From Paludisphaera borealis (GTDB lineage: Bacteria > Planctomycetota > Planctomycetia > Isosphaerales > Isosphaeraceae): 64,000 bases of DNA. The stretch's first letter is position 1. Every line of letters begins with the position of its first letter. Location: assembly GCF_001956985.1 (NCBI RefSeq), contig NZ_CP019082.1, forward strand, positions 1,116,001 through 1,180,000. The letters run 5' to 3'. The translations under genes were made by a program, and so were the position numbers. The notes under the pieces are model-generated. The model was not told where the DNA came from, searched no databases, and saw nothing but the letters and a program-made list of their open reading frames with translations. Positions 1 to 64,000 of this stretch are shown piece after piece.

Positions 1-118
1 CCTCGCCGCGTTCTTGTTCAGCGCCGGGATCTACGGCTTCGCCTTGCTGGCGATGCTGGTCCCCGCCGTCGGCGACTTCGACATCGCCCTGGGACGCACT
101 AACGCCATCCAGGGTTGA
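1..118 (+). CDS. C-terminal end of a membrane protein (partial)
   Basis: An open frame enters from the left edge (codons in phase with position 2) and stops at TGA 116-118. The 38 visible residues contain a hydrophobic stretch (LFSAGIYGFALLAMLVPAV) and then a short polar tail ending in NAIQG. This looks like the last transmembrane helix of an integral membrane protein. The family cannot be named from so little sequence. The next gene follows on the same strand after 125 bp. Confidence 0.5.
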   Translation, partial: LAAFLFSAGIYGFALLAMLVPAVGDFDIALGRTNAIQG

Positions 119-243
119 TCCGCTCCATGTCGGTTCGCTCCCGCCTCGTGTAGAATCATCGTCGCGAGCCGTCTCCCCGGTTCGCGACGGCGGTGGAAAC
201 GAGTAGATCGAGGCGCTGCGGCGTCGATCGCGGGGAACGAAAC

Positions 244-3243
244 ATGATGTGGTGCGTTCGAGCCTTTCTCCTGGCGTCGGCACTGGGAACGACCTTCAGC
301 CTGCAAGCTCAGGACGAGCTGGCGCGCGAGCTGCCGAGGATTCCGGCTCGCGAACCGGCCGAGGCGCTCAAGTCGTTCGTCCTGCATCCGGGGTTCCGCC
401 TCGAAGCCGTGGCGACGGAGCCGATGGCGGCGAGCCCGGTCAGCGTCTGCTACGACGCCGACGGCCGGCTCTACGTGGTCGAGATGCGCGGCTATCCCTA
501 CGTCGAGGACAAGCCCAGCGGCGCGGTGGTCCGGCTCGAAGATCGCGACGGCGACGGTCGGTTCGAAAGTCGCACGAAGTTTCTCGACGCCCTGACGTGG
601 CCGACGGGCGTGGTTCCCTACGACGGCGGCGTCTTCGTGACCGCCGCGCCCGAGATCATCTACGCCAAGGACACCGACGGCGACGGCGTGGCCGACGTCC
701 GTGAGGTCGTCTTCACCGGCTTCGGGACGAGCAACGTCCAGGGGTTGCTCAACGGCCTGCTCTGGGGGCCGGACGGCTGGATCTACGGCGTCGCCAGCGC
801 CAACGGCGGAGAGATCCGCAACCTGGCGCACCCCGAACTCGGCCCCGTCTCGGTACGCGGCCGCGACTTCCGGTTCAAGCCCGACGGCTCGGCCTTCGAG
901 TCGATCTCCGGGGGCGGCCAGAACGGGCACAGCCTCGATGACTGGGGGCACCGCTTCACGTGCAGCAACAGCAACCACATCCGCCAGATCGTTCTGCCCG
1001 CGCACGACCTCGATCGCAACCCGTCGTACGTTCCTCCCGGCGTGATCCTGGACATTCCGAGCGACGGCGCGGCGGCCCCGGTGTTCCGGATCAGCGCCCC
1101 TGAGCCCTGGCGAATCGTCCGGACCCGCCAGCGCGCCGCCGACCCCGAGATGCGCAAGCGTCTGGCCCCCACCGAGCTGTTCGCGGCCGGCTTTTTCACG
1201 TCGGCGACCGGCGTCACGATCTATCGAGGATCGGCCTATCCGGAAGCCTACCGGGGCAACGCCTTCATCGGCGACGTCGGCGGCAACCTCGTGCATCGCA
1301 AGACGCTCGCCGTCGCCGGCTCGACCTATTCTGCCGAACGCGCCGATCCGAAGGCGGAGTTCCTGGCCTCGACCGACAACTGGTTCCGCCCCGTCAACTT
1401 CGCCAACACACCCAACGGGACGCTCTTGATCGTGGATATGTATCGGGAGACCATCGAGCATCCCGTGTCGATCCCCGAACCGATCAAGAAGCACCTCGAC
1501 CTGACCAGCGGCAAGGATCGCGGCCGGCTCTACGAGCTGGTTTCCGAGGGCGGGCGCCGGCTGCGGAGCCCCCGCTTGAGCCATGCCGCGACGGCCGACC
1601 TCGTCGCGCTGCTGGCCGACCCCGACGCCTGGTGGCGCGAGACCGCCCAGCGTCTGCTGGTCGAGCGCAAGGACGTCCAGGCGGCGGCCGCGCTCCGTGA
1701 ACTGGCGAGTCGGCGACCGACCGCTCTGGGACGCCTTCACGCCCTCTGGACGCTCGACGCCCTCGGCCTTCTCGAAAGCCGGGACCTCGAACTCGGCCTG
1801 ACCGACCCCGAGCCCCGGCTCCGCGAACAGGCCGCCCGCCTCGCGGAGCACCGCATCAAGGCCGATCAGAGGCTGTTCGAGCACGTGCTCCCGCTGGCCG
1901 CCGATCCCGATTCGATGGTCCGGTTCCAGGTCGCGCTGACTCTCGGCGAAGCCGGCGACGACCGCCGCGCCCTTGAGGCCCTTGCGACCATCGCCACACG
2001 CGACGCGGCTGACTCGTGGACCCGCGCGGCGGTGATGACCTCGATCCCCGGCCGGGCCGACGAGTTGCTCGCCGTCCTCGCAGATCGCGACGGCTTTCTG
2101 GGCAAAGCGGCCGGTGAGCCCTGGCTCAACGATCTGGCGACGCTCGTCGGCGCAAGCCGCGACGCGAAGCGAATCGAGGCGCTGGTGCAGAGCCTGTTCG
2201 ACAAGAAGCTGAGCGACGAAGTCCGCGGTCGCGTGGTCCTCGCCGTCGGCCGCGGCCTGAAACGCGTCGGCGGCTCGCTAAGGGCGGTCCTGACCGATCC
2301 GACCTGGCGGCGGCTCGACCCGCTGTTCGCCGATGCCGCGAAGGTCGCCGATTCGGACGAGCCTTCCGACCGCCGCGCGATCGCAATCGCCGTGCTGGCG
2401 CTGGGAGCGCCGGACCGCGTCATCGACGCCGTCGCGCCGATGCTCGACGCTCGGCAGCCGCTCGACGTCCAGCTCGCCGCGTTGCGGGCCCTGGCCGAGC
2501 AAGATGGCCCGGGCGTCGCCGACCGGATCATCGGCCAGTGGAAGTCGATGAGCCCGTCGGCCCGTCGCGAGGCGGCCGAGGTCTTGTTCAGCCGCAAGGA
2601 ATGGGTCGCGCAGTTGCTTTCGGCCGTCGAGGCGAAGCGGCTGGCCTCGTCCGAGATCGACCCGAGCCGGCTCAAGCAGCTCCGGACGCACGGCGACGCG
2701 CGACTTCGCGAGCAGGCCGTGAAGTTGTTCGGATCGGACGCCGATGGGACGAAAGCCCGCGCCGCTGTGATTCAGACGTATCGCCCCGCGCTCGATCGTC
2801 CGGGGGATCGCGTGAAGGGCCGGGCCGCCTTTCTCAAGACGTGCGGAACCTGCCACAAGGCCGAAGGGCAAGGCGTCGAGGTCGGCCCCGACCTGGCCAC
2901 GGTCGCCACGCGATCGCCCGAGGACATCTTGACTCACGTCCTCGATCCCAATCGCGAGGTCGCGCCGACGTATCTCAACTACAACGTGGCCACCGTCGAC
3001 GGCCGCGTGGTGTCGGGGATCATCGCGTCCGAGTCGGCCTCGGCGCTGGTGCTCAAGCGAGCCGAAGGGGTCAGCGAGGTCGTCTCGAGGTCGCAGATCG
3101 AGGCGGTCGCGTCCACCGGAATCTCGCTCATGCCCGAGGGGCTCGAAAAGGACCTGACCCCGAACGACCTGGCCGACGTGATCGCCTTCATCCGATCGAT
3201 CAATACGGCGGGGGTTCAGAAGCCCCCGACCGGCGCGAAGTGA
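244..3243 (+). CDS. PVC-type heme-binding (CxxCH) propeller/HEAT-repeat protein
   Basis: The predicted 999-residue exported protein starts at ATG 244, chosen because a signal peptide (MMWCVRAFLLASALG...) follows directly and GGGGA lies 7 bases upstream; an upstream ATG at 193 would add 17 unlikely residues. Residues ~35-430 resemble the beta-propeller 'membrane-bound dehydrogenase' domain common in planctomycetes. About 450-830 is helical and HEAT-like. The C-terminus carries a c-type heme site, CGTCHK, with Cys867, Cys870 and His871. Family knowledge suggests a periplasmic redox or carbohydrate-related role, but no substrate is known. Its last 28 bp overlap the convergent downstream gene. 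Family membership is confident; function is not. Confidence 0.88.
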   Translation: MMWCVRAFLLASALGTTFSLQAQDELARELPRIPAREPAEALKSFVLHPGFRLEAVATEPMAASPVSVCYDADGRLYVVEMRGYPYVEDKPSGAVVRLEDRDGDGRFESRTKFLDALTWPTGVVPYDGGVFVTAAPEIIYAKDTDGDGVADVREVVFTGFGTSNVQGLLNGLLWGPDGWIYGVASANGGEIRNLAHPELGPVSVRGRDFRFKPDGSAFESISGGGQNGHSLDDWGHRFTCSNSNHIRQIVLPAHDLDRNPSYVPPGVILDIPSDGAAAPVFRISAPEPWRIVRTRQRAADPEMRKRLAPTELFAAGFFTSATGVTIYRGSAYPEAYRGNAFIGDVGGNLVHRKTLAVAGSTYSAERADPKAEFLASTDNWFRPVNFANTPNGTLLIVDMYRETIEHPVSIPEPIKKHLDLTSGKDRGRLYELVSEGGRRLRSPRLSHAATADLVALLADPDAWWRETAQRLLVERKDVQAAAALRELASRRPTALGRLHALWTLDALGLLESRDLELGLTDPEPRLREQAARLAEHRIKADQRLFEHVLPLAADPDSMVRFQVALTLGEAGDDRRALEALATIATRDAADSWTRAAVMTSIPGRADELLAVLADRDGFLGKAAGEPWLNDLATLVGASRDAKRIEALVQSLFDKKLSDEVRGRVVLAVGRGLKRVGGSLRAVLTDPTWRRLDPLFADAAKVADSDEPSDRRAIAIAVLALGAPDRVIDAVAPMLDARQPLDVQLAALRALAEQDGPGVADRIIGQWKSMSPSARREAAEVLFSRKEWVAQLLSAVEAKRLASSEIDPSRLKQLRTHGDARLREQAVKLFGSDADGTKARAAVIQTYRPALDRPGDRVKGRAAFLKTCGTCHKAEGQGVEVGPDLATVATRSPEDILTHVLDPNREVAPTYLNYNVATVDGRVVSGIIASESASALVLKRAEGVSEVVSRSQIEAVASTGISLMPEGLEKDLTPNDLADVIAFIRSINTAGVQKPPTGAK

Positions 3244-4655
3244 TCGCGATCGGCCCCGGCCAGCGCGGTTTTCGCGGCGTCTCGCCGCTTCAGGAAATCG
3301 GCGACGGCGAGGGCCGCGACGCGATGGCCCTCGGCCGACCAGTGGGTGTCGTCCGCCAGGTAGACGAGTTCTCCTTCGGCCGCCCGGGCGTGGAGCGAGG
3401 GAGTGAGGTCGAGGAATCCGACGTCGTCGCCCGACGCGCGAACCGCCCGCTCGACGGCGCTTGGCAGGTCGTCGACAGGCCAGCCGCGACAGAGCGAGTC
3501 GGGGTCGAACCGGCAGAGGTCGCGGTACACCCGGAACTTCGCCGGCACGAACGCGACGACGAGGTCCACGCCCTGAGCGCGACAGAGCGCGCGGGCCTCG
3601 GTCAGAATCGCCTGGAATTGCTTGAGCGCGGGTGAGCCGGCGCGGCTCGATACGCGATCGGCGTCGCCCTCGTGGACGCCGCAGGAGAAATAGATCTCGG
3701 TGGTTCGGCCGGACGCGTCGCGGAAGTCACCAGCCTGCCGACGCGCCGGGATGGTCGGCTCATGGGCGCCTTGGCGGATCAAGTAGGCCGCGCCGTTGCG
3801 GACGAACGACCGCCCGAACCAGTCGCGCGTCGGGGATTCAGGCCTGAGCTTCCGCACGCGGTCGCGGCTGGCTTCGTACGACTCGACGTCCTGCAAGTCG
3901 TTGCCCTCGTAGAACGTCCAGACGCAGGCGCGCGGGCCGAGCGGCAGGCCGTGGCGGCGGAGGACTTCGAGTTCCTGCTGCGGCCCGTACCCGGTGCGCC
4001 CGAGGTTCGCCGTTGGGACGCTGAGGGCCTTCGCGAGCTGCGACGAGATCAGCTCGTCGTCGGCCGCCTGGAGCCCTTCGACAAACGAGTCGCCGACGAT
4101 CACGACCCGCGCGGAGTCGAGATCGGCCGCGTTGCGAAAGCCCCGGCCGTCGAGCCGGGTGTCGCACCGATAAATCTTCGAGGCTGAAGCCCCCGCAAGT
4201 CGGTGGAGATCCGACCCCTGGAACTGAACCCACAGCCGCTGGTTGGGCTCGCGAACATAGAGCAAGTCCGCATCCGGCCGGTTTCCCGTCCGTCGCCAGG
4301 GGGGCGTCGGCGTGTGGAAGACCGACCGATAATCGACGACACGCAGGACCGCCGGCAGCTCGATCAGCCCGAAGGCGAGGACGACCGACGTCGTGCAGGC
4401 CGCCAGCCGGATCGACTTGCCGGCCGGAGAACGCCGCGAGAACAACAGGTACGGCCCCCAGCCCGCGAGGTATCCGAGGGTCGCGAGCGCGAGGAGATGG
4501 TCGGGGTTGGCGTCGCGCGTGCGGACCACGGACCGGACGAAGAAAACGAGCATGCCCCACCAGAGGAGGGACGTCGCGATTCTCGTCAGCCGCTGGATCT
4601 TCGGGTTCTCGATCGCTCGCACGCGAGCCTCCGCGTTTCGTCTCGACTCGTTCAC
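3216..4655 (-). CDS. SGNH/GDSL hydrolase-like membrane protein
   Basis: The 479-residue protein starts at a GTG. Three hydrophobic segments (about residues 29-43, 56-74 and 84-103) precede a soluble domain. That domain has the SGNH block I motif VVIVGDSFVEG (nucleophile Ser190), an N-containing block (NLGRTGYGPQQE), a YEGND block and a C-terminal DDTHWSAEGH block that supplies Asp/His near 435-438. These are the hallmarks of SGNH hydrolases, which include esterases and the O-acetylation proteins of polysaccharides. With N-terminal helices it may act on envelope glycans, but that is inference. It converges on and overlaps the heme-binding gene by 28 bp. Confidence 0.75.
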   Translation of the reverse strand: MNESRRNAEARVRAIENPKIQRLTRIATSLLWWGMLVFFVRSVVRTRDANPDHLLALATLGYLAGWGPYLLFSRRSPAGKSIRLAACTTSVVLAFGLIELPAVLRVVDYRSVFHTPTPPWRRTGNRPDADLLYVREPNQRLWVQFQGSDLHRLAGASASKIYRCDTRLDGRGFRNAADLDSARVVIVGDSFVEGLQAADDELISSQLAKALSVPTANLGRTGYGPQQELEVLRRHGLPLGPRACVWTFYEGNDLQDVESYEASRDRVRKLRPESPTRDWFGRSFVRNGAAYLIRQGAHEPTIPARRQAGDFRDASGRTTEIYFSCGVHEGDADRVSSRAGSPALKQFQAILTEARALCRAQGVDLVVAFVPAKFRVYRDLCRFDPDSLCRGWPVDDLPSAVERAVRASGDDVGFLDLTPSLHARAAEGELVYLADDTHWSAEGHRVAALAVADFLKRRDAAKTALAGADRDHFAPVGGF

Positions 4656-4756
4656 CCAACCGTCTTGATCGGCGATGCGATTAATAACCCGAACGTTGAT
4701 CCTGTCAACCCAATGGAGGAGGGCGACCTATGCGAGGCTCCAGTTGAACGCCAATG

Positions 4757-4782
4757 AAAAGGGCCGGGCGAAGGGCCCGGCC
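4757..4782 (-). terminator. Rho-independent terminator downstream of prc
   Basis: A perfect 8-bp stem (GGCCGGGC at 4762-4769 with GCCCGGCC at 4775-4782) has a 5-nt loop. On the minus strand it is followed by CTTTT. It lies about 40 bp beyond the prc stop codon and fits a terminator for that gene. Confidence 0.75.
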
Positions 4783-4822
4783 TGGTAGCTTCATGGTTGG
4801 AAGAAAGCTCGTTCGACTGCGG

Positions 4823-6889
4823 TCACTGGTCGGCGACGACGGCCCGCACGGGGGCGGCGGCGAGGACCTTCGAGCCCAGGGCGAGGTAGTCGCCGATGAT
4901 ACGGACGACCTCGTCGTTGTAGAAGTCGCTGGCCCAGACCTCGCGCTCGGTGAACTTCTTCTTGGCGCGCTTGTCTTTCTTTTCCTTCTCGTCGGCGGCT
5001 TTCTCTTCGTCGTCGGGAAGGTATTCGGCCTTGAACTTGGCTTCGTTGAGCGGGATTGAGTGCCGCGCCTTGCGGTCGACGAACTGCTTGATCCGCTCGT
5101 CGAGCTTCTTGAACTTGGGATCGTTCTTGCGACGCTCGGCCGACTTGGCGGTCAGGGCCGCGACGAGGTCGTCTGGGGTCCGGTTGTAATTGTCGTGGGC
5201 CAGGGGCGCGACCTTCTCGAACTTGAGCGCGTTGTCCATCTTGCCTTCGCCGAAGTCCATGAAGTCGCGGATCGACGGCAGGTGGATGTGGGGGGCGACG
5301 CCGTTGATCTGGGTGCTGTCGCCGTTGGCCCGGTAGAACTGCTGGATGGTGAGCTTGAGGGCGCCTCGGTTCTTGCCGCGGTCGCGCCGGGCGGTGTGCT
5401 CGCCGATGTTGACGATGCTCTGCACCGTCCCCTTGCCGAAGGTGCTGGAGTCGCCGATGATCAGCCCGCGGCTGTAGTCGCGGATCACGCCGGCGAAGAT
5501 CTCCGAGGCGCTGGCGCTCAGCTTGTTGATGAGAACGACCAGCGGACCGTCCCAGGCGGTTCCTTCGTCGTCGTCGTCAAGGTGCTTGACGCCGAAGACT
5601 TCCTTGATCTGGACGACCGGGCCGGTGTCGATGAACAGGCCGGAGAGGGTCTTGGCTTCTTCGAGCAGGCCGCCGCCGTTGTCGCGGAGGTCGACCACCA
5701 CGGCGTCGACGCCGACCTTCTTGAACTCGTTGAGGATCTTCCGGCAGTCGGCCGTGGCGCTGACGGCGTTGGGATCGCCCCGGAGGATGGCCATCGTGTC
5801 GCCGTAGAAGGCCGGCAGGCTGATGACGCCGAGCTTCACGTCCTTACCGTTGAGCTTGGACTCGATGACCTTCCCCTTGGCGTGCTGCTCGGTGAGCTCG
5901 ACGCGCTCGCGGGTGATCTCGTAGACCTTCCGCTCCTTGCTGCCCGAGGGAAGCACGATCAGGCTGACCTTGGTGCCGCGCGGCCCGCGGATGTAGCGGA
6001 CGACGTCGCTGAGCTTCTTCTCGACCAGGTCGATCTCGCTCTTGTCGTCCTTGAGGATGCCGACGATCTTGTCATCCGGCTGGAGTCGGCCGTCCTTGTC
6101 GGCGGCCATCCCGGGAACGACCTCGGCGACCACCGCGTAGCCGTCCTCGGAACGAAGCGACGCGCCGATGCCTTCCAGCGACAGGTGAAGCTGCTGGTTG
6201 AGCATGTCTTCCAGGTTCTTGGCGCTCAGATACGACGAGTGCGGGTCGAACGTCCGGGTGAGGCTGGACAGATAGACCTCGAGCAGCTCGTTCGAGTCGA
6301 ACTGGTGGAAGATCCGGTTGCGGTCGCGATACCGGATAGTCAGCTTCTTGACCGTCTCTTCGTCGGTCGTGTCGTCGGCGCGGAGCTGGAGGGTCTCGTA
6401 CTTGAGCTTCTTCCGCCAGCGCTCGTCGGCCTCGGCTTTGTCGGCCGGGAAGTCGATCTTGTCGGGGTCGTCGGTCAAGAACTCGTCGACGGTGAAATCG
6501 AGCTTCTTGCCCAGCAGGTCCATCACGGTCTTGTACCGCTCGTCATGGCGCTGGAGGAAGCGATCGAAGACGACGCGGGCGAAGTCGATGTTCCCCTCAT
6601 GGATCTTGTCGTCGAGGGTCTTCGCCTGCTTGCGGAATTCTTCGACGTCCGCCTTCAGGAAGTAGTATTTCTGCGGGTCCAGATCCTTGATGAAGTTGTC
6701 GCACCACTTGACCGCGATCTCGTCGTCGATCACGGGCCGAGCCATATGTCCCTGCTCAAGAAGGTCGACCACGGTACGTGCGGTCTCCTGGTCCTCGTTC
6801 GTCGGAATCGGGGCTTGAGCGCCCACGACCGCCGCCATGAGGAACAAGACCGCTATCAGGGAAAGCGGACGTAATGCGAGTCGGGGCAT
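4823..6889 (-). CDS. prc: Carboxy-terminal (tail-specific) processing protease
   Basis: The 688-residue S41A peptidase has a signal peptide (about residues 1-24), an N-terminal helical domain (~35-225), a PDZ domain (~230-320), the S41 catalytic core (~350-540) and a charged C-terminal domain rich in Lys and Glu. The catalytic dyad is visible: Ser460 in KLSASASEIFAG and Lys486 in FGKGTVQ, with spacing matching E. coli Tsp (Ser430/Lys455) apart from one extra residue. It should act in the periplasm, trimming or degrading proteins with exposed nonpolar C-termini. Length and domain order are those of Prc/Tsp rather than the shorter CtpA group. It is monocistronic, with its own terminator. Confidence 0.93.
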   Translation of the reverse strand: MPRLALRPLSLIAVLFLMAAVVGAQAPIPTNEDQETARTVVDLLEQGHMARPVIDDEIAVKWCDNFIKDLDPQKYYFLKADVEEFRKQAKTLDDKIHEGNIDFARVVFDRFLQRHDERYKTVMDLLGKKLDFTVDEFLTDDPDKIDFPADKAEADERWRKKLKYETLQLRADDTTDEETVKKLTIRYRDRNRIFHQFDSNELLEVYLSSLTRTFDPHSSYLSAKNLEDMLNQQLHLSLEGIGASLRSEDGYAVVAEVVPGMAADKDGRLQPDDKIVGILKDDKSEIDLVEKKLSDVVRYIRGPRGTKVSLIVLPSGSKERKVYEITRERVELTEQHAKGKVIESKLNGKDVKLGVISLPAFYGDTMAILRGDPNAVSATADCRKILNEFKKVGVDAVVVDLRDNGGGLLEEAKTLSGLFIDTGPVVQIKEVFGVKHLDDDDEGTAWDGPLVVLINKLSASASEIFAGVIRDYSRGLIIGDSSTFGKGTVQSIVNIGEHTARRDRGKNRGALKLTIQQFYRANGDSTQINGVAPHIHLPSIRDFMDFGEGKMDNALKFEKVAPLAHDNYNRTPDDLVAALTAKSAERRKNDPKFKKLDERIKQFVDRKARHSIPLNEAKFKAEYLPDDEEKAADEKEKKDKRAKKKFTEREVWASDFYNDEVVRIIGDYLALGSKVLAAAPVRAVVADQ

Positions 6890-7136
6890 AGGGATGTGTT
6901 CCTGAAACCTTGGCCTGGAGGTGCACGGATTGAACCCTGTCCGTCAAGCTAATCTTAGCTGTTCAACCTTATCGGGACAAGGGCGGCCGGTTGATCCGAA
7001 AATTCGTTGAAATCGGCAGCCGCTCCACTTCGAAGCGTCGAGAGAGCCGATCTTGGCCTTCTCTCTTTCGTAATCGGGAACCACAAAGTTCGACGCCATC
7101 CCGGCGGTGAGGGCTTTTCGCTACGCCGGCTTCCGA

Positions 7137-8762
7137 TCATGCGGGCGCCTCTGAGTGAACGTCCTGTTCCTGAAGCCAGGCTGACCACGTTTCGGGGTCG
7201 GGGCCGAGGATTCGGCCCGAGATCGCCTCGAGCGCCCAGACGATCTCGGCTTCGGGCACCTCGCTCTTCGGATTACGCAGCAGCTCGATCAATATGTCGG
7301 CACCCTCGATTCGGCCGCCCATCCCCAGGTCGCGGACCGCCACGATGCGATCCATGACCGGCTGTAGAGGATCTTTCGCGAACGCGCCGATGGTGTTCTG
7401 GATCTTGTCTGCTATCCTCCTGGGAGCCGGGACGTGCCTGCCTTGGCCTTGACCCAAGATCGAGTCATTCCAACGTCTCAGGAATTCTTCGTAGCCGAAT
7501 CCGAAGCGGCTCGCGAAGAGCTCCTCGATCTTGCTCCCCTCCTTCAGGTCACTCAAGAAGCCTCGAAGCGCCGCGAGTCGTTCGGGAGAGGTCCCCCCCT
7601 CAATCAAGAACCGGAATATCGACGCCGTCTGAAAGTGGATCTGCGCGTACTCCCGGAACGATCCAGGGTCGTACCACTTCCTGAAGAGTTGGGCCGTGCG
7701 CTTCGGCCGTAAGCTGAAGAGGTCCGTTCCGCGCGTCGTTCCATTGGCGATCGAAGCCGCCATCTTGCGGTCGATTCGCTGAGCCTCGTCTTCCTCCGGG
7801 CGGGAGACGAATCGAGCGATCCCCAACTTCAGCCAGAGAAGCGACGGGGGAAACCGGCGGTCTTCCATAAACGCGGTGCAGTAGAAGGAGCGGAGCGTTG
7901 CATTATTGTCGACGATGTACGTGCGGGCTTCCTCGGTGGAAATCGCGAGCGTCCTGCTCGGGAATACGACGCCGTCGAAATTCCACATGTGCGGGAGAAA
8001 CGCCCGCGAGAAGACTTCGAGGTCGTTTTGGCGGTTGAAAACAAGAATCCGGAGAGGCCTTTCAACGTCACTCGACTCCCCCAGCAACGAGTTGAGGCGA
8101 CACCGGGTCATTTCCATTTGCTCATTCAGAAGCGTCGAGGGGTCGGCGTCCCCCGCGTACCAGACGAGATGTGGCCCTTGGTGGAGTGTCTCGCCGTCCT
8201 CCTTCGCATTCTTGCGAGCCCGGGCGAGCAGCCTCGTCTCCGACTGCGAGGCCTTGAACCAGATGGCGAAGCTTAGCAAGACCAAGGCGAACGCCGTCGG
8301 AATCAGGAGGACGATCGTGAGGGCTGAGACGGCGATTGCTCGCCACAACTCCCACTCCGCATCTAGAACTAATATGACCGTCAGGAGGGACCCTAGAGTG
8401 AGACCTAAGATCGCATACGTGGCGAGCAACACACTAATTGTCTTCCGCACGCTCGTTTTTTGGGCGACGGGATCCAACTTACGGATTTGACAGCGCGGGC
8501 ATACTGCCTCGCCTTTGGGGGATTGTGCAGGAAGGAACACCCTGCCGCACTCGACGCACTCCAATGACTTCCGCTTCATCCGATACATGGCGAAGAGGAA
8601 ATACCATAGACCTACCAGAACGCCGAAAATGATCAAGAAATTCCTAGGGTCCGACCGGGGGTCGCTCCGGACAAGGTTGGCGAAGAAACCCAATACCAAA
8701 GCGCAGAAGGCGATTCCAAACATCAACGGAGCGATCCTGGACCCCGCGCGGACCTTCCCCAT
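7137..8762 (-). CDS. Membrane protein with zinc ribbon and peptidase-like soluble domain
   Basis: The predicted length is 541 residues. ATG 8762 was chosen because GAGGAGG precedes it by 5 bases; the open frame extends 77 residues further upstream without such support. Two transmembrane helices (about 13-31 and 42-60) come first. A CxxC...CxxC zinc ribbon (Cys69, Cys72, Cys88, Cys91) follows, then two more helices (~108-165). The remaining ~350 residues are soluble and include segments such as LRILVFNRQNDLEVF and LLWLKLGIARFV, which recall the fold pattern of 'peptidase MA-like' proteins. No HExxH metal site is visible. I do not recognise a named family. It is divergent from the LysM-like gene, with about 245 bp between starts. 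Confidence 0.7.
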   Translation of the reverse strand: MGKVRAGSRIAPLMFGIAFCALVLGFFANLVRSDPRSDPRNFLIIFGVLVGLWYFLFAMYRMKRKSLECVECGRVFLPAQSPKGEAVCPRCQIRKLDPVAQKTSVRKTISVLLATYAILGLTLGSLLTVILVLDAEWELWRAIAVSALTIVLLIPTAFALVLLSFAIWFKASQSETRLLARARKNAKEDGETLHQGPHLVWYAGDADPSTLLNEQMEMTRCRLNSLLGESSDVERPLRILVFNRQNDLEVFSRAFLPHMWNFDGVVFPSRTLAISTEEARTYIVDNNATLRSFYCTAFMEDRRFPPSLLWLKLGIARFVSRPEEDEAQRIDRKMAASIANGTTRGTDLFSLRPKRTAQLFRKWYDPGSFREYAQIHFQTASIFRFLIEGGTSPERLAALRGFLSDLKEGSKIEELFASRFGFGYEEFLRRWNDSILGQGQGRHVPAPRRIADKIQNTIGAFAKDPLQPVMDRIVAVRDLGMGGRIEGADILIELLRNPKSEVPEAEIVWALEAISGRILGPDPETWSAWLQEQDVHSEAPA

Positions 8763-9007
8763 GGCAACCTCCTCGGTTGATTCCCATCGACGACGGCGAA
8801 GGGAGACGTGAAGCCGCGGCGATCGACGTCGAGGCTGTCGAATCCAGCGTGTAGCATCACGGAGGGCGTTTTGGGAGACAAAGGAAAAATCGAAATCCGA
8901 CGAATGTGGTGAAAAATCCTCAAGTCGGGCGAACGGACGGTCGATGCACCAGATAAGGCGTGAAGCCCGGAAGCCATCTGGAACCGCCCCCAACCGAGTT
9001 GCGCAAC

Positions 9008-9790
9008 ATGAATCGCCAAGTTCTGCCCAGCATGGTGCTGAGCGTCCTGATCGTCTGCTTCTTCGCGGTCGTGCTCTTCCCTCTGGAGCGAGACCGTGAG
9101 CAGGCCCTCAAGGCGGGCGTCGTTCCCAAGGCGGCCGCGCCTCCGGTCGCGGCGGGACCCACCTCACCGCCACCTGCGCCGTCAGCCGTCGCGACCGCCG
9201 AGCCCCCGCCCCAGGCCGCCGAGCCGACGCCGGTCTCATCCTCGATCCCCGCGCCCCTTCCGCCGTCTCCCGTCGCGGTCGAGGCGTCGAGCGAGCCGGC
9301 CAGACCGGTGGACGTCGCGAGTCGCCGGGAGAGCCCACGGAATCAGGTGCTCGCGCCGGTGCCTTCTGGCGAACCCAAGGGAGCGTCGACCGTAGAGATC
9401 CCCAAGGCTCCCGCCCCGCCGGTCGCGGTCCCGCTTCCCGTACCCGCTCCCGTTCCCGCGCTGACCGCGCCGGTATCGGTCGTCAGGAAGCCCGCGAAGG
9501 TCGAGAAGCCCGACGAGCCGCCGCCGGTCATCGTCGTGAAGGAGAAAGAGAAAGCCCCCGAGCCCGCGCGGCCGGAGGCGTCGCCGTCCCGTTCCGAGCC
9601 GGCCTCGATCCCCCGGAGCGATCCCGAGGTGACGGTCGTGGACCAGGGCGAGACGCTCGACGACGTGGCGATTCGCGTTTACGGCACGCGAGCCGGCGCC
9701 GAGACCTTGCTGCGCGCGAATCGCGAGGTCCTGACGCGGCGCAAGGGACCGCTTCGGACCGGACTCCAACTCTGGACTCCGGCCCGCTGA
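9008..9790 (+). CDS. Proline-rich membrane-anchored protein with C-terminal LysM-like domain
   Basis: A predicted 260-residue protein. The ATG at 9008 puts a signal-anchor (VLPSMVLSVLIVCFFAVVLF) at the very N-terminus; a GTG at 8960 is an alternative with no better ribosome site. Residues ~35-205 are low-complexity Pro/Ala/Val/Glu sequence, likely a spacer crossing the periplasm. The last ~55 residues (VTVVDQGETLDDVAIRVYG... and LRTGLQLWTPAR) match the LysM pattern for peptidoglycan or glycan binding. A cell-wall or envelope tethering role follows from the family. It ends 16 bp before the convergent transglutaminase gene. Confidence 0.72.
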   Translation: MNRQVLPSMVLSVLIVCFFAVVLFPLERDREQALKAGVVPKAAAPPVAAGPTSPPPAPSAVATAEPPPQAAEPTPVSSSIPAPLPPSPVAVEASSEPARPVDVASRRESPRNQVLAPVPSGEPKGASTVEIPKAPAPPVAVPLPVPAPVPALTAPVSVVRKPAKVEKPDEPPPVIVVKEKEKAPEPARPEASPSRSEPASIPRSDPEVTVVDQGETLDDVAIRVYGTRAGAETLLRANREVLTRRKGPLRTGLQLWTPAR

Positions 9791-9806
9791 ACTGCCGGCG
9801 CGGCGG

Positions 9807-12068
9807 TCACTTCGCCACGGGGTCGCCCAGTTTGGCCTGGAGCGCGTCGAGGCAGGCTTCGAGTTCCTCCAGAGTCTCGGGGGGCAGATCGCGATCGCCG
9901 AACCGGACCTGGTAGAACGCGTCGACGATCTTTTGAGGAAGGCCGGCCACTTCCTGGGTTCGAGTCCCCTGCCCGCTCAGGAAACGGAACGCGCGGTGGG
10001 CGAACTCGTTCTGAGTTTCGGCCGGCGACCGCTCCAGGTCGTACTCGGCCAGGAGTTGGGCCAACCGCCGATAGAACAGGATGCCCGCCGTCATCCCGGC
10101 GCCGTCCTTCACCCCGCCGCGCCACCAGGCGATCACCTTCTTGACCAGCCACGACAACAGCTTGGCCAGGGCCGCCGTCAGGACGAGGACCAGGAAGGTA
10201 ACGACGAAGCCCTTGACGCTGATAAACGACTGGATGCTCCGGAATTGAAAGAGCATTGTGAACGTCGCGCTGACCCATCGCCAGACTCGGATGGAACCGA
10301 TGCGAATCTCGCGGGCCAGCATGCCGATGGGTTCATAGAGCAGCTTGCCCTGGCGATTGGAGTCGTATCCCAGGATGTAGAAGACCCAGATGTACCGGAG
10401 GAGGTCGGTCACCGTCCGAAAGTTCGACGCCATTCCGCCGACCTGGGCGATCGACTTCTCGCGCTCGGCGCTTGGGGTGGGGTCGAGGGTGATCCAGATC
10501 GGTTGGCGGGCCTCGTTCTCGCCGAGGTAGGCTTCAACCCAGCTATGGGCGTGTTTCTGCCGGACGGTCATGGCGTCGCTGATCTGGTTCCAGTCTCCCC
10601 CTTTAAAGCCGTTGACCATGCGCGAGGGAATGTCGATGGAGCGCAGCAGGAGCGCCAAGGCGCTGGCGTAATACTCGCAGTGACCCTCCTTGCGGTTGAC
10701 CAGGAAGTCCAGCACGGGATCGAGCGTGGGGTCGATCGACTTCATCTCCAGCGAATAGGTGAAACCGCCGGACTCGCGAAGGTACGACTCAAGGGCCTTG
10801 CTCCGCGCTTTGGCGCCTTCGGCCCCGTCGCCGGGGATCTTCTCGACGAGCGGCAGCGCGAGGCTCCGAAGCTTCGTCTTGAGTTCCGGCGAAAGGGCCA
10901 GCAGGACCTCGCGGATGCGCATGGCGCTCGGGACGTCTTCTCCATTCTGAGGGGCGTTGGAATCGGAGTCGGTGATCACCTCGTAGTCGTAAGCCCCGCG
11001 CGAGTCCTGCCGGAAGACGGTGCCGTCGAGCGCGTTCAGCGAGGGAGGCAGACTGCGAGCGGCGGTGACCTCCAGGAACGGGCGGATGCCGAAAAGCGTG
11101 AACGAATCGTTGGGTTCGAGCTTGATGACCTGACGGATCACAGCGCGACGGCTGGGCGAGAGCGCCCGGTAAGTCGGGAACGTCCTCATGGCGCGGCTCG
11201 TCTGGCGGCGCCATCGGCCTGAGTCGTAATTGTTGAGGGTCACGCCCCGCCAGAGCGGCTCGGGAGGAGGTCGGAGCGGGTTCTTGTCGGAGTCGGAGAA
11301 TTCGATTGTCATGACCGGGCTGTCGTTTTCGAGGATCTCGCCGAGCTGGCCGAGGGCGACCTCCTCGTCGAAGCCGGTCAGGTGTTTGGTCGTCGACTGG
11401 CCGGCTCGCGTCCGCGTGGCGCCGACCTGTCGGGGGAGCAGCAGGAAGAAGAAGAAGCCGAGCGCCATGGTGAGCGCCAGCACGCGCAAGGTCGCGGTGG
11501 CGTAGGCCCAGTCGAAGAGTCCTCGATACGGGTCTTTGCGTAGCGGCTCAAGCGGAGCGTGGCGCTTCGATGCGCCGTTCGAGAGAAACCGTCGCGCCTC
11601 GCGTTGAAGGAAGAACTGGCCGAGCACCCAGACGGCCAGCATCGCCCAGAGAAAGAGCCAGAAGCCAACCTGGTCGCCCACGTTGATGACCGCGCCGATC
11701 AACACCTGCATCAGCCCGACCAGGAACAAAAACCAGTCGTCCTCGGCCGACTTCGGCAGGAAATACTTGACGAGCTGGAGCGCGATCAGCCAGTGGCCCA
11801 GGTACCGGACGAACTGGGTGTCGTCGAGCTTGTATTCGACGTAAAGCAAGCCGAGCGAGCAGGCGCCGAGGAAATTGGCGAGCCCTCGGGGCAACGACCA
11901 GACCGGCTTGCGATCGACGGTGAAAAAGGCGAGCAGGCCGGCGGCGGCGACCAATGGAGGAAGCAGCCAGCCCCCCCGGTCGTCGGTGTTGGTGTCAGCG
12001 CAGAGCGCCGTCGTGGCGATCGTGAGCATCAGGTAGAAGCTGGCCCGATAGACGAGATAGCTGTTCAC
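9807..12068 (-). CDS. Transglutaminase-like membrane protein (TgpA/DUF3488 type)
   Basis: A 753-residue protein with a multi-helix N-terminal membrane domain (~1-215), a periplasmic transglutaminase core and a C-terminal helix (~605-635) plus a DUF4129-like tail. The papain-like triad can be read directly: Cys464 in EGHCEYYAS, His508 in KHAHSWVEAY and Asp529 in WITLDPTPS. It starts with GTG, overlapping the upstream DUF58 stop by 4 bp (GTGA), so the two are translationally coupled. MoxR-DUF58-transglutaminase trios are widespread; the ATPase is thought to act as a chaperone, and the transglutaminase domain as a periplasmic protease or cross-linker. The substrate is unknown. Confidence 0.9.
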   Translation of the reverse strand: MNSYLVYRASFYLMLTIATTALCADTNTDDRGGWLLPPLVAAAGLLAFFTVDRKPVWSLPRGLANFLGACSLGLLYVEYKLDDTQFVRYLGHWLIALQLVKYFLPKSAEDDWFLFLVGLMQVLIGAVINVGDQVGFWLFLWAMLAVWVLGQFFLQREARRFLSNGASKRHAPLEPLRKDPYRGLFDWAYATATLRVLALTMALGFFFFLLLPRQVGATRTRAGQSTTKHLTGFDEEVALGQLGEILENDSPVMTIEFSDSDKNPLRPPPEPLWRGVTLNNYDSGRWRRQTSRAMRTFPTYRALSPSRRAVIRQVIKLEPNDSFTLFGIRPFLEVTAARSLPPSLNALDGTVFRQDSRGAYDYEVITDSDSNAPQNGEDVPSAMRIREVLLALSPELKTKLRSLALPLVEKIPGDGAEGAKARSKALESYLRESGGFTYSLEMKSIDPTLDPVLDFLVNRKEGHCEYYASALALLLRSIDIPSRMVNGFKGGDWNQISDAMTVRQKHAHSWVEAYLGENEARQPIWITLDPTPSAEREKSIAQVGGMASNFRTVTDLLRYIWVFYILGYDSNRQGKLLYEPIGMLAREIRIGSIRVWRWVSATFTMLFQFRSIQSFISVKGFVVTFLVLVLTAALAKLLSWLVKKVIAWWRGGVKDGAGMTAGILFYRRLAQLLAEYDLERSPAETQNEFAHRAFRFLSGQGTRTQEVAGLPQKIVDAFYQVRFGDRDLPPETLEELEACLDALQAKLGDPVAK

Positions 12069-13501
12069 AATCGGTTGCTCCGATCGTTTTGCGGCGATGG
12101 GGGGCCGTCGCCCGACAGGGTTTCGACTACGACCTCGCCGTCGCCAGAGTACTTGCCCCGGCGTCGTTCTTCCTGGGACGTCAGGCGTTCGGCCTCGGCG
12201 CTCGACAGTCGCTGTTCCAGGAGGTTTCGCGAGTTCGACTCGGCGTACTGCACCAGATCGTTCAGCTCGCCTTGGGCGGCGTTGAGCGTCACGGCCCGGC
12301 CCAGCAGGCTCCGGGCCGACGCCGCCGTGAGGTGAGTCGATCGCTCCGCTTCCTCCACCAAGTTGTGAGGGCGGGTCGAGACCACGATCAAGAGCGCATC
12401 GCGGAGCGTCGCCTGCGGCAGGGCGTCGAAAAGCTCGGCCAGGCCTCCTTCGTTGGTGTAGCGGAGCACCGCCAGTTGCTCAAGCAGCTCGTGGACCAGC
12501 TTGACCGACGCCTGACCCTGGATCACTCCCGGAGTCGCGCCGGTCCATCCCAGAACGAGTCTGCGGCCCTGGCGGCGACAGGTTTCCAGGCAGATGGTCG
12601 CCGCGAACGAGATCGCCTGTTCCACGGCCTCGCGCTGGAGCGGCGAGACTTTGGTGCGGGGGAGCCAGGGGTCGATCAGGATCGCCAGGTCCTGCTCGTT
12701 TTGCTGCTCGAATTCCTTGACCATCAGCTCGCCGCGGCGGGCCGAGGTCCGCCAGTGAATCCACCGCGAGCTGTCGCCGGCGCGGTAGTCGCGGAGGCCG
12801 TGGTATTCCTCTTGCTGGGCCGATCGATCGTGCCGCTGACCCAGCCGGTTCTCGCTCGTCTGCCGCTGAAGCTGAAACCAGCGACGGGTCAACTGGCCGA
12901 TCTTGGGATAGACGACCAGTTGCTCGGGCAGCGGGATCGTCACCCGCCGTTCGACGATGCCGAACGGCGCGCGGGTCGCCAGATCGAGGTCGCGGAACCG
13001 GTACTTGCCGCGTTTCGGGCTGGGCCCCTGCCAGCGCAGACGCACGCGATCGCGGGCCGCCACGCGGGCGAAGAAGACGCTCGGAGACAGCGCCGCGCCG
13101 GTCACGGATCGATCGACCGAGACTAAAGCGTCCTCGATAAACAGGGCGAGCGCCGCCATCCGCCGCCGACCGTTCTCAAGCGCGTAGTCGATCACCAGCG
13201 TGTCGCCCGAGAACACGTAGCCGGGCGAGCGGCGCTGCACGCTCAGCCGTTTGAGCATCGCCCGGCTGCTGAACAGCGAGGCTACGAGTGGACCGGCCGC
13301 GAAGGTCGCGACCAGGAGGATCAGGTTGATCTGCTGGATGACCCCGGCCGTCAGCAGGATGGCCATCGCCAGCCCGTAGAACCGTCCTTCCCAGGTCAGG
13401 ATCGTCCGCTCGGTCGGCACCAGCGCCGACACCAGCCCACGCGCGATCCGCCTCGCCCGGCTATTCGAGGACGGGCCACGATGCTTGTCGTCTACGCTCA
13501 T
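12065..13501 (-). CDS. DUF58 domain-containing protein
   Basis: A 478-residue protein with two N-terminal transmembrane helices (~42-80) and a beta-rich domain. The DUF58 signature follows (LRDYRAGDSSRWIHWRTSAR, about residues 232-252), then LMVKEFEQQNEQDLAILIDP, which begins a von Willebrand A-like fold. A long charged tail closes the protein. It sits between the MoxR ATPase (82 bp upstream) and the transglutaminase gene (4-bp overlap). It probably forms the membrane-facing partner of the MoxR ATPase, by analogy with other MoxR-VWA pairs. Confidence 0.9.
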   Translation of the reverse strand: MSVDDKHRGPSSNSRARRIARGLVSALVPTERTILTWEGRFYGLAMAILLTAGVIQQINLILLVATFAAGPLVASLFSSRAMLKRLSVQRRSPGYVFSGDTLVIDYALENGRRRMAALALFIEDALVSVDRSVTGAALSPSVFFARVAARDRVRLRWQGPSPKRGKYRFRDLDLATRAPFGIVERRVTIPLPEQLVVYPKIGQLTRRWFQLQRQTSENRLGQRHDRSAQQEEYHGLRDYRAGDSSRWIHWRTSARRGELMVKEFEQQNEQDLAILIDPWLPRTKVSPLQREAVEQAISFAATICLETCRRQGRRLVLGWTGATPGVIQGQASVKLVHELLEQLAVLRYTNEGGLAELFDALPQATLRDALLIVVSTRPHNLVEEAERSTHLTAASARSLLGRAVTLNAAQGELNDLVQYAESNSRNLLEQRLSSAEAERLTSQEERRRGKYSGDGEVVVETLSGDGPPSPQNDRSNRL

Positions 13502-13583
13502 CGCGGGAACCTTCCCTGTGAAGCTCCGTGGCCGTCGCCGTCGTCCTCGCCGTCGCTCGTGGGGTCCGCCATCGATCCGGCCG

Positions 13584-14570
13584 TCAGGTCGGGACCCGGA
13601 CGCGGTCGACGATGTCTCGGATGATGGCCTCGGCGGCGCCGAACTCGCCGGCCTGGAGGAACGATTTGCCCAGTACGCGGTGGGACAGGACGGGAACGGC
13701 CAGGCTCTTGACGTCGTCGGGCACGACGTAGTCTCGACCCGAGACCAGGGCCATGCTTTGCGCCGCGCGGTAGAGCGTCAAGGCGCCGCGGGTGCTGACG
13801 CCCACGTGCAGGTCTTCGGTGCGCCGGGTCATGTGGACGATGTCGAGCAGGTAGTCGGTGATCGCATCGTCGATCCGGACTCGTCGGACGCCCTGTTGAA
13901 GCTGGACCACGTCGTCGGCTGTCAGGACCGGCGTCAGCGACTCGACCGGCTCGCCCCCGCGGTGGTTGTTCAGCAGCCGACGCTCCTCGGCCCGAATCGG
14001 ATAGCCCATGCGGAGGCGGATCATGAACCGGTCGAGCTGGCTTTCGGGCAGGACGTACGTCCCTTCGAACTCGAACGGGTTCTGGGTGGCCAGGACGATG
14101 AACGGGGGTTCGAGCGGATAGGTTTTGCCCTCGACCGAGACCTGGCGGTCGCCCATCGCTTCGAGCAGGGCGCTTTGCGTGCGGGGCGTCGTGCGGTTGA
14201 TCTCGTCGGCCAGGATCACCTGGGCGAACAAGGGGCCGGGCTTGAAGACGAACTCGCCGCTGGGCGCGTGGTAGACGCTTGAGCCGAGGACGTCCGAGGG
14301 GAGAAGGTCCGGCGTGAACTGGATTCGCCGGAACGAACAGTCGATACTGGCCGCCAGGGCCTTGGCCAGGAGCGTCTTGCCCACGCCGGGAACGTCTTCG
14401 ATCAGGACGTGTCCTTCGGCCAGGAGCGCGACCACGGCGAGCTTGATCGACTCGGTCTTGCCGAGCACGACCTGGCCGACGTTTTCCAGCAACCGATTTG
14501 TGAGCGCGTACAGATCGGCCCCGGACGGTGCGGCGGGTTCGATCGATGGCGGTGGATTCATTCCGTTCAC
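13584..14570 (-). CDS. MoxR-family AAA+ ATPase
   Basis: A 328-residue AAA_3 ATPase. Walker A is DVPGVGKTLLAK (Lys65) and Walker B is VILADEINR (Asp122-Glu123); sensor-type ALLEAMGDRQVS and the arginine-bearing C-terminal lid follow. MoxR ATPases assist maturation of metal enzymes or envelope complexes. It starts at GTG 14570 or ATG 14561; neither has a strong Shine-Dalgarno sequence. It is the first gene of the minus-strand MoxR-DUF58-transglutaminase operon. It is divergent from the glycosyltransferase gene, with 127 bp between. Confidence 0.92.
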   Translation of the reverse strand: MNGMNPPPSIEPAAPSGADLYALTNRLLENVGQVVLGKTESIKLAVVALLAEGHVLIEDVPGVGKTLLAKALAASIDCSFRRIQFTPDLLPSDVLGSSVYHAPSGEFVFKPGPLFAQVILADEINRTTPRTQSALLEAMGDRQVSVEGKTYPLEPPFIVLATQNPFEFEGTYVLPESQLDRFMIRLRMGYPIRAEERRLLNNHRGGEPVESLTPVLTADDVVQLQQGVRRVRIDDAITDYLLDIVHMTRRTEDLHVGVSTRGALTLYRAAQSMALVSGRDYVVPDDVKSLAVPVLSHRVLGKSFLQAGEFGAAEAIIRDIVDRVRVPT

Positions 14571-14697
14571 TCGGTAGGTTCACGGCCCCTGGAGTCGGTT
14601 TCGAGAAGAGTTACTATAAACGAGTCGAGCATCGATTCCAACGCCCGGGTGCGGACGTAAAGGTCCAACAATCCCTGGATTGGGGAAGGAGCCGTGA

Positions 14698-15804
14698 GTG
14701 GCGGCGGGAGCGGACGAAGACATCGGCGAGCGCCCCATCGAGGTGATCCTCCTGGCCGGCCGCCTCGGCCTCGACGACGACGGCTGGCCGCTCACGCCGC
14801 TCGTCGATCGGATCGAGAGCCGGGGGATCGCGCCGCGGGTGCTTTGCTCGGCCCAGGGAAAAGCCTCGGACGATCCCCGAATCGTCGAGATCCCCTGGCT
14901 CAGCCGGCCCTGGCTCAAGCATCTCGCCGTTCGCCGGCTCCGGCTGGACCCGACGTTCAAGCGTCCGAGCATTCTGCACGCCGTGCATGAGGAAATGTCG
15001 GCCGTCGCCCTGGACCTGGCCGAGATCTGGCGAATCCCTTACATCCAGACCATCGACGATTTCGCCTCTCTCGACGAGGGTCTGCGGCTCAGCAGACGCT
15101 GGCTGCGGACGGTGGTCGCCTCGAGCGCCGAGCTGGCCGCGGCTTTGGTCGCCGAGTTGCACGTCCCCGGCGAGCGGGTGGTCGTGATCCCGCCGGGGAT
15201 CACCGTCGAGAACGCCCCGGTTCGTGCCGACGGCTGGAAGGTCCCCGTGATCGGCGTCGCGGGGCCTCCGGTGGAGGAGGCCGGATTCGTCTCGTTCCTT
15301 GAGGCCGCGCGCATCGTCCTGACGAGGGGCCGCGACGCCGAGTTCCTGATCGCCAGCCAGGGGGGCGACGCGATCGAGCTTCGCAGGTACGCCCAGACCC
15401 TGGGCATTCAGGAGCGCGTGACCGTCGCCGACTTCCCGGTCGTCGGCCCGCGATTCTGGTCGGTCCTCGACCTTTATTGCCAGCCGTCTCTGGTTCCCAG
15501 TACGGGAAGGACGCTGACCCTCGCCCTGGCCAACGGCGTGCCCAGCGTGGCCGCCGACGTTCAGGGTCTGCGCGGCATCATCGAAGCGGGTCGCTCCGGC
15601 CTGCTGGCTTCCCCGGGCGACCCGGCAGCCCTGGCCGACGCCTTCATCCACCTGCTCGACCATCCCGACCACGCCCGGGCGATGGGCGCCGTCGCCCGCG
15701 ACCAGATTCGCGCCCGCTTCAACCTCGACGACGAGGCCGACCGCCTCGTCGCGCTCTACCGCCGCAGCGTCGATCCGCCGCCGATCGCCGGGCGGATCTC
15801 ATAG
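14698..15804 (+). CDS. Glycosyltransferase family 4-like protein
   Basis: A 368-residue protein starting at GTG 14698, with AAGGAG 7 bases upstream. The N-terminal half resembles a GT-B nucleotide fold beginning VILLAGRLGLDDDGW. The C-terminal half has the usual GT4 features: a strand with VVVIPPGITVE, a segment with LASPGDPAALADAFIHLLD and a helical end. NGVPSVAADVQGLRGIIEAG matches the donor-binding loop where the EX7E motif normally lies; here the first Glu appears replaced, so activity needs testing. It likely acts on surface polysaccharides. Its last 6 bp overlap a convergent gene. Confidence 0.75.
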   Translation: MAAGADEDIGERPIEVILLAGRLGLDDDGWPLTPLVDRIESRGIAPRVLCSAQGKASDDPRIVEIPWLSRPWLKHLAVRRLRLDPTFKRPSILHAVHEEMSAVALDLAEIWRIPYIQTIDDFASLDEGLRLSRRWLRTVVASSAELAAALVAELHVPGERVVVIPPGITVENAPVRADGWKVPVIGVAGPPVEEAGFVSFLEAARIVLTRGRDAEFLIASQGGDAIELRRYAQTLGIQERVTVADFPVVGPRFWSVLDLYCQPSLVPSTGRTLTLALANGVPSVAADVQGLRGIIEAGRSGLLASPGDPAALADAFIHLLDHPDHARAMGAVARDQIRARFNLDDEADRLVALYRRSVDPPPIAGRIS

Positions 15805-16911
15805 CATCTGGATCGCCTCGTCTTTGATCTCCGTCGCGGGCGTGCCGTCGACGTCCCGGCGGAGCGCAAGGTAGATCACCGACGCCGACGACCAGTAATA
15901 ACCGTAAATCCAGGCGTGGGCGAGCAGCTTCACGACCCTGGCCCAGAAAAACGGCGCCATCCCCGCGAGCGAATCCAGCGCGACGTCCGGGCCGGGACGG
16001 CCGAGGCCGGCGAGGATCGCCGGCGGGGCCGTGAAGCTCAACCCCCAGGCCGCCAGGTGGACGGCCGCGCGAGCGAGAACGTCGACGGCGACCAGGCCGA
16101 CGGCGCCCGCCAGCCACGCGGCCGTCGCGCAGGCCACGAACTGGACCGGGCGGCGGTTGACGTAGCTGAACGCTCGGCTGAGCGCGTCGAGCGAGCTTTC
16201 GGCGTCGGCGGCCACCGAAACGTGGATGAACGCCCAGGCGGCGGCGAGGTCGATCAGTAGCACGGCCATCACCAGTCCCAGGGCCAGCGGGATGAAGAAG
16301 GTGACCCCCGCCAGCGGCGCGCCGATGATCGGCAATCGGTAGAGTGCTCCAAATCCTGCGCAGATCAGTCCACACACCGCCGCGGCGCTGAGCGGGAACA
16401 GCGGCGCCGCGATTAACGACCGGGACGATCTCAGGGCGAACCGCAAGCTTTCGACGATCGTCGCGCGGTCTCCCTTGCCGACCTCGGAGACTGCGCTTCG
16501 CGAGACGGCGCCGCCGACGATCCCCGTCACGACGACCGCCCAGAGCACGCCCAGCAGCGCATGTCCCGTCCAGGCGATCCCCCGGTCGATCGCGAACAGG
16601 TCGATCATCGGCCCGATCAAGACGCGGGCGGGCTCGGTGATCCGCCAGAGCGCGGAGCGGAACACCGGGCCGGAGGCGATTCCAGGGGGCGCGGGCTCGC
16701 TGAACCGCCCGTTGAAATCGAGGATGTCCGGCGTGACCGTCGCGGTGGCGGGCAGCAGGACGTCGAGGGCCGACCAACCCGCCTGGATCAGGATCAGGGC
16801 GATGGTTCCCAGGACGATCTTGCGGACGTCGAACGCCAGTGGGACGGCGCGGGCGATTTTCAGCCAGGGAGTCCGTCCCGCCCGCCTTCGATTCTTCGGT
16901 TCCTCGGCCAT
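15799..16911 (-). CDS. Multi-pass membrane protein, unknown function
   Basis: A 370-residue protein with a short basic, Arg-rich cytoplasmic N-terminus, then about six hydrophobic segments (for example IVLGTIALILIQAGWSALDV, HALLGVLWAVVVTGIVGG and FFIPLALGLVMAVLLIDLAA). No catalytic motif is visible. It resembles uncharacterised planctomycete membrane proteins of the same size. It ends within the last 6 bp of the glycosyltransferase gene and lies next to manA on the same strand (43 bp downstream of the manA stop side), so cotranscription with manA is possible. Confidence 0.65.
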   Translation of the reverse strand: MAEEPKNRRRAGRTPWLKIARAVPLAFDVRKIVLGTIALILIQAGWSALDVLLPATATVTPDILDFNGRFSEPAPPGIASGPVFRSALWRITEPARVLIGPMIDLFAIDRGIAWTGHALLGVLWAVVVTGIVGGAVSRSAVSEVGKGDRATIVESLRFALRSSRSLIAAPLFPLSAAAVCGLICAGFGALYRLPIIGAPLAGVTFFIPLALGLVMAVLLIDLAAAWAFIHVSVAADAESSLDALSRAFSYVNRRPVQFVACATAAWLAGAVGLVAVDVLARAAVHLAAWGLSFTAPPAILAGLGRPGPDVALDSLAGMAPFFWARVVKLLAHAWIYGYYWSSASVIYLALRRDVDGTPATEIKDEAIQML

Positions 16912-16953
16912 TCTCGTTCCTTGCGACGCGACGCGATCCGAAGCCCGCGCGAT

Positions 16954-17940
16954 TTACGGCTGTTGGCAGGTCAGGACGACGGCCTGACCGATCGGGGAGA
17001 GTACGTGAGGGCTAATCGAGGCCGGCAGCAGCAAGGTGGCACCGCGGGCGAGCGACAACTCGCCATCGCCTCGGCTCACCCGGACCTCCCCCGCCAGCAC
17101 CATGACGACGGTGAAGCGGTCGTCGCGGCCGATTTCCTGAGGCGCGTCGAGCGTCCAGCGTTCAAGCTGGAAGTAAGGGCAGCGGGCGAGTGCTTCGCTC
17201 ACGTTGCCGTCCTCAAGAACGAGCGGCCTGGTAACGAGCGGGTCGACCGGGCCGCGCCCGAAGTTGATCGATTGCAAGGCCTGATCGATGTGCAGCTCCC
17301 GGGGCTTGCCGTCGGCGCCGATGCGGTTCCAGTCGAAGACGCGGAACGTCGCGTCGGAGGTCTGTTGGACTTCCGCGAGCAACACGCCCGCGCCGATGGC
17401 GTGGACCGTGCCGGCCTCGACCATCACGCAGTCGCCGGCTTTGGGCTCGAACCGATGGAGCAGCGGCTCGACGTCGCCCGATCGGACGGCCCGTTCGAGC
17501 TGGTCGCGGTCGACCCCCGCCTTCAGACCCGCGTAGATGAGGCTGCCGGGCTCGGCGTCGATCACGACCCAGGCTTCGGTCTTGCCGTTGTCGCCGGCCA
17601 ACGTCCGGGCGAGCGCGTCGTCGGGGTGGACCTGGACCGAGAGCGGCTCGCGGGCGTCGATCAGCTTGATCAGGAGCGGGAACTGATCCTGCGCGGCCCG
17701 GGAGCGGCCGAAGAGTTGGGCGGGGCGCGCGCGGACGAGGTCGCGGAGCGTGGTTCCGGCCAGCGGGCCGTCGCGGACGACGCTCACGGAATCGTGGTAG
17801 TCGGCGATCTCCCAGCTCTCGGCGTAGTCGTCGCCGTCGCCGATCGGCTTGCCCATCAAGGTTCCCAGCCGCCGGCCTCCCCAGATCAGCCGCCTCAAGA
17901 TCGGCTCGAAAACCAGCGGTTGGAGAGGAATCGACTGCAT
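16954..17940 (-). CDS. manA: Mannose-6-phosphate isomerase, class I
   Basis: A 328-residue protein from ATG 17940, chosen because family members begin near this point (MQSIPLQPLVFEPILRRLIW); the frame runs 23 residues further. The zinc site of type I phosphomannose isomerase is visible: Gln103 and His105 in SVQVHPDD, Glu122 in GKTEAWVV, and a later His in VEAGTVHAIGAG. It interconverts fructose-6-phosphate and mannose-6-phosphate in the cytoplasm, feeding GDP-mannose and surface polysaccharides. That suits the neighbouring glycosyltransferase. The length matches the short bacterial (Bacillus-type) enzymes rather than the E. coli form. Confidence 0.9.
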   Translation of the reverse strand: MQSIPLQPLVFEPILRRLIWGGRRLGTLMGKPIGDGDDYAESWEIADYHDSVSVVRDGPLAGTTLRDLVRARPAQLFGRSRAAQDQFPLLIKLIDAREPLSVQVHPDDALARTLAGDNGKTEAWVVIDAEPGSLIYAGLKAGVDRDQLERAVRSGDVEPLLHRFEPKAGDCVMVEAGTVHAIGAGVLLAEVQQTSDATFRVFDWNRIGADGKPRELHIDQALQSINFGRGPVDPLVTRPLVLEDGNVSEALARCPYFQLERWTLDAPQEIGRDDRFTVVMVLAGEVRVSRGDGELSLARGATLLLPASISPHVLSPIGQAVVLTCQQP

Positions 17941-18261
17941 TGCGAGGTTCCTTGAACGGGGCGGCCGAATTCCGGCCGCGCGGATCGCCCGGCGGCCAGG
18001 CCAAGCCATTTGTAACGCGAGGGCACCGCCGCGTCCATGCCGGCGCGTCGATAAGAGTCGGCGGTTCTTGGCAAGCGGGGGGTGGTCGTGCTAAGATCTC
18101 GGATCAGGAACGCCCTCGCTTGCCTGGTCGTCCCAGTGAGACCTTCAAGCGGTGCCGCCAGCAAGGGTTCCGGCCTCGGGACTGGCCGTTGCAACCCGCG
18201 TCTCCTCCGCACTCGACACCTCGGCGCGACAGCGCCGTCATCCTTCCGTTGGTCCACCCCC
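17941..18261. other. Divergent intergenic region between manA and tatC
   Basis: This is 321 bp between the manA start (minus) and the tatC start (plus). It must carry both promoters. No convincing gene, hairpin terminator or operator was found; the open frame upstream of TatC lacks family-like sequence. Confidence 0.5.
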
Positions 18262-19272
18262 ATGCCCAGCGATCGTGATCTCTTCGTCGAAGAGCAGAAG
18301 ATGGTGACGATGAGCTTTGGCGAGCACCTTGAGGAGCTTCGCGTCCGGCTCATCCTGGCCCTCATCGGCCTGTTTGTAGGTGCCCTGATCGTCTTCATCC
18401 CCCCCATGGACATCGGTAAGCGAGTCATGGAGCAGATGCAAGCCCCGGCCAAGGGGGCGCTCGAGAAATTCTACCGCAACGAGTACGACAAGAAGGTGGC
18501 GGCGGCCGAGGCGGCCAAGGCGGTTTCTCCGGAGGTCCAGGTCCAGCTCCCGGCCGAGACCTTCTTCGCGGCGATCAAGAAAGCCGCCCCGAAGCTCGAC
18601 CTCCCCCCGTCCGAGGAGCTGAAAGGCGTCGAGCTGACGTTCCCGCTCCGGTTCGACCAGCCCGGCATGATTGGAGTCATCGAGAGTGGGGAATATAAGA
18701 TCGACAGCTCGTTGATCTCTTTGGGACCGCTGGAGACGATCACCATCTACTTCATGGTCTGCCTCGTCAGCGGCCTGGTGCTCGCGAGCCCCTGGGTTTT
18801 CTATCAGGTTTGGGCGTTCATCGCCGCCGGCCTCTACCACCACGAGCAGCACTACGTGATGCGGTTCCTGCCTGTCTCACTTGGTCTGTTCATCGCGGGG
18901 GTGGGGCTCTGCTTCTGGTTCGTGCTGCCGTTGACTCTGAGCTTCTTGCTCGATTTCAACGTCTGGTTGGGCGTTGCGCCGACGTTGCGGCTGAGCGAGT
19001 GGATGAGTTTCGCGACGATCTTGCCGCTGGTGTTCGGCGTCGCTTTCCAGACCCCGCTCGTGATGCTCTTCCTGGAGCGGATCGGGATCTTCACGGTCGA
19101 CGACTACCGCGCCAAGCGGAAGCTGGCGATTCTGATCATTACCGTGGCGGCGGCGGTCCTGACGCCCGGCCAGGACCCGTTCAGCATGACCCTCCTGGCC
19201 GTGCCGATGGTTTTCCTGTACGAGATGGGCATCATCCTGATCAGCCGCGGCAAGAAGCGGGCGATCGCCTGA
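18262..19272 (+). CDS. tatC: Sec-independent protein translocase TatC
   Basis: A 336-residue inner-membrane protein. The conserved N-terminal cytoplasmic motif SFGEHLEELRVRL, the FYQVWAFIAAGLYHHE block after TM2, and the six-helix pattern identify TatC, the receptor for twin-arginine signal peptides. ATG 18262 was chosen; no clear Shine-Dalgarno precedes it, and ATG 18301 is an alternative. The first periplasmic loop, between TM1 (~residues 28-47) and TM2 (~155-175), carries about 100 extra charged residues, including a VAAAEAAKAVSPEVQVQLPA stretch. Typical TatC is about 250 residues. A Tat substrate (DUF1501) is encoded in this window at 55.6 kb. Confidence 0.93.
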   Translation: MPSDRDLFVEEQKMVTMSFGEHLEELRVRLILALIGLFVGALIVFIPPMDIGKRVMEQMQAPAKGALEKFYRNEYDKKVAAAEAAKAVSPEVQVQLPAETFFAAIKKAAPKLDLPPSEELKGVELTFPLRFDQPGMIGVIESGEYKIDSSLISLGPLETITIYFMVCLVSGLVLASPWVFYQVWAFIAAGLYHHEQHYVMRFLPVSLGLFIAGVGLCFWFVLPLTLSFLLDFNVWLGVAPTLRLSEWMSFATILPLVFGVAFQTPLVMLFLERIGIFTVDDYRAKRKLAILIITVAAAVLTPGQDPFSMTLLAVPMVFLYEMGIILISRGKKRAIA

Positions 19273-19464
19273 GCCGAACCGTGGCGAACCGAATCCGGAC
19301 GCCCCCGACGCCCTCTCGCATCGGGGGCGACGGCCCACAATTCCGTCGACCCTTCCCGCGCAGCGCCGGCTGGCGCGGGAACGGCTCGCCCAGGGATTCA
19401 TTCCATCAAGGTCGTCGGCGTTGGAGCGGGTCGCCGACTCGTGACGCCGGAGTCCGGCGGCAAT

Positions 19465-19492
19465 GAAAAAGCCCAGCCGTCGCGGGCTGGGC
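19465..19492 (-). terminator. Rho-independent terminator for the large surface protein gene
   Basis: An 8-bp perfect stem (GCCCAGCC at 19471-19478, GGCTGGGC at 19485-19492) with a 6-nt loop is followed on the minus strand by a run of five T. It lies about 40 bp past the stop codon of the repeat protein gene. Confidence 0.75.
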
Positions 19493-19532
19493 TCGTCGTT
19501 GGGCGGTTTCTCCGGTGGTCCGATCCAGAACT

Positions 19533-23865
<4,333 letters not shown>

Positions 23866-25170
23866 ATGGAACAGGTCAGTGTGGGATTGGTCGGCCTCGG
23901 CACCGTGGGCGCGGGCGCGGCTCGGATTTTGACGGAGCACGCCGACCGCGTCGCCCGCCGCGCGGGGCGCAAGGTCCGCCTCAAGTGGGCCGTCGTCCGT
24001 GATGCTCGCAAATCGCGCGACGTGGCGCTCGATGGCGTTCGGGTCACGACCGACGTCGATCAAGTGATCAACGACCCCGAGGTCGACATCGTCGTCGAGG
24101 TGATCGGCGGCGTGGACGCAGCCCGGCGGATCGTGCTGGCGAGCCTCGCGGCCGGCAAGCACGTCGTCACCGCCAACAAGGCGCTCCTGGCCGAGCATGG
24201 GCCGGAGATCTTCGCCCAGGCACGCGCTTCGGATCGCGCCGTGGCGTTCGAGGCCAGCGTGGGGGGCGGAATTCCGATCGTCAACGCCCTCGGCGTCGGG
24301 CTCGCGGCCAATCAGGTCCAGAATCTGTCGGCGATCCTCAACGGGACCTGCAACTACATCCTCACCCAGATGACGCTTGAAGGGCTCCCCTACGCCGACG
24401 CCCTGGCCGCCGCCCAGACGCTCGGCTACGCCGAGGCCGACCCGACTCTCGACGTCGACGGCACCGACACCGCGCACAAGCTGGCGATCCTGGCCCAGCT
24501 CGCCTTCAAGGCCGGCGTCCCCACCGCCGCAATCCCTCGCCAGGGGATCGACCGTCTTCAGCTCGCCGACCTCAAGTACGCCGGCGAGCTGGGTTACGCC
24601 GTCAAACTCCTAGCTCTGGCCAAGCTGACGGGCTCGGGGCTTGAACTCCGCGTCGCCCCCGTGCTGGTGAAACGAGGCACGCCGCTGGCCGAGGTTCGCG
24701 GCCCGTACAACGCGATTCGGGTCGTCGGCGACGCCGTGGGCGACACGTTTTTCTACGGCCGAGGCGCCGGGGCTGATCCCACCGCGTCGGCCGTGGTCGG
24801 CGACGTGATCGACGTCGCCGCCGGACGGGCGCTTTTGACGTCGCGCGTGCTCGACCTCTGGTCCGCGGATCAGGCTCCTACCCCCCTGCTCCCCTCGAAT
24901 CAGATCAAGAGCCGGTACTACTTGCGATTCTCGATCGCGGATCGACCGGGGGTGATCGCAGCGCTCGCTCACATCCTGGGCGAGAAGGGGATCAGCATCG
25001 CCAGCGTCATCCAGCACGATTCCGGCGACGACGACTCCGACCGCAAGACGGTGCCGCTCGTCATCATGACCCACATGGCGATCGAGGAGAACCTCCGCTC
25101 GGCGCTCCGGGAGATCGATCGCCTCGACATCGTCCGCGCGCCGAGCGTCTGCCTGGGCGTCGAGGAATGA
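23866..25170 (+). CDS. hom: Homoserine dehydrogenase
   Basis: A 434-residue enzyme reducing aspartate semialdehyde to homoserine in threonine and methionine synthesis. The NAD(P) fingerprint GLGTVGAGAARIL is at residues ~8-20, the substrate-domain block KHVVTANKALLAEHG near 105, and LNGTCNYILTQM near 160. A C-terminal ACT domain begins YYLRFSIADRPGVIAALAHI (from about residue 350) and probably senses threonine. ATG 23866 was chosen by family N-terminus. The stop overlaps an in-frame ATG of the next gene, and the downstream ApgM-like gene is very probably in the same transcript. Confidence 0.95.
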   Translation: MEQVSVGLVGLGTVGAGAARILTEHADRVARRAGRKVRLKWAVVRDARKSRDVALDGVRVTTDVDQVINDPEVDIVVEVIGGVDAARRIVLASLAAGKHVVTANKALLAEHGPEIFAQARASDRAVAFEASVGGGIPIVNALGVGLAANQVQNLSAILNGTCNYILTQMTLEGLPYADALAAAQTLGYAEADPTLDVDGTDTAHKLAILAQLAFKAGVPTAAIPRQGIDRLQLADLKYAGELGYAVKLLALAKLTGSGLELRVAPVLVKRGTPLAEVRGPYNAIRVVGDAVGDTFFYGRGAGADPTASAVVGDVIDVAAGRALLTSRVLDLWSADQAPTPLLPSNQIKSRYYLRFSIADRPGVIAALAHILGEKGISIASVIQHDSGDDDSDRKTVPLVIMTHMAIEENLRSALREIDRLDIVRAPSVCLGVEE

Positions 25171-25190
25171 GCCGCCAAGAGGAGCCTGCC

Positions 25191-26411
25191 GTGCCAGCGA
25201 AGTATGTGATCGTGATCCCCGACGGCGCCGCCGACGAACCGTTCGACGCCCTGGGCGGCAAGACGGCTCTCCAGGCCGCCGATCTGCCGGCGATGGACCG
25301 CGTGGCTCGCGAAGGGATCGTCGGGCGGTCGCGCAACGTCCCCGACCGGTTCCTCCCCGCCAGCGACGTCGCCACGCTCAGCCTCTTTGGCTACGACCCG
25401 GAGCACTACTACACGGGCCGCGCGCCTCTCGAAGCGGCGGCGATTGGCTTCTTGCTCGGCCCCGACGACTGGGCGATCCGCTGCAATCTGATGACGATCC
25501 GCGACGGTCTGCTCGCTGACTTCACCGCCGGTCACATCACCAGCGAGGAGGGCGCGGCGATCATGGAGACGATCGCGGCGAAGCTGAGCCGTCCCAACGT
25601 CGAGTTCCACGCCGGGGTGAGCTACCGCAACCTGATGATCTACCGGGGCAAGCCGGGCGAGGCCCGGTTCAACGCCCAGACCGTGACCGACCCGCCCCAC
25701 GACCACCCCGGTCAGCCGGCCGCCGACCACCTGCCCCGGGGCGCTGGGGCCGATCTGCTGATCGAGCTGATGAACCAGGCCGCCCCGATCCTCGCCGACC
25801 ACCCGGTCAACCGGGCGCGGGTCGCGGCAGGCAGGAGCCCCGCCAGCGCGATCTGGCTCTGGGGACAGGGTAAGGCGCCGCACGTCACGCCGTTTCGCGA
25901 GCAATACGGCCTCAAGGGCGCCATCATCTCGGCCGTCGACCTCGTCCGAGGGACCGGCCAGCTTGCCGGCTGGACGCGGATCGACGTCCCCGGCGCGACT
26001 GGCTACCTCGACACCGACTACGCGGCCAAGGCCCGGTACGCGATCGATGCTCTCGACGACCACGACATCGTCTGCGTCCACGTCGAGGCGCCCGACGAGG
26101 CCAGCCACGAAGGAAGGGCCGACGCCAAGGTCGAGGCGATCGAGCGCATCGACCACGACGTCGTCGCGCCTTTGCTCGATAAGCTGAAAACGTACGACCA
26201 GTGGCGGATCTTGATCTCGCCCGACCACTCGACGCTGCTCCGCACCCGGGCCCACGACCGCGCCCCGGTCGCCTGGACGATCGCCGGGACCGGAATCCCC
26301 GCCTCGGGCCTCCGCTACGACGAGCAAGCCGCCCGCGACGGCGGCGGCCCGTTCTTCGATCAGGGCTATCGCCTGATGGAGAAGTTCCTCGACCTGAACT
26401 GGAACGGATAA
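25191..26411 (+). CDS. ApgM-type phosphoglycerate mutase family protein, proposed homoserine kinase
   Basis: A 406-residue cytoplasmic protein of the archaeal-type, cofactor-independent phosphoglycerate mutase family (alkaline phosphatase fold). The N-terminus YVIVIPDGAADEP holds the metal-binding Asp. The nucleophile region is FLPASDVATLSLFGYDP, and the metal residues recur in CVHVEAPDEASHEG and LISPDHSTLLRTR. GTG 25191 is preferred because AGAGGAG sits 6 bases upstream; ATG 25167 overlaps the hom stop. A subgroup of this family, found next to hom where thrB is absent, has been proposed to be a homoserine kinase, and the context fits exactly. An alternative is plain phosphoglycerate mutase activity in glycolysis. 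Confidence 0.88.
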   Translation: MPAKYVIVIPDGAADEPFDALGGKTALQAADLPAMDRVAREGIVGRSRNVPDRFLPASDVATLSLFGYDPEHYYTGRAPLEAAAIGFLLGPDDWAIRCNLMTIRDGLLADFTAGHITSEEGAAIMETIAAKLSRPNVEFHAGVSYRNLMIYRGKPGEARFNAQTVTDPPHDHPGQPAADHLPRGAGADLLIELMNQAAPILADHPVNRARVAAGRSPASAIWLWGQGKAPHVTPFREQYGLKGAIISAVDLVRGTGQLAGWTRIDVPGATGYLDTDYAAKARYAIDALDDHDIVCVHVEAPDEASHEGRADAKVEAIERIDHDVVAPLLDKLKTYDQWRILISPDHSTLLRTRAHDRAPVAWTIAGTGIPASGLRYDEQAARDGGGPFFDQGYRLMEKFLDLNWNG

Positions 26412-26426
26412 GACCCGGTAGGATCG

Positions 26427-26573
26427 AAATACAAGCCCGAAGCGCAAGCGAGTGCATTGTTTTTGTTCGTACGGCAAGGCTGAATCGAAAACAAATGCAT
26501 TGTTGTTGTTTCGCGTTTGCTTATCCATCGCGCTGGCTGGGAATTCACTCGCTCGCGCTTCGGGCTTGTATTT
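26427..26573. repeat. Palindromic intergenic repeat element
   Basis: Two 28-nt arms, 26427-26454 and 26546-26573, are inverted copies matching at 27 of 28 positions; the left arm begins AAATACAAGCCCGAAGCGCA. Between them a second imperfect inverted repeat centres on TGCATTGTTTT and AAAACAAATGCA, in markedly AT-rich sequence. It fills the gap between two convergent genes, as REP or BIME-type elements do. I recall the same core (CAAGCCCGAAGCGC) as a frequent planctomycete intergenic repeat. No other copy is visible in this window. Confidence 0.8.
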
Positions 26574-26614
26574 TTGGATTCCGAGGGCTCGGGATCGGAA
26601 AATACCACCCCGCG

Positions 26615-27886
26615 TCAGACCCCGCGCCAGGGGCCGGTGACGAAGTCGCCCTCGAACACCGTGGCGACGACGGGCTCGCGAGAGTCGAGAATCAGGCGGT
26701 AGGGATCGGTCTCGTGGCGGTCGGGCAGGCGGATGATCGCCAGGTCGGCCGACTTGCCGACCCGAAGGCTGCCGGTCGTCGTCTCGGCCCGCAGCGCCCA
26801 CGCGCCGAAGAGCGTGGCCATCGTCAGGAGCAATTCGCCCGAGAGCGAGCCGTCGCGCTCGTGGAGGAACCGCAGCTCGTCGAGGATGCTCAGGCTCGGG
26901 CTCGACGCCAGGCTGTCGGTCCCCAGGCAGACGACGGCCCCCTTTTCGAGCAGCGATCGATAGGGGTGCGGCGCATGGCCGAACCGGGCGTGGGTCCGGG
27001 GGCAGAAGGCGATCGCCACCCGGTGGCCGTTCGCCGAAGCTTCGGGGCGAAGCTGCCAGAACTCGGAAGGTTCGATGTAGGTGCCGTGGGCGATCAGCCA
27101 GTCGGCGTTGCGCAGTTCGCCCTTGCGAACGTAGTCGGCGGGGCGCGGGCCGATCGGCTCCCAGTCGTCGTCCCACGCGCCGAGGTCTTCGAGGAACTTG
27201 CGAAGCGGGCCGTCCCGGTTTTCGAGCAGCCGAAGCTCCTCGGGCATCTCGGCCAAATGCGTTGAGAGCGGCAAGTGACTCGCGGCGGCGCTGTGGTAGA
27301 GCCAGTCCGCAGTGCTGTAGGGAGCGTGCGGCGAGAGACCCGGCTTGGCGCAGGCGGCGACCTGACGCTCGGGGGTGATCGAAGAGAGCCACTTCCAGGC
27401 GTCGTTGTTCGACTCCAGGCCGCGATATCGCTTCAGGCCGATGATCTCGGCGAAGACGACCGCGCGCAAGGGGGCCTCGGCGATCTCGTCCCAGCTCAGT
27501 CCGGCGGTCGTCGTGTCGGCCACCAGCGTAGTCCCCGCCGCGAGCGACGCCTGGACGTTTCGCGCGACGGCGTCGCGGAGCTTCGCCTCGCTGCCGGTCC
27601 GCCGTTGGTCGATGACCCGGCTCAACCAGGCGATCTCGTCCTCGACTTCGAAGGCGTCGCCGGCGTCTTCATCCGAGGCGAGCCGGGAGAGTTCGAGATG
27701 CGTGTGCGCATTGACCAGGCCGGGCGTGATCGCCACGTTGCCCAGGTCGACGTCGACGCCGTGCTCGCGCGCCGGGCCGATCCAGCCGATGCGGCCCTCT
27801 TCGATCGTCACTACGCCGTTGGGGATCGGCGGGCCTTCCACCGGAAAGACGTAGCGCGCGCCCAGGCTCAACGTTCCTCGCCTCAT
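26615..27886 (-). CDS. Amidohydrolase, probable aminodeoxyfutalosine deaminase
   Basis: A 423-residue metal-dependent hydrolase of the ATZ/TRZ deaminase type. Metal ligands are visible in NAHTHLELS (residues near 60), STHLAEMPEE, LIAHGTYIEP and the C-terminal LGTDSLASSPSLSILDEL. ATG 27886 is preceded by GGGGAGGAGCG. The same family includes aminodeoxyfutalosine deaminase (MqnX, e.g. Helicobacter), whose THLEFS block is very similar. mqnA and mqnC lie upstream on the same strand, so this is the likely deaminase step of futalosine-route menaquinone synthesis. Other amidohydrolase activities (for example on guanine or S-adenosylhomocysteine) cannot be excluded. Confidence 0.75.
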   Translation of the reverse strand: MRRGTLSLGARYVFPVEGPPIPNGVVTIEEGRIGWIGPAREHGVDVDLGNVAITPGLVNAHTHLELSRLASDEDAGDAFEVEDEIAWLSRVIDQRRTGSEAKLRDAVARNVQASLAAGTTLVADTTTAGLSWDEIAEAPLRAVVFAEIIGLKRYRGLESNNDAWKWLSSITPERQVAACAKPGLSPHAPYSTADWLYHSAAASHLPLSTHLAEMPEELRLLENRDGPLRKFLEDLGAWDDDWEPIGPRPADYVRKGELRNADWLIAHGTYIEPSEFWQLRPEASANGHRVAIAFCPRTHARFGHAPHPYRSLLEKGAVVCLGTDSLASSPSLSILDELRFLHERDGSLSGELLLTMATLFGAWALRAETTTGSLRVGKSADLAIIRLPDRHETDPYRLILDSREPVVATVFEGDFVTGPWRGV

Positions 27887-28009
27887 CGCTCCTCCCCATG
27901 ATCGGCGGACGCCCTGAGAACGAGGCGCAAGCGGTGGATCATCAAGAAGCCCGCTCTGGTCGATGAGTGGTCGACGACAAGATCGCGGCGGCCGACGATC
28001 GGCCCCGGC

Positions 28010-30178
28010 TCAGATCGTGGACTCGGACTCGGATTCCGGCCAATGGGAGACACGGTCCGGACGGTCGAGCTTCCAGAGATAATGGAACAGAGCCGCCGCG
28101 ACCACCACGCCGATTCCAACCCAGAACTTATGATATAGGCCCTCGTCGGGATTGCGATAGATCCATTCCGCCAGCCCGACGCTTCTCAATCCGGCGATCC
28201 AGGATTTGGAGACGACCGCGAAGCCGTTGTTCAACGCATGAAAGACGATCCCCGGCAGGAGGCTCCGGCTGCGGACCGCCAGCAGGCCGAGGAAGACCCC
28301 GAGCAGCGTCGCGTTGAAAAGCTGCTGGAATAGGCTCAACAGGACGTGCAAAAAACCGAACATGAGGGCGGAGAGGAAGATCGCCGATCGCGTCCGGCGG
28401 TGACGTTCGAGGCCCGAGAGGACGAAGCCGCGGAACGCGACCTCCTCGCAAACGGCCGGAATCAACGCGAAGACGAGCACCGAGACCCAGACGTTGGGCG
28501 CGTGCTCCATGACCTTGCTGAGCGATTCCTTGAGCGCGCTGGAGAGCGGAAAGAGCCAGGTGACCAGCCACCCCAGTTCGTTGACCAGCGGGTTGAGGGC
28601 GACGAACATCACCGCGGCCAGCCCCAGATAACGGGGCTCGGGCCAGGTCAGCCGCAGGGTCTTCCCCGGTGCCGAGGTCAGCATCACGGCCATGATCACC
28701 GGCGGGATCAGGATCAGGAATTGGCCGGCCGCCACGGCCGCCAGGCTCATGCCGATCCCCTGCGCGGCCATATACTGGAGCAGGAACCACGAGGCGGTGA
28801 GGATCAGGCTGAAGCACAAGAGCGCCTGCGCGCCCGTCGGCGTCGGCTCGCGGTCCCGGAACAGATGCCGGAACCAGTGCCCGAGGTTGAACCGTTCCGA
28901 CTCGCGGAACAACACTTCCTCGCTCTGGAACTGGTCGATCGCCCACCGCAGCGCGATCCAGGCGTAGACCACCGTCGGCACCAGAACGGGCAAGAAGAAC
29001 CGGACCGCCGTGGCGTAATCGCCCACGATCAGCGCCCGCAGCAGCAGTGCCACGCCGGTCACGGGGACGATGCTGTAGAACAGATTCAGCTCGATCCCCG
29101 GCGCGAGTGTCAGGAAGATCAAGGGCAGGCAGACGAGATAGAGCGGCGTCATGTAATACTGGCCTTCCTTCATGCTCCGCGCGAGCACGGCGAGGGCCAC
29201 GCAGACGGCGCTGAAGAAGGCGGCCAGCGGGATCAAGAGGATGATCATCCAGAAGGTCGACTGCAAGGTCGGCGGTGCCAGGGCCGAGGCGGCGTGCCGC
29301 GCGGGGACGCCGCCGAAACTCGTCGCGCGCTGGGCCATCTGGAGGCCGGTCAGGCCCATGCTCGCCAGGTTCAGGACGGCCGTCGTCACGCTGGCCAGGA
29401 GCACGCACAGGAACTTGCCGACGACGATCTCGGCTCGGCTCGCGGGGCTGATGAGCAGGGTCTCCATCGTCCCCCGCTCCTTCTCTCCGGCGCACAGGTC
29501 GACGGCCGGATAAAAGGCCCCGGTGAGCGACATCATCACCAGCAGGAACGGGAAGATCCGTCCCCAGACGCTGCCGCCGACCTCCTGCGCGGTCGCGGCG
29601 TCGAGCGCCTTGACCTCGATCGGCTGCGCGTAGCCCGCCGGAAGTTTGTCCGCCTGGCGGCGAACCTCGACGATCCCGCGCTTCCAGCGGTCGAGGACCT
29701 CGCGGAGCCGCAAGTACGTGATCTGGCTGGGCTCGTCGACGCTCTTGTAGTGGATCGGAATGGCGACGTCGTTTTTCCGGCGGAACTGCTCGGGGAGGTC
29801 GGCTGGTATCACCATCACGGCCGCGGCCTCGCCGCTGCGAACCGCTTGCTCACGGTAGACCGGCTTGCCCCACGGATCGGCCTCCGTCTCTCGCTGAACG
29901 AGCAGCCGCTGCGCCTCGGCCGGGCTGTCGAAGAGCGCCGGGTTGAAGCCGTCGCCTTTGTCGTTGAGCAAGGCGGGCTCTTTCGGCAGGTGCTCGGCGC
30001 CGACGATCACGACGATCCTCGGCTTCTCCTGGAGGGCGGCGGCGAACTGGAGCACCCCCGCGCCGATGATCGGATAGAGGAGGATCGGGAAGATGAAGAT
30101 CATGAACAGCGTGCGCCGGTCGCGAAGCTGGTCCAGGACTTCGCGGCGGAAGATCGTCAGCAGGTTCGACCAGCGCAT
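28010..30178 (-). CDS. ABC-2 exporter permease fused to CPBP intramembrane protease
   Basis: A 722-residue membrane protein. Residues 1 to ~450 resemble NatB-type ABC-2 permeases: an N-terminal helix (MRWSNLLTIFRREVLDQLRD then FMIFIFPILLYPIIGAG), a large extracytoplasmic loop, and a helix bundle. The C-terminal part is a CPBP (CAAX-like) protease: EEVAFRGF gives Glu578, Glu579 and Arg583, followed by MFGFLHVLLS and FHALNNGFA, which supply the conserved His and Asn/His. Permease-CPBP fusions are known in several phyla. Its stop lies 123 bp before mqnX; the ATPase subunit ends 15 bp upstream. The exported substrate is unknown. Confidence 0.88.
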   Translation of the reverse strand: MRWSNLLTIFRREVLDQLRDRRTLFMIFIFPILLYPIIGAGVLQFAAALQEKPRIVVIVGAEHLPKEPALLNDKGDGFNPALFDSPAEAQRLLVQRETEADPWGKPVYREQAVRSGEAAAVMVIPADLPEQFRRKNDVAIPIHYKSVDEPSQITYLRLREVLDRWKRGIVEVRRQADKLPAGYAQPIEVKALDAATAQEVGGSVWGRIFPFLLVMMSLTGAFYPAVDLCAGEKERGTMETLLISPASRAEIVVGKFLCVLLASVTTAVLNLASMGLTGLQMAQRATSFGGVPARHAASALAPPTLQSTFWMIILLIPLAAFFSAVCVALAVLARSMKEGQYYMTPLYLVCLPLIFLTLAPGIELNLFYSIVPVTGVALLLRALIVGDYATAVRFFLPVLVPTVVYAWIALRWAIDQFQSEEVLFRESERFNLGHWFRHLFRDREPTPTGAQALLCFSLILTASWFLLQYMAAQGIGMSLAAVAAGQFLILIPPVIMAVMLTSAPGKTLRLTWPEPRYLGLAAVMFVALNPLVNELGWLVTWLFPLSSALKESLSKVMEHAPNVWVSVLVFALIPAVCEEVAFRGFVLSGLERHRRTRSAIFLSALMFGFLHVLLSLFQQLFNATLLGVFLGLLAVRSRSLLPGIVFHALNNGFAVVSKSWIAGLRSVGLAEWIYRNPDEGLYHKFWVGIGVVVAAALFHYLWKLDRPDRVSHWPESESESTI

Positions 30179-30193
30179 GAGGTTGTCTCGTCT

Positions 30194-30985
30194 TCAGTTC
30201 GGGAGCCGGGAGGCCGTCTCGGCCGTGGCGCCGGCCGAAAGGCTGCGGGCGTCGGCGCTCTCGACGAGCGCGAAGAACAGCTCTTCGAGGTCAGGTTGAT
30301 CGAATCGCTTGAGGAGGTCGTCGGGCGTCCCCTCGGCTTGCACTTCGCCCCGGTAGATGATCGCCACCCGCGAGCAGAGTCGCTCGACCTCGTGCATCGA
30401 GTGCGTCGAGAAAACGATCGTCTTGCCGAGGTCGCGGAGTTCGAGGATCTTCTGCAACACGACCCGCTGGACCAGGACGTCCAGGCCCGAGGTCGGCTCG
30501 TCGAAGATCAGCACCGGCGGGTCGTGGACGATCGTCCGGGCGATGGAAACCTTCTGCTTCATCCCGGTCGACATTTTCGAGCCCAGGACGTTGCGGAAGT
30601 CGTCCATCTTGAGCCAGCCGAAGATCGTCTCCATCCGCTCGCGAAGCCTGTCCTTCGGCAGGCCGTAGAGCCGTCCGAAGTACTCGACCAGCTCCCAGGC
30701 GGTCATCCGGTCGTAGATTCCGGTGCTCGCCGACATGTAGCCGATGTGGCGGCGGACGTTTTCGGGGTCTTGCACCACGTCGTAACCAGCGACGACCGCC
30801 CGGCCGCTCGTCGGCTTGAGCACGGTGCTCAAGATCCGCAGCGTCGTGGTCTTGCCCGCTCCGTTGGGGCCGAGCAGCCCGAAGACCTCGCCCGGGCGGC
30901 AGTCGAACGACACGTCCCGCACCGCGCTGACCCAGCCGCGCTGATAATCGAGGAACGACTTGCCGAGCCCTTCAACATGGATCAC
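30194..30985 (-). CDS. ABC transporter ATP-binding protein (NatA-like)
   Basis: A 263-residue ATPase starting at GTG. Walker A is [10 protein letters not shown] (about residues 39-48), the signature region [13 protein letters not shown] replaces the canonical LSGGQ (a common change in exporters of this group), and Walker B is [12 protein letters not shown]. The C-terminal ~35 residues are specific. It ends 15 bp before the ABC-2/CPBP permease and almost certainly energises it. mqnC lies 60 bp upstream on the same strand. Confidence 0.92.
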
Positions 30986-31045
30986 GCGACGCGCCGTTTC
31001 TTTGAAGAGGATGTCGATCGGGCCGATCGCCGACGACCCGGGTCA

Positions 31046-32155
<1,110 letters not shown>

Positions 32156-33095
32156 GGTTCACTCCTTCGGGGGCCAGGCCCAGCCGCGCGGCCATATGAG
32201 CGAATCGCTTCAGGCCGGCAAGCTCCGGCTCGCCCAGGTCGTACGACAAAACACGCGTGAGGTAATCGTAACACGTTCGAAAATCGAGTCCCAGGCGAGG
32301 GCCGTGAATTCGGGCCAGCTCGTCGGCGTGGGCCAGCCCTTCGGCTCGGCTCCGTTCGAGGGCGGCGGGCAAGTCGCCCAGATCGGCCCCGGCGCGGACC
32401 ACCCAGAGGGCGAAGACGAACGGCAGGCCGGTCAGGCCGCGCCAGGCTTCCGCCAGGTCGACGACCTCGTGGAACGGCTCGTCAGGCACCTTCATCGCCC
32501 GGTCGCCGATCACCAGCACCGCGTCGGCCGTGCTCTCGAGCGCCGAGACGCCCAGCGGCAATTCCTCGATCACCCCGGGCCGCACGCCGTGCCGGGCGTC
32601 GAGCCAGACCTGTGCGAGCGCCTGACTCGTTCGCGAGCCCGCGTCGAGCGCCAGCCGGTCGATCCGGCCGAGCGGAACCCGGCTGAACAATTTGACGCTC
32701 CGCACCGGCCCCCGGGCCGCGATCGCGAACCCCGGCAGAATCTCGTAGCCCCGCGACGCCCCCCGGAGATACTCGACCGACGGGATCAACGCCACGTCGA
32801 GTTCCCCCGCGGCAAGCTGGTCGGCGAGCCGGCTGGGCACCTCCATGCTCACCGCGACGTCGGGGGCGAACTCCGAAAGCTTGTAATACAAAGGCTTTGC
32901 ATTAAGGTAGCGGACCGCTCCAAGTCGAACAGGGCTGGCCATCTTCCGGCTCCAACCAGGACTTCGCATCCTGCGAGACCGCGTCAATCGAATCCCACGA
33001 CCGCGACGCAACCGACTTACCCGCTGATCGTTCAATTGTTTTTGAAATTATAGACCGAATCAAGCTGATCTCAAGTCCATCTGATCTGAAGTCCA

Positions 33096-33584
33096 TTACT
33101 CCAGGCCGTGGGTCTGGCGGGCGAGGCTGGTCATGTCTTCGGCGGACAGGTCGTAGATCTTCCCGAAGCCCGTGATGAGTCGGGCAGATGCGGGATGGAT
33201 GCGGACGAGGAAGAAGTCGCCGAGGTCGAAATTCACGGCCGACTGGGGGAACCGTTGCAGGTATGACTCCCGGGCTTCTTCGTAGGCGGGGCCGTCGGGG
33301 TGGATCGGTTCGGCGTAACCCTGGATCGAGAGTCGGGCGAGGGTCTGCGGGTTTCGCGTATGGTTGTCGGGCTGGGCGATCATGAGCGCGGCTTTGGGAT
33401 TCTGCGCCAGGGCCTTGGTGTGCTGGGCGAGCCGGCTGATGTGGATGTCGAATCCGGACAGGTCTAATTTCGGGTTGAACAGGATCAGCGTCACGAGAGG
33501 ATGGCCGTCGAGCACCGTTCCGAGCGACGCGGTCCGATGATCGCGGATCAGGCGGACGAGTTCCTGGCCGACTTGCGAGTCCAT
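33096..33584 (-). CDS. Pyridoxamine 5'-phosphate oxidase-like flavin-binding protein
   Basis: A 162-residue protein with the split-barrel PNPOx fold pattern: TASLGTVLDGHPLVTLILF at the start, ALAQNPKAALMI in the centre and a C-terminal FDLGDFFLVRIHPASARLI. The ending matches the HugZ/heme-utilisation subgroup, which binds FMN or heme. GGAG lies 8 bases before ATG 33584. It may act in heme or flavin chemistry; no specific reaction can be assigned. It stands 154 bp upstream of mqnA on the same strand. Confidence 0.75.
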   Translation of the reverse strand: MDSQVGQELVRLIRDHRTASLGTVLDGHPLVTLILFNPKLDLSGFDIHISRLAQHTKALAQNPKAALMIAQPDNHTRNPQTLARLSIQGYAEPIHPDGPAYEEARESYLQRFPQSAVNFDLGDFFLVRIHPASARLITGFGKIYDLSAEDMTSLARQTHGLE

Positions 33585-33662
33585 GAATCTTGCTCCGTTT
33601 CGCCGATGCGAGGGCGCCCGGCCGCGACGTCGTGCGTCGAGCCGGGACGCTCGCGAAGCGGT

Positions 33663-35072
33663 TCACTGCTGGCCGAAGGTGACTTTGACGGGGGTCTTCT
33701 TGCCCGTTTTGGCGTCGAGGATCGTGAGCGTGAACGTCGCGCCCACCTTCCCGAGCGCCTCGTCGAGCAGGTCGGGGGCGAAGATGATCTTGTCGTCGAC
33801 GCCGGTGATGGCGTCGCCGACCTCGATCCCCGCCTTCTCCGCCAGGCTTCCGGCGGCGACTGCCACGACCTTGACGACCGGCAACAGGTCGGCGGTAGCC
33901 GCCTCGGTGGTGATGCCGAACGACTTCGAGGTCAGATGGCCGGGGTTGGGTTTAGGGGCGTCCGGCGTCGGCGTTCCTCCCGGGCGCGTCGAATTCGCTT
34001 CAGCGAGCGTGACCTCGACGGGCACGTCTTTCCCGGTGCGGCTGTCGCGGACCTTGATGGTGAGGCTCGACCCGCTCTTGTCGACGACCTTCTGGAGCTG
34101 GGCCGAATCGGTAAGGGCCACGCCGTCGGCTTCCACCAGGACGTCGCCCTTTTCGATTCCCGCTTTCTCGGCCGCTCCGCCCGGCTGGACCGCGGTGACT
34201 TCCAGCGCGGTGCGGAGGCCGAGGCGTTTGGGCTCGACCGTCACGCCCAGCGACCGCTTCGGCTCGGCGGCCGGCGCGTCGTCGGGCCGTCCGATTCGGG
34301 GAGGCGTCGCCGTGGCTCCGGGCACGTCGATTTTCACCGTCGCTTGCTTGCCGTTCTGGACGTTGAGCACCGCAAGCTGGCCCACGGGGCCCCCCTTGCG
34401 CAGGAGGTCGGCGAGCTGTTCGAGGCTGGTGAAGCCTTGCCCGTTCGCGCCGATGATGACGTCGCCCTTCTCGAACCCCGCTTTCTTCGCGGGCGAGTCG
34501 GGCGCGACGTCCGTCACCTTGAGGACCAGCCGGCCGCCGGCGTTGACCTGGTCGGCCTTCACGCCCAAGGTTTGAAGGATCAAGCCGCGCTCGGGCGCTG
34601 TCGGCGCCGGCGCGCCTCGGCCGCCGTCCTCGGCCGGCGGCGCGGGCTCGTCCCCGCCTCGGTTCGCGAACGCCTCGTTCGAAGGCTCGAACCAGTCGGG
34701 CGAGGCGCCGTCCCAGCCTCCCTGGGCGCGCGGGTAGAGATAGGCCCGGACGCTGGATCGCTCGGTCGGGATCGCGTTGTGGCCGTCGCCGGCGCCGGAT
34801 TGCGACACGTGGACGTACACGGGATCGCCGGGCGCGGGGATCAGAAGCCGGCACGCGTCGACGGCCCCTCGGCCGAGCTCGGAGCGTCGGACGTCGATTT
34901 GCACGAGGTAGTCGACCTGATTGCGGCGCGGGCTGCGGAACACTTCGCGAACCACGCCCTCGACGATCGCCGCGGCACCGCTTTTCGGTTGCGCCGGTCG
35001 TTGCGCCTCGGCGGGAGCGCCGGCCGCGAAGGCCAGGGACGCTGCGAACACGGGTATCCACGGTCGCTTCAT
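33663..35072 (-). CDS. Secreted protein with three PDZ domains
   Basis: A 469-residue protein with a clear signal peptide (MKRPWIPVFAASLAFAAGAP, cleavage after AEA) and AAGGAG 6 bases before its ATG. After an N-terminal domain of ~120 residues, three PDZ-like repeats occur at about 155-245, 265-350 and 375-465. Each has a KAGFEKGDVI/KAGIEKGDVL/KAGIEVGDAI segment typical of the PDZ ligand groove. No protease domain is present, so it is probably a scaffold or adaptor in the periplasm. Proline-rich linkers separate the domains. Confidence 0.8.
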   Translation of the reverse strand: MKRPWIPVFAASLAFAAGAPAEAQRPAQPKSGAAAIVEGVVREVFRSPRRNQVDYLVQIDVRRSELGRGAVDACRLLIPAPGDPVYVHVSQSGAGDGHNAIPTERSSVRAYLYPRAQGGWDGASPDWFEPSNEAFANRGGDEPAPPAEDGGRGAPAPTAPERGLILQTLGVKADQVNAGGRLVLKVTDVAPDSPAKKAGFEKGDVIIGANGQGFTSLEQLADLLRKGGPVGQLAVLNVQNGKQATVKIDVPGATATPPRIGRPDDAPAAEPKRSLGVTVEPKRLGLRTALEVTAVQPGGAAEKAGIEKGDVLVEADGVALTDSAQLQKVVDKSGSSLTIKVRDSRTGKDVPVEVTLAEANSTRPGGTPTPDAPKPNPGHLTSKSFGITTEAATADLLPVVKVVAVAAGSLAEKAGIEVGDAITGVDDKIIFAPDLLDEALGKVGATFTLTILDAKTGKKTPVKVTFGQQ

Positions 35073-35220
35073 CAGGATCTCCTTGGATTATCAGAAATCG
35101 GTTTGTCAGGAGATTCAGGGCACGTCGAGTGCGCGTGCGGTGGGCGGGAATCCGCCTTCGTGGTGATTGTAATCGAGCCGTCGACCGCGGGATATGCGCT
35201 TGTTTCGGCTCGTTCGGCCG

Positions 35221-36969
35221 TCAGAATTCCATCCGCTGAAACGCCTTGACGCCGACGCGGAGGGGAATGATCGTGGCCGCGGCGCTGAGCGCCAGGCTGG
35301 CGATGATCGCCGTTGTGAGCCAGAACCGAAGCCCGCTGAGGGAGAGGATGTACCGCGCGGTGTCGGGGTGGTCTTGGCCCACGAAGTAGAGGTGGCAAGG
35401 AACGGCCAACGCCGTGACGACGGTGAAGATGAAGACCAGGCTGACCAGCAGGTTGAACGTCCCGCCGAACCCGGCCGCGATTTTCGAGGGGTCCGATTCG
35501 CGGAGGTTCGGCAGCCTCGCTCCCAGACCGACGCTGATCCCCGAGAGACCCAGGCAGAGCACCGCGATCATCCCGACGTGAAGCAGGATCATCAGCGGAT
35601 TCATCCGCAGCATCAAATCGCTGAGGATCACCAGGAACTCGGTCGACACGAGCGAGATGCCCGCCGAGAACGCGAACTTGCCCCAGAGGATCTGCTCGCG
35701 ACGCAACGGCAGCAGACCCAAGATCCAGAAGTTGCGGCCCTCCAGCGACAAGAGCGGGAAGATGAACCGGCTGGTGAACGTCGACAGGATCAGCGCCGTC
35801 ACCGAGAGGTTCAGGAAGCTCACCAGATTCCGCCAGTAAGGGCTCTGCACCCCGTATCCCAGGCGGGGGATGTTCAGGAAGTAAAACGCCAGCAGCCCGA
35901 AGAAGATCAGGAACTGCGACCACTGCGCCGGATCGCGGAGGAACGTGCGAAGGTCTTTGAGGATCAGCAGCCGGATCGGGTGCGGCAGGAAGAAGAACAG
36001 CCGGTGGAACGTCGAGTCGAGGAACAAGAGCCCGGCGCGCTTGCGGCTGGAACGGCTGCCCTGAACCCGGCTGTAGCCCCGGCGATAGAGGTCGCGAGCG
36101 ACCACGGCGGCGGCCAGGTAGCAGAGCCCGGCGTGCGACGAGAGGATCATCAGGTAGTAGCCCGCGTTGGCCCAGTCTCTCTTGGCCGAGGCCAGCATGC
36201 CCGCCGACATCCAGCGGCTGGGCCAGAGCGGGTGTTGGCAGAACGCCAGGCGGTCAAGGACGCCTCCCAGCCAATCGCTCGTCAACGTGTCGCCCGGGGT
36301 CCGCCAGAGCTGGAATCCGACGTACGTCATCACGCAAAGGGCGGCGAGGATCGAGAGCGCCAGAACCGTTTTCTGGCGGCGAGGGAACACGTTGGCCACG
36401 ACGATCGCCACGATCGCCCCGAGGCTGGCTGGAATGATGACGAACGACAGCAGGAAGACCACGAACAAAAAATAGTAGCCCACGGGCGCCTCCACCGTCA
36501 GCCCGTACGCCACCATCAACGGACTGCCGAGCAGAAAGAAACCCCAGCTCGAAAACCCGACTGCCTCCGCGAACTTGTGCGCGAAGATCCGGTCGGTCGA
36601 GGCCGGCGTCGTCAGCAGGTACGTCGATTCGCGCGAGTGGAAGAGCGCGGCGTAGACGATGATCCCCGTCGAGAACAGGAGCATCGCCAGCAGCGAGAGG
36701 AAGAACATGCTGAACAGGTATTCGATGATCGTGTTGGCCAGGTCGACGTAGAAGGAGATGAACTGAAAGCTGCCGAGGAACAGGAAGAACAGTCCCAGCC
36801 AGAACACCACGCTGCAAAACGCGATCATCGAGATCCGCAGCCGCGCGTCGGCGACCAGGGCGCCGGTCATGTTGTGCAACTGCCGCCAGCGAACCCAGCG
36901 CAGGGCGCGGGCGGTGCGATCGGCGGCGGGCGCGAGGGCTTCGAGCGTTTTGGGCAGCGCGATGCTCAT
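35221..36969 (-). CDS. Putative ABC exporter permease
   Basis: A 582-residue polytopic protein with ten or more hydrophobic segments, such as MIAFCSVVFWLGLFFLFLGS, YLFSMFFLSLLAMLLFSTG and GMIAVLCLGLSGISVGLGAR. It resembles the large 'putative ABC exporter' permeases. Its start overlaps the ATPase gene by 4 bp (ATGA). Together with that ATPase and the anchored protein upstream it makes a three-gene exporter operon. The substrate is unknown. Confidence 0.78.
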   Translation of the reverse strand: MSIALPKTLEALAPAADRTARALRWVRWRQLHNMTGALVADARLRISMIAFCSVVFWLGLFFLFLGSFQFISFYVDLANTIIEYLFSMFFLSLLAMLLFSTGIIVYAALFHSRESTYLLTTPASTDRIFAHKFAEAVGFSSWGFFLLGSPLMVAYGLTVEAPVGYYFLFVVFLLSFVIIPASLGAIVAIVVANVFPRRQKTVLALSILAALCVMTYVGFQLWRTPGDTLTSDWLGGVLDRLAFCQHPLWPSRWMSAGMLASAKRDWANAGYYLMILSSHAGLCYLAAAVVARDLYRRGYSRVQGSRSSRKRAGLLFLDSTFHRLFFFLPHPIRLLILKDLRTFLRDPAQWSQFLIFFGLLAFYFLNIPRLGYGVQSPYWRNLVSFLNLSVTALILSTFTSRFIFPLLSLEGRNFWILGLLPLRREQILWGKFAFSAGISLVSTEFLVILSDLMLRMNPLMILLHVGMIAVLCLGLSGISVGLGARLPNLRESDPSKIAAGFGGTFNLLVSLVFIFTVVTALAVPCHLYFVGQDHPDTARYILSLSGLRFWLTTAIIASLALSAAATIIPLRVGVKAFQRMEF

Positions 36970-37733
36970 GGCGACGGTTCCGAGCGGTTTCGGGAGCCCG
37001 GGCCCGCGGTCCGGGGCAGGTCGTTGCCCGTAAGTTTGAGGAATAGTTCTTCAAGACTGCCGTCGTGCTGGGCTTGCTCGCGCAGCTCGGCCAGCGTGCC
37101 CACGGTGAGCATCCGGCCATGGTCGACGATCCCGATCGTGTCGGCCAGTTCCTCGGCGATCGCCAGCAGATGAATCGACATCAGCACCGCCGCCCCGCCG
37201 CGCGCCTGCGAAACGAACAGGTTTTTGACGATCCGGGCGCTCCGCGGATCGAGGCCGACCAGCGGCTCGTCGACCACGAGCACCTGGGGGTCGTGAACCA
37301 GGGCCGAGGCGAAGACCACCCGCTGCTTCATCCCCTGCGAGTAGTTCTCGCACAGCTCGTCGATGAAGTCCGACATCTCGAACGTGTCGATCAGCTCGTC
37401 GATTCGGGCCAACCCCGCCGACCGGCCGATCCCGTACATCTCGACGACGAACTTGAGGAACTCGCGCCCCGTCAGCTTGTCGTACAGGTACGGTTGGTCG
37501 GGGACGTAGCCGAGCAGCCGGTGCGCGTCTTGCGAGGCCGCCGGGTAGCCCCCGACGAGCACCTCGCCCTGGCTCGGCGCGAGCAGCCCGCAGATCATCT
37601 TGATCGTCGTCGTCTTGCCCGCGCCGTTGGGGCCCAGAAAGGCGTACAACTCGCCGGGGCGGACCGTCAGGTCGAGATGGTCGACCGCGCGCTTCGATCC
37701 GTACGATTTGCACACGCCGCGAAGCTCGATCAT
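36966..37733 (-). CDS. ABC transporter ATP-binding protein
   Basis: A 255-residue ATPase from ATG 37733, the point where the standard ABC N-terminus begins (MIELRGVCKSYGSKRAVDHL); the open frame extends 90 codons upstream with no similarity. Walker A is [10 protein letters not shown], the signature YSQGMKQRV replaces LSGGQ, and Walker B is VLVVDEPLVGLD. It overlaps the permease by 4 bp downstream and the anchored protein stop by 4 bp upstream, so all three are tightly coupled. Confidence 0.93.
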   Translation of the reverse strand: MIELRGVCKSYGSKRAVDHLDLTVRPGELYAFLGPNGAGKTTTIKMICGLLAPSQGEVLVGGYPAASQDAHRLLGYVPDQPYLYDKLTGREFLKFVVEMYGIGRSAGLARIDELIDTFEMSDFIDELCENYSQGMKQRVVFASALVHDPQVLVVDEPLVGLDPRSARIVKNLFVSQARGGAAVLMSIHLLAIAEELADTIGIVDHGRMLTVGTLAELREQAQHDGSLEELFLKLTGNDLPRTAGPGSRNRSEPSP

Positions 37734-38593
37734 GGGGCCCCCTTCGCTTCCGAGACCGGGTCGGGAGACGTCGCGTCGGGCAAGCGCTCGAGCACCATGT
37801 TGAGGAACGGGAGCGGGACTTCCTGGCGGATGATCACGCCGTCCAGTCGCACCCATGCCTTGGCGGTGACCGGCCCGGCGTGCTGCTCGACTTCGAATCC
37901 GCTGACGGCCTCGCCGTTCCAGTCGATGAGGCCTCGCCGCTTCACCTCGACCCGCGCCACCTCGACCGCGCCCGTGAACGGGTTGATCATCCGGGTGTCC
38001 CACCGCTGGCCGACATGCAAGCCGGGAAGCCGGTCGAAAGGCCGCAGCGCGTCGTGCACGACCCCGCGCGGCTCGTAGGGGAACGACATCTTGCGATTGA
38101 GGGCCGGGACCATCCCCGTGGCCGTGACCTCCATCAGAGGGCCCTTGAGTCGGCCTTTAACGGTGACCAGGCCGTCGTCCATGTCGGCGTTCGAGACCTT
38201 CATGTCGAACCCCTGGAGGTTCCCCTTGGAGTCGACGCGATAGCTGCTCGCGATGTTCAACCGCACGTTGGTCGCGTTCGACAGCGGCATCCGCTTGAGC
38301 AGCTCTCCGGCGTCGAAGACGACCTGGCTGGAGAGTTCGACCCCGTGGTCCGGCAGTCGCTTCGACGAGGTTACCGCCTGCCCGACCGACCGGCGGACGT
38401 CGGGATGGAGCGGGTCGTCGATCACGTCGATCGCCCACGTCACCGGCTTGGAGTCGTCGCCCGCCGCGGTGATCGTCCGCAAATCGGGGGGGTAACCCAG
38501 GCTCAGCTCGGGCAAGACCTCCCAGGTCAGCAGCCAGAACGCCGCGATCGACCAGTAGATCAGGATCGCCACCGATACCAGTCGTGGAGGCAT
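37730..38593 (-). CDS. Membrane-anchored protein of an ABC exporter operon
   Basis: A predicted 287-residue protein. ATG 38593 places a single transmembrane anchor (VSVAILIYWSIAAFWLLTWE) at the N-terminus; an upstream ATG at 38632 is less supported. The remainder is an extracytoplasmic, beta-rich domain with no recognised motif (for example RLNIASSYRVDSKGNLQGFD). It is first in the operon and overlaps the ATPase start by 4 bp. It may be an accessory or adaptor subunit for the exporter; this is inferred from context alone. Confidence 0.65.
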   Translation of the reverse strand: MPPRLVSVAILIYWSIAAFWLLTWEVLPELSLGYPPDLRTITAAGDDSKPVTWAIDVIDDPLHPDVRRSVGQAVTSSKRLPDHGVELSSQVVFDAGELLKRMPLSNATNVRLNIASSYRVDSKGNLQGFDMKVSNADMDDGLVTVKGRLKGPLMEVTATGMVPALNRKMSFPYEPRGVVHDALRPFDRLPGLHVGQRWDTRMINPFTGAVEVARVEVKRRGLIDWNGEAVSGFEVEQHAGPVTAKAWVRLDGVIIRQEVPLPFLNMVLERLPDATSPDPVSEAKGAP

Positions 38594-39474
38594 GTTCGGA
38601 CACTCGTCAAAGACCTGATGCTCCCGTCTCATGCTACGCCCGATCCGGCCGGTGTGACAATACGGCGTCGGGGTCCGACGGCCTTCGTCCGCCACGAAAT
38701 CGGCGTGATCATTTTCCGACGCCGGTCATCCTGTAGCACTCTATACATGGAGGACTCTCGCCGCGTCGCCGCGAGGCGACGAACGGACGTGTCCGCCCAT
38801 GCTCCCAGCAATCAGCCGCGCACGGAGGGACCGGTCGTGAAACACCAAAAAAAGCGACGAACGAACCCAACTCGCCGGCCATCCGGAATGAGCCGCCGCA
38901 CCCGTTTCGGCTCGTCCTTTCCGATCGAGAGCCAAGGCGTCGAGATGAGCGCCGGCCCCTTTGCGAAGCTTATGCGAACCGTGAAGAACGGCGAGAACGA
39001 AGCCAAACGAGGTTTGTCGGAAAACCTATCTGGACAGGCATTTAAGACAGAGTGCATCGATTCCTCGCCGCGCGAAGGAACCCAATCGGCCGCGAGCGGA
39101 TGTTGGAGCGGAGCGTCGTCGACGCGGTTTAGTGGCGGCGATCGGGCGTCGGGTCCGACAAGCTCATGGGCGGGCGTCGTGGTCCTGATGGCGAGGAGGC
39201 GAAGCGGGAGAGGCGTTGGGTTCGTTTACGGCGAGTCTCGGTGGGGCGAGCGCGGGGCTCGGGATGAATTCAAGGGGTCGCGTCGATTGATTGGGTTGCG
39301 ACGAGGTCGCCGCGAACTCCGGATTGACCGATATTTCGGCTCGGCGTATCCTGCGCAAGAGTACGACTGCGCGTTTTCGTCCCGATCGAGTCGACCGCTT
39401 TTTCGATTCCCATCCTCCCCCGCGCGGGTCGTTTCCCATCATTCTGTTCCTTCCAGACGCGATGGGCTGATTTA
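38594..39474. other. Long intergenic region without a convincing gene
   Basis: This 881-bp region lies between divergent genes. Several open frames exist on both strands, but all have atypical Arg/Ser/Pro-rich composition and no recognisable motif. It must hold the promoters for the ABC exporter operon (minus) and the 39475 gene (plus). No strong hairpin terminator or tRNA-like fold was found. Confidence 0.4.
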
Positions 39475-40284
39475 ATGCGCAAAACGCTTTCCAAGCGGTT
39501 GATCACGGTCGGGATCGTCGTCGGCTTGATCACCTGCATTCCGGTCGGCGCCTGGCTCTGTTTGACGTATCAGCCGAGCTACTATCGCGACATGGTGCGT
39601 CTGGGCGTGCCCCGCGATCAGCTCGAAGTCCGCGCCAAGCGGTTCGTCGCCCAGAGCTTGCAGCTCCGCAACGACATCTGCAATGAACCGACGTGGGAGG
39701 CCGTCTTCTCCGACCAGGAGGTCAACGCCTGGCTCGCGGAAGACCTGGTCATGCATTTCGCCGACCAGCTCCCGCCCGAGGTCCACGATCCCCGCGTGCT
39801 GTTCGAGATGGACCGCGTGATCCTGGCGTTCCGGCTCGAACGGAGCGGCGTGAACTCGGTCATCACCGTCGTCGCCCGTCCCCGCATACCCGAGGGCAAC
39901 ACCATCGAGCTGACGCTCGAGAAAATCCGCGCGGGGATCTTGCCGGTCCCCGCCGACCGGGTCCTCGACCGGATCACCGAAATCGGCCAGCGGCACGGCG
40001 TCGACGTCGTCTGGCGCAAGCAGGAGGGCTTTCCGGTCGTCCAGCTCCACTATACGCCCAACCTCAATCGGGACGACGTCCAGCTCGAAGACGTGGAGAT
40101 CCGCTCCGGCCAGATCCGCCTGGCGGGTCGTTCCGACCGGACCAAGGGAGCCTTCCACACGCCTCGGCTCCCCTCGCGAAAGATCCTTCAATCGACGTTC
40201 CCCAGGCGGAATTTCCAGCTCCTTCCGTCCGGTCCGCTCGATTCCAGTGGATTCTTCCAGAGGAGGACCTCGCCCACGAGCTGA
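39475..40284 (+). CDS. Membrane-anchored protein of unknown function
   Basis: A 269-residue protein with a basic start and one N-terminal transmembrane helix (ITVGIVVGLITCIPVGAWLC). A periplasmic domain follows, with segments EAVFSDQEVNAWLAEDL and VLFEMDRVILAFRLERSG, reminiscent of lipid- or ligand-binding anchored domains seen in planctomycetes. I do not recognise the family. The last 97 bp overlap the convergent LigD-N gene, so the final ~30 residues (FQLLPSGPLDSSG...) may be poorly conserved. Confidence 0.65.
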   Translation: MRKTLSKRLITVGIVVGLITCIPVGAWLCLTYQPSYYRDMVRLGVPRDQLEVRAKRFVAQSLQLRNDICNEPTWEAVFSDQEVNAWLAEDLVMHFADQLPPEVHDPRVLFEMDRVILAFRLERSGVNSVITVVARPRIPEGNTIELTLEKIRAGILPVPADRVLDRITEIGQRHGVDVVWRKQEGFPVVQLHYTPNLNRDDVQLEDVEIRSGQIRLAGRSDRTKGAFHTPRLPSRKILQSTFPRRNFQLLPSGPLDSSGFFQRRTSPTS

Positions 40285-40577
40285 CTCCCGACGATCCGCG
40301 CCCGGACCTTCTCGGCCGTCCACTCGCACGCGACGTACGTCCCGTGATCGACCCGCGCGACGCTCCCTCGCCCCCCGGAGATCGGTCCCTCATAGTCGAG
40401 GTAGGCCAAGCGGTGGTCGTCGAGCGCCCGGGCGTCCAGGATCTTCCCGGCCGCGATCGGCTCGTCGATCGCCCAGGTCCGCAGGCGTCCTTCGGATTCG
40501 AGCATGAAATCCCAGTGCACCCCGTCCCAGCGGTGTTCCAGGAGGACGAAGCGAAGGGCCGTGGGTGATGGTTCCAT
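40188..40577 (-). CDS. Stand-alone LigD N-terminal (3'-phosphoesterase) domain protein
   Basis: A 129-residue protein resembling the N-terminal phosphoesterase domain of bacterial DNA ligase D: RFVLLEHRWDGVHWDFMLES, then GRLRTWAIDEP and ARALDDHRLAYLDYEGPISG. The conserved His and Asp of the domain are in VHWDFMLE. In LigD the domain trims 3'-phosphate ends during non-homologous end joining; free-standing copies occur in several bacteria and archaea. No ligase or Ku gene is nearby, so its pathway here is open. It overlaps the convergent gene by 97 bp. Confidence 0.78.
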   Translation of the reverse strand: MEPSPTALRFVLLEHRWDGVHWDFMLESEGRLRTWAIDEPIAAGKILDARALDDHRLAYLDYEGPISGGRGSVARVDHGTYVACEWTAEKVRARIVGSQLVGEVLLWKNPLESSGPDGRSWKFRLGNVD

Positions 40578-40732
40578 GTCGCGCCGCCTCGACCGGGCCT
40601 TGGATTCCGCGTAAGCTGTGAGACGGCGGCCGGCCTGGACCCGAGCGCCGCCCCCTTCCCCTCGTGATTTCGATGGTAAGCTCTTTGAAGTCGATCCAGT
40701 AGAGCCGAGAGAACCGCACGGAGTACGCCCGC

Positions 40733-42145
40733 GTGACCCCCAAAGAAGTTCTGGCGCAGATCCGGCAGCGCGAGGTCACCACGGTCGACCTGCGTTTCAT
40801 GGACTTCCCCGGCGTCTGGCAGCATTTCTCGATCCCCGCCGACGCGCTCACCGAAGAGACGTTCGAGGAAGGCATCGGGTTCGACGGCTCCAGCGTGGTC
40901 GGTTGGCGGGCGATCAATGAGGCCGATCTGCTGGTGGTCCCGCAGCCCGAGACGGCGCTCGTGGACCCGTTCACGGCTCAGCCGACGCTGACCATGATCT
41001 GCAACATCCACGACCCGATCACCCACCAGGACTACACCCGCGACCCCCGCAACATCGCCCGCAAGGCCGTCGCCTACATGCGGAGCACCGGGATCGCCGA
41101 CCACTGCCTGCTCACGCCGGAACTCGAGTTCTTCGTCTTTGACGACGTCCGCTTCGACCAGCGCTCGAACGAGGGGTTCTACCACCTCGACTCCGTCGAG
41201 GGGGCGTGGAACCGCGGCCGGGTCGAGCGGCCGAACCTGGGCTACAAGCCGGGCTCGGGCCTGGGCTACTTCCCCTGCCCTCCTACCGACAGCCTGCTGA
41301 ACCTGCGGTCCGAGATGGCCCAGCGGATGGCCGAGTGCGGGATCGCCACCTCGGCGCATTTCCACGAGGTCGCGACCGGCGGCCAGTGCGAGATCGATCT
41401 CGACTCCCAGAGCCTCATCGAGAGCGCCGACCAGGTGATGATGGCCCGCTACATCATCCGCAACGTCGCCAGCCGCGCCGGCAAGTCGGCGACCTTCATG
41501 CCCAAGCCCCTGTTCGGCGACAACGGGTCGGGGATGCACACCCACCTGTCCCTCTGGAAGGACGACGAGCCGCTCCTGGCCGGCCACGGCTACGCCGGTA
41601 TGAGCGACCTCGGCCTCTACGCGATCGGCGGCCTGCTCAAGCACGCCCACGCCCTCTGCGCGTTCGCCAATCCGACGACCAACAGCTACAAGCGGCTGAT
41701 CGAGGGCTTCGAAGCCCCGACCAAGATCTCGTACAGCCGTCGCAACCGCGCGGCGATCATCCGGATTCCGGTCTCGGGCGCAAGCCCCCGCAGCCGCCGC
41801 ATCGAGTACCGCTGCCCGGACGGGGCGGCGAACCCGTACCTGCTGTTCTCCGCCATGCTGATGGCCGTGCTCGACGGCGTCCAGAACAAGATCCGGCCGG
41901 GCGACCCGCTCGACAAGGACATCTACGACCTTCAGCCCGAGGAACTCGCCAAGGTCCCCACGACCCCGCGCACGCTCGACGCCTCGCTCGACGCCCTCCG
42001 CGCCGACCACGAGTTCCTGCTCCGCGGCGACGTCTTCACCCCGGACGTGATCGACACCTGGATCTGGTACAAGCAGGCCCTGGAGATCGAGGCCGTCCGG
42101 AGTCGCCCGCACCCCTACGAGTTCACGCTCTATTACGACGTCTGA
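40733..42145 (+). CDS. glnA: Glutamine synthetase, type I
   Basis: A 470-residue enzyme making glutamine from glutamate, ammonia and ATP. It starts at GTG 40733 with a weak GGAG about 10 bases upstream. Beta-grasp residues include IGFDGSSVVGW; the catalytic core has LTPELEFFVFDDV, MPKPLFGDNGSGMHTHLSLW and NPTTNSYKRLIEGFEAP. The segment KDIYDLQPEE holds the Tyr that is adenylylated in the GSI-beta group, so adenylyltransferase control is likely. Full-length and intact. Confidence 0.96.
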   Translation: MTPKEVLAQIRQREVTTVDLRFMDFPGVWQHFSIPADALTEETFEEGIGFDGSSVVGWRAINEADLLVVPQPETALVDPFTAQPTLTMICNIHDPITHQDYTRDPRNIARKAVAYMRSTGIADHCLLTPELEFFVFDDVRFDQRSNEGFYHLDSVEGAWNRGRVERPNLGYKPGSGLGYFPCPPTDSLLNLRSEMAQRMAECGIATSAHFHEVATGGQCEIDLDSQSLIESADQVMMARYIIRNVASRAGKSATFMPKPLFGDNGSGMHTHLSLWKDDEPLLAGHGYAGMSDLGLYAIGGLLKHAHALCAFANPTTNSYKRLIEGFEAPTKISYSRRNRAAIIRIPVSGASPRSRRIEYRCPDGAANPYLLFSAMLMAVLDGVQNKIRPGDPLDKDIYDLQPEELAKVPTTPRTLDASLDALRADHEFLLRGDVFTPDVIDTWIWYKQALEIEAVRSRPHPYEFTLYYDV

Positions 42146-42155
42146 AACCGAGAGA

Positions 42156-42178
42156 GACGACCGGACGTCGCGGTCGTC
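42156..42178. terminator. Hairpin between convergent glnA and lspA
   Basis: A perfect 8-bp stem (GACGACCG at 42156-42163, CGGTCGTC at 42171-42178) with a 7-nt loop lies between the glnA stop and the lspA stop, touching the latter. There is no strong T-run on either side. It may serve both genes as a terminator. Confidence 0.45.
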
Positions 42179-42725
42179 AAACCGGCTCGGCCGATTGCGA
42201 GTCGATCACCCGCGGCTCGTCCGAGGGCTGCGGCCTGAGCGCGAAGAGGACCAGCGTCAGGGCGCCGACCACCAGCATGTTGTCGGCGAAGTTGAAGATG
42301 GCGCAGTCAAAATTGATCGAATCAACATGAAAGTGAACAAAATCGCGGACGTGTCCGTAGACGAGGCGGTCGTAGCAGTTCCCCATGGCACCGGCCATGA
42401 TGAGGCCCAGGGCGATCGTGAGCGGAAGGCTGGCGGCCGCGCCGCCGATGAACAACCAGCCGACGATGGCGATCCCGGCGACGATCGAGAGGAGGGCGAA
42501 GACGAGGCTGCTGTACGGCATCGACGCGCCGAAGCCCCAGAGCGCACCGGGGTTGTAGCTGGTTTGCAGCTCGAGGATTCCCGGGATCAGCGAGACCGGC
42601 GCCGCCGAGCGCGGCGGCCCGACCTTCTCGAAGATCAGCGACTTGGTCGTCAGATCGAACGCGGCTCCTCCCAACGCCAGGCACAGGAAGAGGATCCATC
42701 GAATCGCCTTGGCCCTCGTCGTCAT
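42177..42725 (-). CDS. lspA: Lipoprotein signal peptidase (signal peptidase II)
   Basis: A 182-residue inner-membrane aspartic protease that cleaves prolipoprotein signal peptides. ATG 42725 is preceded by a GGAG; the frame runs 33 codons further up. The conserved boxes are visible: DLTTKSLIF, NPGALWGFG, GNCYDRLVYGHVRDFV (first catalytic Asp) and FNFADNMLVVG (second). It overlaps the dksA-like gene stop by 4 bp (ATGA), a pairing seen in many bacteria. The 3' hairpin follows. Confidence 0.94.
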   Translation of the reverse strand: MTTRAKAIRWILFLCLALGGAAFDLTTKSLIFEKVGPPRSAAPVSLIPGILELQTSYNPGALWGFGASMPYSSLVFALLSIVAGIAIVGWLFIGGAAASLPLTIALGLIMAGAMGNCYDRLVYGHVRDFVHFHVDSINFDCAIFNFADNMLVVGALTLVLFALRPQPSDEPRVIDSQSAEPV

Positions 42726-43108
42726 GCTCCGTTCTCCAGCTTCCGTGCGCACTGAATGCAATGGCGAGCATACGGCAGGGCCGCGAGGCGCTGCTTCGCG
42801 ATCGGCTCGCCGCATTCGCTGCAAGATCCGTACTTGCCTTGCTCGATCCGTCCCAGCGCCTCGTTGATCAGATCCAGCGTTCCTTGTTCGTTCTCGATCA
42901 ATCCCAGCGTGAATTCCTGGTCGTAGTTCTCGGTCCCCACGTCGGCCATGTGGAGCGGGACGTTGGAGAGGTTGCCCGAGCTTTCCGCGAGGTTCCGTCG
43001 CAGCGCTTCGTCGGTCATCTGGTTGAGGTCGCCTCGAAGCCTGGAGCGAAGGTCGCGCAAGACGTTGCGGTACGAGTCGAGTTCTTCCGATTTGAGGCTG
43101 GCGGCCAT
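42722..43108 (-). CDS. TraR/DksA-family zinc finger protein
   Basis: A 128-residue protein with an N-terminal coiled-coil (SYRNVLRDLRSRLRGDLNQM) and the C4 zinc finger YGSCSECGEPI...ARHCIQCARK at its end. DksA proteins bind the RNA polymerase secondary channel and work with ppGpp; short relatives may have other roles. It is followed by lspA with a 4-bp overlap. A possible alternative name is dksA, but the acidic coiled-coil tip (the DxxDxA motif) is not evident, so I leave the symbol empty. Confidence 0.88.
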   Translation of the reverse strand: MAASLKSEELDSYRNVLRDLRSRLRGDLNQMTDEALRRNLAESSGNLSNVPLHMADVGTENYDQEFTLGLIENEQGTLDLINEALGRIEQGKYGSCSECGEPIAKQRLAALPYARHCIQCARKLENGA

Positions 43109-43471
43109 GGCGACCTCACCCTTCCATTCCGTCCGGAGAAGTTACGTGCGAACGCGGGTCGACGCTCGTCCACGCCGCGATTCCGCCACTTCGGAAAAGA
43201 CCATTGCAACGGCCGGACCGGCAGGCCGCATCCGGCTTGGCATCGCCGAAAGCTCGGCGAACAGCTTATCCAGACTACACCGAGCGAGGAGCCTAAGACC
43301 ACCCCTAAGTTCGATTCAATCGCCCCACGCCGACCTCGGCTCCGCCGCTCGCTCGGCGACGGGCGGTTTGCCGGACTTCGGCGATCGGTTACGATCGATG
43401 GCGCGCTCCCGCCGAGTCGATGCTGGTCGCGTCGTACCTGATTTCCCACTCACGGTCGAGACCCCAACGTT
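43109..43471. other. Divergent intergenic region
   Basis: This 363-bp region separates the DksA-like start (minus) from the epimerase start (plus). It should contain both promoters. No gene or strong secondary structure was recognised. Confidence 0.45.
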
Positions 43472-44518
43472 ATGAGCACCGCCAGCCCCAAAACGATCTT
43501 CGTCACCGGAGCCACCGGCCTGGTCGGAGGCCATGTGGTCGAGGAGGCCCTGAGCCGCGGCTTCCGCGTCCGGGCTTTGGTCCGCGCCAGCAGCGACATC
43601 CGCAAGCTCGATGAATGGGGCGTCGAGAAGATCGTCGGCGACCTCGAAGACCGGGCCGCGCTCGCCCGAGGGGTCGCGGGCACCGACTGGGTCTTCAACT
43701 GCGCCGCGAAGGTGGGCGACTGGGGGACGCTGGAGGAGTTCCGCCGGCTGAACGTCGACGCCCTGCGACTGTTGCTCGACGCCGCCGCCGACGCCAAGGT
43801 CGAGAAGTTCGTCCACGTCAGTTCGCTCGGCGTGTACGAGGGCCGCGATCATCACGGCACCGACGAGACGACGCCCCCCGCGGCCGACTCGCTCGACGCC
43901 TACACGCGGTCCAAGACCGAGGCCGAGGCGCTCGCCCTGAAGTACTTTCAGGAGCGCGGGCTGCCGGTGGTGGTCGTCCGTCCCGGCTTCATCTACGGCG
44001 AGCGCGACCGCACCGTCCTGCCCAAGCTCTTGACGAACCTGCGGCGCGGGACGTTCGCGTACTTCGGCTCGGGCGAGCAGGCGCTCAACTGCATCTACGT
44101 CAAGAATCTGGTTCACGGCCTGTTCCTGGCCGCCGAGAACCCCCAGGCGGTCGGCCAGGTGTTCAACCTGACCGACGGCGAGCCGATCAGCAAGCGGCGG
44201 TTCATCGGCCGGGTTGCCGAGCTTGCGGGGCTCCCCGCGCCGACGCGGAAGATCCCCCTGCGGCTGGCCAAGTTCCTGGCCACCCTGGTGGAAGGCGGCG
44301 CCAAACTCCGGGGTGCCAAGAACGCGCCGATCATCAACAAGGCCCGCTACAAGTTCCTCGGCTTGAACCTCGACTACTCGATCGACAAGGCGCGGAGGGT
44401 GCTGGGCTATCAGCCCCCTTTCCGGTTCGACGAAGCGATCGAACGCGCCATGGCCGAGCATTCTCGCGCCCCGGTCCAGGGCGAATCCGTCGCGGCCGCC
44501 GCGTCCGACCGGAGCTGA
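43472..44518 (+). CDS. NAD-dependent epimerase/dehydratase family protein
   Basis: A 348-residue short-chain dehydrogenase of the extended type. The Rossmann glycine motif is FVTGATGLVGGHV (residues 10-22). The catalytic pair is Tyr144 and Lys148 in DAYTRSKTEAE, with Ser in HVSSLGVYEG upstream. RPGFIYGERDRTVLPKLL is the typical substrate-side block. The closest group is 3-beta-hydroxysteroid/sterol-type dehydrogenases and sugar epimerases; the substrate is not decidable here. The PfpI gene follows 52 bp downstream on the same strand. Confidence 0.85.
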   Translation: MSTASPKTIFVTGATGLVGGHVVEEALSRGFRVRALVRASSDIRKLDEWGVEKIVGDLEDRAALARGVAGTDWVFNCAAKVGDWGTLEEFRRLNVDALRLLLDAAADAKVEKFVHVSSLGVYEGRDHHGTDETTPPAADSLDAYTRSKTEAEALALKYFQERGLPVVVVRPGFIYGERDRTVLPKLLTNLRRGTFAYFGSGEQALNCIYVKNLVHGLFLAAENPQAVGQVFNLTDGEPISKRRFIGRVAELAGLPAPTRKIPLRLAKFLATLVEGGAKLRGAKNAPIINKARYKFLGLNLDYSIDKARRVLGYQPPFRFDEAIERAMAEHSRAPVQGESVAAAASDRS

Positions 44519-44570
44519 CGCTCCGACCGATGCGAGGCGAACGCGACATTATTTTTTTGGAGCATTGGAT

Positions 44571-45101
44571 ATGAGCAATCTTGCAGGCAAGACCGCGGCG
44601 GTCCTGGTCGAGAAGTTTTACGAAGATCTCGAGCTCTGGTACCCGGTGATGCGGCTTCGCGAGGCGGGCTTCGACGTCAAGATCGTAGGTCCCAAGGCCG
44701 GCGAGACGTACGCCTCGAAGCACGGCTACCCCGCCAAGTCGGACGTGGCGGCGGCCGACGTTCGGGCCGAGGACCTCGACCTGGTCGTGATCCCCGGCGG
44801 CTACTCGCCCGACCACATGAGGCGCACGCCGGCCATGGTCGAGCTGGTCGCGAAGGCGGCGAGCCTCGGCAAAGTCGTCGCGGCGATCTGCCACGGCCCC
44901 TGGATGCTCTGCTCGGCCCGCTGCATCAAGGGACGCAACATCACCGGCTTCTTCGCCATCCGCGACGACGTCGAGAACGCCGGCGGCGTCTGGCAGGACG
45001 GCGCCTGCGTCCGCGACGGCAACATCGTCACCAGCCGCACCCCCGACGACCTGCCGGCCTTCATGCAGGGCATTCTGGCCACGGTCGCCGATCGGCCCTG
45101 A
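44571..45101 (+). CDS. DJ-1/PfpI family protein
   Basis: A 176-residue protein. ATG 44571 has GGAG 8 bases upstream. The nucleophile elbow AAICHGPWML gives Cys107 and His108, and LEKFYEDLELWYP carries the conserved Glu region near residue 20. Family members act as glyoxalase III/deglycases, chaperones or proteases against protein damage. The length is normal. It converges on xylA, with a strong hairpin between. Confidence 0.9.
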   Translation: MSNLAGKTAAVLVEKFYEDLELWYPVMRLREAGFDVKIVGPKAGETYASKHGYPAKSDVAAADVRAEDLDLVVIPGGYSPDHMRRTPAMVELVAKAASLGKVVAAICHGPWMLCSARCIKGRNITGFFAIRDDVENAGGVWQDGACVRDGNIVTSRTPDDLPAFMQGILATVADRP

Positions 45102-45128
45102 TCCAGACCTCCGCCCCTATTCGAAACG

Positions 45129-45169
45129 AACAGGGCGTCCCGAAGACTCGATCCTCGGGACGCCCTGTT
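45129..45169. terminator. Strong bidirectional hairpin terminator
   Basis: A perfect 15-bp stem (45129-45143 with 45155-45169; left arm AACAGGGCGTCCCGA) has an 11-nt loop. It sits between convergent PfpI and xylA, 28 bp past the first stop and 24 bp past the second. No long T-run follows, but the location and stability make a two-way terminator likely. Confidence 0.7.
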
Positions 45170-45192
45170 GAAATTCGCCTACGTCGCCTTGT

Positions 45193-46506
45193 TCAAATGA
45201 AGTCGTTGAACAGGTTTTCGAGCATCTCCTGGCGGCCGCTGACGTTCCGCGCGGCGTCGCCCTTGGGAAGAATGTAGGCTTCGAGGTCGCTGAAGCTCGC
45301 CTGCCTCGATTCCACCCGGTGGCCGAGGGCGCAGTCCCAGCTCGCGTAGCGGTTCTTGATGAAATCCTGCCAGCGGCCGTCGTCGAGGATCGCCTGGGCG
45401 ATCTTGAGCCCGCGGGCGAACGCGTCCATCCCGCCGATATGAGCGTAGAACAGGTCGATCGGCTCGAAGCTCTCGCGGCGCACCTTGGCGTCGAAGTTGA
45501 CGCCGCCGGTGGAGAACCCCCCCATCTGGAGGATGCAGAGCATGCACTGGGCCGTCAGGTAGATGTTGGTGGGGAACTGGTCGGTGTCCCATCCCAGCAA
45601 GGGGTCGCCGGTGTTGGCGTCGATCGAGCCGAGCGCGCCGGAGCCGATGGCGGCCTCCATCTCGTGCATCATCTCGTGACCGGCCAGGGTGGCGTGGTTG
45701 GTCTCAAGGTTGAGCTTGAAGTGGGGCAGCAGGTCGTAGGTGCGGAGGAAGTTCAGGCAGGCCGCCGCGTCCGAGTCGTACTGGTGCTTGGTGGGCTCTT
45801 TGGGCTTGGGCTCGATGTAGAACGCGCCGTTGAAGCCGATCTGCTTCTTGTAGTCGACCGCCATGTGGAGGAACCGACCCAGGTGATCGAGTTCGCGCTT
45901 CATATCGGTGTTGAGCAGGGTCGAGTAGCCTTCGCGACCCCCCCAGAACGTGTACCCCGCGCCCCCGAGGTCGAGGGTGACTTCCATGGCCTTCTTGACC
46001 TGGGCGGCGGCGAAGGCGAAGACGTCGAAATTCGGGCTCGTCGCCGCGCCGTGCATGTAGCGGGGGTTGGAGAACAGGTTGGCCGTCCCCCAGAGCAGGT
46101 TGACGCCGGTTCGCGCCTGCTCGTCCTTGAGGACCTTGACGACCTCGTCGAGATTGGCGTGGCTCTCCTTGAGCGTGCGGCCCTCGGGTGCCACGTCGCG
46201 GTCGTGGAACGCGTAGAACGGAGCGCCGATCTTCTCGAAGAACTCGAAAGCCGCCTTGGCTTTGCGCTGGGCGTTGGCGACCGAGTTGCTGCCGTCGTCC
46301 CAGGGACGCTGGGCCGTGCCGGCGCCGAATGGGTCCGAGAGCGGGTTGGAGAACGTGTGCCAGTAGACGACGGAGAAGCGGAGATGCTCCTTCATCGTCT
46401 TCTCCCCGACCGTCTCGTCGGGGTTGTAATGCTTGAACTCTAGCGGATTGCGCGACTTCGGTCCACCGTACTGGATCTTCGGGACTTCAGGGAAATACGC
46501 GGTCAT
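45193..46506 (-). CDS. xylA: Xylose isomerase
   Basis: A 437-residue TIM-barrel enzyme converting xylose to xylulose (and glucose to fructose). The class II start is evident ([20 protein letters not shown]). The active-site blocks are [29 protein letters not shown] (metal Glu region), [16 protein letters not shown] and the second metal block [16 protein letters not shown]. The length and start match the ~440-residue type. No xylulokinase or xylose regulator is adjacent, so it may stand alone. Confidence 0.96.
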
Positions 46507-46752
46507 GAGCTCGTCTCGCCCTTCGCGTCAGACGGACTTTGGAACAGAATCGACGGTACAACTCTAAAGCGAGCGGCGAACCTGGACAACCCCCACCCGT
46601 GCCGGGCCCCATGACGATGGGGGCGAGCATCGACCCCCGTTTCACCGAGCCGACACTGGGGAATCGCGTCCTTCGCCGAGCACGACTTGCGAGACTCACG
46701 ACGAGACGCTACAGTATTCTCCAGGTCGCGACTCCCCCGTCGCAACCACGCC

Positions 46753-46825
46753 GGGCGGCTAACTCAGTGGTTAGAGTGCCATCCTCACACGGTGGAAGTC
46801 ATTGGTTCAAATCCAATGCCGCCCA
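46753..46825 (+). tRNA. tRNA-Val (anticodon CAC)
   Basis: A complete 73-nt cloverleaf. The acceptor stem GGGCGGC (46753-46759) pairs with GCCGCCC (46818-46824), with discriminator A. D stem ACTC/GAGT and the T arm ATTGG-TTCAAAT-CCAAT are all intact. The anticodon loop is CTCACAC, giving CAC, which reads the GUG valine codon. The 3' CCA is not encoded. It lies just upstream of the RND efflux region. Confidence 0.95.
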
Positions 46826-47410
46826 TTTTCGAAGCCTTGCACGACAACGGGTTGCGACGAGAAACAGGCCGACGTTTCTTGCTGTAATCGAGCTAGTCGC
46901 AATTCTATCGGGTTCCATTGCCCGGTCACGGCCACGCTCTCCTTAGGGACGGCGTGGCCGACTTCGTTTCGTCGTCGAGACTCCTGACGAAATCCACCAG
47001 CGTAACGATGCGCCGGCGTCACGACCGCCTTTCCAAGGGCGAGTCCGAGTCTGTCGGTCCGACCTCGGTATGAACGGCTGAGCTTCTCCCCCGTCAAACC
47101 GGACTGCTTGCAGTTTCCGGAGCCGCTTGATGGCGGGACAGGATGGTCGCAAGGCGGATGACACGGTCGAGCGGGCTCGAAGGTTCTTCGCCCACGAAAC
47201 TGGAGTGCATCTCTACGAGACGTCGCCGCCATGATCGCTTGAACCCTCCGATTCGTCGCGATTTCACGGTGCCCACGCGCCTCTCCCGCCGAGGAACGCC
47301 TCGGGCTTCTGATCCTCCATCGGCCGCCTCCGGTCTTCGAGGTCGCGGACTTGACGATTGACGTCGATATGCCTAAGATCCTTTAATCTTTCACCGGACT
47401 CGGAGCCCGA
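46826..47410. other. Intergenic region after tRNA-Val
   Basis: This 585-bp region has only short overlapping open frames of uneven composition. One minus-strand frame includes GQWNPIELRL, faintly like the C-terminal block of some transposases, but nothing around it supports a gene. I see no clear feature here. Confidence 0.4.
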
Positions 47411-47800
47411 ATGACGATGACTGGACGCTTCGTCGATAATGGTATTCGCATCCTGGCGGCCGCAGCGCTGCTGGCGGTGATGTTTTCACCGATCCGGCCC
47501 ACCAAGGCATCCCACACAGCCCCCTCTCCCAACTCTCTCTCTCGCAACTTCGCGATCTTCAAGTTTGAGCACAGCAGCCATTTTGCGATATCGGCCCACC
47601 CCTCCTTCAGAGAGGCGGACTCCCTCCAGTCCGATCGCGAGGACGAGGACGAACTGGATGCCGATATCGAGGATGAACTGACCCTGACATCCCCGCCGGC
47701 TTCTGTGTCCTTCAACGTACTCCCCTCTCCCTGTCCCGAGCCTCGCTTCGAACTGGTAAGCTTCGCTGTCGCGCTTACGGCCCGACCGCTCCGCTGCTGA
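47411..47800 (+). CDS. Small exported protein of unknown function
   Basis: A 129-residue frame with a plausible signal peptide (GIRILAAAALLAVMFSPIRP) and GGAG 5 bases before ATG 47411. After the signal, a short segment around LSRNFAIFKFEHSSHF is followed by an acidic stretch (DREDEDELDADIEDE) and a Pro/Ser/Ala tail. No family is recognised. It lies 400 bp upstream of the RND adaptor on the same strand. It may be part of that locus or a chance frame. Confidence 0.45.
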   Translation: MTMTGRFVDNGIRILAAAALLAVMFSPIRPTKASHTAPSPNSLSRNFAIFKFEHSSHFAISAHPSFREADSLQSDREDEDELDADIEDELTLTSPPASVSFNVLPSPCPEPRFELVSFAVALTARPLRC

Positions 47801-48200
47801 GTCCGTCGCCCCGGCCGTCGTCCGCGTCGCGCGGGCGCGATCCATGGGGTGGGCCGAGCGTTTTCATCGGGCCCGTGATGGGGCCCGGCCATTGCCCCGA
47901 TGGACTGAGCCCCGTCGTCGCCGACGCCCCGGTTCCCGTACGATCGGCCTCGTCGAGGGGCGTCCCGGCGCGGAAGGCGCGCCGATCTCCCTCCCGCGGG
48001 GCCCCGCCGTAGAAACTCCCTCTCCCAGGTCCCGAGCCCGTCGACTGCCGGCCACGAGCCCCGGGCGATCGCCGTGCGCCCTTGATCCAGAGGTGTGCAG
48101 GTCTACCAGACGATTTGATGCTCGTGAATTCCCCTGTTTCTTTCGAAAACTCTCGAGTGGATGTCGACCGGCCGCGAGCCGGCCAGGAGAAATAACGGCC
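47801..48200. other. Non-coding gap upstream of the RND adaptor
   Basis: A 400-bp stretch. The adaptor frame is open through most of it, but the translation is Arg/Pro-rich and unlike any adaptor N-terminus. A promoter or leader for the RND genes is expected here; none could be located by eye. Confidence 0.4.
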
Positions 48201-49445
48201 ATGAATCCCTTCGTCTTTGCCATGCGGCGACCCTTCACAACCCTCATGCTGCTCGTCGCGCTTGCAGGTGGCGGCGTCCTCGGGTTGTCGGAATTGGGGG
48301 TCGATATCTTTCCGCCGCCCATCACGCGTAACATTCACGTCTGTCTTGATTACATGGGCGCGGGGGCCAAGCTGACGAAAGCGTACGTCGTCGGCCGGGT
48401 TGAGTCGTACTTTCACAAGCACGAGGAGCAGCCCCACCAGGAACACCACAAGATCGTGGTCACCACCCCCAAGGCCAAGGACGTCATCCTCACCCAGCGA
48501 TATGTCTGCCAGATCCACTCGCAGCGCCACACCGAGATCAGTGCCCTGGAGAGCGGCTATCTCGAGTCCATCTCGGTCAAGGAGGGGCAGGCGGTAAAGA
48601 AGGGTGATCTGCTGTTCAAGATCAAGCCGGTCCTGTACCAGGCGAGGCTGGACGCGGAGGTGGCCGAGGCTGACCTCGCGCAACTGGAATTCAAATACAC
48701 CAAGAAGTTGTCCGAGGACAATGTGGTCTCCCCGAATGAGGTGGCGCTGCTCCAGGCCAAACTGGCCAAGGCCCAGGCCAAGGCGAGTCTGGCGAGGGCC
48801 GAGTTGAACTTTACGAATGTCGTAGCACCTTTCGACGGCATCGTCGACCACCAGCACGAGCAATTGGGCAGCCTGATCAAGGAGGGGGACGTCCTCACGA
48901 CCCTGTCCGACAACAGCTTGATGTGGGTTTATTTCAACGTACCAGAGGCCGACTACCTCGAATACATGGCCGGCCTGGGTCAGAACAAGGATGATCGGAA
49001 GATCGAACTCTTGTTGGCCGGCGGCAACAAGTTCAAGGAAGTCGGCAAGATCGGCGCGATCGAGGCCAAGTTCAACAACGAGACCGGGAACATCGCCTTC
49101 CGCGCGGATTTTCCGAACCCGGACCGTCTGCTGCGTCACGGCCAGACCGGCACCGTGTTGATCAACCGAGTGATGAAGGACGCCATCGTCATCCCTCAGC
49201 GGGCGCATTTCGAGGTTCTCGACAAGCTGTACGTTTACGTCGTTGGCAAGGATGACGTGGTGCATCAGCGCGAGATCGCGATCCAGAACGAAATGGATGA
49301 CATCTATGTAGTCAAGAGCGGACTCGGCGTGGACGACAAGATCGTTCTCGAGGGGATCCAACAGGTTCGCGATGGCGAGAAAGTCGAATACGAGTTTAGC
49401 ACCCCGGAATTGGTTATGGCGCATCTAAAAAACAAGGCGGAGTAA
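48201..49445 (+). CDS. RND efflux periplasmic adaptor with pump-like N-terminus
   Basis: A predicted 414-residue membrane-fusion protein from ATG 48201 with AGGAGA 10 bases upstream. From about residue 70 it is a standard adaptor: lipoyl half-motif ISALESGYLESISVKEGQAV, alpha-hairpin with QLEFKYTKKLSEDNVVSPNE, second lipoyl half FTNVVAPFDGIVD, and a beta-barrel and membrane-proximal domain after it. It should bridge the inner-membrane pump and the outer-membrane factor. The first ~65 residues (MNPFVFAMRRPFTTLMLLVA then VDIFPPPITRNI) instead match the N-terminal helix of RND pumps. The pump gene follows 78 bp downstream. Confidence 0.88.
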   Translation: MNPFVFAMRRPFTTLMLLVALAGGGVLGLSELGVDIFPPPITRNIHVCLDYMGAGAKLTKAYVVGRVESYFHKHEEQPHQEHHKIVVTTPKAKDVILTQRYVCQIHSQRHTEISALESGYLESISVKEGQAVKKGDLLFKIKPVLYQARLDAEVAEADLAQLEFKYTKKLSEDNVVSPNEVALLQAKLAKAQAKASLARAELNFTNVVAPFDGIVDHQHEQLGSLIKEGDVLTTLSDNSLMWVYFNVPEADYLEYMAGLGQNKDDRKIELLLAGGNKFKEVGKIGAIEAKFNNETGNIAFRADFPNPDRLLRHGQTGTVLINRVMKDAIVIPQRAHFEVLDKLYVYVVGKDDVVHQREIAIQNEMDDIYVVKSGLGVDDKIVLEGIQQVRDGEKVEYEFSTPELVMAHLKNKAE

Positions 49446-49452
49446 CGCCGGC

Positions 49453-49506
49453 TTCCCGGTACTGAGACCAAGCCAACCAGTTTCCCGGCACTGAAACCAA
49501 CTTAAC
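49453..49506 (+). repeat. Short imperfect direct repeat between adaptor and pump
   Basis: Two ~25-nt units with a 29-bp period begin TTCCCGGTACTGAGACCAAG (49453) and TTCCCGGCACTGAAACCAAC (49482), matching at about 20 of 25 positions. They lie in the 78-bp adaptor-pump spacer. They could be remnants of a small duplication or a regulator site; the function is unknown. Confidence 0.5.
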
Positions 49507-49523
49507 TCGATTATCTCAGAACT

Positions 49524-52500
49524 ATGTTCGCAAAAATCCTCTATAGACCGGCGTTGGCGATCGTGATCTCCGTGATCATCTTGTTTCTGGGGGGGCTGGC
49601 GATCAAAACGCTGCCGATCTCCCAGTTCCCCTCCGTCGCGCCGCCGAGCGTGGTGGTCACGGTTGCTTATCCCGGCGCCAGCGCCGCAGTGCTGGTCGAC
49701 TCGGTTCTGATTATCCTGGAGCAGGCCATCAACGGCGTCCAGGACATGCGTTACATGGCCTCCGCCGCCACCAGCGCCGGCGAGGCGACGATCATGATCG
49801 TCTTCGAGCCGGGCACGGACCCGAATGTGGCGGTCTTGAACGTGAACAACCGGATCAACATGGTGAAAAACCGACTCCCTCCCCTGGTGGAGCGGGAGGG
49901 AATCGTCGTCATGCAGATGATGACGAGCATGCTGATGTATGTGAACGTCTTCAGTACGCAGAAGAGCGTCGACCAGAACTTCCTTTACAACTACGCGTTC
50001 GTCAACATCCTGCCCGAGATCAAGCGGGTCCGGGGCGTCGGCACCGCCACGATTCTCGGCAGCCGTCAGTATTCCATGCGGGTCTGGCTGGATCTCGACC
50101 GCATGCGCGCCTACAACCTGTCCTCCGAGGACGTCATGACGGCTCTGGGAAAACAGAGCATGATCGGCTCGCCCGGGCGACTCGGCCAGGCGACCGGCAG
50201 GACGTCGCAAACGGTCGAGTACGTCCTGACCTGGGTGGGACGCTACAACAAGACGGAGCAGTATGAAAACATCATTCTCAAGGCGAATCCTAGTGGAGAG
50301 ATCCTGCGGCTCAAGGACGTCGCCAAAATCGAGCTGAGCGCCTCGTACTACAACCTCTATTCGGACATCGACGGCCTTCCGTCTGCTGCCATCGTCCTCA
50401 AGCAAACGCCCGGATCCAACGCCGCCACCGTCATCGAGGAGGTCAAGGAGAAGCTCAAGGAGATGAAGGCGGAGTCGTTCCCTCCCGGCATGGACTTCGC
50501 GGTCACCTACGACGTCTCCGCGTTCCTGGAGGCCTCCATTGAGAAGGTGCTCCACACCCTGTTCGAGGCTTTCGTGTTGGTGGCCCTGGTGGTCTTCATG
50601 TTCCTCGGTGATTGGCGGTCCACGCTGATACCGACCCTGGCGGTTCCGGTGTCCTTGATCGGGACCTTCTTCTTCATGCTGATGTTCGGTCTATCGATCA
50701 ACCTGATCACGCTCTTCGCGCTGGTGCTGGCGATCGGCGTGGTGGTCGACGACGCGATCGTGGTGGTCGAGGCGGTGCATGCCAAGATGGCCGAGAAACA
50801 CCTCTCGCCCTATCGGGCGACCATGGAGGTCGTCCACGAGATCAGCGGCGCGATCATCGCCATCACCCTGGTCATGACGGCGGTCTTCATTCCGGTGACC
50901 TTCATGACCGGGCCGGTCGGCGTCTTCTACCGCCAGTTCGGTCTCACGATGGCCACGTCCATCGTCCTCTCCGGCGTCGTGGCCCTGACGCTCACGCCGG
51001 TTCTCTGTGCGATGCTCCTCAAGCCCCACACGAACCACGTGAAGAAGCGCGGGCCGCTGGCCATGCTGCTGCATGTCTTTGACCGTGGGGTCGAGAAGGT
51101 CACGGGCGGTTACGCCGCAGTCCTGCGCCGCATCGTCACGCGCCGCGCGTTCACCATGTTCGTCATCATGGGCTTCAGTACCGGCATTTACCTCGTAAAC
51201 ACGCAGCTCTCGACTGGCTTCATCCCGCTCGAGGACCAGGGCATGATCTATGGGATCATCCAGACGCCTCCGGGCTCGACCCTCGAGTACACCAACTCCA
51301 AGGCCCACGAACTACAGCAGATCGCCAAGGACATCGAAGGAGTCAACTCGGTCTCCTCGTTGGCCGGTTACGAGGTTCTGACCGAGGGGCGGGGCTCGAA
51401 CGCGGGGACCTGTCTCATCAATTTGAAGCCCTGGGCCGAGCGCAAGATGACCTCGCGCCAGATCATTGAGAAGCTCGACGAAAGAGGCCGCGCGATATCC
51501 AACGTCAAGCTCGAGTTCTTCGAGCCGCCCGCGGTTCCTGGATTTGGCGCGGCCGGGGGGTTCTCCACGCGCGTCCTCGACAAGACGAACACGAACGACT
51601 ACAAGCGGCTCGGAGAAGTGACCGCGAAGTTCATGGCCGCCCTGTCGAAGCGGAAGGAGGTGAAGGGCCTGTTCACCTTCTTCGCCAGCAACTACCCGCA
51701 GTATGAACTGGTCATCAACAACGACGTGGCCATGCAGAAGGGGGTGTCGATCGGGACCGCGATGGACAACCTATCGGTCGTCGTAGGCAGCACCTGGGAG
51801 CAAGGCTTCATCCTCTTCGGCCAGTTCTTCAAGGTCTTCGTCCAGGCCGCGCCGGAGTTCCGGCGGTTCCCCGAGGACTTGGAGAAAATGTTCGTCAAGA
51901 ACGATCGTGGGGAAATGGTCCCCTATTCCGCGTTCATGACGATCAAGAAGCAGCAGGGCCTGAACGAGATCAACCGCTACAACCTGTATCCCTCGGCCGC
52001 CATTCAAGGTGCGCCGGCGGCAGGCTACAGCAGCGGTCAAGCCATCAAGGCGATCGAGGAGGTCGCCGCCGAGACTCTGCCCCCCGGTTACGACATCGGC
52101 TGGGAAGGCCTTTCATATGACGAGGCGAATAAGGGGAACCTGGCTGTTTATATCTTCCTGATCGTCGTCGTCTTCGTCTATCTGGTGCTGGTCGGGCAAT
52201 ACGAGAGTTTCATGCTGCCGCTGGCCGTGATCCTGTCGCTGCCGGTCGGGCTCTTCGGGACCTTCCTGCTCCTGAAGATCATGGGGTTGTCCAACGACGT
52301 CTACGCCCAGATCGGACTGGTCATGCTGGTCGGTCTGCTCGGCAAGAACGCGATCTTGATCGTCGAATTCGCGGTGCAGCGGCGCCAGGAGGGCCTGAGC
52401 CTGAAAGAGGCCGCCATCGAAGGTGGAAAACTGCGATTCCGGCCGATTCTGATGACCTCCTTCGCCTTCATCGCCGGTCTCCTTCCGTTGGTCTATGCCA

Positions 52501-52691
52501 CCGGCCCCGGGGCGATCGGAAACCGCACCATCGGCACCGCCGCAGTCGGAGGGATGCTCGTGGGCACCTTGATTGGGGTCTTGGTAATTCCTGGCCTTTA
52601 TTACTTGTTCGGTGTGATTGCTGAGAAACGCAAACTCCTCCAGGACGAGGCGGATGAACCTCTCAGTGAGATTTTCGAGCACACCGCATAA
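49524..52691 (+). CDS. HAE1-family RND efflux pump, inner-membrane subunit
   Basis: A 1055-residue proton-driven exporter of the AcrB/MexB type. The N-terminal helix (IVISVIILFLGGLAIKTLPI) precedes the first porter domain. The proton relay is seen in GVVVDDAIVVVE, with Asp409 and Asp410 (equivalent to AcrB Asp407/408). The second half repeats the fold, with PVGLFGTFLLLKIMGLSNDV and GLLGKNAILIVEFAVQRR. The C-terminus ends QDEADEPLSEIFEHTA. Substrates are likely drugs or toxic amphiphiles. The adaptor is directly upstream, and the outer-membrane factor begins 732 bp downstream. Confidence 0.95.
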   Translation: MFAKILYRPALAIVISVIILFLGGLAIKTLPISQFPSVAPPSVVVTVAYPGASAAVLVDSVLIILEQAINGVQDMRYMASAATSAGEATIMIVFEPGTDPNVAVLNVNNRINMVKNRLPPLVEREGIVVMQMMTSMLMYVNVFSTQKSVDQNFLYNYAFVNILPEIKRVRGVGTATILGSRQYSMRVWLDLDRMRAYNLSSEDVMTALGKQSMIGSPGRLGQATGRTSQTVEYVLTWVGRYNKTEQYENIILKANPSGEILRLKDVAKIELSASYYNLYSDIDGLPSAAIVLKQTPGSNAATVIEEVKEKLKEMKAESFPPGMDFAVTYDVSAFLEASIEKVLHTLFEAFVLVALVVFMFLGDWRSTLIPTLAVPVSLIGTFFFMLMFGLSINLITLFALVLAIGVVVDDAIVVVEAVHAKMAEKHLSPYRATMEVVHEISGAIIAITLVMTAVFIPVTFMTGPVGVFYRQFGLTMATSIVLSGVVALTLTPVLCAMLLKPHTNHVKKRGPLAMLLHVFDRGVEKVTGGYAAVLRRIVTRRAFTMFVIMGFSTGIYLVNTQLSTGFIPLEDQGMIYGIIQTPPGSTLEYTNSKAHELQQIAKDIEGVNSVSSLAGYEVLTEGRGSNAGTCLINLKPWAERKMTSRQIIEKLDERGRAISNVKLEFFEPPAVPGFGAAGGFSTRVLDKTNTNDYKRLGEVTAKFMAALSKRKEVKGLFTFFASNYPQYELVINNDVAMQKGVSIGTAMDNLSVVVGSTWEQGFILFGQFFKVFVQAAPEFRRFPEDLEKMFVKNDRGEMVPYSAFMTIKKQQGLNEINRYNLYPSAAIQGAPAAGYSSGQAIKAIEEVAAETLPPGYDIGWEGLSYDEANKGNLAVYIFLIVVVFVYLVLVGQYESFMLPLAVILSLPVGLFGTFLLLKIMGLSNDVYAQIGLVMLVGLLGKNAILIVEFAVQRRQEGLSLKEAAIEGGKLRFRPILMTSFAFIAGLLPLVYATGPGAIGNRTIGTAAVGGMLVGTLIGVLVIPGLYYLFGVIAEKRKLLQDEADEPLSEIFEHTA
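52642..52691 (+). repeat. Duplicated pump/OMF boundary, copy 1
   Basis: This is the last 50 bp of the pump gene through its TAA. It recurs at 53412-53461 with about 41 of 50 bases the same and no gap; the first 19 bases (AGGACGAGGCGGATGAACC) are identical. The embedded ATG (out of frame with the pump) corresponds to the outer-membrane factor start codon in copy 2. Confidence 0.85.
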
Positions 52692-52938
52692 TCGGTGGGA
52701 AGGTCCCTTCCGACGAGGCGTCGACGTCTCGTCGGGGGGGGGGCGCGGCGACGGAGGTCGGCGACGCTTTAGAGTCGGGTCGCGAACACCCGTCGATGGA
52801 GCCGAACCGAGCCGCCGCCAAATGATGGTATTGCAGAGGCGAGGTTGCTCCGCCAACCCAAGGATCGCAGTCGTCGCCCCCGAGAACTGTCGCTTGACTT
52901 GAGGATCAGGTCGAGCATTTTCCCGACCCTTCGGCCCC

Positions 52939-53081
52939 CTACAGATCGCCGATGATCCGTTGGACCGCGCGGCGATTGATGCGGATGCGTTCGGCCAGAT
53001 CGCAAAGCCGGCGCTTGGGCGATGCAAATAAGGACATGGGCATGGTTGCTGAGGAACGTGCAACTGGTCGGACCCTGACAT
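52939..53081 (-). pseudogene. Frameshifted winged-helix (MarR-like) regulator fragment
   Basis: On the minus strand three frames line up to give a regulator N-terminus: a possible start MSGSDQ (53081), then CTFLSNHAHVLICIAQ (about 53065-53018), then KRRLCDLAERIRINRRAVQR (to a stop at 52939). Together they match the winged-helix pattern '..TFLTNHA.VL..IA..P..RLRDVAE..GITERAVQRI..DL' common in small regulators. Two frameshifts and the stop right after the recognition helix, where the wing should follow, show it is broken. It lies between the RND pump and the outer-membrane factor. Confidence 0.6.
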
Positions 53082-53411
53082 GATGTTCGACGTCTCCCCA
53101 CGGACGGGCTTGACGGCTCGACGAGAATCGGCTAGACAGTGCTCGATCTTCCTTTCTCAGTTCGTCCGCGGGGCGATTCACGCTCCGGATTCCGGCATCG
53201 ATCCTGAATCCGCCCGCTCTTATTTATAAATGTAGTCACTTGTGTCCGCGCGGTGGTCCCTCTCGATCGAGGAGCCTCCGAGTGCGAGACGTCGCCACGA
53301 CGGCTGCACGGGGCTCACCCCTCGCTCGGAGGGTCGTGACGCCCGAGATTTGGTGGTCGTTTCAGCTCCCGTCGGCGGATGGCCGAAAGTCGTTCGGTGG
53401 TGGAACTTACG

Positions 53412-53461
53412 AGGACGAGGCGGATGAACCAGTCAGTGAGCTTGGCGAACACGAAGCATAA
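53412..53461 (+). repeat. Duplicated pump/OMF boundary, copy 2
   Basis: Second copy of the 50-bp segment at 52642-52691. In the pump frame it encodes EDEADEPVSELGEHEA followed by TAA, resembling the real pump C-terminus. The outer-membrane factor starts within it at ATG 53424. It is probably the leftover 3' end of another pump gene. Confidence 0.8.
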
Positions 53462-55265
53462 GCAGCGCGCTGTTGCGATCGCGATGGCTTGCAGCTTCCT
53501 GCTGGTCTTGCCGTCCTGTGGAATCCCTGCGCTCCGTTATCCGAAGCCGGGACCAGGCGTGCCGGACAGCTTCGATCTCCGCAAGGCGGATCCGAAATCA
53601 GACTTGCCGGACGTCTTCGATAAAGCGATCAGCTCGGAAAACTCAGCTCAGGTCAGGATCGAAGACTTTTTCAATGATCCGATGCTGACGGGCTTGATGT
53701 ACACGGCGTTGGGCGGAAACCAGGAGTTGAGGATCCTGATTGAGAACGTCCAGATCGCCAGCAACGAGATTATGTCGAGGCAAGGTGCATACCTTCCCTT
53801 CGTCTTTCTCGGGGGCGGCGTTGGGGTGGACAAAGTCAGCAATTACACACTTCCGGGAGCCGGCATACGCGACGACCCGTTTCGCCCCGGGATGTTCCTT
53901 CCCAATCCGCTGCCGAATTTCTTGTTAGGCCCTACCTTCTTGTGGACGCCGGACATCTGGAGGCAGTTGCATAATGCCAAAGACGCGGCGGCGGCTCGCT
54001 ACTACGCCGCCGCTGAGGCACGGAACTACTTCGTGACCCGCATGTTGGCAGATATCGCCGAAAACTATTACCAGCTCATGGCGCTCGACAAGCGGCTTGA
54101 GATTCTGGATCAAACCATCGCGCTTCAGGAGCGAAGCCTCGAGGTCGCCAAGTCCATCAAGGAAGGCGCCCGCGGCACCGAGTTGCCTGTCCAGCGGTTC
54201 CTGGCCGAGGTCCGCAGGAACCAGAGCGAGAAGCTGATCGTCAACCAGGATATCATCGAGACCGAGAACCGTATCAACTTCCTGCTCGGTCGCAACCCGC
54301 AACGGGTCGAACGCATGTCGGGGGACTTCATCGATCTGAGCTTGCATGAACTGAGCATAGGCGTGCCCCCCCAGCTACTCCAGAACCGACCCGACATCCG
54401 CCAAGCCGAGCGCGAGCTGGCGGCGGCCGGGCTTGACGTGAAGGTCGCCCGGAAACGCTTCTATCCTCAGATGCTCATCACCTCCGGCGTTGGCTACCAG
54501 GCTTTCGACCCAAGGTATCTCTTCATTACTCCGGAAGCCTTGATCGCCAATGTCGCCGGCAACCTGATCGCGCCGTTTATCAACAAGAAAGCGATCAGGG
54601 CCGACTACCTCAGCGCGGACGCCCGGCAACTGCAGTGCGTCTACAACTACCAGCGCGTCGTCCTCAACGCCTTCACCGAGGTGATAAACCGCCTGTCCAA
54701 GGTGGAGAACTACCGCAACAGCATCGAGATCAAGAAGCAGCAGTTGGCAGCGCTCGAGAAATCGGTCCAAGTCGCCATGAGCCTTTTTCAGTTTGCCCGG
54801 GCCGATTACGTGGACGTGCTATTCGCCCAGCGTGACCTTAGAGACGCAAGAACGGTCACGGTCGAAACCAAGCAACAGCAACTGTCCGCCATCATAGACA
54901 CCTATCAAGCCCTCGGCGGCGGCAGCTATTTGTTGCCGATCTCCATCCCGAAACCGCTGCAATCTCACCATTGGAAGCTTTGGAGACACTCAAAAGCGAG
55001 TGAAGAGGCGGAGCCGATTCCAACACCGATGGCGGCGGCGGCAGGGCCGGAGCCGACTCTGCCATCAACTCCGGCAGCGGCGGAGGGGCCGGAACCGATT
55101 CCACCACCACCGCCGGCTGCGGCAGGTGGACCGGAACCGACTCTAGCACCGACACCGGCGGCGCCGGGGGGGCTGGAACCCCTCCCAGCACCGGCGACGA
55201 CAGAGGGGCCGGAACCCCTCCCAGCAACAACGGAAGGCGGAAAGGGGCCTGGAACTGCTCCGTAG
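53424..55265 (+). CDS. RND outer-membrane factor (TolC/OprM-type lipoprotein)
   Basis: A 613-residue protein from ATG 53424, preceded by GAGGACGAGG. A lipoprotein signal (ACSFLLVLPSCG) gives a lipidation Cys. Two OEP repeats follow with the usual blocks ELRILIENVQIASNEIMSRQ, FLWTPDIWRQLHNAKDAAAA, LLQNRPDIRQAERELAAAGL and FARADYVDVLFAQRDLRDAR. It should form the trimeric outer-membrane channel for the adjacent adaptor and pump. The last ~95 residues are unusual: degenerate repeats of (A/G)GPEP(I/L)PxPxP after LWRHSKASEEAE. The frame upstream to 53379 is not needed. Confidence 0.9.
   Translation: MNQSVSLANTKHKQRAVAIAMACSFLLVLPSCGIPALRYPKPGPGVPDSFDLRKADPKSDLPDVFDKAISSENSAQVRIEDFFNDPMLTGLMYTALGGNQELRILIENVQIASNEIMSRQGAYLPFVFLGGGVGVDKVSNYTLPGAGIRDDPFRPGMFLPNPLPNFLLGPTFLWTPDIWRQLHNAKDAAAARYYAAAEARNYFVTRMLADIAENYYQLMALDKRLEILDQTIALQERSLEVAKSIKEGARGTELPVQRFLAEVRRNQSEKLIVNQDIIETENRINFLLGRNPQRVERMSGDFIDLSLHELSIGVPPQLLQNRPDIRQAERELAAAGLDVKVARKRFYPQMLITSGVGYQAFDPRYLFITPEALIANVAGNLIAPFINKKAIRADYLSADARQLQCVYNYQRVVLNAFTEVINRLSKVENYRNSIEIKKQQLAALEKSVQVAMSLFQFARADYVDVLFAQRDLRDARTVTVETKQQQLSAIIDTYQALGGGSYLLPISIPKPLQSHHWKLWRHSKASEEAEPIPTPMAAAAGPEPTLPSTPAAAEGPEPIPPPPPAAAGGPEPTLAPTPAAPGGLEPLPAPATTEGPEPLPATTEGGKGPGTAP
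55016..55260 (+). repeat. Degenerate Pro/Glu-rich coding repeats at the OMF 3' end
   Basis: About seven tandem units of 24-42 bp, each with GGGGCCGGAACC-like cores, encode GPEP or GLEP plus proline-alanine spacers. They lie at the end of the outer-membrane factor gene. Such units expand and shrink readily; they probably form an extended periplasmic tail or arose when the gene end was disturbed. Confidence 0.7.
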
Positions 55266-55269
55266 AAAA

Positions 55270-55480
55270 CCCCTGGGCGCATAAGCGTTGCGTTGTGGAT
55301 GATGGCCCCCAGGACGATCTCGCGGCAGAGGATCTGGTACTTCCGCGAGTTGACCGTCTCCACCTGCTACCGGTGTGGTGCGGGACGGTCTTCACCCGAT
55401 CGGAGAGCACCAGGCCCGCCAGCCGCCGCAGTCGGCTGAGCTTCTTGGGGCTGAACCGATTCCGACGCGCGGGACGCTCG
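55270..55480 (-). pseudogene. Possible frameshifted gene fragment of unknown family
   Basis: Two minus-strand frames read like protein and join across a probable frameshift near 55369: FSPKKLSRLRRLAGLVLSDR then VKTVPHH, followed in another frame by QVETVNSRKYQILCREIVLG then AIIHNATLMRPGVFYG. The second part has a natural amphipathic look, unlike the shadow frames around it. It could be a transposase tail or another decayed gene. I do not recognise the family. It fills most of the 318-bp gap between the OMF and the DUF1501 gene; the rest (55480-55583) shows nothing. Confidence 0.3.
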
Positions 55481-55583
55481 ACAAGACGCCTCGCAGGCGT
55501 CCTGGAACACCCGGCGCGGCGGGTTTCGCGTGCTCACATTAGAGTGTTTCAGCTTCGAGAAATCTGGTGCGGGCGGAAGACCG

Positions 55584-57041
55584 TCACGCAAGCAAATCCT
55601 TCACCACGGCGGCCGGTTCGACGCCGGTAAGGCGGAAGTCGAGGCCTTGGTGACGGACGCTGAGGCGTTGGTGGTCGATGCCGAGCTGATGCAGGATCGT
55701 GGCGTGGATGTCGCGGACGTGGACGGGGTTTTCGACGGCACCGAAGCCGAACTCATCCGTCCGACCGTAGACGTGGCCGGCTTTGAAGCCGCCGCCGGCG
55801 AACCACATGGTGAAAGCGTCGATGTGGTGATTGCGTCCGGTGGATTCGCGCACCTCGCCCATCGGCGTGCGGCCGAATTCGCCGCCCCAGACGATGATGG
55901 TGTCGTCGAGTAGGCCCCGCTGACCGAGATCTCGCACGAGCGCGGCGCAAGGCTGGTCGACGTCGCGGCATTTCTCGGTGAGATGTCGTTCAAGGTTTTC
56001 GGTCGGGCCGCCGTGGTGGTCCCAACTCGTGTCGTAGAGTTGGACGAAGCGCACTCCGCGCTCGACGAGGCGGCGGGCGAGCAGGCAGTTGCGGGCGAAG
56101 CTGGTCTCCTTCGGATCAGCGATGCCGTACATTGCCAGAGTGGCCTGGCTTTCGCCGCGAATATCCATCAGTTCGGGAGCGCTGGTCTGCATGCGGTAGG
56201 CCATCTCGTAGGCGTTGATGCGCGTGGCGATTTCCTCGTCGCCGGTTTCGACGAGGCGCTTCAGGTTCAGCTCGCGCACGGCGTCGACGACCTGGCGCTG
56301 CCGCGGCTCGCTGATGGAGGGGGGGGCGGAGAGATTGACGATGGGGTCGCCTTGATTGCGCAGCGGCACGCCTTGATAGGTCGTGGGCAAGACGCCGCTG
56401 CCCCACAGCACCGAGCCGCCGCGCGGGCCCCGCGGACCGCTCTGCAGCACGACGAAGCCGGGCAGATCGTCGCATTCGCTGCCGAGTCCATAGGTGATCC
56501 ACGACCCCATGCTGGGCCGCCCGAACTGGCCGCTGCCTGTATTCATGAAGAGCTTCGCGGGCGCGTGATTGAACAGCTCGGTCTTGCAGGTGGTGACGAA
56601 GGTGACCTGGTCCACGATACCCGCAGTGTGCGGCAGGAGATCGCTCACCCAGGCGCCCGAGTCGCCATATTGCTTGAAGCTGCGCCTCGTGGCCAGCAGA
56701 TTATGGCCGTTGCTGCTGTCCATGAAGGCGAATCGCTTTCCCGCGGTGTAGCTCTCGGGAATCGGCTTGCCGTTCAACTTGGCGAGCTGCGGCTTGTAAT
56801 CGAACAGATCGAGCTGCGACGGGCCCCCCGCCATGAAGAGGAAGACGACGTTCTTGGCCTTCGCCGGGAAATGAGCGGGCTTCGGTTCCAGCGGGTTGCG
56901 CATCTGCGCCGGGGGAGCGGAGAATCCTCGCTCGGACAGCAGCGAGGCGAGGGCGATCGAGCCGACTCCGATCGAGCAGCGGCTGAAGAAATGACGACGC
57001 GAAATGGCGCGCAGCGTGTGATCGGGATTCATGGCGGTCAT
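55584..57041 (-). CDS. DUF1501 protein with Tat signal
   Basis: A 485-residue exported protein of the sulfatase-like DUF1501 family, abundant in planctomycetes. The twin-arginine signal is ISRRHFFSRCSIGVGSIALA. Family blocks include FLFMAGGPSQLDLFDYKP, RLVERGVRFVQLYDTSWDHH and TIIVWGGEFGRTPMGE. ATG 57041 overlaps the upstream cytochrome-domain gene stop by 4 bp (ATGA), the usual arrangement for this pair. The two are thought to handle sulfated or complex polysaccharides, but the reaction is unproven. Export needs TatC, present at 18.3 kb. Confidence 0.92.
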   Translation of the reverse strand: MTAMNPDHTLRAISRRHFFSRCSIGVGSIALASLLSERGFSAPPAQMRNPLEPKPAHFPAKAKNVVFLFMAGGPSQLDLFDYKPQLAKLNGKPIPESYTAGKRFAFMDSSNGHNLLATRRSFKQYGDSGAWVSDLLPHTAGIVDQVTFVTTCKTELFNHAPAKLFMNTGSGQFGRPSMGSWITYGLGSECDDLPGFVVLQSGPRGPRGGSVLWGSGVLPTTYQGVPLRNQGDPIVNLSAPPSISEPRQRQVVDAVRELNLKRLVETGDEEIATRINAYEMAYRMQTSAPELMDIRGESQATLAMYGIADPKETSFARNCLLARRLVERGVRFVQLYDTSWDHHGGPTENLERHLTEKCRDVDQPCAALVRDLGQRGLLDDTIIVWGGEFGRTPMGEVRESTGRNHHIDAFTMWFAGGGFKAGHVYGRTDEFGFGAVENPVHVRDIHATILHQLGIDHQRLSVRHQGLDFRLTGVEPAAVVKDLLA

Positions 57042-59359
57042 TCGCGAGTAAGGGTTTCGTCGAGGTTGAGCAGGACGCGGGCTGCGGAAAGGGCGTCGAG
57101 CCCCTTGAGAACGGCCAGCTCCTCGGGCTTGGGCGAGCGCGAGGTGCAACGGCGGAAGGCGGTTTCGAGGCCGTCGTTCCGGATGATCTTTTCCAGCGCG
57201 GCGGCGAACTCGAAGAAGCTGCCGTCGTTCAGCAGCGTAAGGGCTTGCAGCGGCGTGTTGCTGCGGATGCGGCGGGTGCAACTGGTGAATCCATCGGGCG
57301 CGTCGAAGACGTTCAGCGACGGCGGCGGCGAGGCGCGATAGACGAAGGTGTAGAGGCCGCGGCGGAACCGGTCCTCGCCCTTGCTCACGGCCCAGACTCG
57401 CTTCACCTGGCCCTGGCCCATGACGCCGTCGGGGATCGGGGGATAGACGGGAGGGCCGCCGAGCTTCGGCGAGAGAAGGCCGCTGGCGGCGAGTGCGACG
57501 TCGCGTACGAGCTCGGCGTCGAGCCGCAGGCGCTGCTGGCGGGCGAGGAGGTAGTTGTTCGGGTCCTTCTCGCGCAGCTCGGGCCTGTCGGACGAAGACT
57601 GCCGATAGGTGTGCGAGGTCACGATGAGGCGATGCAGATCCTTGAGGCTCCACTTCCGCTCCATGAGCTCGATGGCGAGCCAGTCGAGCAGCTCCGGGTG
57701 CGAAGGGGGCGAGCCTTGCATGCCGAAGTCGTTCTCCGACTCGACGATGCCGCGTCCGAAATACTGCTGCCAGACGCGGTTCACGATCACGCGCGCGGCG
57801 AGCGGATTCCGCGGGCTGACGAGCCATTTCGCGAGATCGAGGCGGTTGGGCGGGCCTTCCGGCTGATCGAGCGGATGCAGCACGGCGAGCGTCCCGGGCG
57901 TGACCTCGTCCGCGGGCCTGGTGAAGTCGCCTTTGATGAAGACGGTCGTCTTGCGCGGCTTCGGCAGCTCCTTCATCACCAGGGTGGTGACGCCCTGATT
58001 CAGGATGGCGTCGAGTTCCGTGTAGCGGTCGTTCCATCGGCGGAACGGACCCACGGCGCCGTCGCCGCTGGCGAACAGCGTCTTGCGCTCCGCGAGGCTG
58101 CGCTTCTCCCGCGGTACGGCGAGGATCTGGTTGACCTCCGGCGTGAAGCTCTTCTTCATCTGCGGCGTCAGGCCCGCCTCCCACTTCACCAGGTCGTCCG
58201 CGTGTTCCTTCAAATAGTCCGCGATCTTATCCTGGACTTCCTTGAACTCCGCGGCGAGGTCGCCGACGTTGACGCTCGGGTCGAAGACCTTCAGCGTCGG
58301 CTCGTCCTGGTTGTTCAGGAAGGCGAAGAGCCGGTAATACTCCTTCTGCGTGATGGGATCGAATTTGTGATCGTGGCACTGCGCGCAGCCGATGGAGAGC
58401 CCCAACCACACGACGCCCGTCGTCGCCACGCGGTCGAAGACGCTGTCGACGCGGAACTGCTCGACGTCAATGCCGCCTTCTTGATTGATCTGCGTATTGC
58501 GATGGAAGCCCGTGGCGATCGTCTGGCTCTCGCCGGCGTTGGGCAGGAGATCGCCTGCGAGTTGCTCGATGGTGAACTGATCGAACGGCATATCCGCGTT
58601 CAATGCGGCGATCACCCAATCGCGGAACTTCCAGATCTGGCGCGGGGCGTCAATGGAGTAGCCGTTGCTGTCTGCGTAGCGCGCCTGGTCCAGCCACCAC
58701 CGGCCCCAGCGCTCGCCGTAGTGCGGGCTGGCGAGCAGCCTGTCCACGAGTTCGCGATACGCCGCGTCCGCGTCCTTGGCTGAAGCCGTCACGAACGCAT
58801 CGAGTTCGGCGAGCGTCGGCGGCAGACCGATCAGGTCGAGCGACACGCGCCGGATCAGCTTTTCCGGTGGAGCTTCCGGGGACGATTTGAGGCCCGCTTC
58901 GGTCAGCTTCCGCGTGATGAAATGATCCACCGCCGCACCGTCGGACGCGTTCGCCGGCGAACGCGCGGGGGGAATGAACGCCCAGTGCTGTTCGTACTTC
59001 GCGCCTTGTTCGATCCACCGCTTGATCGTCGCACGCTGTTCCATCGTGAGCCGCGGCTTGTGCGAGGTCGGCGGCGGCATCATCAGTTCCGGATCGTCGC
59101 TCTGGATTCGCGTCCATAATTCCGAGTTCGTCGGATCGCCGGGGGCGACCCCCCTCACTCCGCCTCGGTCGCTCGTAGCGCCGTCGAAGGTGTCCAGCCT
59201 CAGTCCCGCCTTGCGATGCTTCGAGTCGAATCCGTGGCACGCAAAGCAATTGTTCGAAAGGATGGGACGGATGTCGCGGTTGAAAGAGATCGTCTCGGCC
59301 GCCTCCACCGCGCACGCGGACGTGGCTCCGATCAGGAAGACGGAGATGAGACGTGTCAT
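57038..59359 (-). CDS. PSD1 and planctomycete cytochrome C domain protein (DUF1549/DUF1553)
   Basis: A predicted 773-residue secreted protein. ATG 59359 gives a signal peptide (MTRLISVFLIGATSACAVEA); ATG 59383 is an alternative. The planctomycete cytochrome C domain holds NNCFACHG (Cys38, Cys41, His42). DUF1549 follows, with DRLLASPHYGERWGRWWLDQ, and DUF1553 with NRVWQQYFGRGIVESENDFG. The DUF1501 partner overlaps its 3' end by 4 bp. The pair is a hallmark of planctomycetes; a role in oxidative or hydrolytic attack on polysaccharides is only proposed. Confidence 0.92.
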   Translation of the reverse strand: MTRLISVFLIGATSACAVEAAETISFNRDIRPILSNNCFACHGFDSKHRKAGLRLDTFDGATSDRGGVRGVAPGDPTNSELWTRIQSDDPELMMPPPTSHKPRLTMEQRATIKRWIEQGAKYEQHWAFIPPARSPANASDGAAVDHFITRKLTEAGLKSSPEAPPEKLIRRVSLDLIGLPPTLAELDAFVTASAKDADAAYRELVDRLLASPHYGERWGRWWLDQARYADSNGYSIDAPRQIWKFRDWVIAALNADMPFDQFTIEQLAGDLLPNAGESQTIATGFHRNTQINQEGGIDVEQFRVDSVFDRVATTGVVWLGLSIGCAQCHDHKFDPITQKEYYRLFAFLNNQDEPTLKVFDPSVNVGDLAAEFKEVQDKIADYLKEHADDLVKWEAGLTPQMKKSFTPEVNQILAVPREKRSLAERKTLFASGDGAVGPFRRWNDRYTELDAILNQGVTTLVMKELPKPRKTTVFIKGDFTRPADEVTPGTLAVLHPLDQPEGPPNRLDLAKWLVSPRNPLAARVIVNRVWQQYFGRGIVESENDFGMQGSPPSHPELLDWLAIELMERKWSLKDLHRLIVTSHTYRQSSSDRPELREKDPNNYLLARQQRLRLDAELVRDVALAASGLLSPKLGGPPVYPPIPDGVMGQGQVKRVWAVSKGEDRFRRGLYTFVYRASPPPSLNVFDAPDGFTSCTRRIRSNTPLQALTLLNDGSFFEFAAALEKIIRNDGLETAFRRCTSRSPKPEELAVLKGLDALSAARVLLNLDETLTRE

Positions 59360-59700
59360 GGCTGGCCCAGGGAAATCGGACATACACGCGGCTCCGCATT
59401 CAAGCGGTTCGAGGAAATGCTCGATTTTGGGGTGATGGCCTTCGAAGCCGCTTGATCGGCTGTCAAACCGTCACGGAGGCGGAAGTCCATTCTACGAGTC
59501 TTGCTCGGTCAAACCAACCATGCGACAGCCATGGCAGAGTGAGAACCAGGAGACGAGAGGCCGTGCTTGACCTTCCCCTTGCTGGACTCCATGCGTCAGG
59601 ATCGGTCGAGATCTCCGCTCGGCGGCGTCGTTTTCAATCGAGGAGCCTGCTGGAGCGACTGCGCCGTCGCTGGGTAGGGCCGGCCGGATGGGAGCGGGGC
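59360..59700. other. Intergenic region between dcd and the cytochrome-domain gene
   Basis: A 341-bp gap between two minus-strand genes. It should carry the promoter of the DUF1549/DUF1501 pair. Short open frames are present on both strands but none looks genuine. Confidence 0.4.
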
Positions 59701-60276
59701 TTATTCGCCGCCCCGCATCCCCTCGACCAGCGGCAGCGTCACGCCTCGCTGCCCCTGGTACTTCCCCTTGCGGTCGCCGTACGACACCTCGCACGGCGAA
59801 TCGGCCTTGAGGAAAAGAAACTGACACGCTCCTTCGTTGGCGTAAAGCCTGGCGGGGAGCGGCGTCGTGTTCGAGAATTCCAGCGTGACGTGGCCTTCCC
59901 ATTCCGGCTCCAGCGGCGTGACGTTCACGATGATCCCGCACCGGGCGTAGGTGCTTTTGCCGACGCAGATCACCAGAACATCCCGCGGGATGCGGAAGTA
60001 CTCGACCGTGCGCGCCAGCACGAACGAGTTGGGCGGGATCGTGCAGACCTCGGCTTTGCGGTCGACGAAACCAGCGGTGTCGAACGCCTTGGGATCGACG
60101 ATGGCGGAATTGACATTCGTGAATATCTTGAACTCGTCCGACACCCTGGCGTCGTAGCCGTAGGAGGACAGACCATAGGAGATGACGCCCTCGCGTTGGA
60201 GGCGCTCCTCGAAAGGGGTGATCATGCCGTGATTCCGGGCTTGGTTGCGAATCCAGTGGTCGGGGAGGACGGACAT
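59701..60276 (-). CDS. dcd: dCTP deaminase
   Basis: A 191-residue enzyme converting dCTP to dUTP for thymidylate synthesis. Conserved blocks are [56 protein letters not shown] and [18 protein letters not shown], which includes the catalytic Glu. The length and the C-terminal [10 protein letters not shown] match the family. It is a single gene here. Confidence 0.96.
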
Positions 60277-60407
60277 AGGGGGCCTTTATGCGGTCGCGGG
60301 GTTTAGCTGGGTTTCGAGAGACGGGGGTCTCATTTTAACGAGTCGCCCGCCAGAGGTCTTCGCTGAACAGGCTCGGCGGCCAGTTCCATTCGGCGATCCG
60401 TCCGGCC

Positions 60408-61406
60408 TCAATCGCCCTCGCGGCCGCCTGCTTTCGGTCCAGGAACCCGATCGCTTTTCGGAGCGGCCGCGCAGAGCACGATGTAGCTCAGCAGGGCGAG
60501 GCCGAGGCAGAGGCCGAGCAGGGCCTTGGCGGCGCCCGGGGCGTTGCTCGGCGAGATGAACGCCTCGATCGCGCCGGCGATCAGGAGAAGAGGGACGATC
60601 CCGACGATGATCTGGACCGACTTCCGCCCTTGCAGCCGAAGCTCTTCACGCCGGCCGTAGCGGCCGGGGAACAGCATGGCGTCGGCCATGAGCAGCCCGG
60701 CGCCGGCGCTGATCCAGATCGCGGGGAGTTCAAGCGACCCGTGGCCGACGACGAACTCCGCGAGCGGCGTGAGCATTCCCGCGCGGAGGCAGGCCGCGGC
60801 GATCGCGCCGAGCATCAACCCGTTGAACAGCAAGAGCCAGACGGTGCCGATGCCGAAGGTCAGGCCTAGCGCCCACGTCAGGAGGGAGACGTTGATGTTG
60901 TTCACCGCGATGTGGGTGCCCGCGCTCGGCGCGGTCCGGGTGAGCGATTCGGTCCAGAGCCGCTTCGCGGCGATGGCCTCGCGCATGGGGGGGCTCACGA
61001 AGAACCGCTCAAGCACCGGGTTCTGCGCCGTGAGGAAGAACCCCGCGATGGCGCCGGCCCAGAAGATCGCGGTGGCCAGGAGGATCGGGCCGGCCGCGGC
61101 CCGGACGCTCGTCGGCCAGGTCCGCCGCCAGAATACGGTCCAGCCGCTTGACCTGGCCTTCCCCGGCTGATAGAGGATGCTGTGGGCCTGGCCGACGATC
61201 TGTCCAAGCTCCTTGACGACCGGATGGCCGGGGAAGCGCATACGCGCGTATGCTAGGTCCGCGACCGCCTGCCTGTACAGCGAGCTGCCTTCTCGGAAGG
61301 CGTCGAGCGGCACGCGCGCCAGCGACAGCCGGCGTGCCTTGTCGAGGAAGGCCTGCAACTGCGCCCAGGAGTCTTTACGCGAACGGATAAAATCATGAAC
61401 GACCAT
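60408..61406 (-). CDS. SpoIIM-family (stage II sporulation protein M-like) membrane protein
   Basis: A predicted 332-residue membrane protein from ATG 61406; the open frame above it lacks family sequence. A helical N-terminal cytosolic part (DFIRSRKDSWAQLQAFLDKA ... LYRQAVADLAYARMRFPGH) precedes about six transmembrane helices. The region GTHIAVNNINVSLLTWALGL and PLAEFVVGHGSLELPAIWIS are typical of SpoIIM/DUF95. Outside spore formers these proteins cluster with RDD, DUF58 and MoxR genes. Its start codon overlaps the divergent RDD gene by 12 bp. Confidence 0.85.
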   Translation of the reverse strand: MVVHDFIRSRKDSWAQLQAFLDKARRLSLARVPLDAFREGSSLYRQAVADLAYARMRFPGHPVVKELGQIVGQAHSILYQPGKARSSGWTVFWRRTWPTSVRAAAGPILLATAIFWAGAIAGFFLTAQNPVLERFFVSPPMREAIAAKRLWTESLTRTAPSAGTHIAVNNINVSLLTWALGLTFGIGTVWLLLFNGLMLGAIAAACLRAGMLTPLAEFVVGHGSLELPAIWISAGAGLLMADAMLFPGRYGRREELRLQGRKSVQIIVGIVPLLLIAGAIEAFISPSNAPGAAKALLGLCLGLALLSYIVLCAAAPKSDRVPGPKAGGREGD

Positions 61407-62222
61407 CGAAAGCCCCTGGGTCAACGCGTCCTGACGATCCGCACCCCGGAGAACATCGAGCTGACCTACGCCCTGGCGGGTCCGGGAAGCCGCGCCGCGG
61501 CCTACCTCGTCGACGTGTTCGCCATGATGATCATCGGCCAGATCTTCGTGAACCTGCTCATTTCCGTCGTGACGGCGCTCCTCAGCGGCCTGGGGCCGGG
61601 CAGCCAGACCTGGGTCGCCGCGATCGGCGGCCTGGTGGCGTTCTCGCTGTACAACGGCTACTTCATCCTCTTCGAGTGGCTCTGGAACGGGCAGACGCCG
61701 GGCAAGCGGCTGCTCCACGTCCGGGTGATCCGGCAGGGAGGATACGCGCTCAGTGCCTTCGACACCCTCCTGCGGAATCTGCTGAGGGTGATCGACTTTC
61801 TGCCGTTCTTCTACGGCGTCGGGCTGGTCAGCATGCTGCTCACGAGGGACAGCCAGCGGCTCGGCGACTTGGTCGCCGGCACCCTGGTGGTGTACCAGGA
61901 TCCGGTCGAGACCGAGTCGCTCTTGCCGGTCCTGCCGGCCGCTTCAACAGCGGAGCCGCCGTTGCCCGCGTCGGCCCTCGCGGCAGTGCCCGGCGAGGTG
62001 GTCGAGCTGGTGGGCATCTATCTCCGGTCGAGGGAGGAGATGACCCCCCGGCCCCGCCAGGAGATCGCCGTCGAACTCGCGGACCTGATCCACGAAGCGA
62101 GCGGACTCGATCCCCAGGCCGGCCAGAGCGTCGAAAGCTTCCTGACGTCCATCGTCAGGCAATCCGAGCAAGCTCCTCCATCGTCAACCCCACCTCCCGT
62201 AGAGGCTGAACTCCTTTCTTGA
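61395..62222 (+). CDS. RDD-family membrane protein
   Basis: A 275-residue protein. The N-terminus LTIRTPENIELTYALAGPGS leads into an RDD domain (RAAAYLVDVFAMMIIGQIFV, helix 1 with the Arg-Asp pattern) and NGQTPGKRLLHVRVIRQGGY. Two or three helices follow, then a ~100-residue cytosolic tail. Function is unknown; RDD proteins are membrane proteins linked to transport or secretion. Both ends overlap neighbours: 12 bp with the SpoIIM gene and 68 bp with the next RDD gene. Confidence 0.85.
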   Translation: MNDHRKPLGQRVLTIRTPENIELTYALAGPGSRAAAYLVDVFAMMIIGQIFVNLLISVVTALLSGLGPGSQTWVAAIGGLVAFSLYNGYFILFEWLWNGQTPGKRLLHVRVIRQGGYALSAFDTLLRNLLRVIDFLPFFYGVGLVSMLLTRDSQRLGDLVAGTLVVYQDPVETESLLPVLPAASTAEPPLPASALAAVPGEVVELVGIYLRSREEMTPRPRQEIAVELADLIHEASGLDPQAGQSVESFLTSIVRQSEQAPPSSTPPPVEAELLS

Positions 62223-63108
62223 GCAGCAGCCGAGCCACTTTCTCGCGGGCCTCCTCGAGCTTCCGGGGCGCGTCCAGCACGCGGGTTTTCGCCCAGCGGT
62301 CGCCGATCCGTCGGAGCAGCGGATCGCGATACGGGACCGCCGCGTCGTACAGATTGAAGAACGGGATGAACTGGCTCAGCCAGCGAACGACCCCTTGAAT
62401 GTGGGTCAGGGGCATGTGGCCGTCGGCTGTCTGCACGACGCGCAGGCCCATGATCCGCTTGCCCGGGCCGGCCCCGCCGAAGAGTGAGTCGCGGAAGAAG
62501 AGGAGCGGAAGGGCAGCCAGCGAGATGATGTTCATGGCGAGTTGCACCGACGTCGGCTCCACCCCGAGAAAGCTCAGGACGACGACGGTCAGGATCATCG
62601 GCGCATAAACGAGCAGGAGCGAGTCCAACATCAAGGCGCCGAAACGCCGGTTGAAGACGCTCGCCTGGCAGCGGCGACACAGGAAGAACTGCTTCTTGAA
62701 AGGCTTCATTCGGCACTTGCCGCAATACGGCGCAAGGCAGCGGACGCAGACGAGGGTCGCGGGCTTCTTGTGCCGGGCGCAAGGGAGCGAGCCCTCCGCC
62801 AGCGCGAGCCGATCCCGAGTCTTGCGGGGCCAGGCCTCTTCCAGGCGGTCGCCGACCACGGGCTTGGTCTGCTGCTCGATCGGGAGCCGGTCCTTGAGCG
62901 CGGCCTGGTCCGCTATCGGTCTGGCCTCGGGCTGGGTGCAGTGGTTGACCAGCGTGTTCGGCGTGATCGCCTTCTCTTCGAGCCAGCGGCCCAGCGTATC
63001 GCGGGAGACCGGCCCGTAGGTCTCCTCGTCGGCCGATTCGACGTACCAGCCGATATCGTACGGATCCATTTCGACCCCCTCGACGCCCTGAGCAACAACC
63101 TGGCTCAT
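62155..63108 (-). CDS. GYF/B-box/RDD-domain membrane protein
   Basis: A 317-residue protein; AAAGGAG lies 6 bases before ATG 63108. It has a GYF_2-like domain (IGWYVESADEETYGPVSRDT, ~20-75), then a B-box-like zinc finger (Cys110, His113, Cys121, Cys124, Cys129, Cys132, Cys144, Cys147), and an RDD domain (SVFNRRFGALMLDSLLLVYA ... GGAGPGKRIMGLRVVQTADG). The mix of protein-interaction modules and a membrane domain is typical of planctomycetes. The role is unknown. Its 3' end overlaps the other RDD gene by 68 bp. Confidence 0.85.
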   Translation of the reverse strand: MSQVVAQGVEGVEMDPYDIGWYVESADEETYGPVSRDTLGRWLEEKAITPNTLVNHCTQPEARPIADQAALKDRLPIEQQTKPVVGDRLEEAWPRKTRDRLALAEGSLPCARHKKPATLVCVRCLAPYCGKCRMKPFKKQFFLCRRCQASVFNRRFGALMLDSLLLVYAPMILTVVVLSFLGVEPTSVQLAMNIISLAALPLLFFRDSLFGGAGPGKRIMGLRVVQTADGHMPLTHIQGVVRWLSQFIPFFNLYDAAVPYRDPLLRRIGDRWAKTRVLDAPRKLEEAREKVARLLLKKGVQPLREVGLTMEELARIA

Positions 63109-63326
63109 TCTCGGCTCCTTTGAGTGAGTGATCCACAGCGACCGGAGTCATTATGGTCGGTGGCCTTCCACACATTCAAGCAGGTGCGCGTCCGGGATGG
63201 CACGCTGTCTACAGGGCGGAGCCTGGGTGCTTGCAAGCTGAGTCCCGCGGATTACAATACACGCTCAATGTGACCAGGTTCCCGACGGATCGCCGGAAGG
63301 CTCCGTGTTTGAGAGCGGCCTGATTC

Positions 63327-64000
63327 ATGGCTCGTCCCAAGACGTCCTTGCTGCGGCGGATCCTCGTGCAGACCGACCGCGCCTTCTGGTGCATTCACGA
63401 CCACCTCGACGTCCTGGGTTATCTCGCCCTGCCGACGTTCGCGGCCGTGCTCACGATGAGTTTCGGGTTCATCCAGGTCCGACGAAGCTGGGAACTCCCT
63501 TCCATCTACAACTTCCTGATAGTCGGGTTGGTGATCCCATTCTTGGCGTTCTGCTTTTTCACGGTCCTGCCTCTCCCCTGCGCGGTCTTCGCCTGGAAAG
63601 CGGCCGAAGGGGAGCGGGCCACGGCCGGCGAGTGCTTCGCCTGGTGCTGGCGGAGGGCCGGGCGGCTCGCGAGCGTGCTATTCCGGCTGGGCCTGCTTTA
63701 TTTTGGTTCGCTGCTGCTCTTTGGGATCCCCCTGCTCTGGGTCTGGCCGAGGACCTGCCTTACGCCGCTGGTCGCCCTCTTCGAGAGCGAGCGCCGGATA
63801 TTCCGACGCGGGCAGAGGATCCTTCGCGAGGACTTCAGCGTGGCGATCATGGGATTACTCTACCTGTGCATGGGCGTCGTCCTGGGCGGGCTCCTCGTGC
63901 TGCCCAGGTTGATCTTGGGGACGTCCATTCTGGGCGCCCAACTTTTAGAGGCCGAGTGGCAACGGATGCTCATGGATCACCTCTGGATCTTTGAGACGAT
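63327..64000 (+). CDS. Multi-pass membrane protein (partial, runs off the window)
   Basis: An open frame from ATG 63327 (MARPKTSLLRRILVQTDRAF) reaches the right edge with no stop; 224 residues are visible. It has at least four hydrophobic segments, for example YLALPTFAAVLTMSFGFIQV, FLIVGLVIPFLAFCFFTVLP, LYFGSLLLFGIPLLWVWP and MGLLYLCMGVVLGGLLVL. No family is recognised. It starts divergently from the GYF/B-box/RDD gene, with 218 bp between. Confidence 0.7.
   Translation, partial: MARPKTSLLRRILVQTDRAFWCIHDHLDVLGYLALPTFAAVLTMSFGFIQVRRSWELPSIYNFLIVGLVIPFLAFCFFTVLPLPCAVFAWKAAEGERATAGECFAWCWRRAGRLASVLFRLGLLYFGSLLLFGIPLLWVWPRTCLTPLVALFESERRIFRRGQRILREDFSVAIMGLLYLCMGVVLGGLLVLPRLILGTSILGAQLLEAEWQRMLMDHLWIFET

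Follow-up and report, generated by a model that had tools for sequence, protein, structure and literature searches.

The operon for a predicted efflux system in the Paludisphaera borealis genome raises the question of how two genes that overlap in some planctomycetes can come apart: its pump gene and its outer membrane factor (OMF) gene are 732 nt from each other, and the junction between them is present twice. The operon lies in a window of 64,000 nucleotides, the whole stretch of DNA that was analyzed, and its three genes, which belong to the adaptor, permease, and OMF families, form a single cluster on the forward strand, as in tripartite RND operons. The periplasmic adaptor (MFP) gene (48201 to 49445) probably starts at 48201 with MNPFVF, as the proteins of relatives align with it from residue 1 (e.g., MNPFKFAMRRP in G014); its product matches the HlyD_D23 domain (Pfam ID PF16576; E value of 3.6e-18, scored on the longer frame 47844 to 49445). 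The N-terminal part of the adaptor (48201 to 48400) resembles the start of an RND pump (ACR_tran, Pfam ID PF00873; 4.5e-5, under the curated cutoff), and the idea that it is a captured piece of the operon's own pump was dropped as weak, with a best E value of 0.01 among 78 adaptors. The pump (permease) gene (49524 to 52691) is intact and encodes 1055 aa (PF00873; 1.6e-293), with orthologs in relatives that are 62 to 95% identical over the longest alignments. The OMF gene (53424 to 55265; 613 aa) encodes a member of the OEP family (Pfam ID PF02321; 6.8e-27) with what was judged by eye to be a lipoprotein-type N terminus. Its 3' end contains a tandem repeat of ~42-nt units (55024 to 55232), which results in a Pro- and Ala-rich C-terminal tail.

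The final 50 bases of the pump gene (52642 to 52691, forward strand; copy 1) recur at 53412 to 53461 (copy 2) as an ungapped direct repeat with 41 of 50 bases identical, exactly as a preliminary description of this DNA had reported. In the pump frame, copy 1 encodes DEADEPLSEIFEHTA and copy 2 encodes DEADEPVSELGEHEA, each followed by a stop codon, and the two copies have ATG triplets at equivalent positions, which in copy 1 is unused and out of the pump frame (52654) and in copy 2 serves as the predicted OMF start (53424), so that these two observations of the preliminary description also proved accurate. The start common to relatives is 53424; the ATG at 53379, although the first in the frame, is not the conserved one. 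Copy 2 also carries a Shine-Dalgarno-like AGGA. Translation of copy 1 in the OMF frame from 52654 gives MNLSVRFSSTPH (within the open reading frame 52618 to 52902), which resembles the N termini of OMF proteins, such as MNLSVRLSMTKH in G009. The best other 50-mer match of copy 1 in the window is 27/50 on the forward strand (63,708 positions) and 28/50 on the reverse strand, and the 19-mer AGGACGAGGCGGATGAACC occurs exactly at the two junction copies alone in the whole genome of 7.65 Mb and 3 contigs (17 further places match it with 1 to 3 mismatches each). The junction is therefore not a common short motif, a possibility that the preliminary description had kept in mind.

In a number of relatives, the same two genes overlap at this very place. 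A scan of genome contigs by OMF alignment, from which the best 80 of 121 relatives were kept as named loci, was supplemented with 15 loci from the genomes of relatives and with the window; of the 96 loci examined in total, 80 have the pump upstream of the OMF. The overlap form is found in 12 of the 96, including those of Rhodopirellula baltica, Lacipirellula limnantheis, Bythopirellula polymerisocia, Aeoliella straminimaris, and Roseiconus nitratireducens. In these loci, the predicted OMF start lies within the pump tail at the homologous place, in phase +1 and with an overlap of 38 to 44 nt; it is in frame and precedes the Pro of PLSE by two codons. For most of these loci, the codon pair at this start is the Asp-Glu of the window, the exceptions being Asp-Asp in L142, Tyr-Asp in L135, and Phe-Glu, with a TTG start codon, in L139. 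The OMF alignments of L131, L166, and L170 begin some residues late, so that their OMF starts are predictions from the homologous place, and the overlap loci contain further in-frame ATGs upstream, mostly at most 53 nt from the pump stop. Three more loci (L152, L163, and L167) have predicted pump-OMF gaps of 4 to 13 nt. The spacers of relatives with an OMF match in one comparison range from 215 to 860 nt. Thus, the comparison of relatives that the preliminary description had proposed brought out the overlap that it postulated, and a spacer of the same 730 bp in all relatives, which would have spoken against such a history, is not what they have.

In many operons in which the two genes are separate, the DNA before and across the OMF start spells, in the pump frame, a decaying pump tail. 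Examples include GLYHLFGSISDKHKFIKDEIDEPLNESFNHEA in L122, 1185 nt 3' of the pump, and IAYCLFGGSANKRKLLKDEADELLSEILEREA in G033, and similar tails are seen in G025, G006, G014, and G031, where the OMF gene precedes the adaptor gene. A position-specific profile derived from 78 pump tails was scanned over the 81 nonoverlapping loci (the 12 overlap loci and the three with gaps of 4 to 13 nt, which are too short, were left aside) against 200 dinucleotide shuffles, for which the minimum p is 0.005. Matches with p < 0.01 were found in 25 of the 81 loci, and the best match places the ATG of the fossil in the OMF frame in 40, with no such in-frame register match in the other 41. In 37 of these 40, the match is at most 18 nt from the predicted OMF start; L132, L144, and L151, with in-frame matches 177 to 210 nt away, make up the rest. 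Two loci, L072 and L155, reach p < 0.01 but are outside the 40. The window scores a z value of 9.3 (p = 0.005). When the register was fixed, 29 of 78 OMF starts exceeded all 676 control starts in the KDEADEPLSE block and 14 of 78 did so in the block 5' of the ribosome-binding region; the window exceeds all 676 in the former and ranks within the upper 2.5% in the latter. With a profile built without the overlap loci and each locus's own tail, 32 of 78 OMF starts exceed all 684 controls. The control starts were the first ATGs of open reading frames taken from both strands with a minimum length of 250 aa, a good many of them surely not genes, and these starts do not score, so a common start motif was rejected as the source of the likeness.

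Judged by its sequence, copy 2 is the remnant of a pump-gene end, as the preliminary description had supposed, and it lies at the OMF start in the register of the pump tail. The decayed 3' end of what would be a second pump copy can be followed from 53285 to 53461 on the forward strand, clearly at 53412 to 53461 and faintly 5' of that (VTPEIWWSF versus VIPGLYYLF), with a tblastn E value of 0.002 for 53285 to 53467, copy 2 included.

The spacers of other loci hold pieces of further genes. In L102 (from G033), residues 29 to 90 of an OMF are encoded directly 3' of the intact pump gene (hmmsearch E value of 4.3e-14), and the fossil of the pump tail, with the intact OMF gene, comes ~570 nt beyond this piece. 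In L100, the contig begins within the pump gene, and an OMF piece interrupted by a stop codon precedes the OMF gene (5e-9). Weak matches were obtained for L103 (0.007) and L155 (0.019, overlapping in part the open frame that encodes the intact OMF), and a control search of reversed spacers returned 0 matches. Matches in the spacers of L137, L175, L132, L144, L162, L171, and L173 fall at least mostly in the frame of the intact OMF gene and were rejected as remnants. The search for OMF remnants found none in the window's own spacer, and the one for adaptor remnants found none in 63 spacers.

The window's spacer does contain, on the reverse strand at 52939 to 53077, what appears to be a decayed regulator gene of the winged-helix (MarR-like) type, spread over two frames (hmmsearch E values of 5.8e-7 and 6.2e-5, with 0 matches in the reversed control), and no other of the 63 spacers gave such a match. 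The joined peptide matches MarR (Pfam ID PF01047) at 1e-5. An intact regulator gene is found in divergent orientation upstream of the adaptor gene in seven genomes of the Isosphaeraceae type (G014, G031, G033, G035, G028, G015, and G011); the one of G014 is at L072:3256-3585, and another site is L035:12013-12552. Regulator matches number one or none per genome (37 and 9 genomes searched). In G001, G003, G021, and G016, the single copy is located away from the operon, and the searches of G025 and G006 produced no match to this gene. In the window's own genome, no match to the regulator was found at E values of 1e-4 or lower, and, with solely a decayed piece found there, the window's operon may have lost its regulator. 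The best DNA matches of the remnant come from G013, G024, and G008, genomes with no close ortholog of the window's pump. Since these matches are outside the operon and the gene is elsewhere or absent in several relatives, the link of the remnant to the operon is suggestive only.

We consider it quite probable that the two genes were separated through the presence of two side-by-side copies of the operon, which were then resolved by reciprocal loss. The ancestor would have had the OMF start within the last pump codons, in phase +1 and with an overlap of about 38 to 44 nt, as several present-day planctomycetes do. A second operon copy would have been placed beside the first by tandem duplication or by the arrival of a related operon, which would give the gene order regulator (reverse), adaptor, pump, OMF, regulator (reverse), adaptor, pump, OMF. 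The lineage of the window would then have retained pump 1 and OMF 2 and lost OMF 1, adaptor 2, and almost the whole of pump 2, whose last codons would have been kept as they hold the ribosome-binding site, the start codon, and the first codons of OMF 2; the junction would thus be seen twice because the tail of pump 2 could not go. An array of this kind could also have been resolved in a different way, as in Singulisphaera-type genomes, to leave the tail of pump 1, OMF 1, the regulator, adaptor 2, and pump 2.

Both gene orders are found among the loci. The first one (adaptor, pump, a piece of what would be OMF 1 or regulator 2, the pump 2 tail, and OMF 2) is seen in the window, L102, and L100, and the second one (pump 1 tail, OMF 1, regulator 2, adaptor 2, and pump 2) is seen in G014, G031, and G035. 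G015 is similar to the latter, with the OMF start beyond the contig end, and it shares with these three the regulator between the OMF and adaptor genes; in G025 and G006, which also have the second order, no regulator was matched. In the eight loci with the OMF gene before the adaptor gene, a pump tail is present at the OMF start in six, in the case of L072 across a frameshifted OMF gene. The latter gene, that of G014 (L072 3911-5793, minus strand), is split over two frames, which is either decay or a sequencing error. Several remnants that the array predicts are present, namely, the OMF pieces of L102 and L100 and, in the window, the pump tail and the regulator remnant, the place and orientation of which are as expected. 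Among loci of the second order, the searches (E values of 0.01 or lower) found no OMF remnant 3' of the pump in 6 stretches of 3 kb and the pump tail alone before the OMF gene in 8 stretches. The 96 loci, in stretches of up to ~20 kb, include no intact or half-decayed two-copy array, L154 having two adaptor genes only. As no intact array was seen and the predicted remnants are missing from the second order, we infer the array, and the order of the losses, from its presumed products. The preliminary description had considered a simple insertion, and the spacer is better read as the remains of a second, adjacent copy of the operon.

Recombination, which the preliminary description had also invoked, appears to have been involved, given that the trees of this genome's pump and OMF conflict. 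The pump of the window falls among the Singulisphaera-type pumps, to which it is 92 to 95% identical, versus 82 to 85% for the congeneric G001 to G004, whereas the window's OMF groups with Paludisphaera in the OMF tree. In approximately unbiased (AU) tests, with the groups named after the trees were seen, placing either of the two in the opposite grouping was rejected with log-likelihood losses of 205 (p = 3e-54) and 340 (p = 3e-8), and a wider OMF grouping was rejected with a log-likelihood loss of 65 (p = 6e-6). The adaptor tree gives no resolved placement of the window's adaptor. A resident second RND operon whose ends match, as the possible donor, was rejected on the ground that the 19-base core of the junction occurs exactly nowhere in the genome outside the window.

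The mapping of breakpoints was likewise suggested at that stage. No breakpoint was seen inside the pump gene in blocks of 75 residues up to residue 1050 of the frame, every block compared being more identical to the Singulisphaera-type than to the Paludisphaera-type pumps. The OMF-proximal part of the spacer (53104 to 53420, forward strand) is similar to DNA of G001 (69% over 275 bp), G028 (69% over 311 bp), and G009 (87% over 101 bp), with no match in G002; as the spacer is common to G001 from 53104 on and not before, a junction may lie between 52692 and 53104. A recent exchange of the pump is likely to have been an additional event.

A different explanation would make the split a private and recent matter, with the repeat created by recombination with a second resident RND operon. 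The conflict between the pump and OMF phylogenies is in line with this, as is the closeness of the window's copies (41/50), which exceeds that in the 33 other loci with both copies scored. However, over the 34 loci, the two copies of a pair share on average 25.8/50 bases, hardly more than the 25.0/50 of copies compared across genomes. In addition, copy 1 is as close to the OMF starts of L103 (42/50) and L100 (41/50) as it is to its own copy 2, so that the likeness looks inherited and not recent, and the split is not private to this genome, with decayed pump tails before the OMF gene in several genera. With no second exact junction in the genome either, we hold a private event to be very improbable. 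An accidental resemblance, in which a Shine-Dalgarno sequence followed by a start codon happens to look like the acidic codons of a pump tail, is scarcely credible. Part of the 19-bp core (AGGA...ATG) probably is under translation initiation constraint in copy 2, but the control starts do not score, and the better fossils are alike both 5' of the ribosome-binding region and 3' of the ATG in the other frame.

Another history would consist of a short local duplication of the overlap region, from tens to ~200 bp, and an insertion of unrelated DNA, with no second copy of the operon. It would account for the fact that the pump tail alone is recognizable in most spacers, for the lack of adaptor remnants in the 63 spacers and of anything beyond the tail in the other gene order, and for a regulator remnant that is closest to genes outside the operon. 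Against it, the OMF pieces found 3' of the pump in L102 (residues 29 to 90) and L100, the regulator remnant of the window, and the other gene order with the same fossil suggest that the copying went beyond the junction; we regard this history as unlikely. The direction of change could also have been the opposite, with the split form coming first, the pump tail copied before a separate OMF gene, and the overlaps produced later by deletion between the direct copies, which gives exactly the same overlap. The polarity was examined on a FastTree tree with a weak backbone, for which a plasmid search supplied distant relatives only (less than 60% identity in 25 of 25 records), four Bacteroidota plasmid operons (L210, L211, L212, and L213) serving as the outgroup. 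In these operons, the two genes are neighbors that share 8 nt where the pump gene ends, and the phase of the overlap is the same. This favors contact as the older state, and, with the outgroup coded as overlap by choice, the root state is overlap at the four cost settings used. Parsimony with equal costs gives one early split and eight regains of the overlap, as a split-first history would have it, and with a regain cost of 3, it gives 11 splits and 2 regains. Each of the two main halves of the pump tree contains overlap forms, which also argues against a split-first history, and we see the latter as decidedly unlikely. A two-copy array with reciprocal loss remains the reading that we prefer.

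The duplicated junction may also have a bearing on how lasting the split is. Since deletion between the direct copies would recreate the ancestral overlap with both genes open, the arrangement would be reversible, and copy 2 retains the pump frame and its stop codon. That the split and overlap forms actually interconvert over evolutionary time is, in our estimate, rather unlikely; if they do, the coupling of the pump and the OMF would act as a genetic switch, though a slow one, and the tree would include repeated returns.

As for the present working of the locus, it is plausible that the split OMF gene is transcribed separately from a promoter of its own, and the OMF-proximal spacer (53104 to 53420) would be the likely place for this promoter and the 5' untranslated region. 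Directly 3' of the pump stop, at 52705 to 52740 on the forward strand, there is a 16-bp hairpin that could form the 3' end of the pump transcript (fold z value of -4.0; 0 of 200 shuffles equally stable). Structures 3' of the pump with z < -3 are found in 13 of 61 split loci versus 1 of 61 midspacer controls. At z < -2, they are found in 4 of 12 overlap loci versus 17 of 61 split loci, and the hairpin as a mark of split loci is weakened because the overlap loci have stable structures, too. Consensus scans of 52600 to 53500 for promoters and terminators found none, and an Rfam search of 52600 to 53600 returned a single match with an E value of 0.58, far under the gathering score.

On the preferred reading, the duplicated junction would illustrate how overlapping genes can come apart. 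According to the cited part of a study of gene overlaps, they involve about a third of annotated bacterial genes, prior work has dealt with the creation and not the loss of overlaps, and there has been little study of how an overlap is undone with both genes left intact (PMC4161906). In the corresponding part of another study, Escherichia coli overlaps are described as broken up in Salmonella (PMC3843671). Overlapping pairs that are separated between relatives are thus common to the cited parts of these papers (PMC3843671 and PMC4161906) and the present case. The difference is in the route: the discussion in PMC4161906, as far as cited, concerns the loss of a start codon and the gain of another, whereas here duplication and reciprocal loss are suggested by the duplicate junction and the pseudogene pieces. 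Among the papers listed in literature searches, none names in its title or in the opening of its abstract the overlap of this operon, or duplication as a route of overlap loss. A single operon family here contains overlapping and split forms, pseudogene pieces, and a tail fossil that serves as a start region, which leads to the prediction that a separated gene pair should often keep part of its upstream gene where the downstream gene starts.

In its content and in the order adaptor-pump-OMF, the operon is the same as the known tripartite RND operons, with their HlyD/CusB-type adaptor, ACR_tran permease, and TolC/OEP-type OMF; it differs from them in the 732-nt gap between the pump and OMF genes and in the duplicated junction, whereas an overlap of 38 to 44 nt is retained in some other planctomycetes. 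Tandem duplication with random loss is a model of mitochondrial gene order. The history proposed here resembles it in that both gene orders would be alternative resolutions of one array, with some of the remnants as predicted. Unlike in that model, the process would operate on a bacterial operon whose genes overlap, the array of which was not observed, and a fragment of one gene would have to stay in place as the start region of the other.
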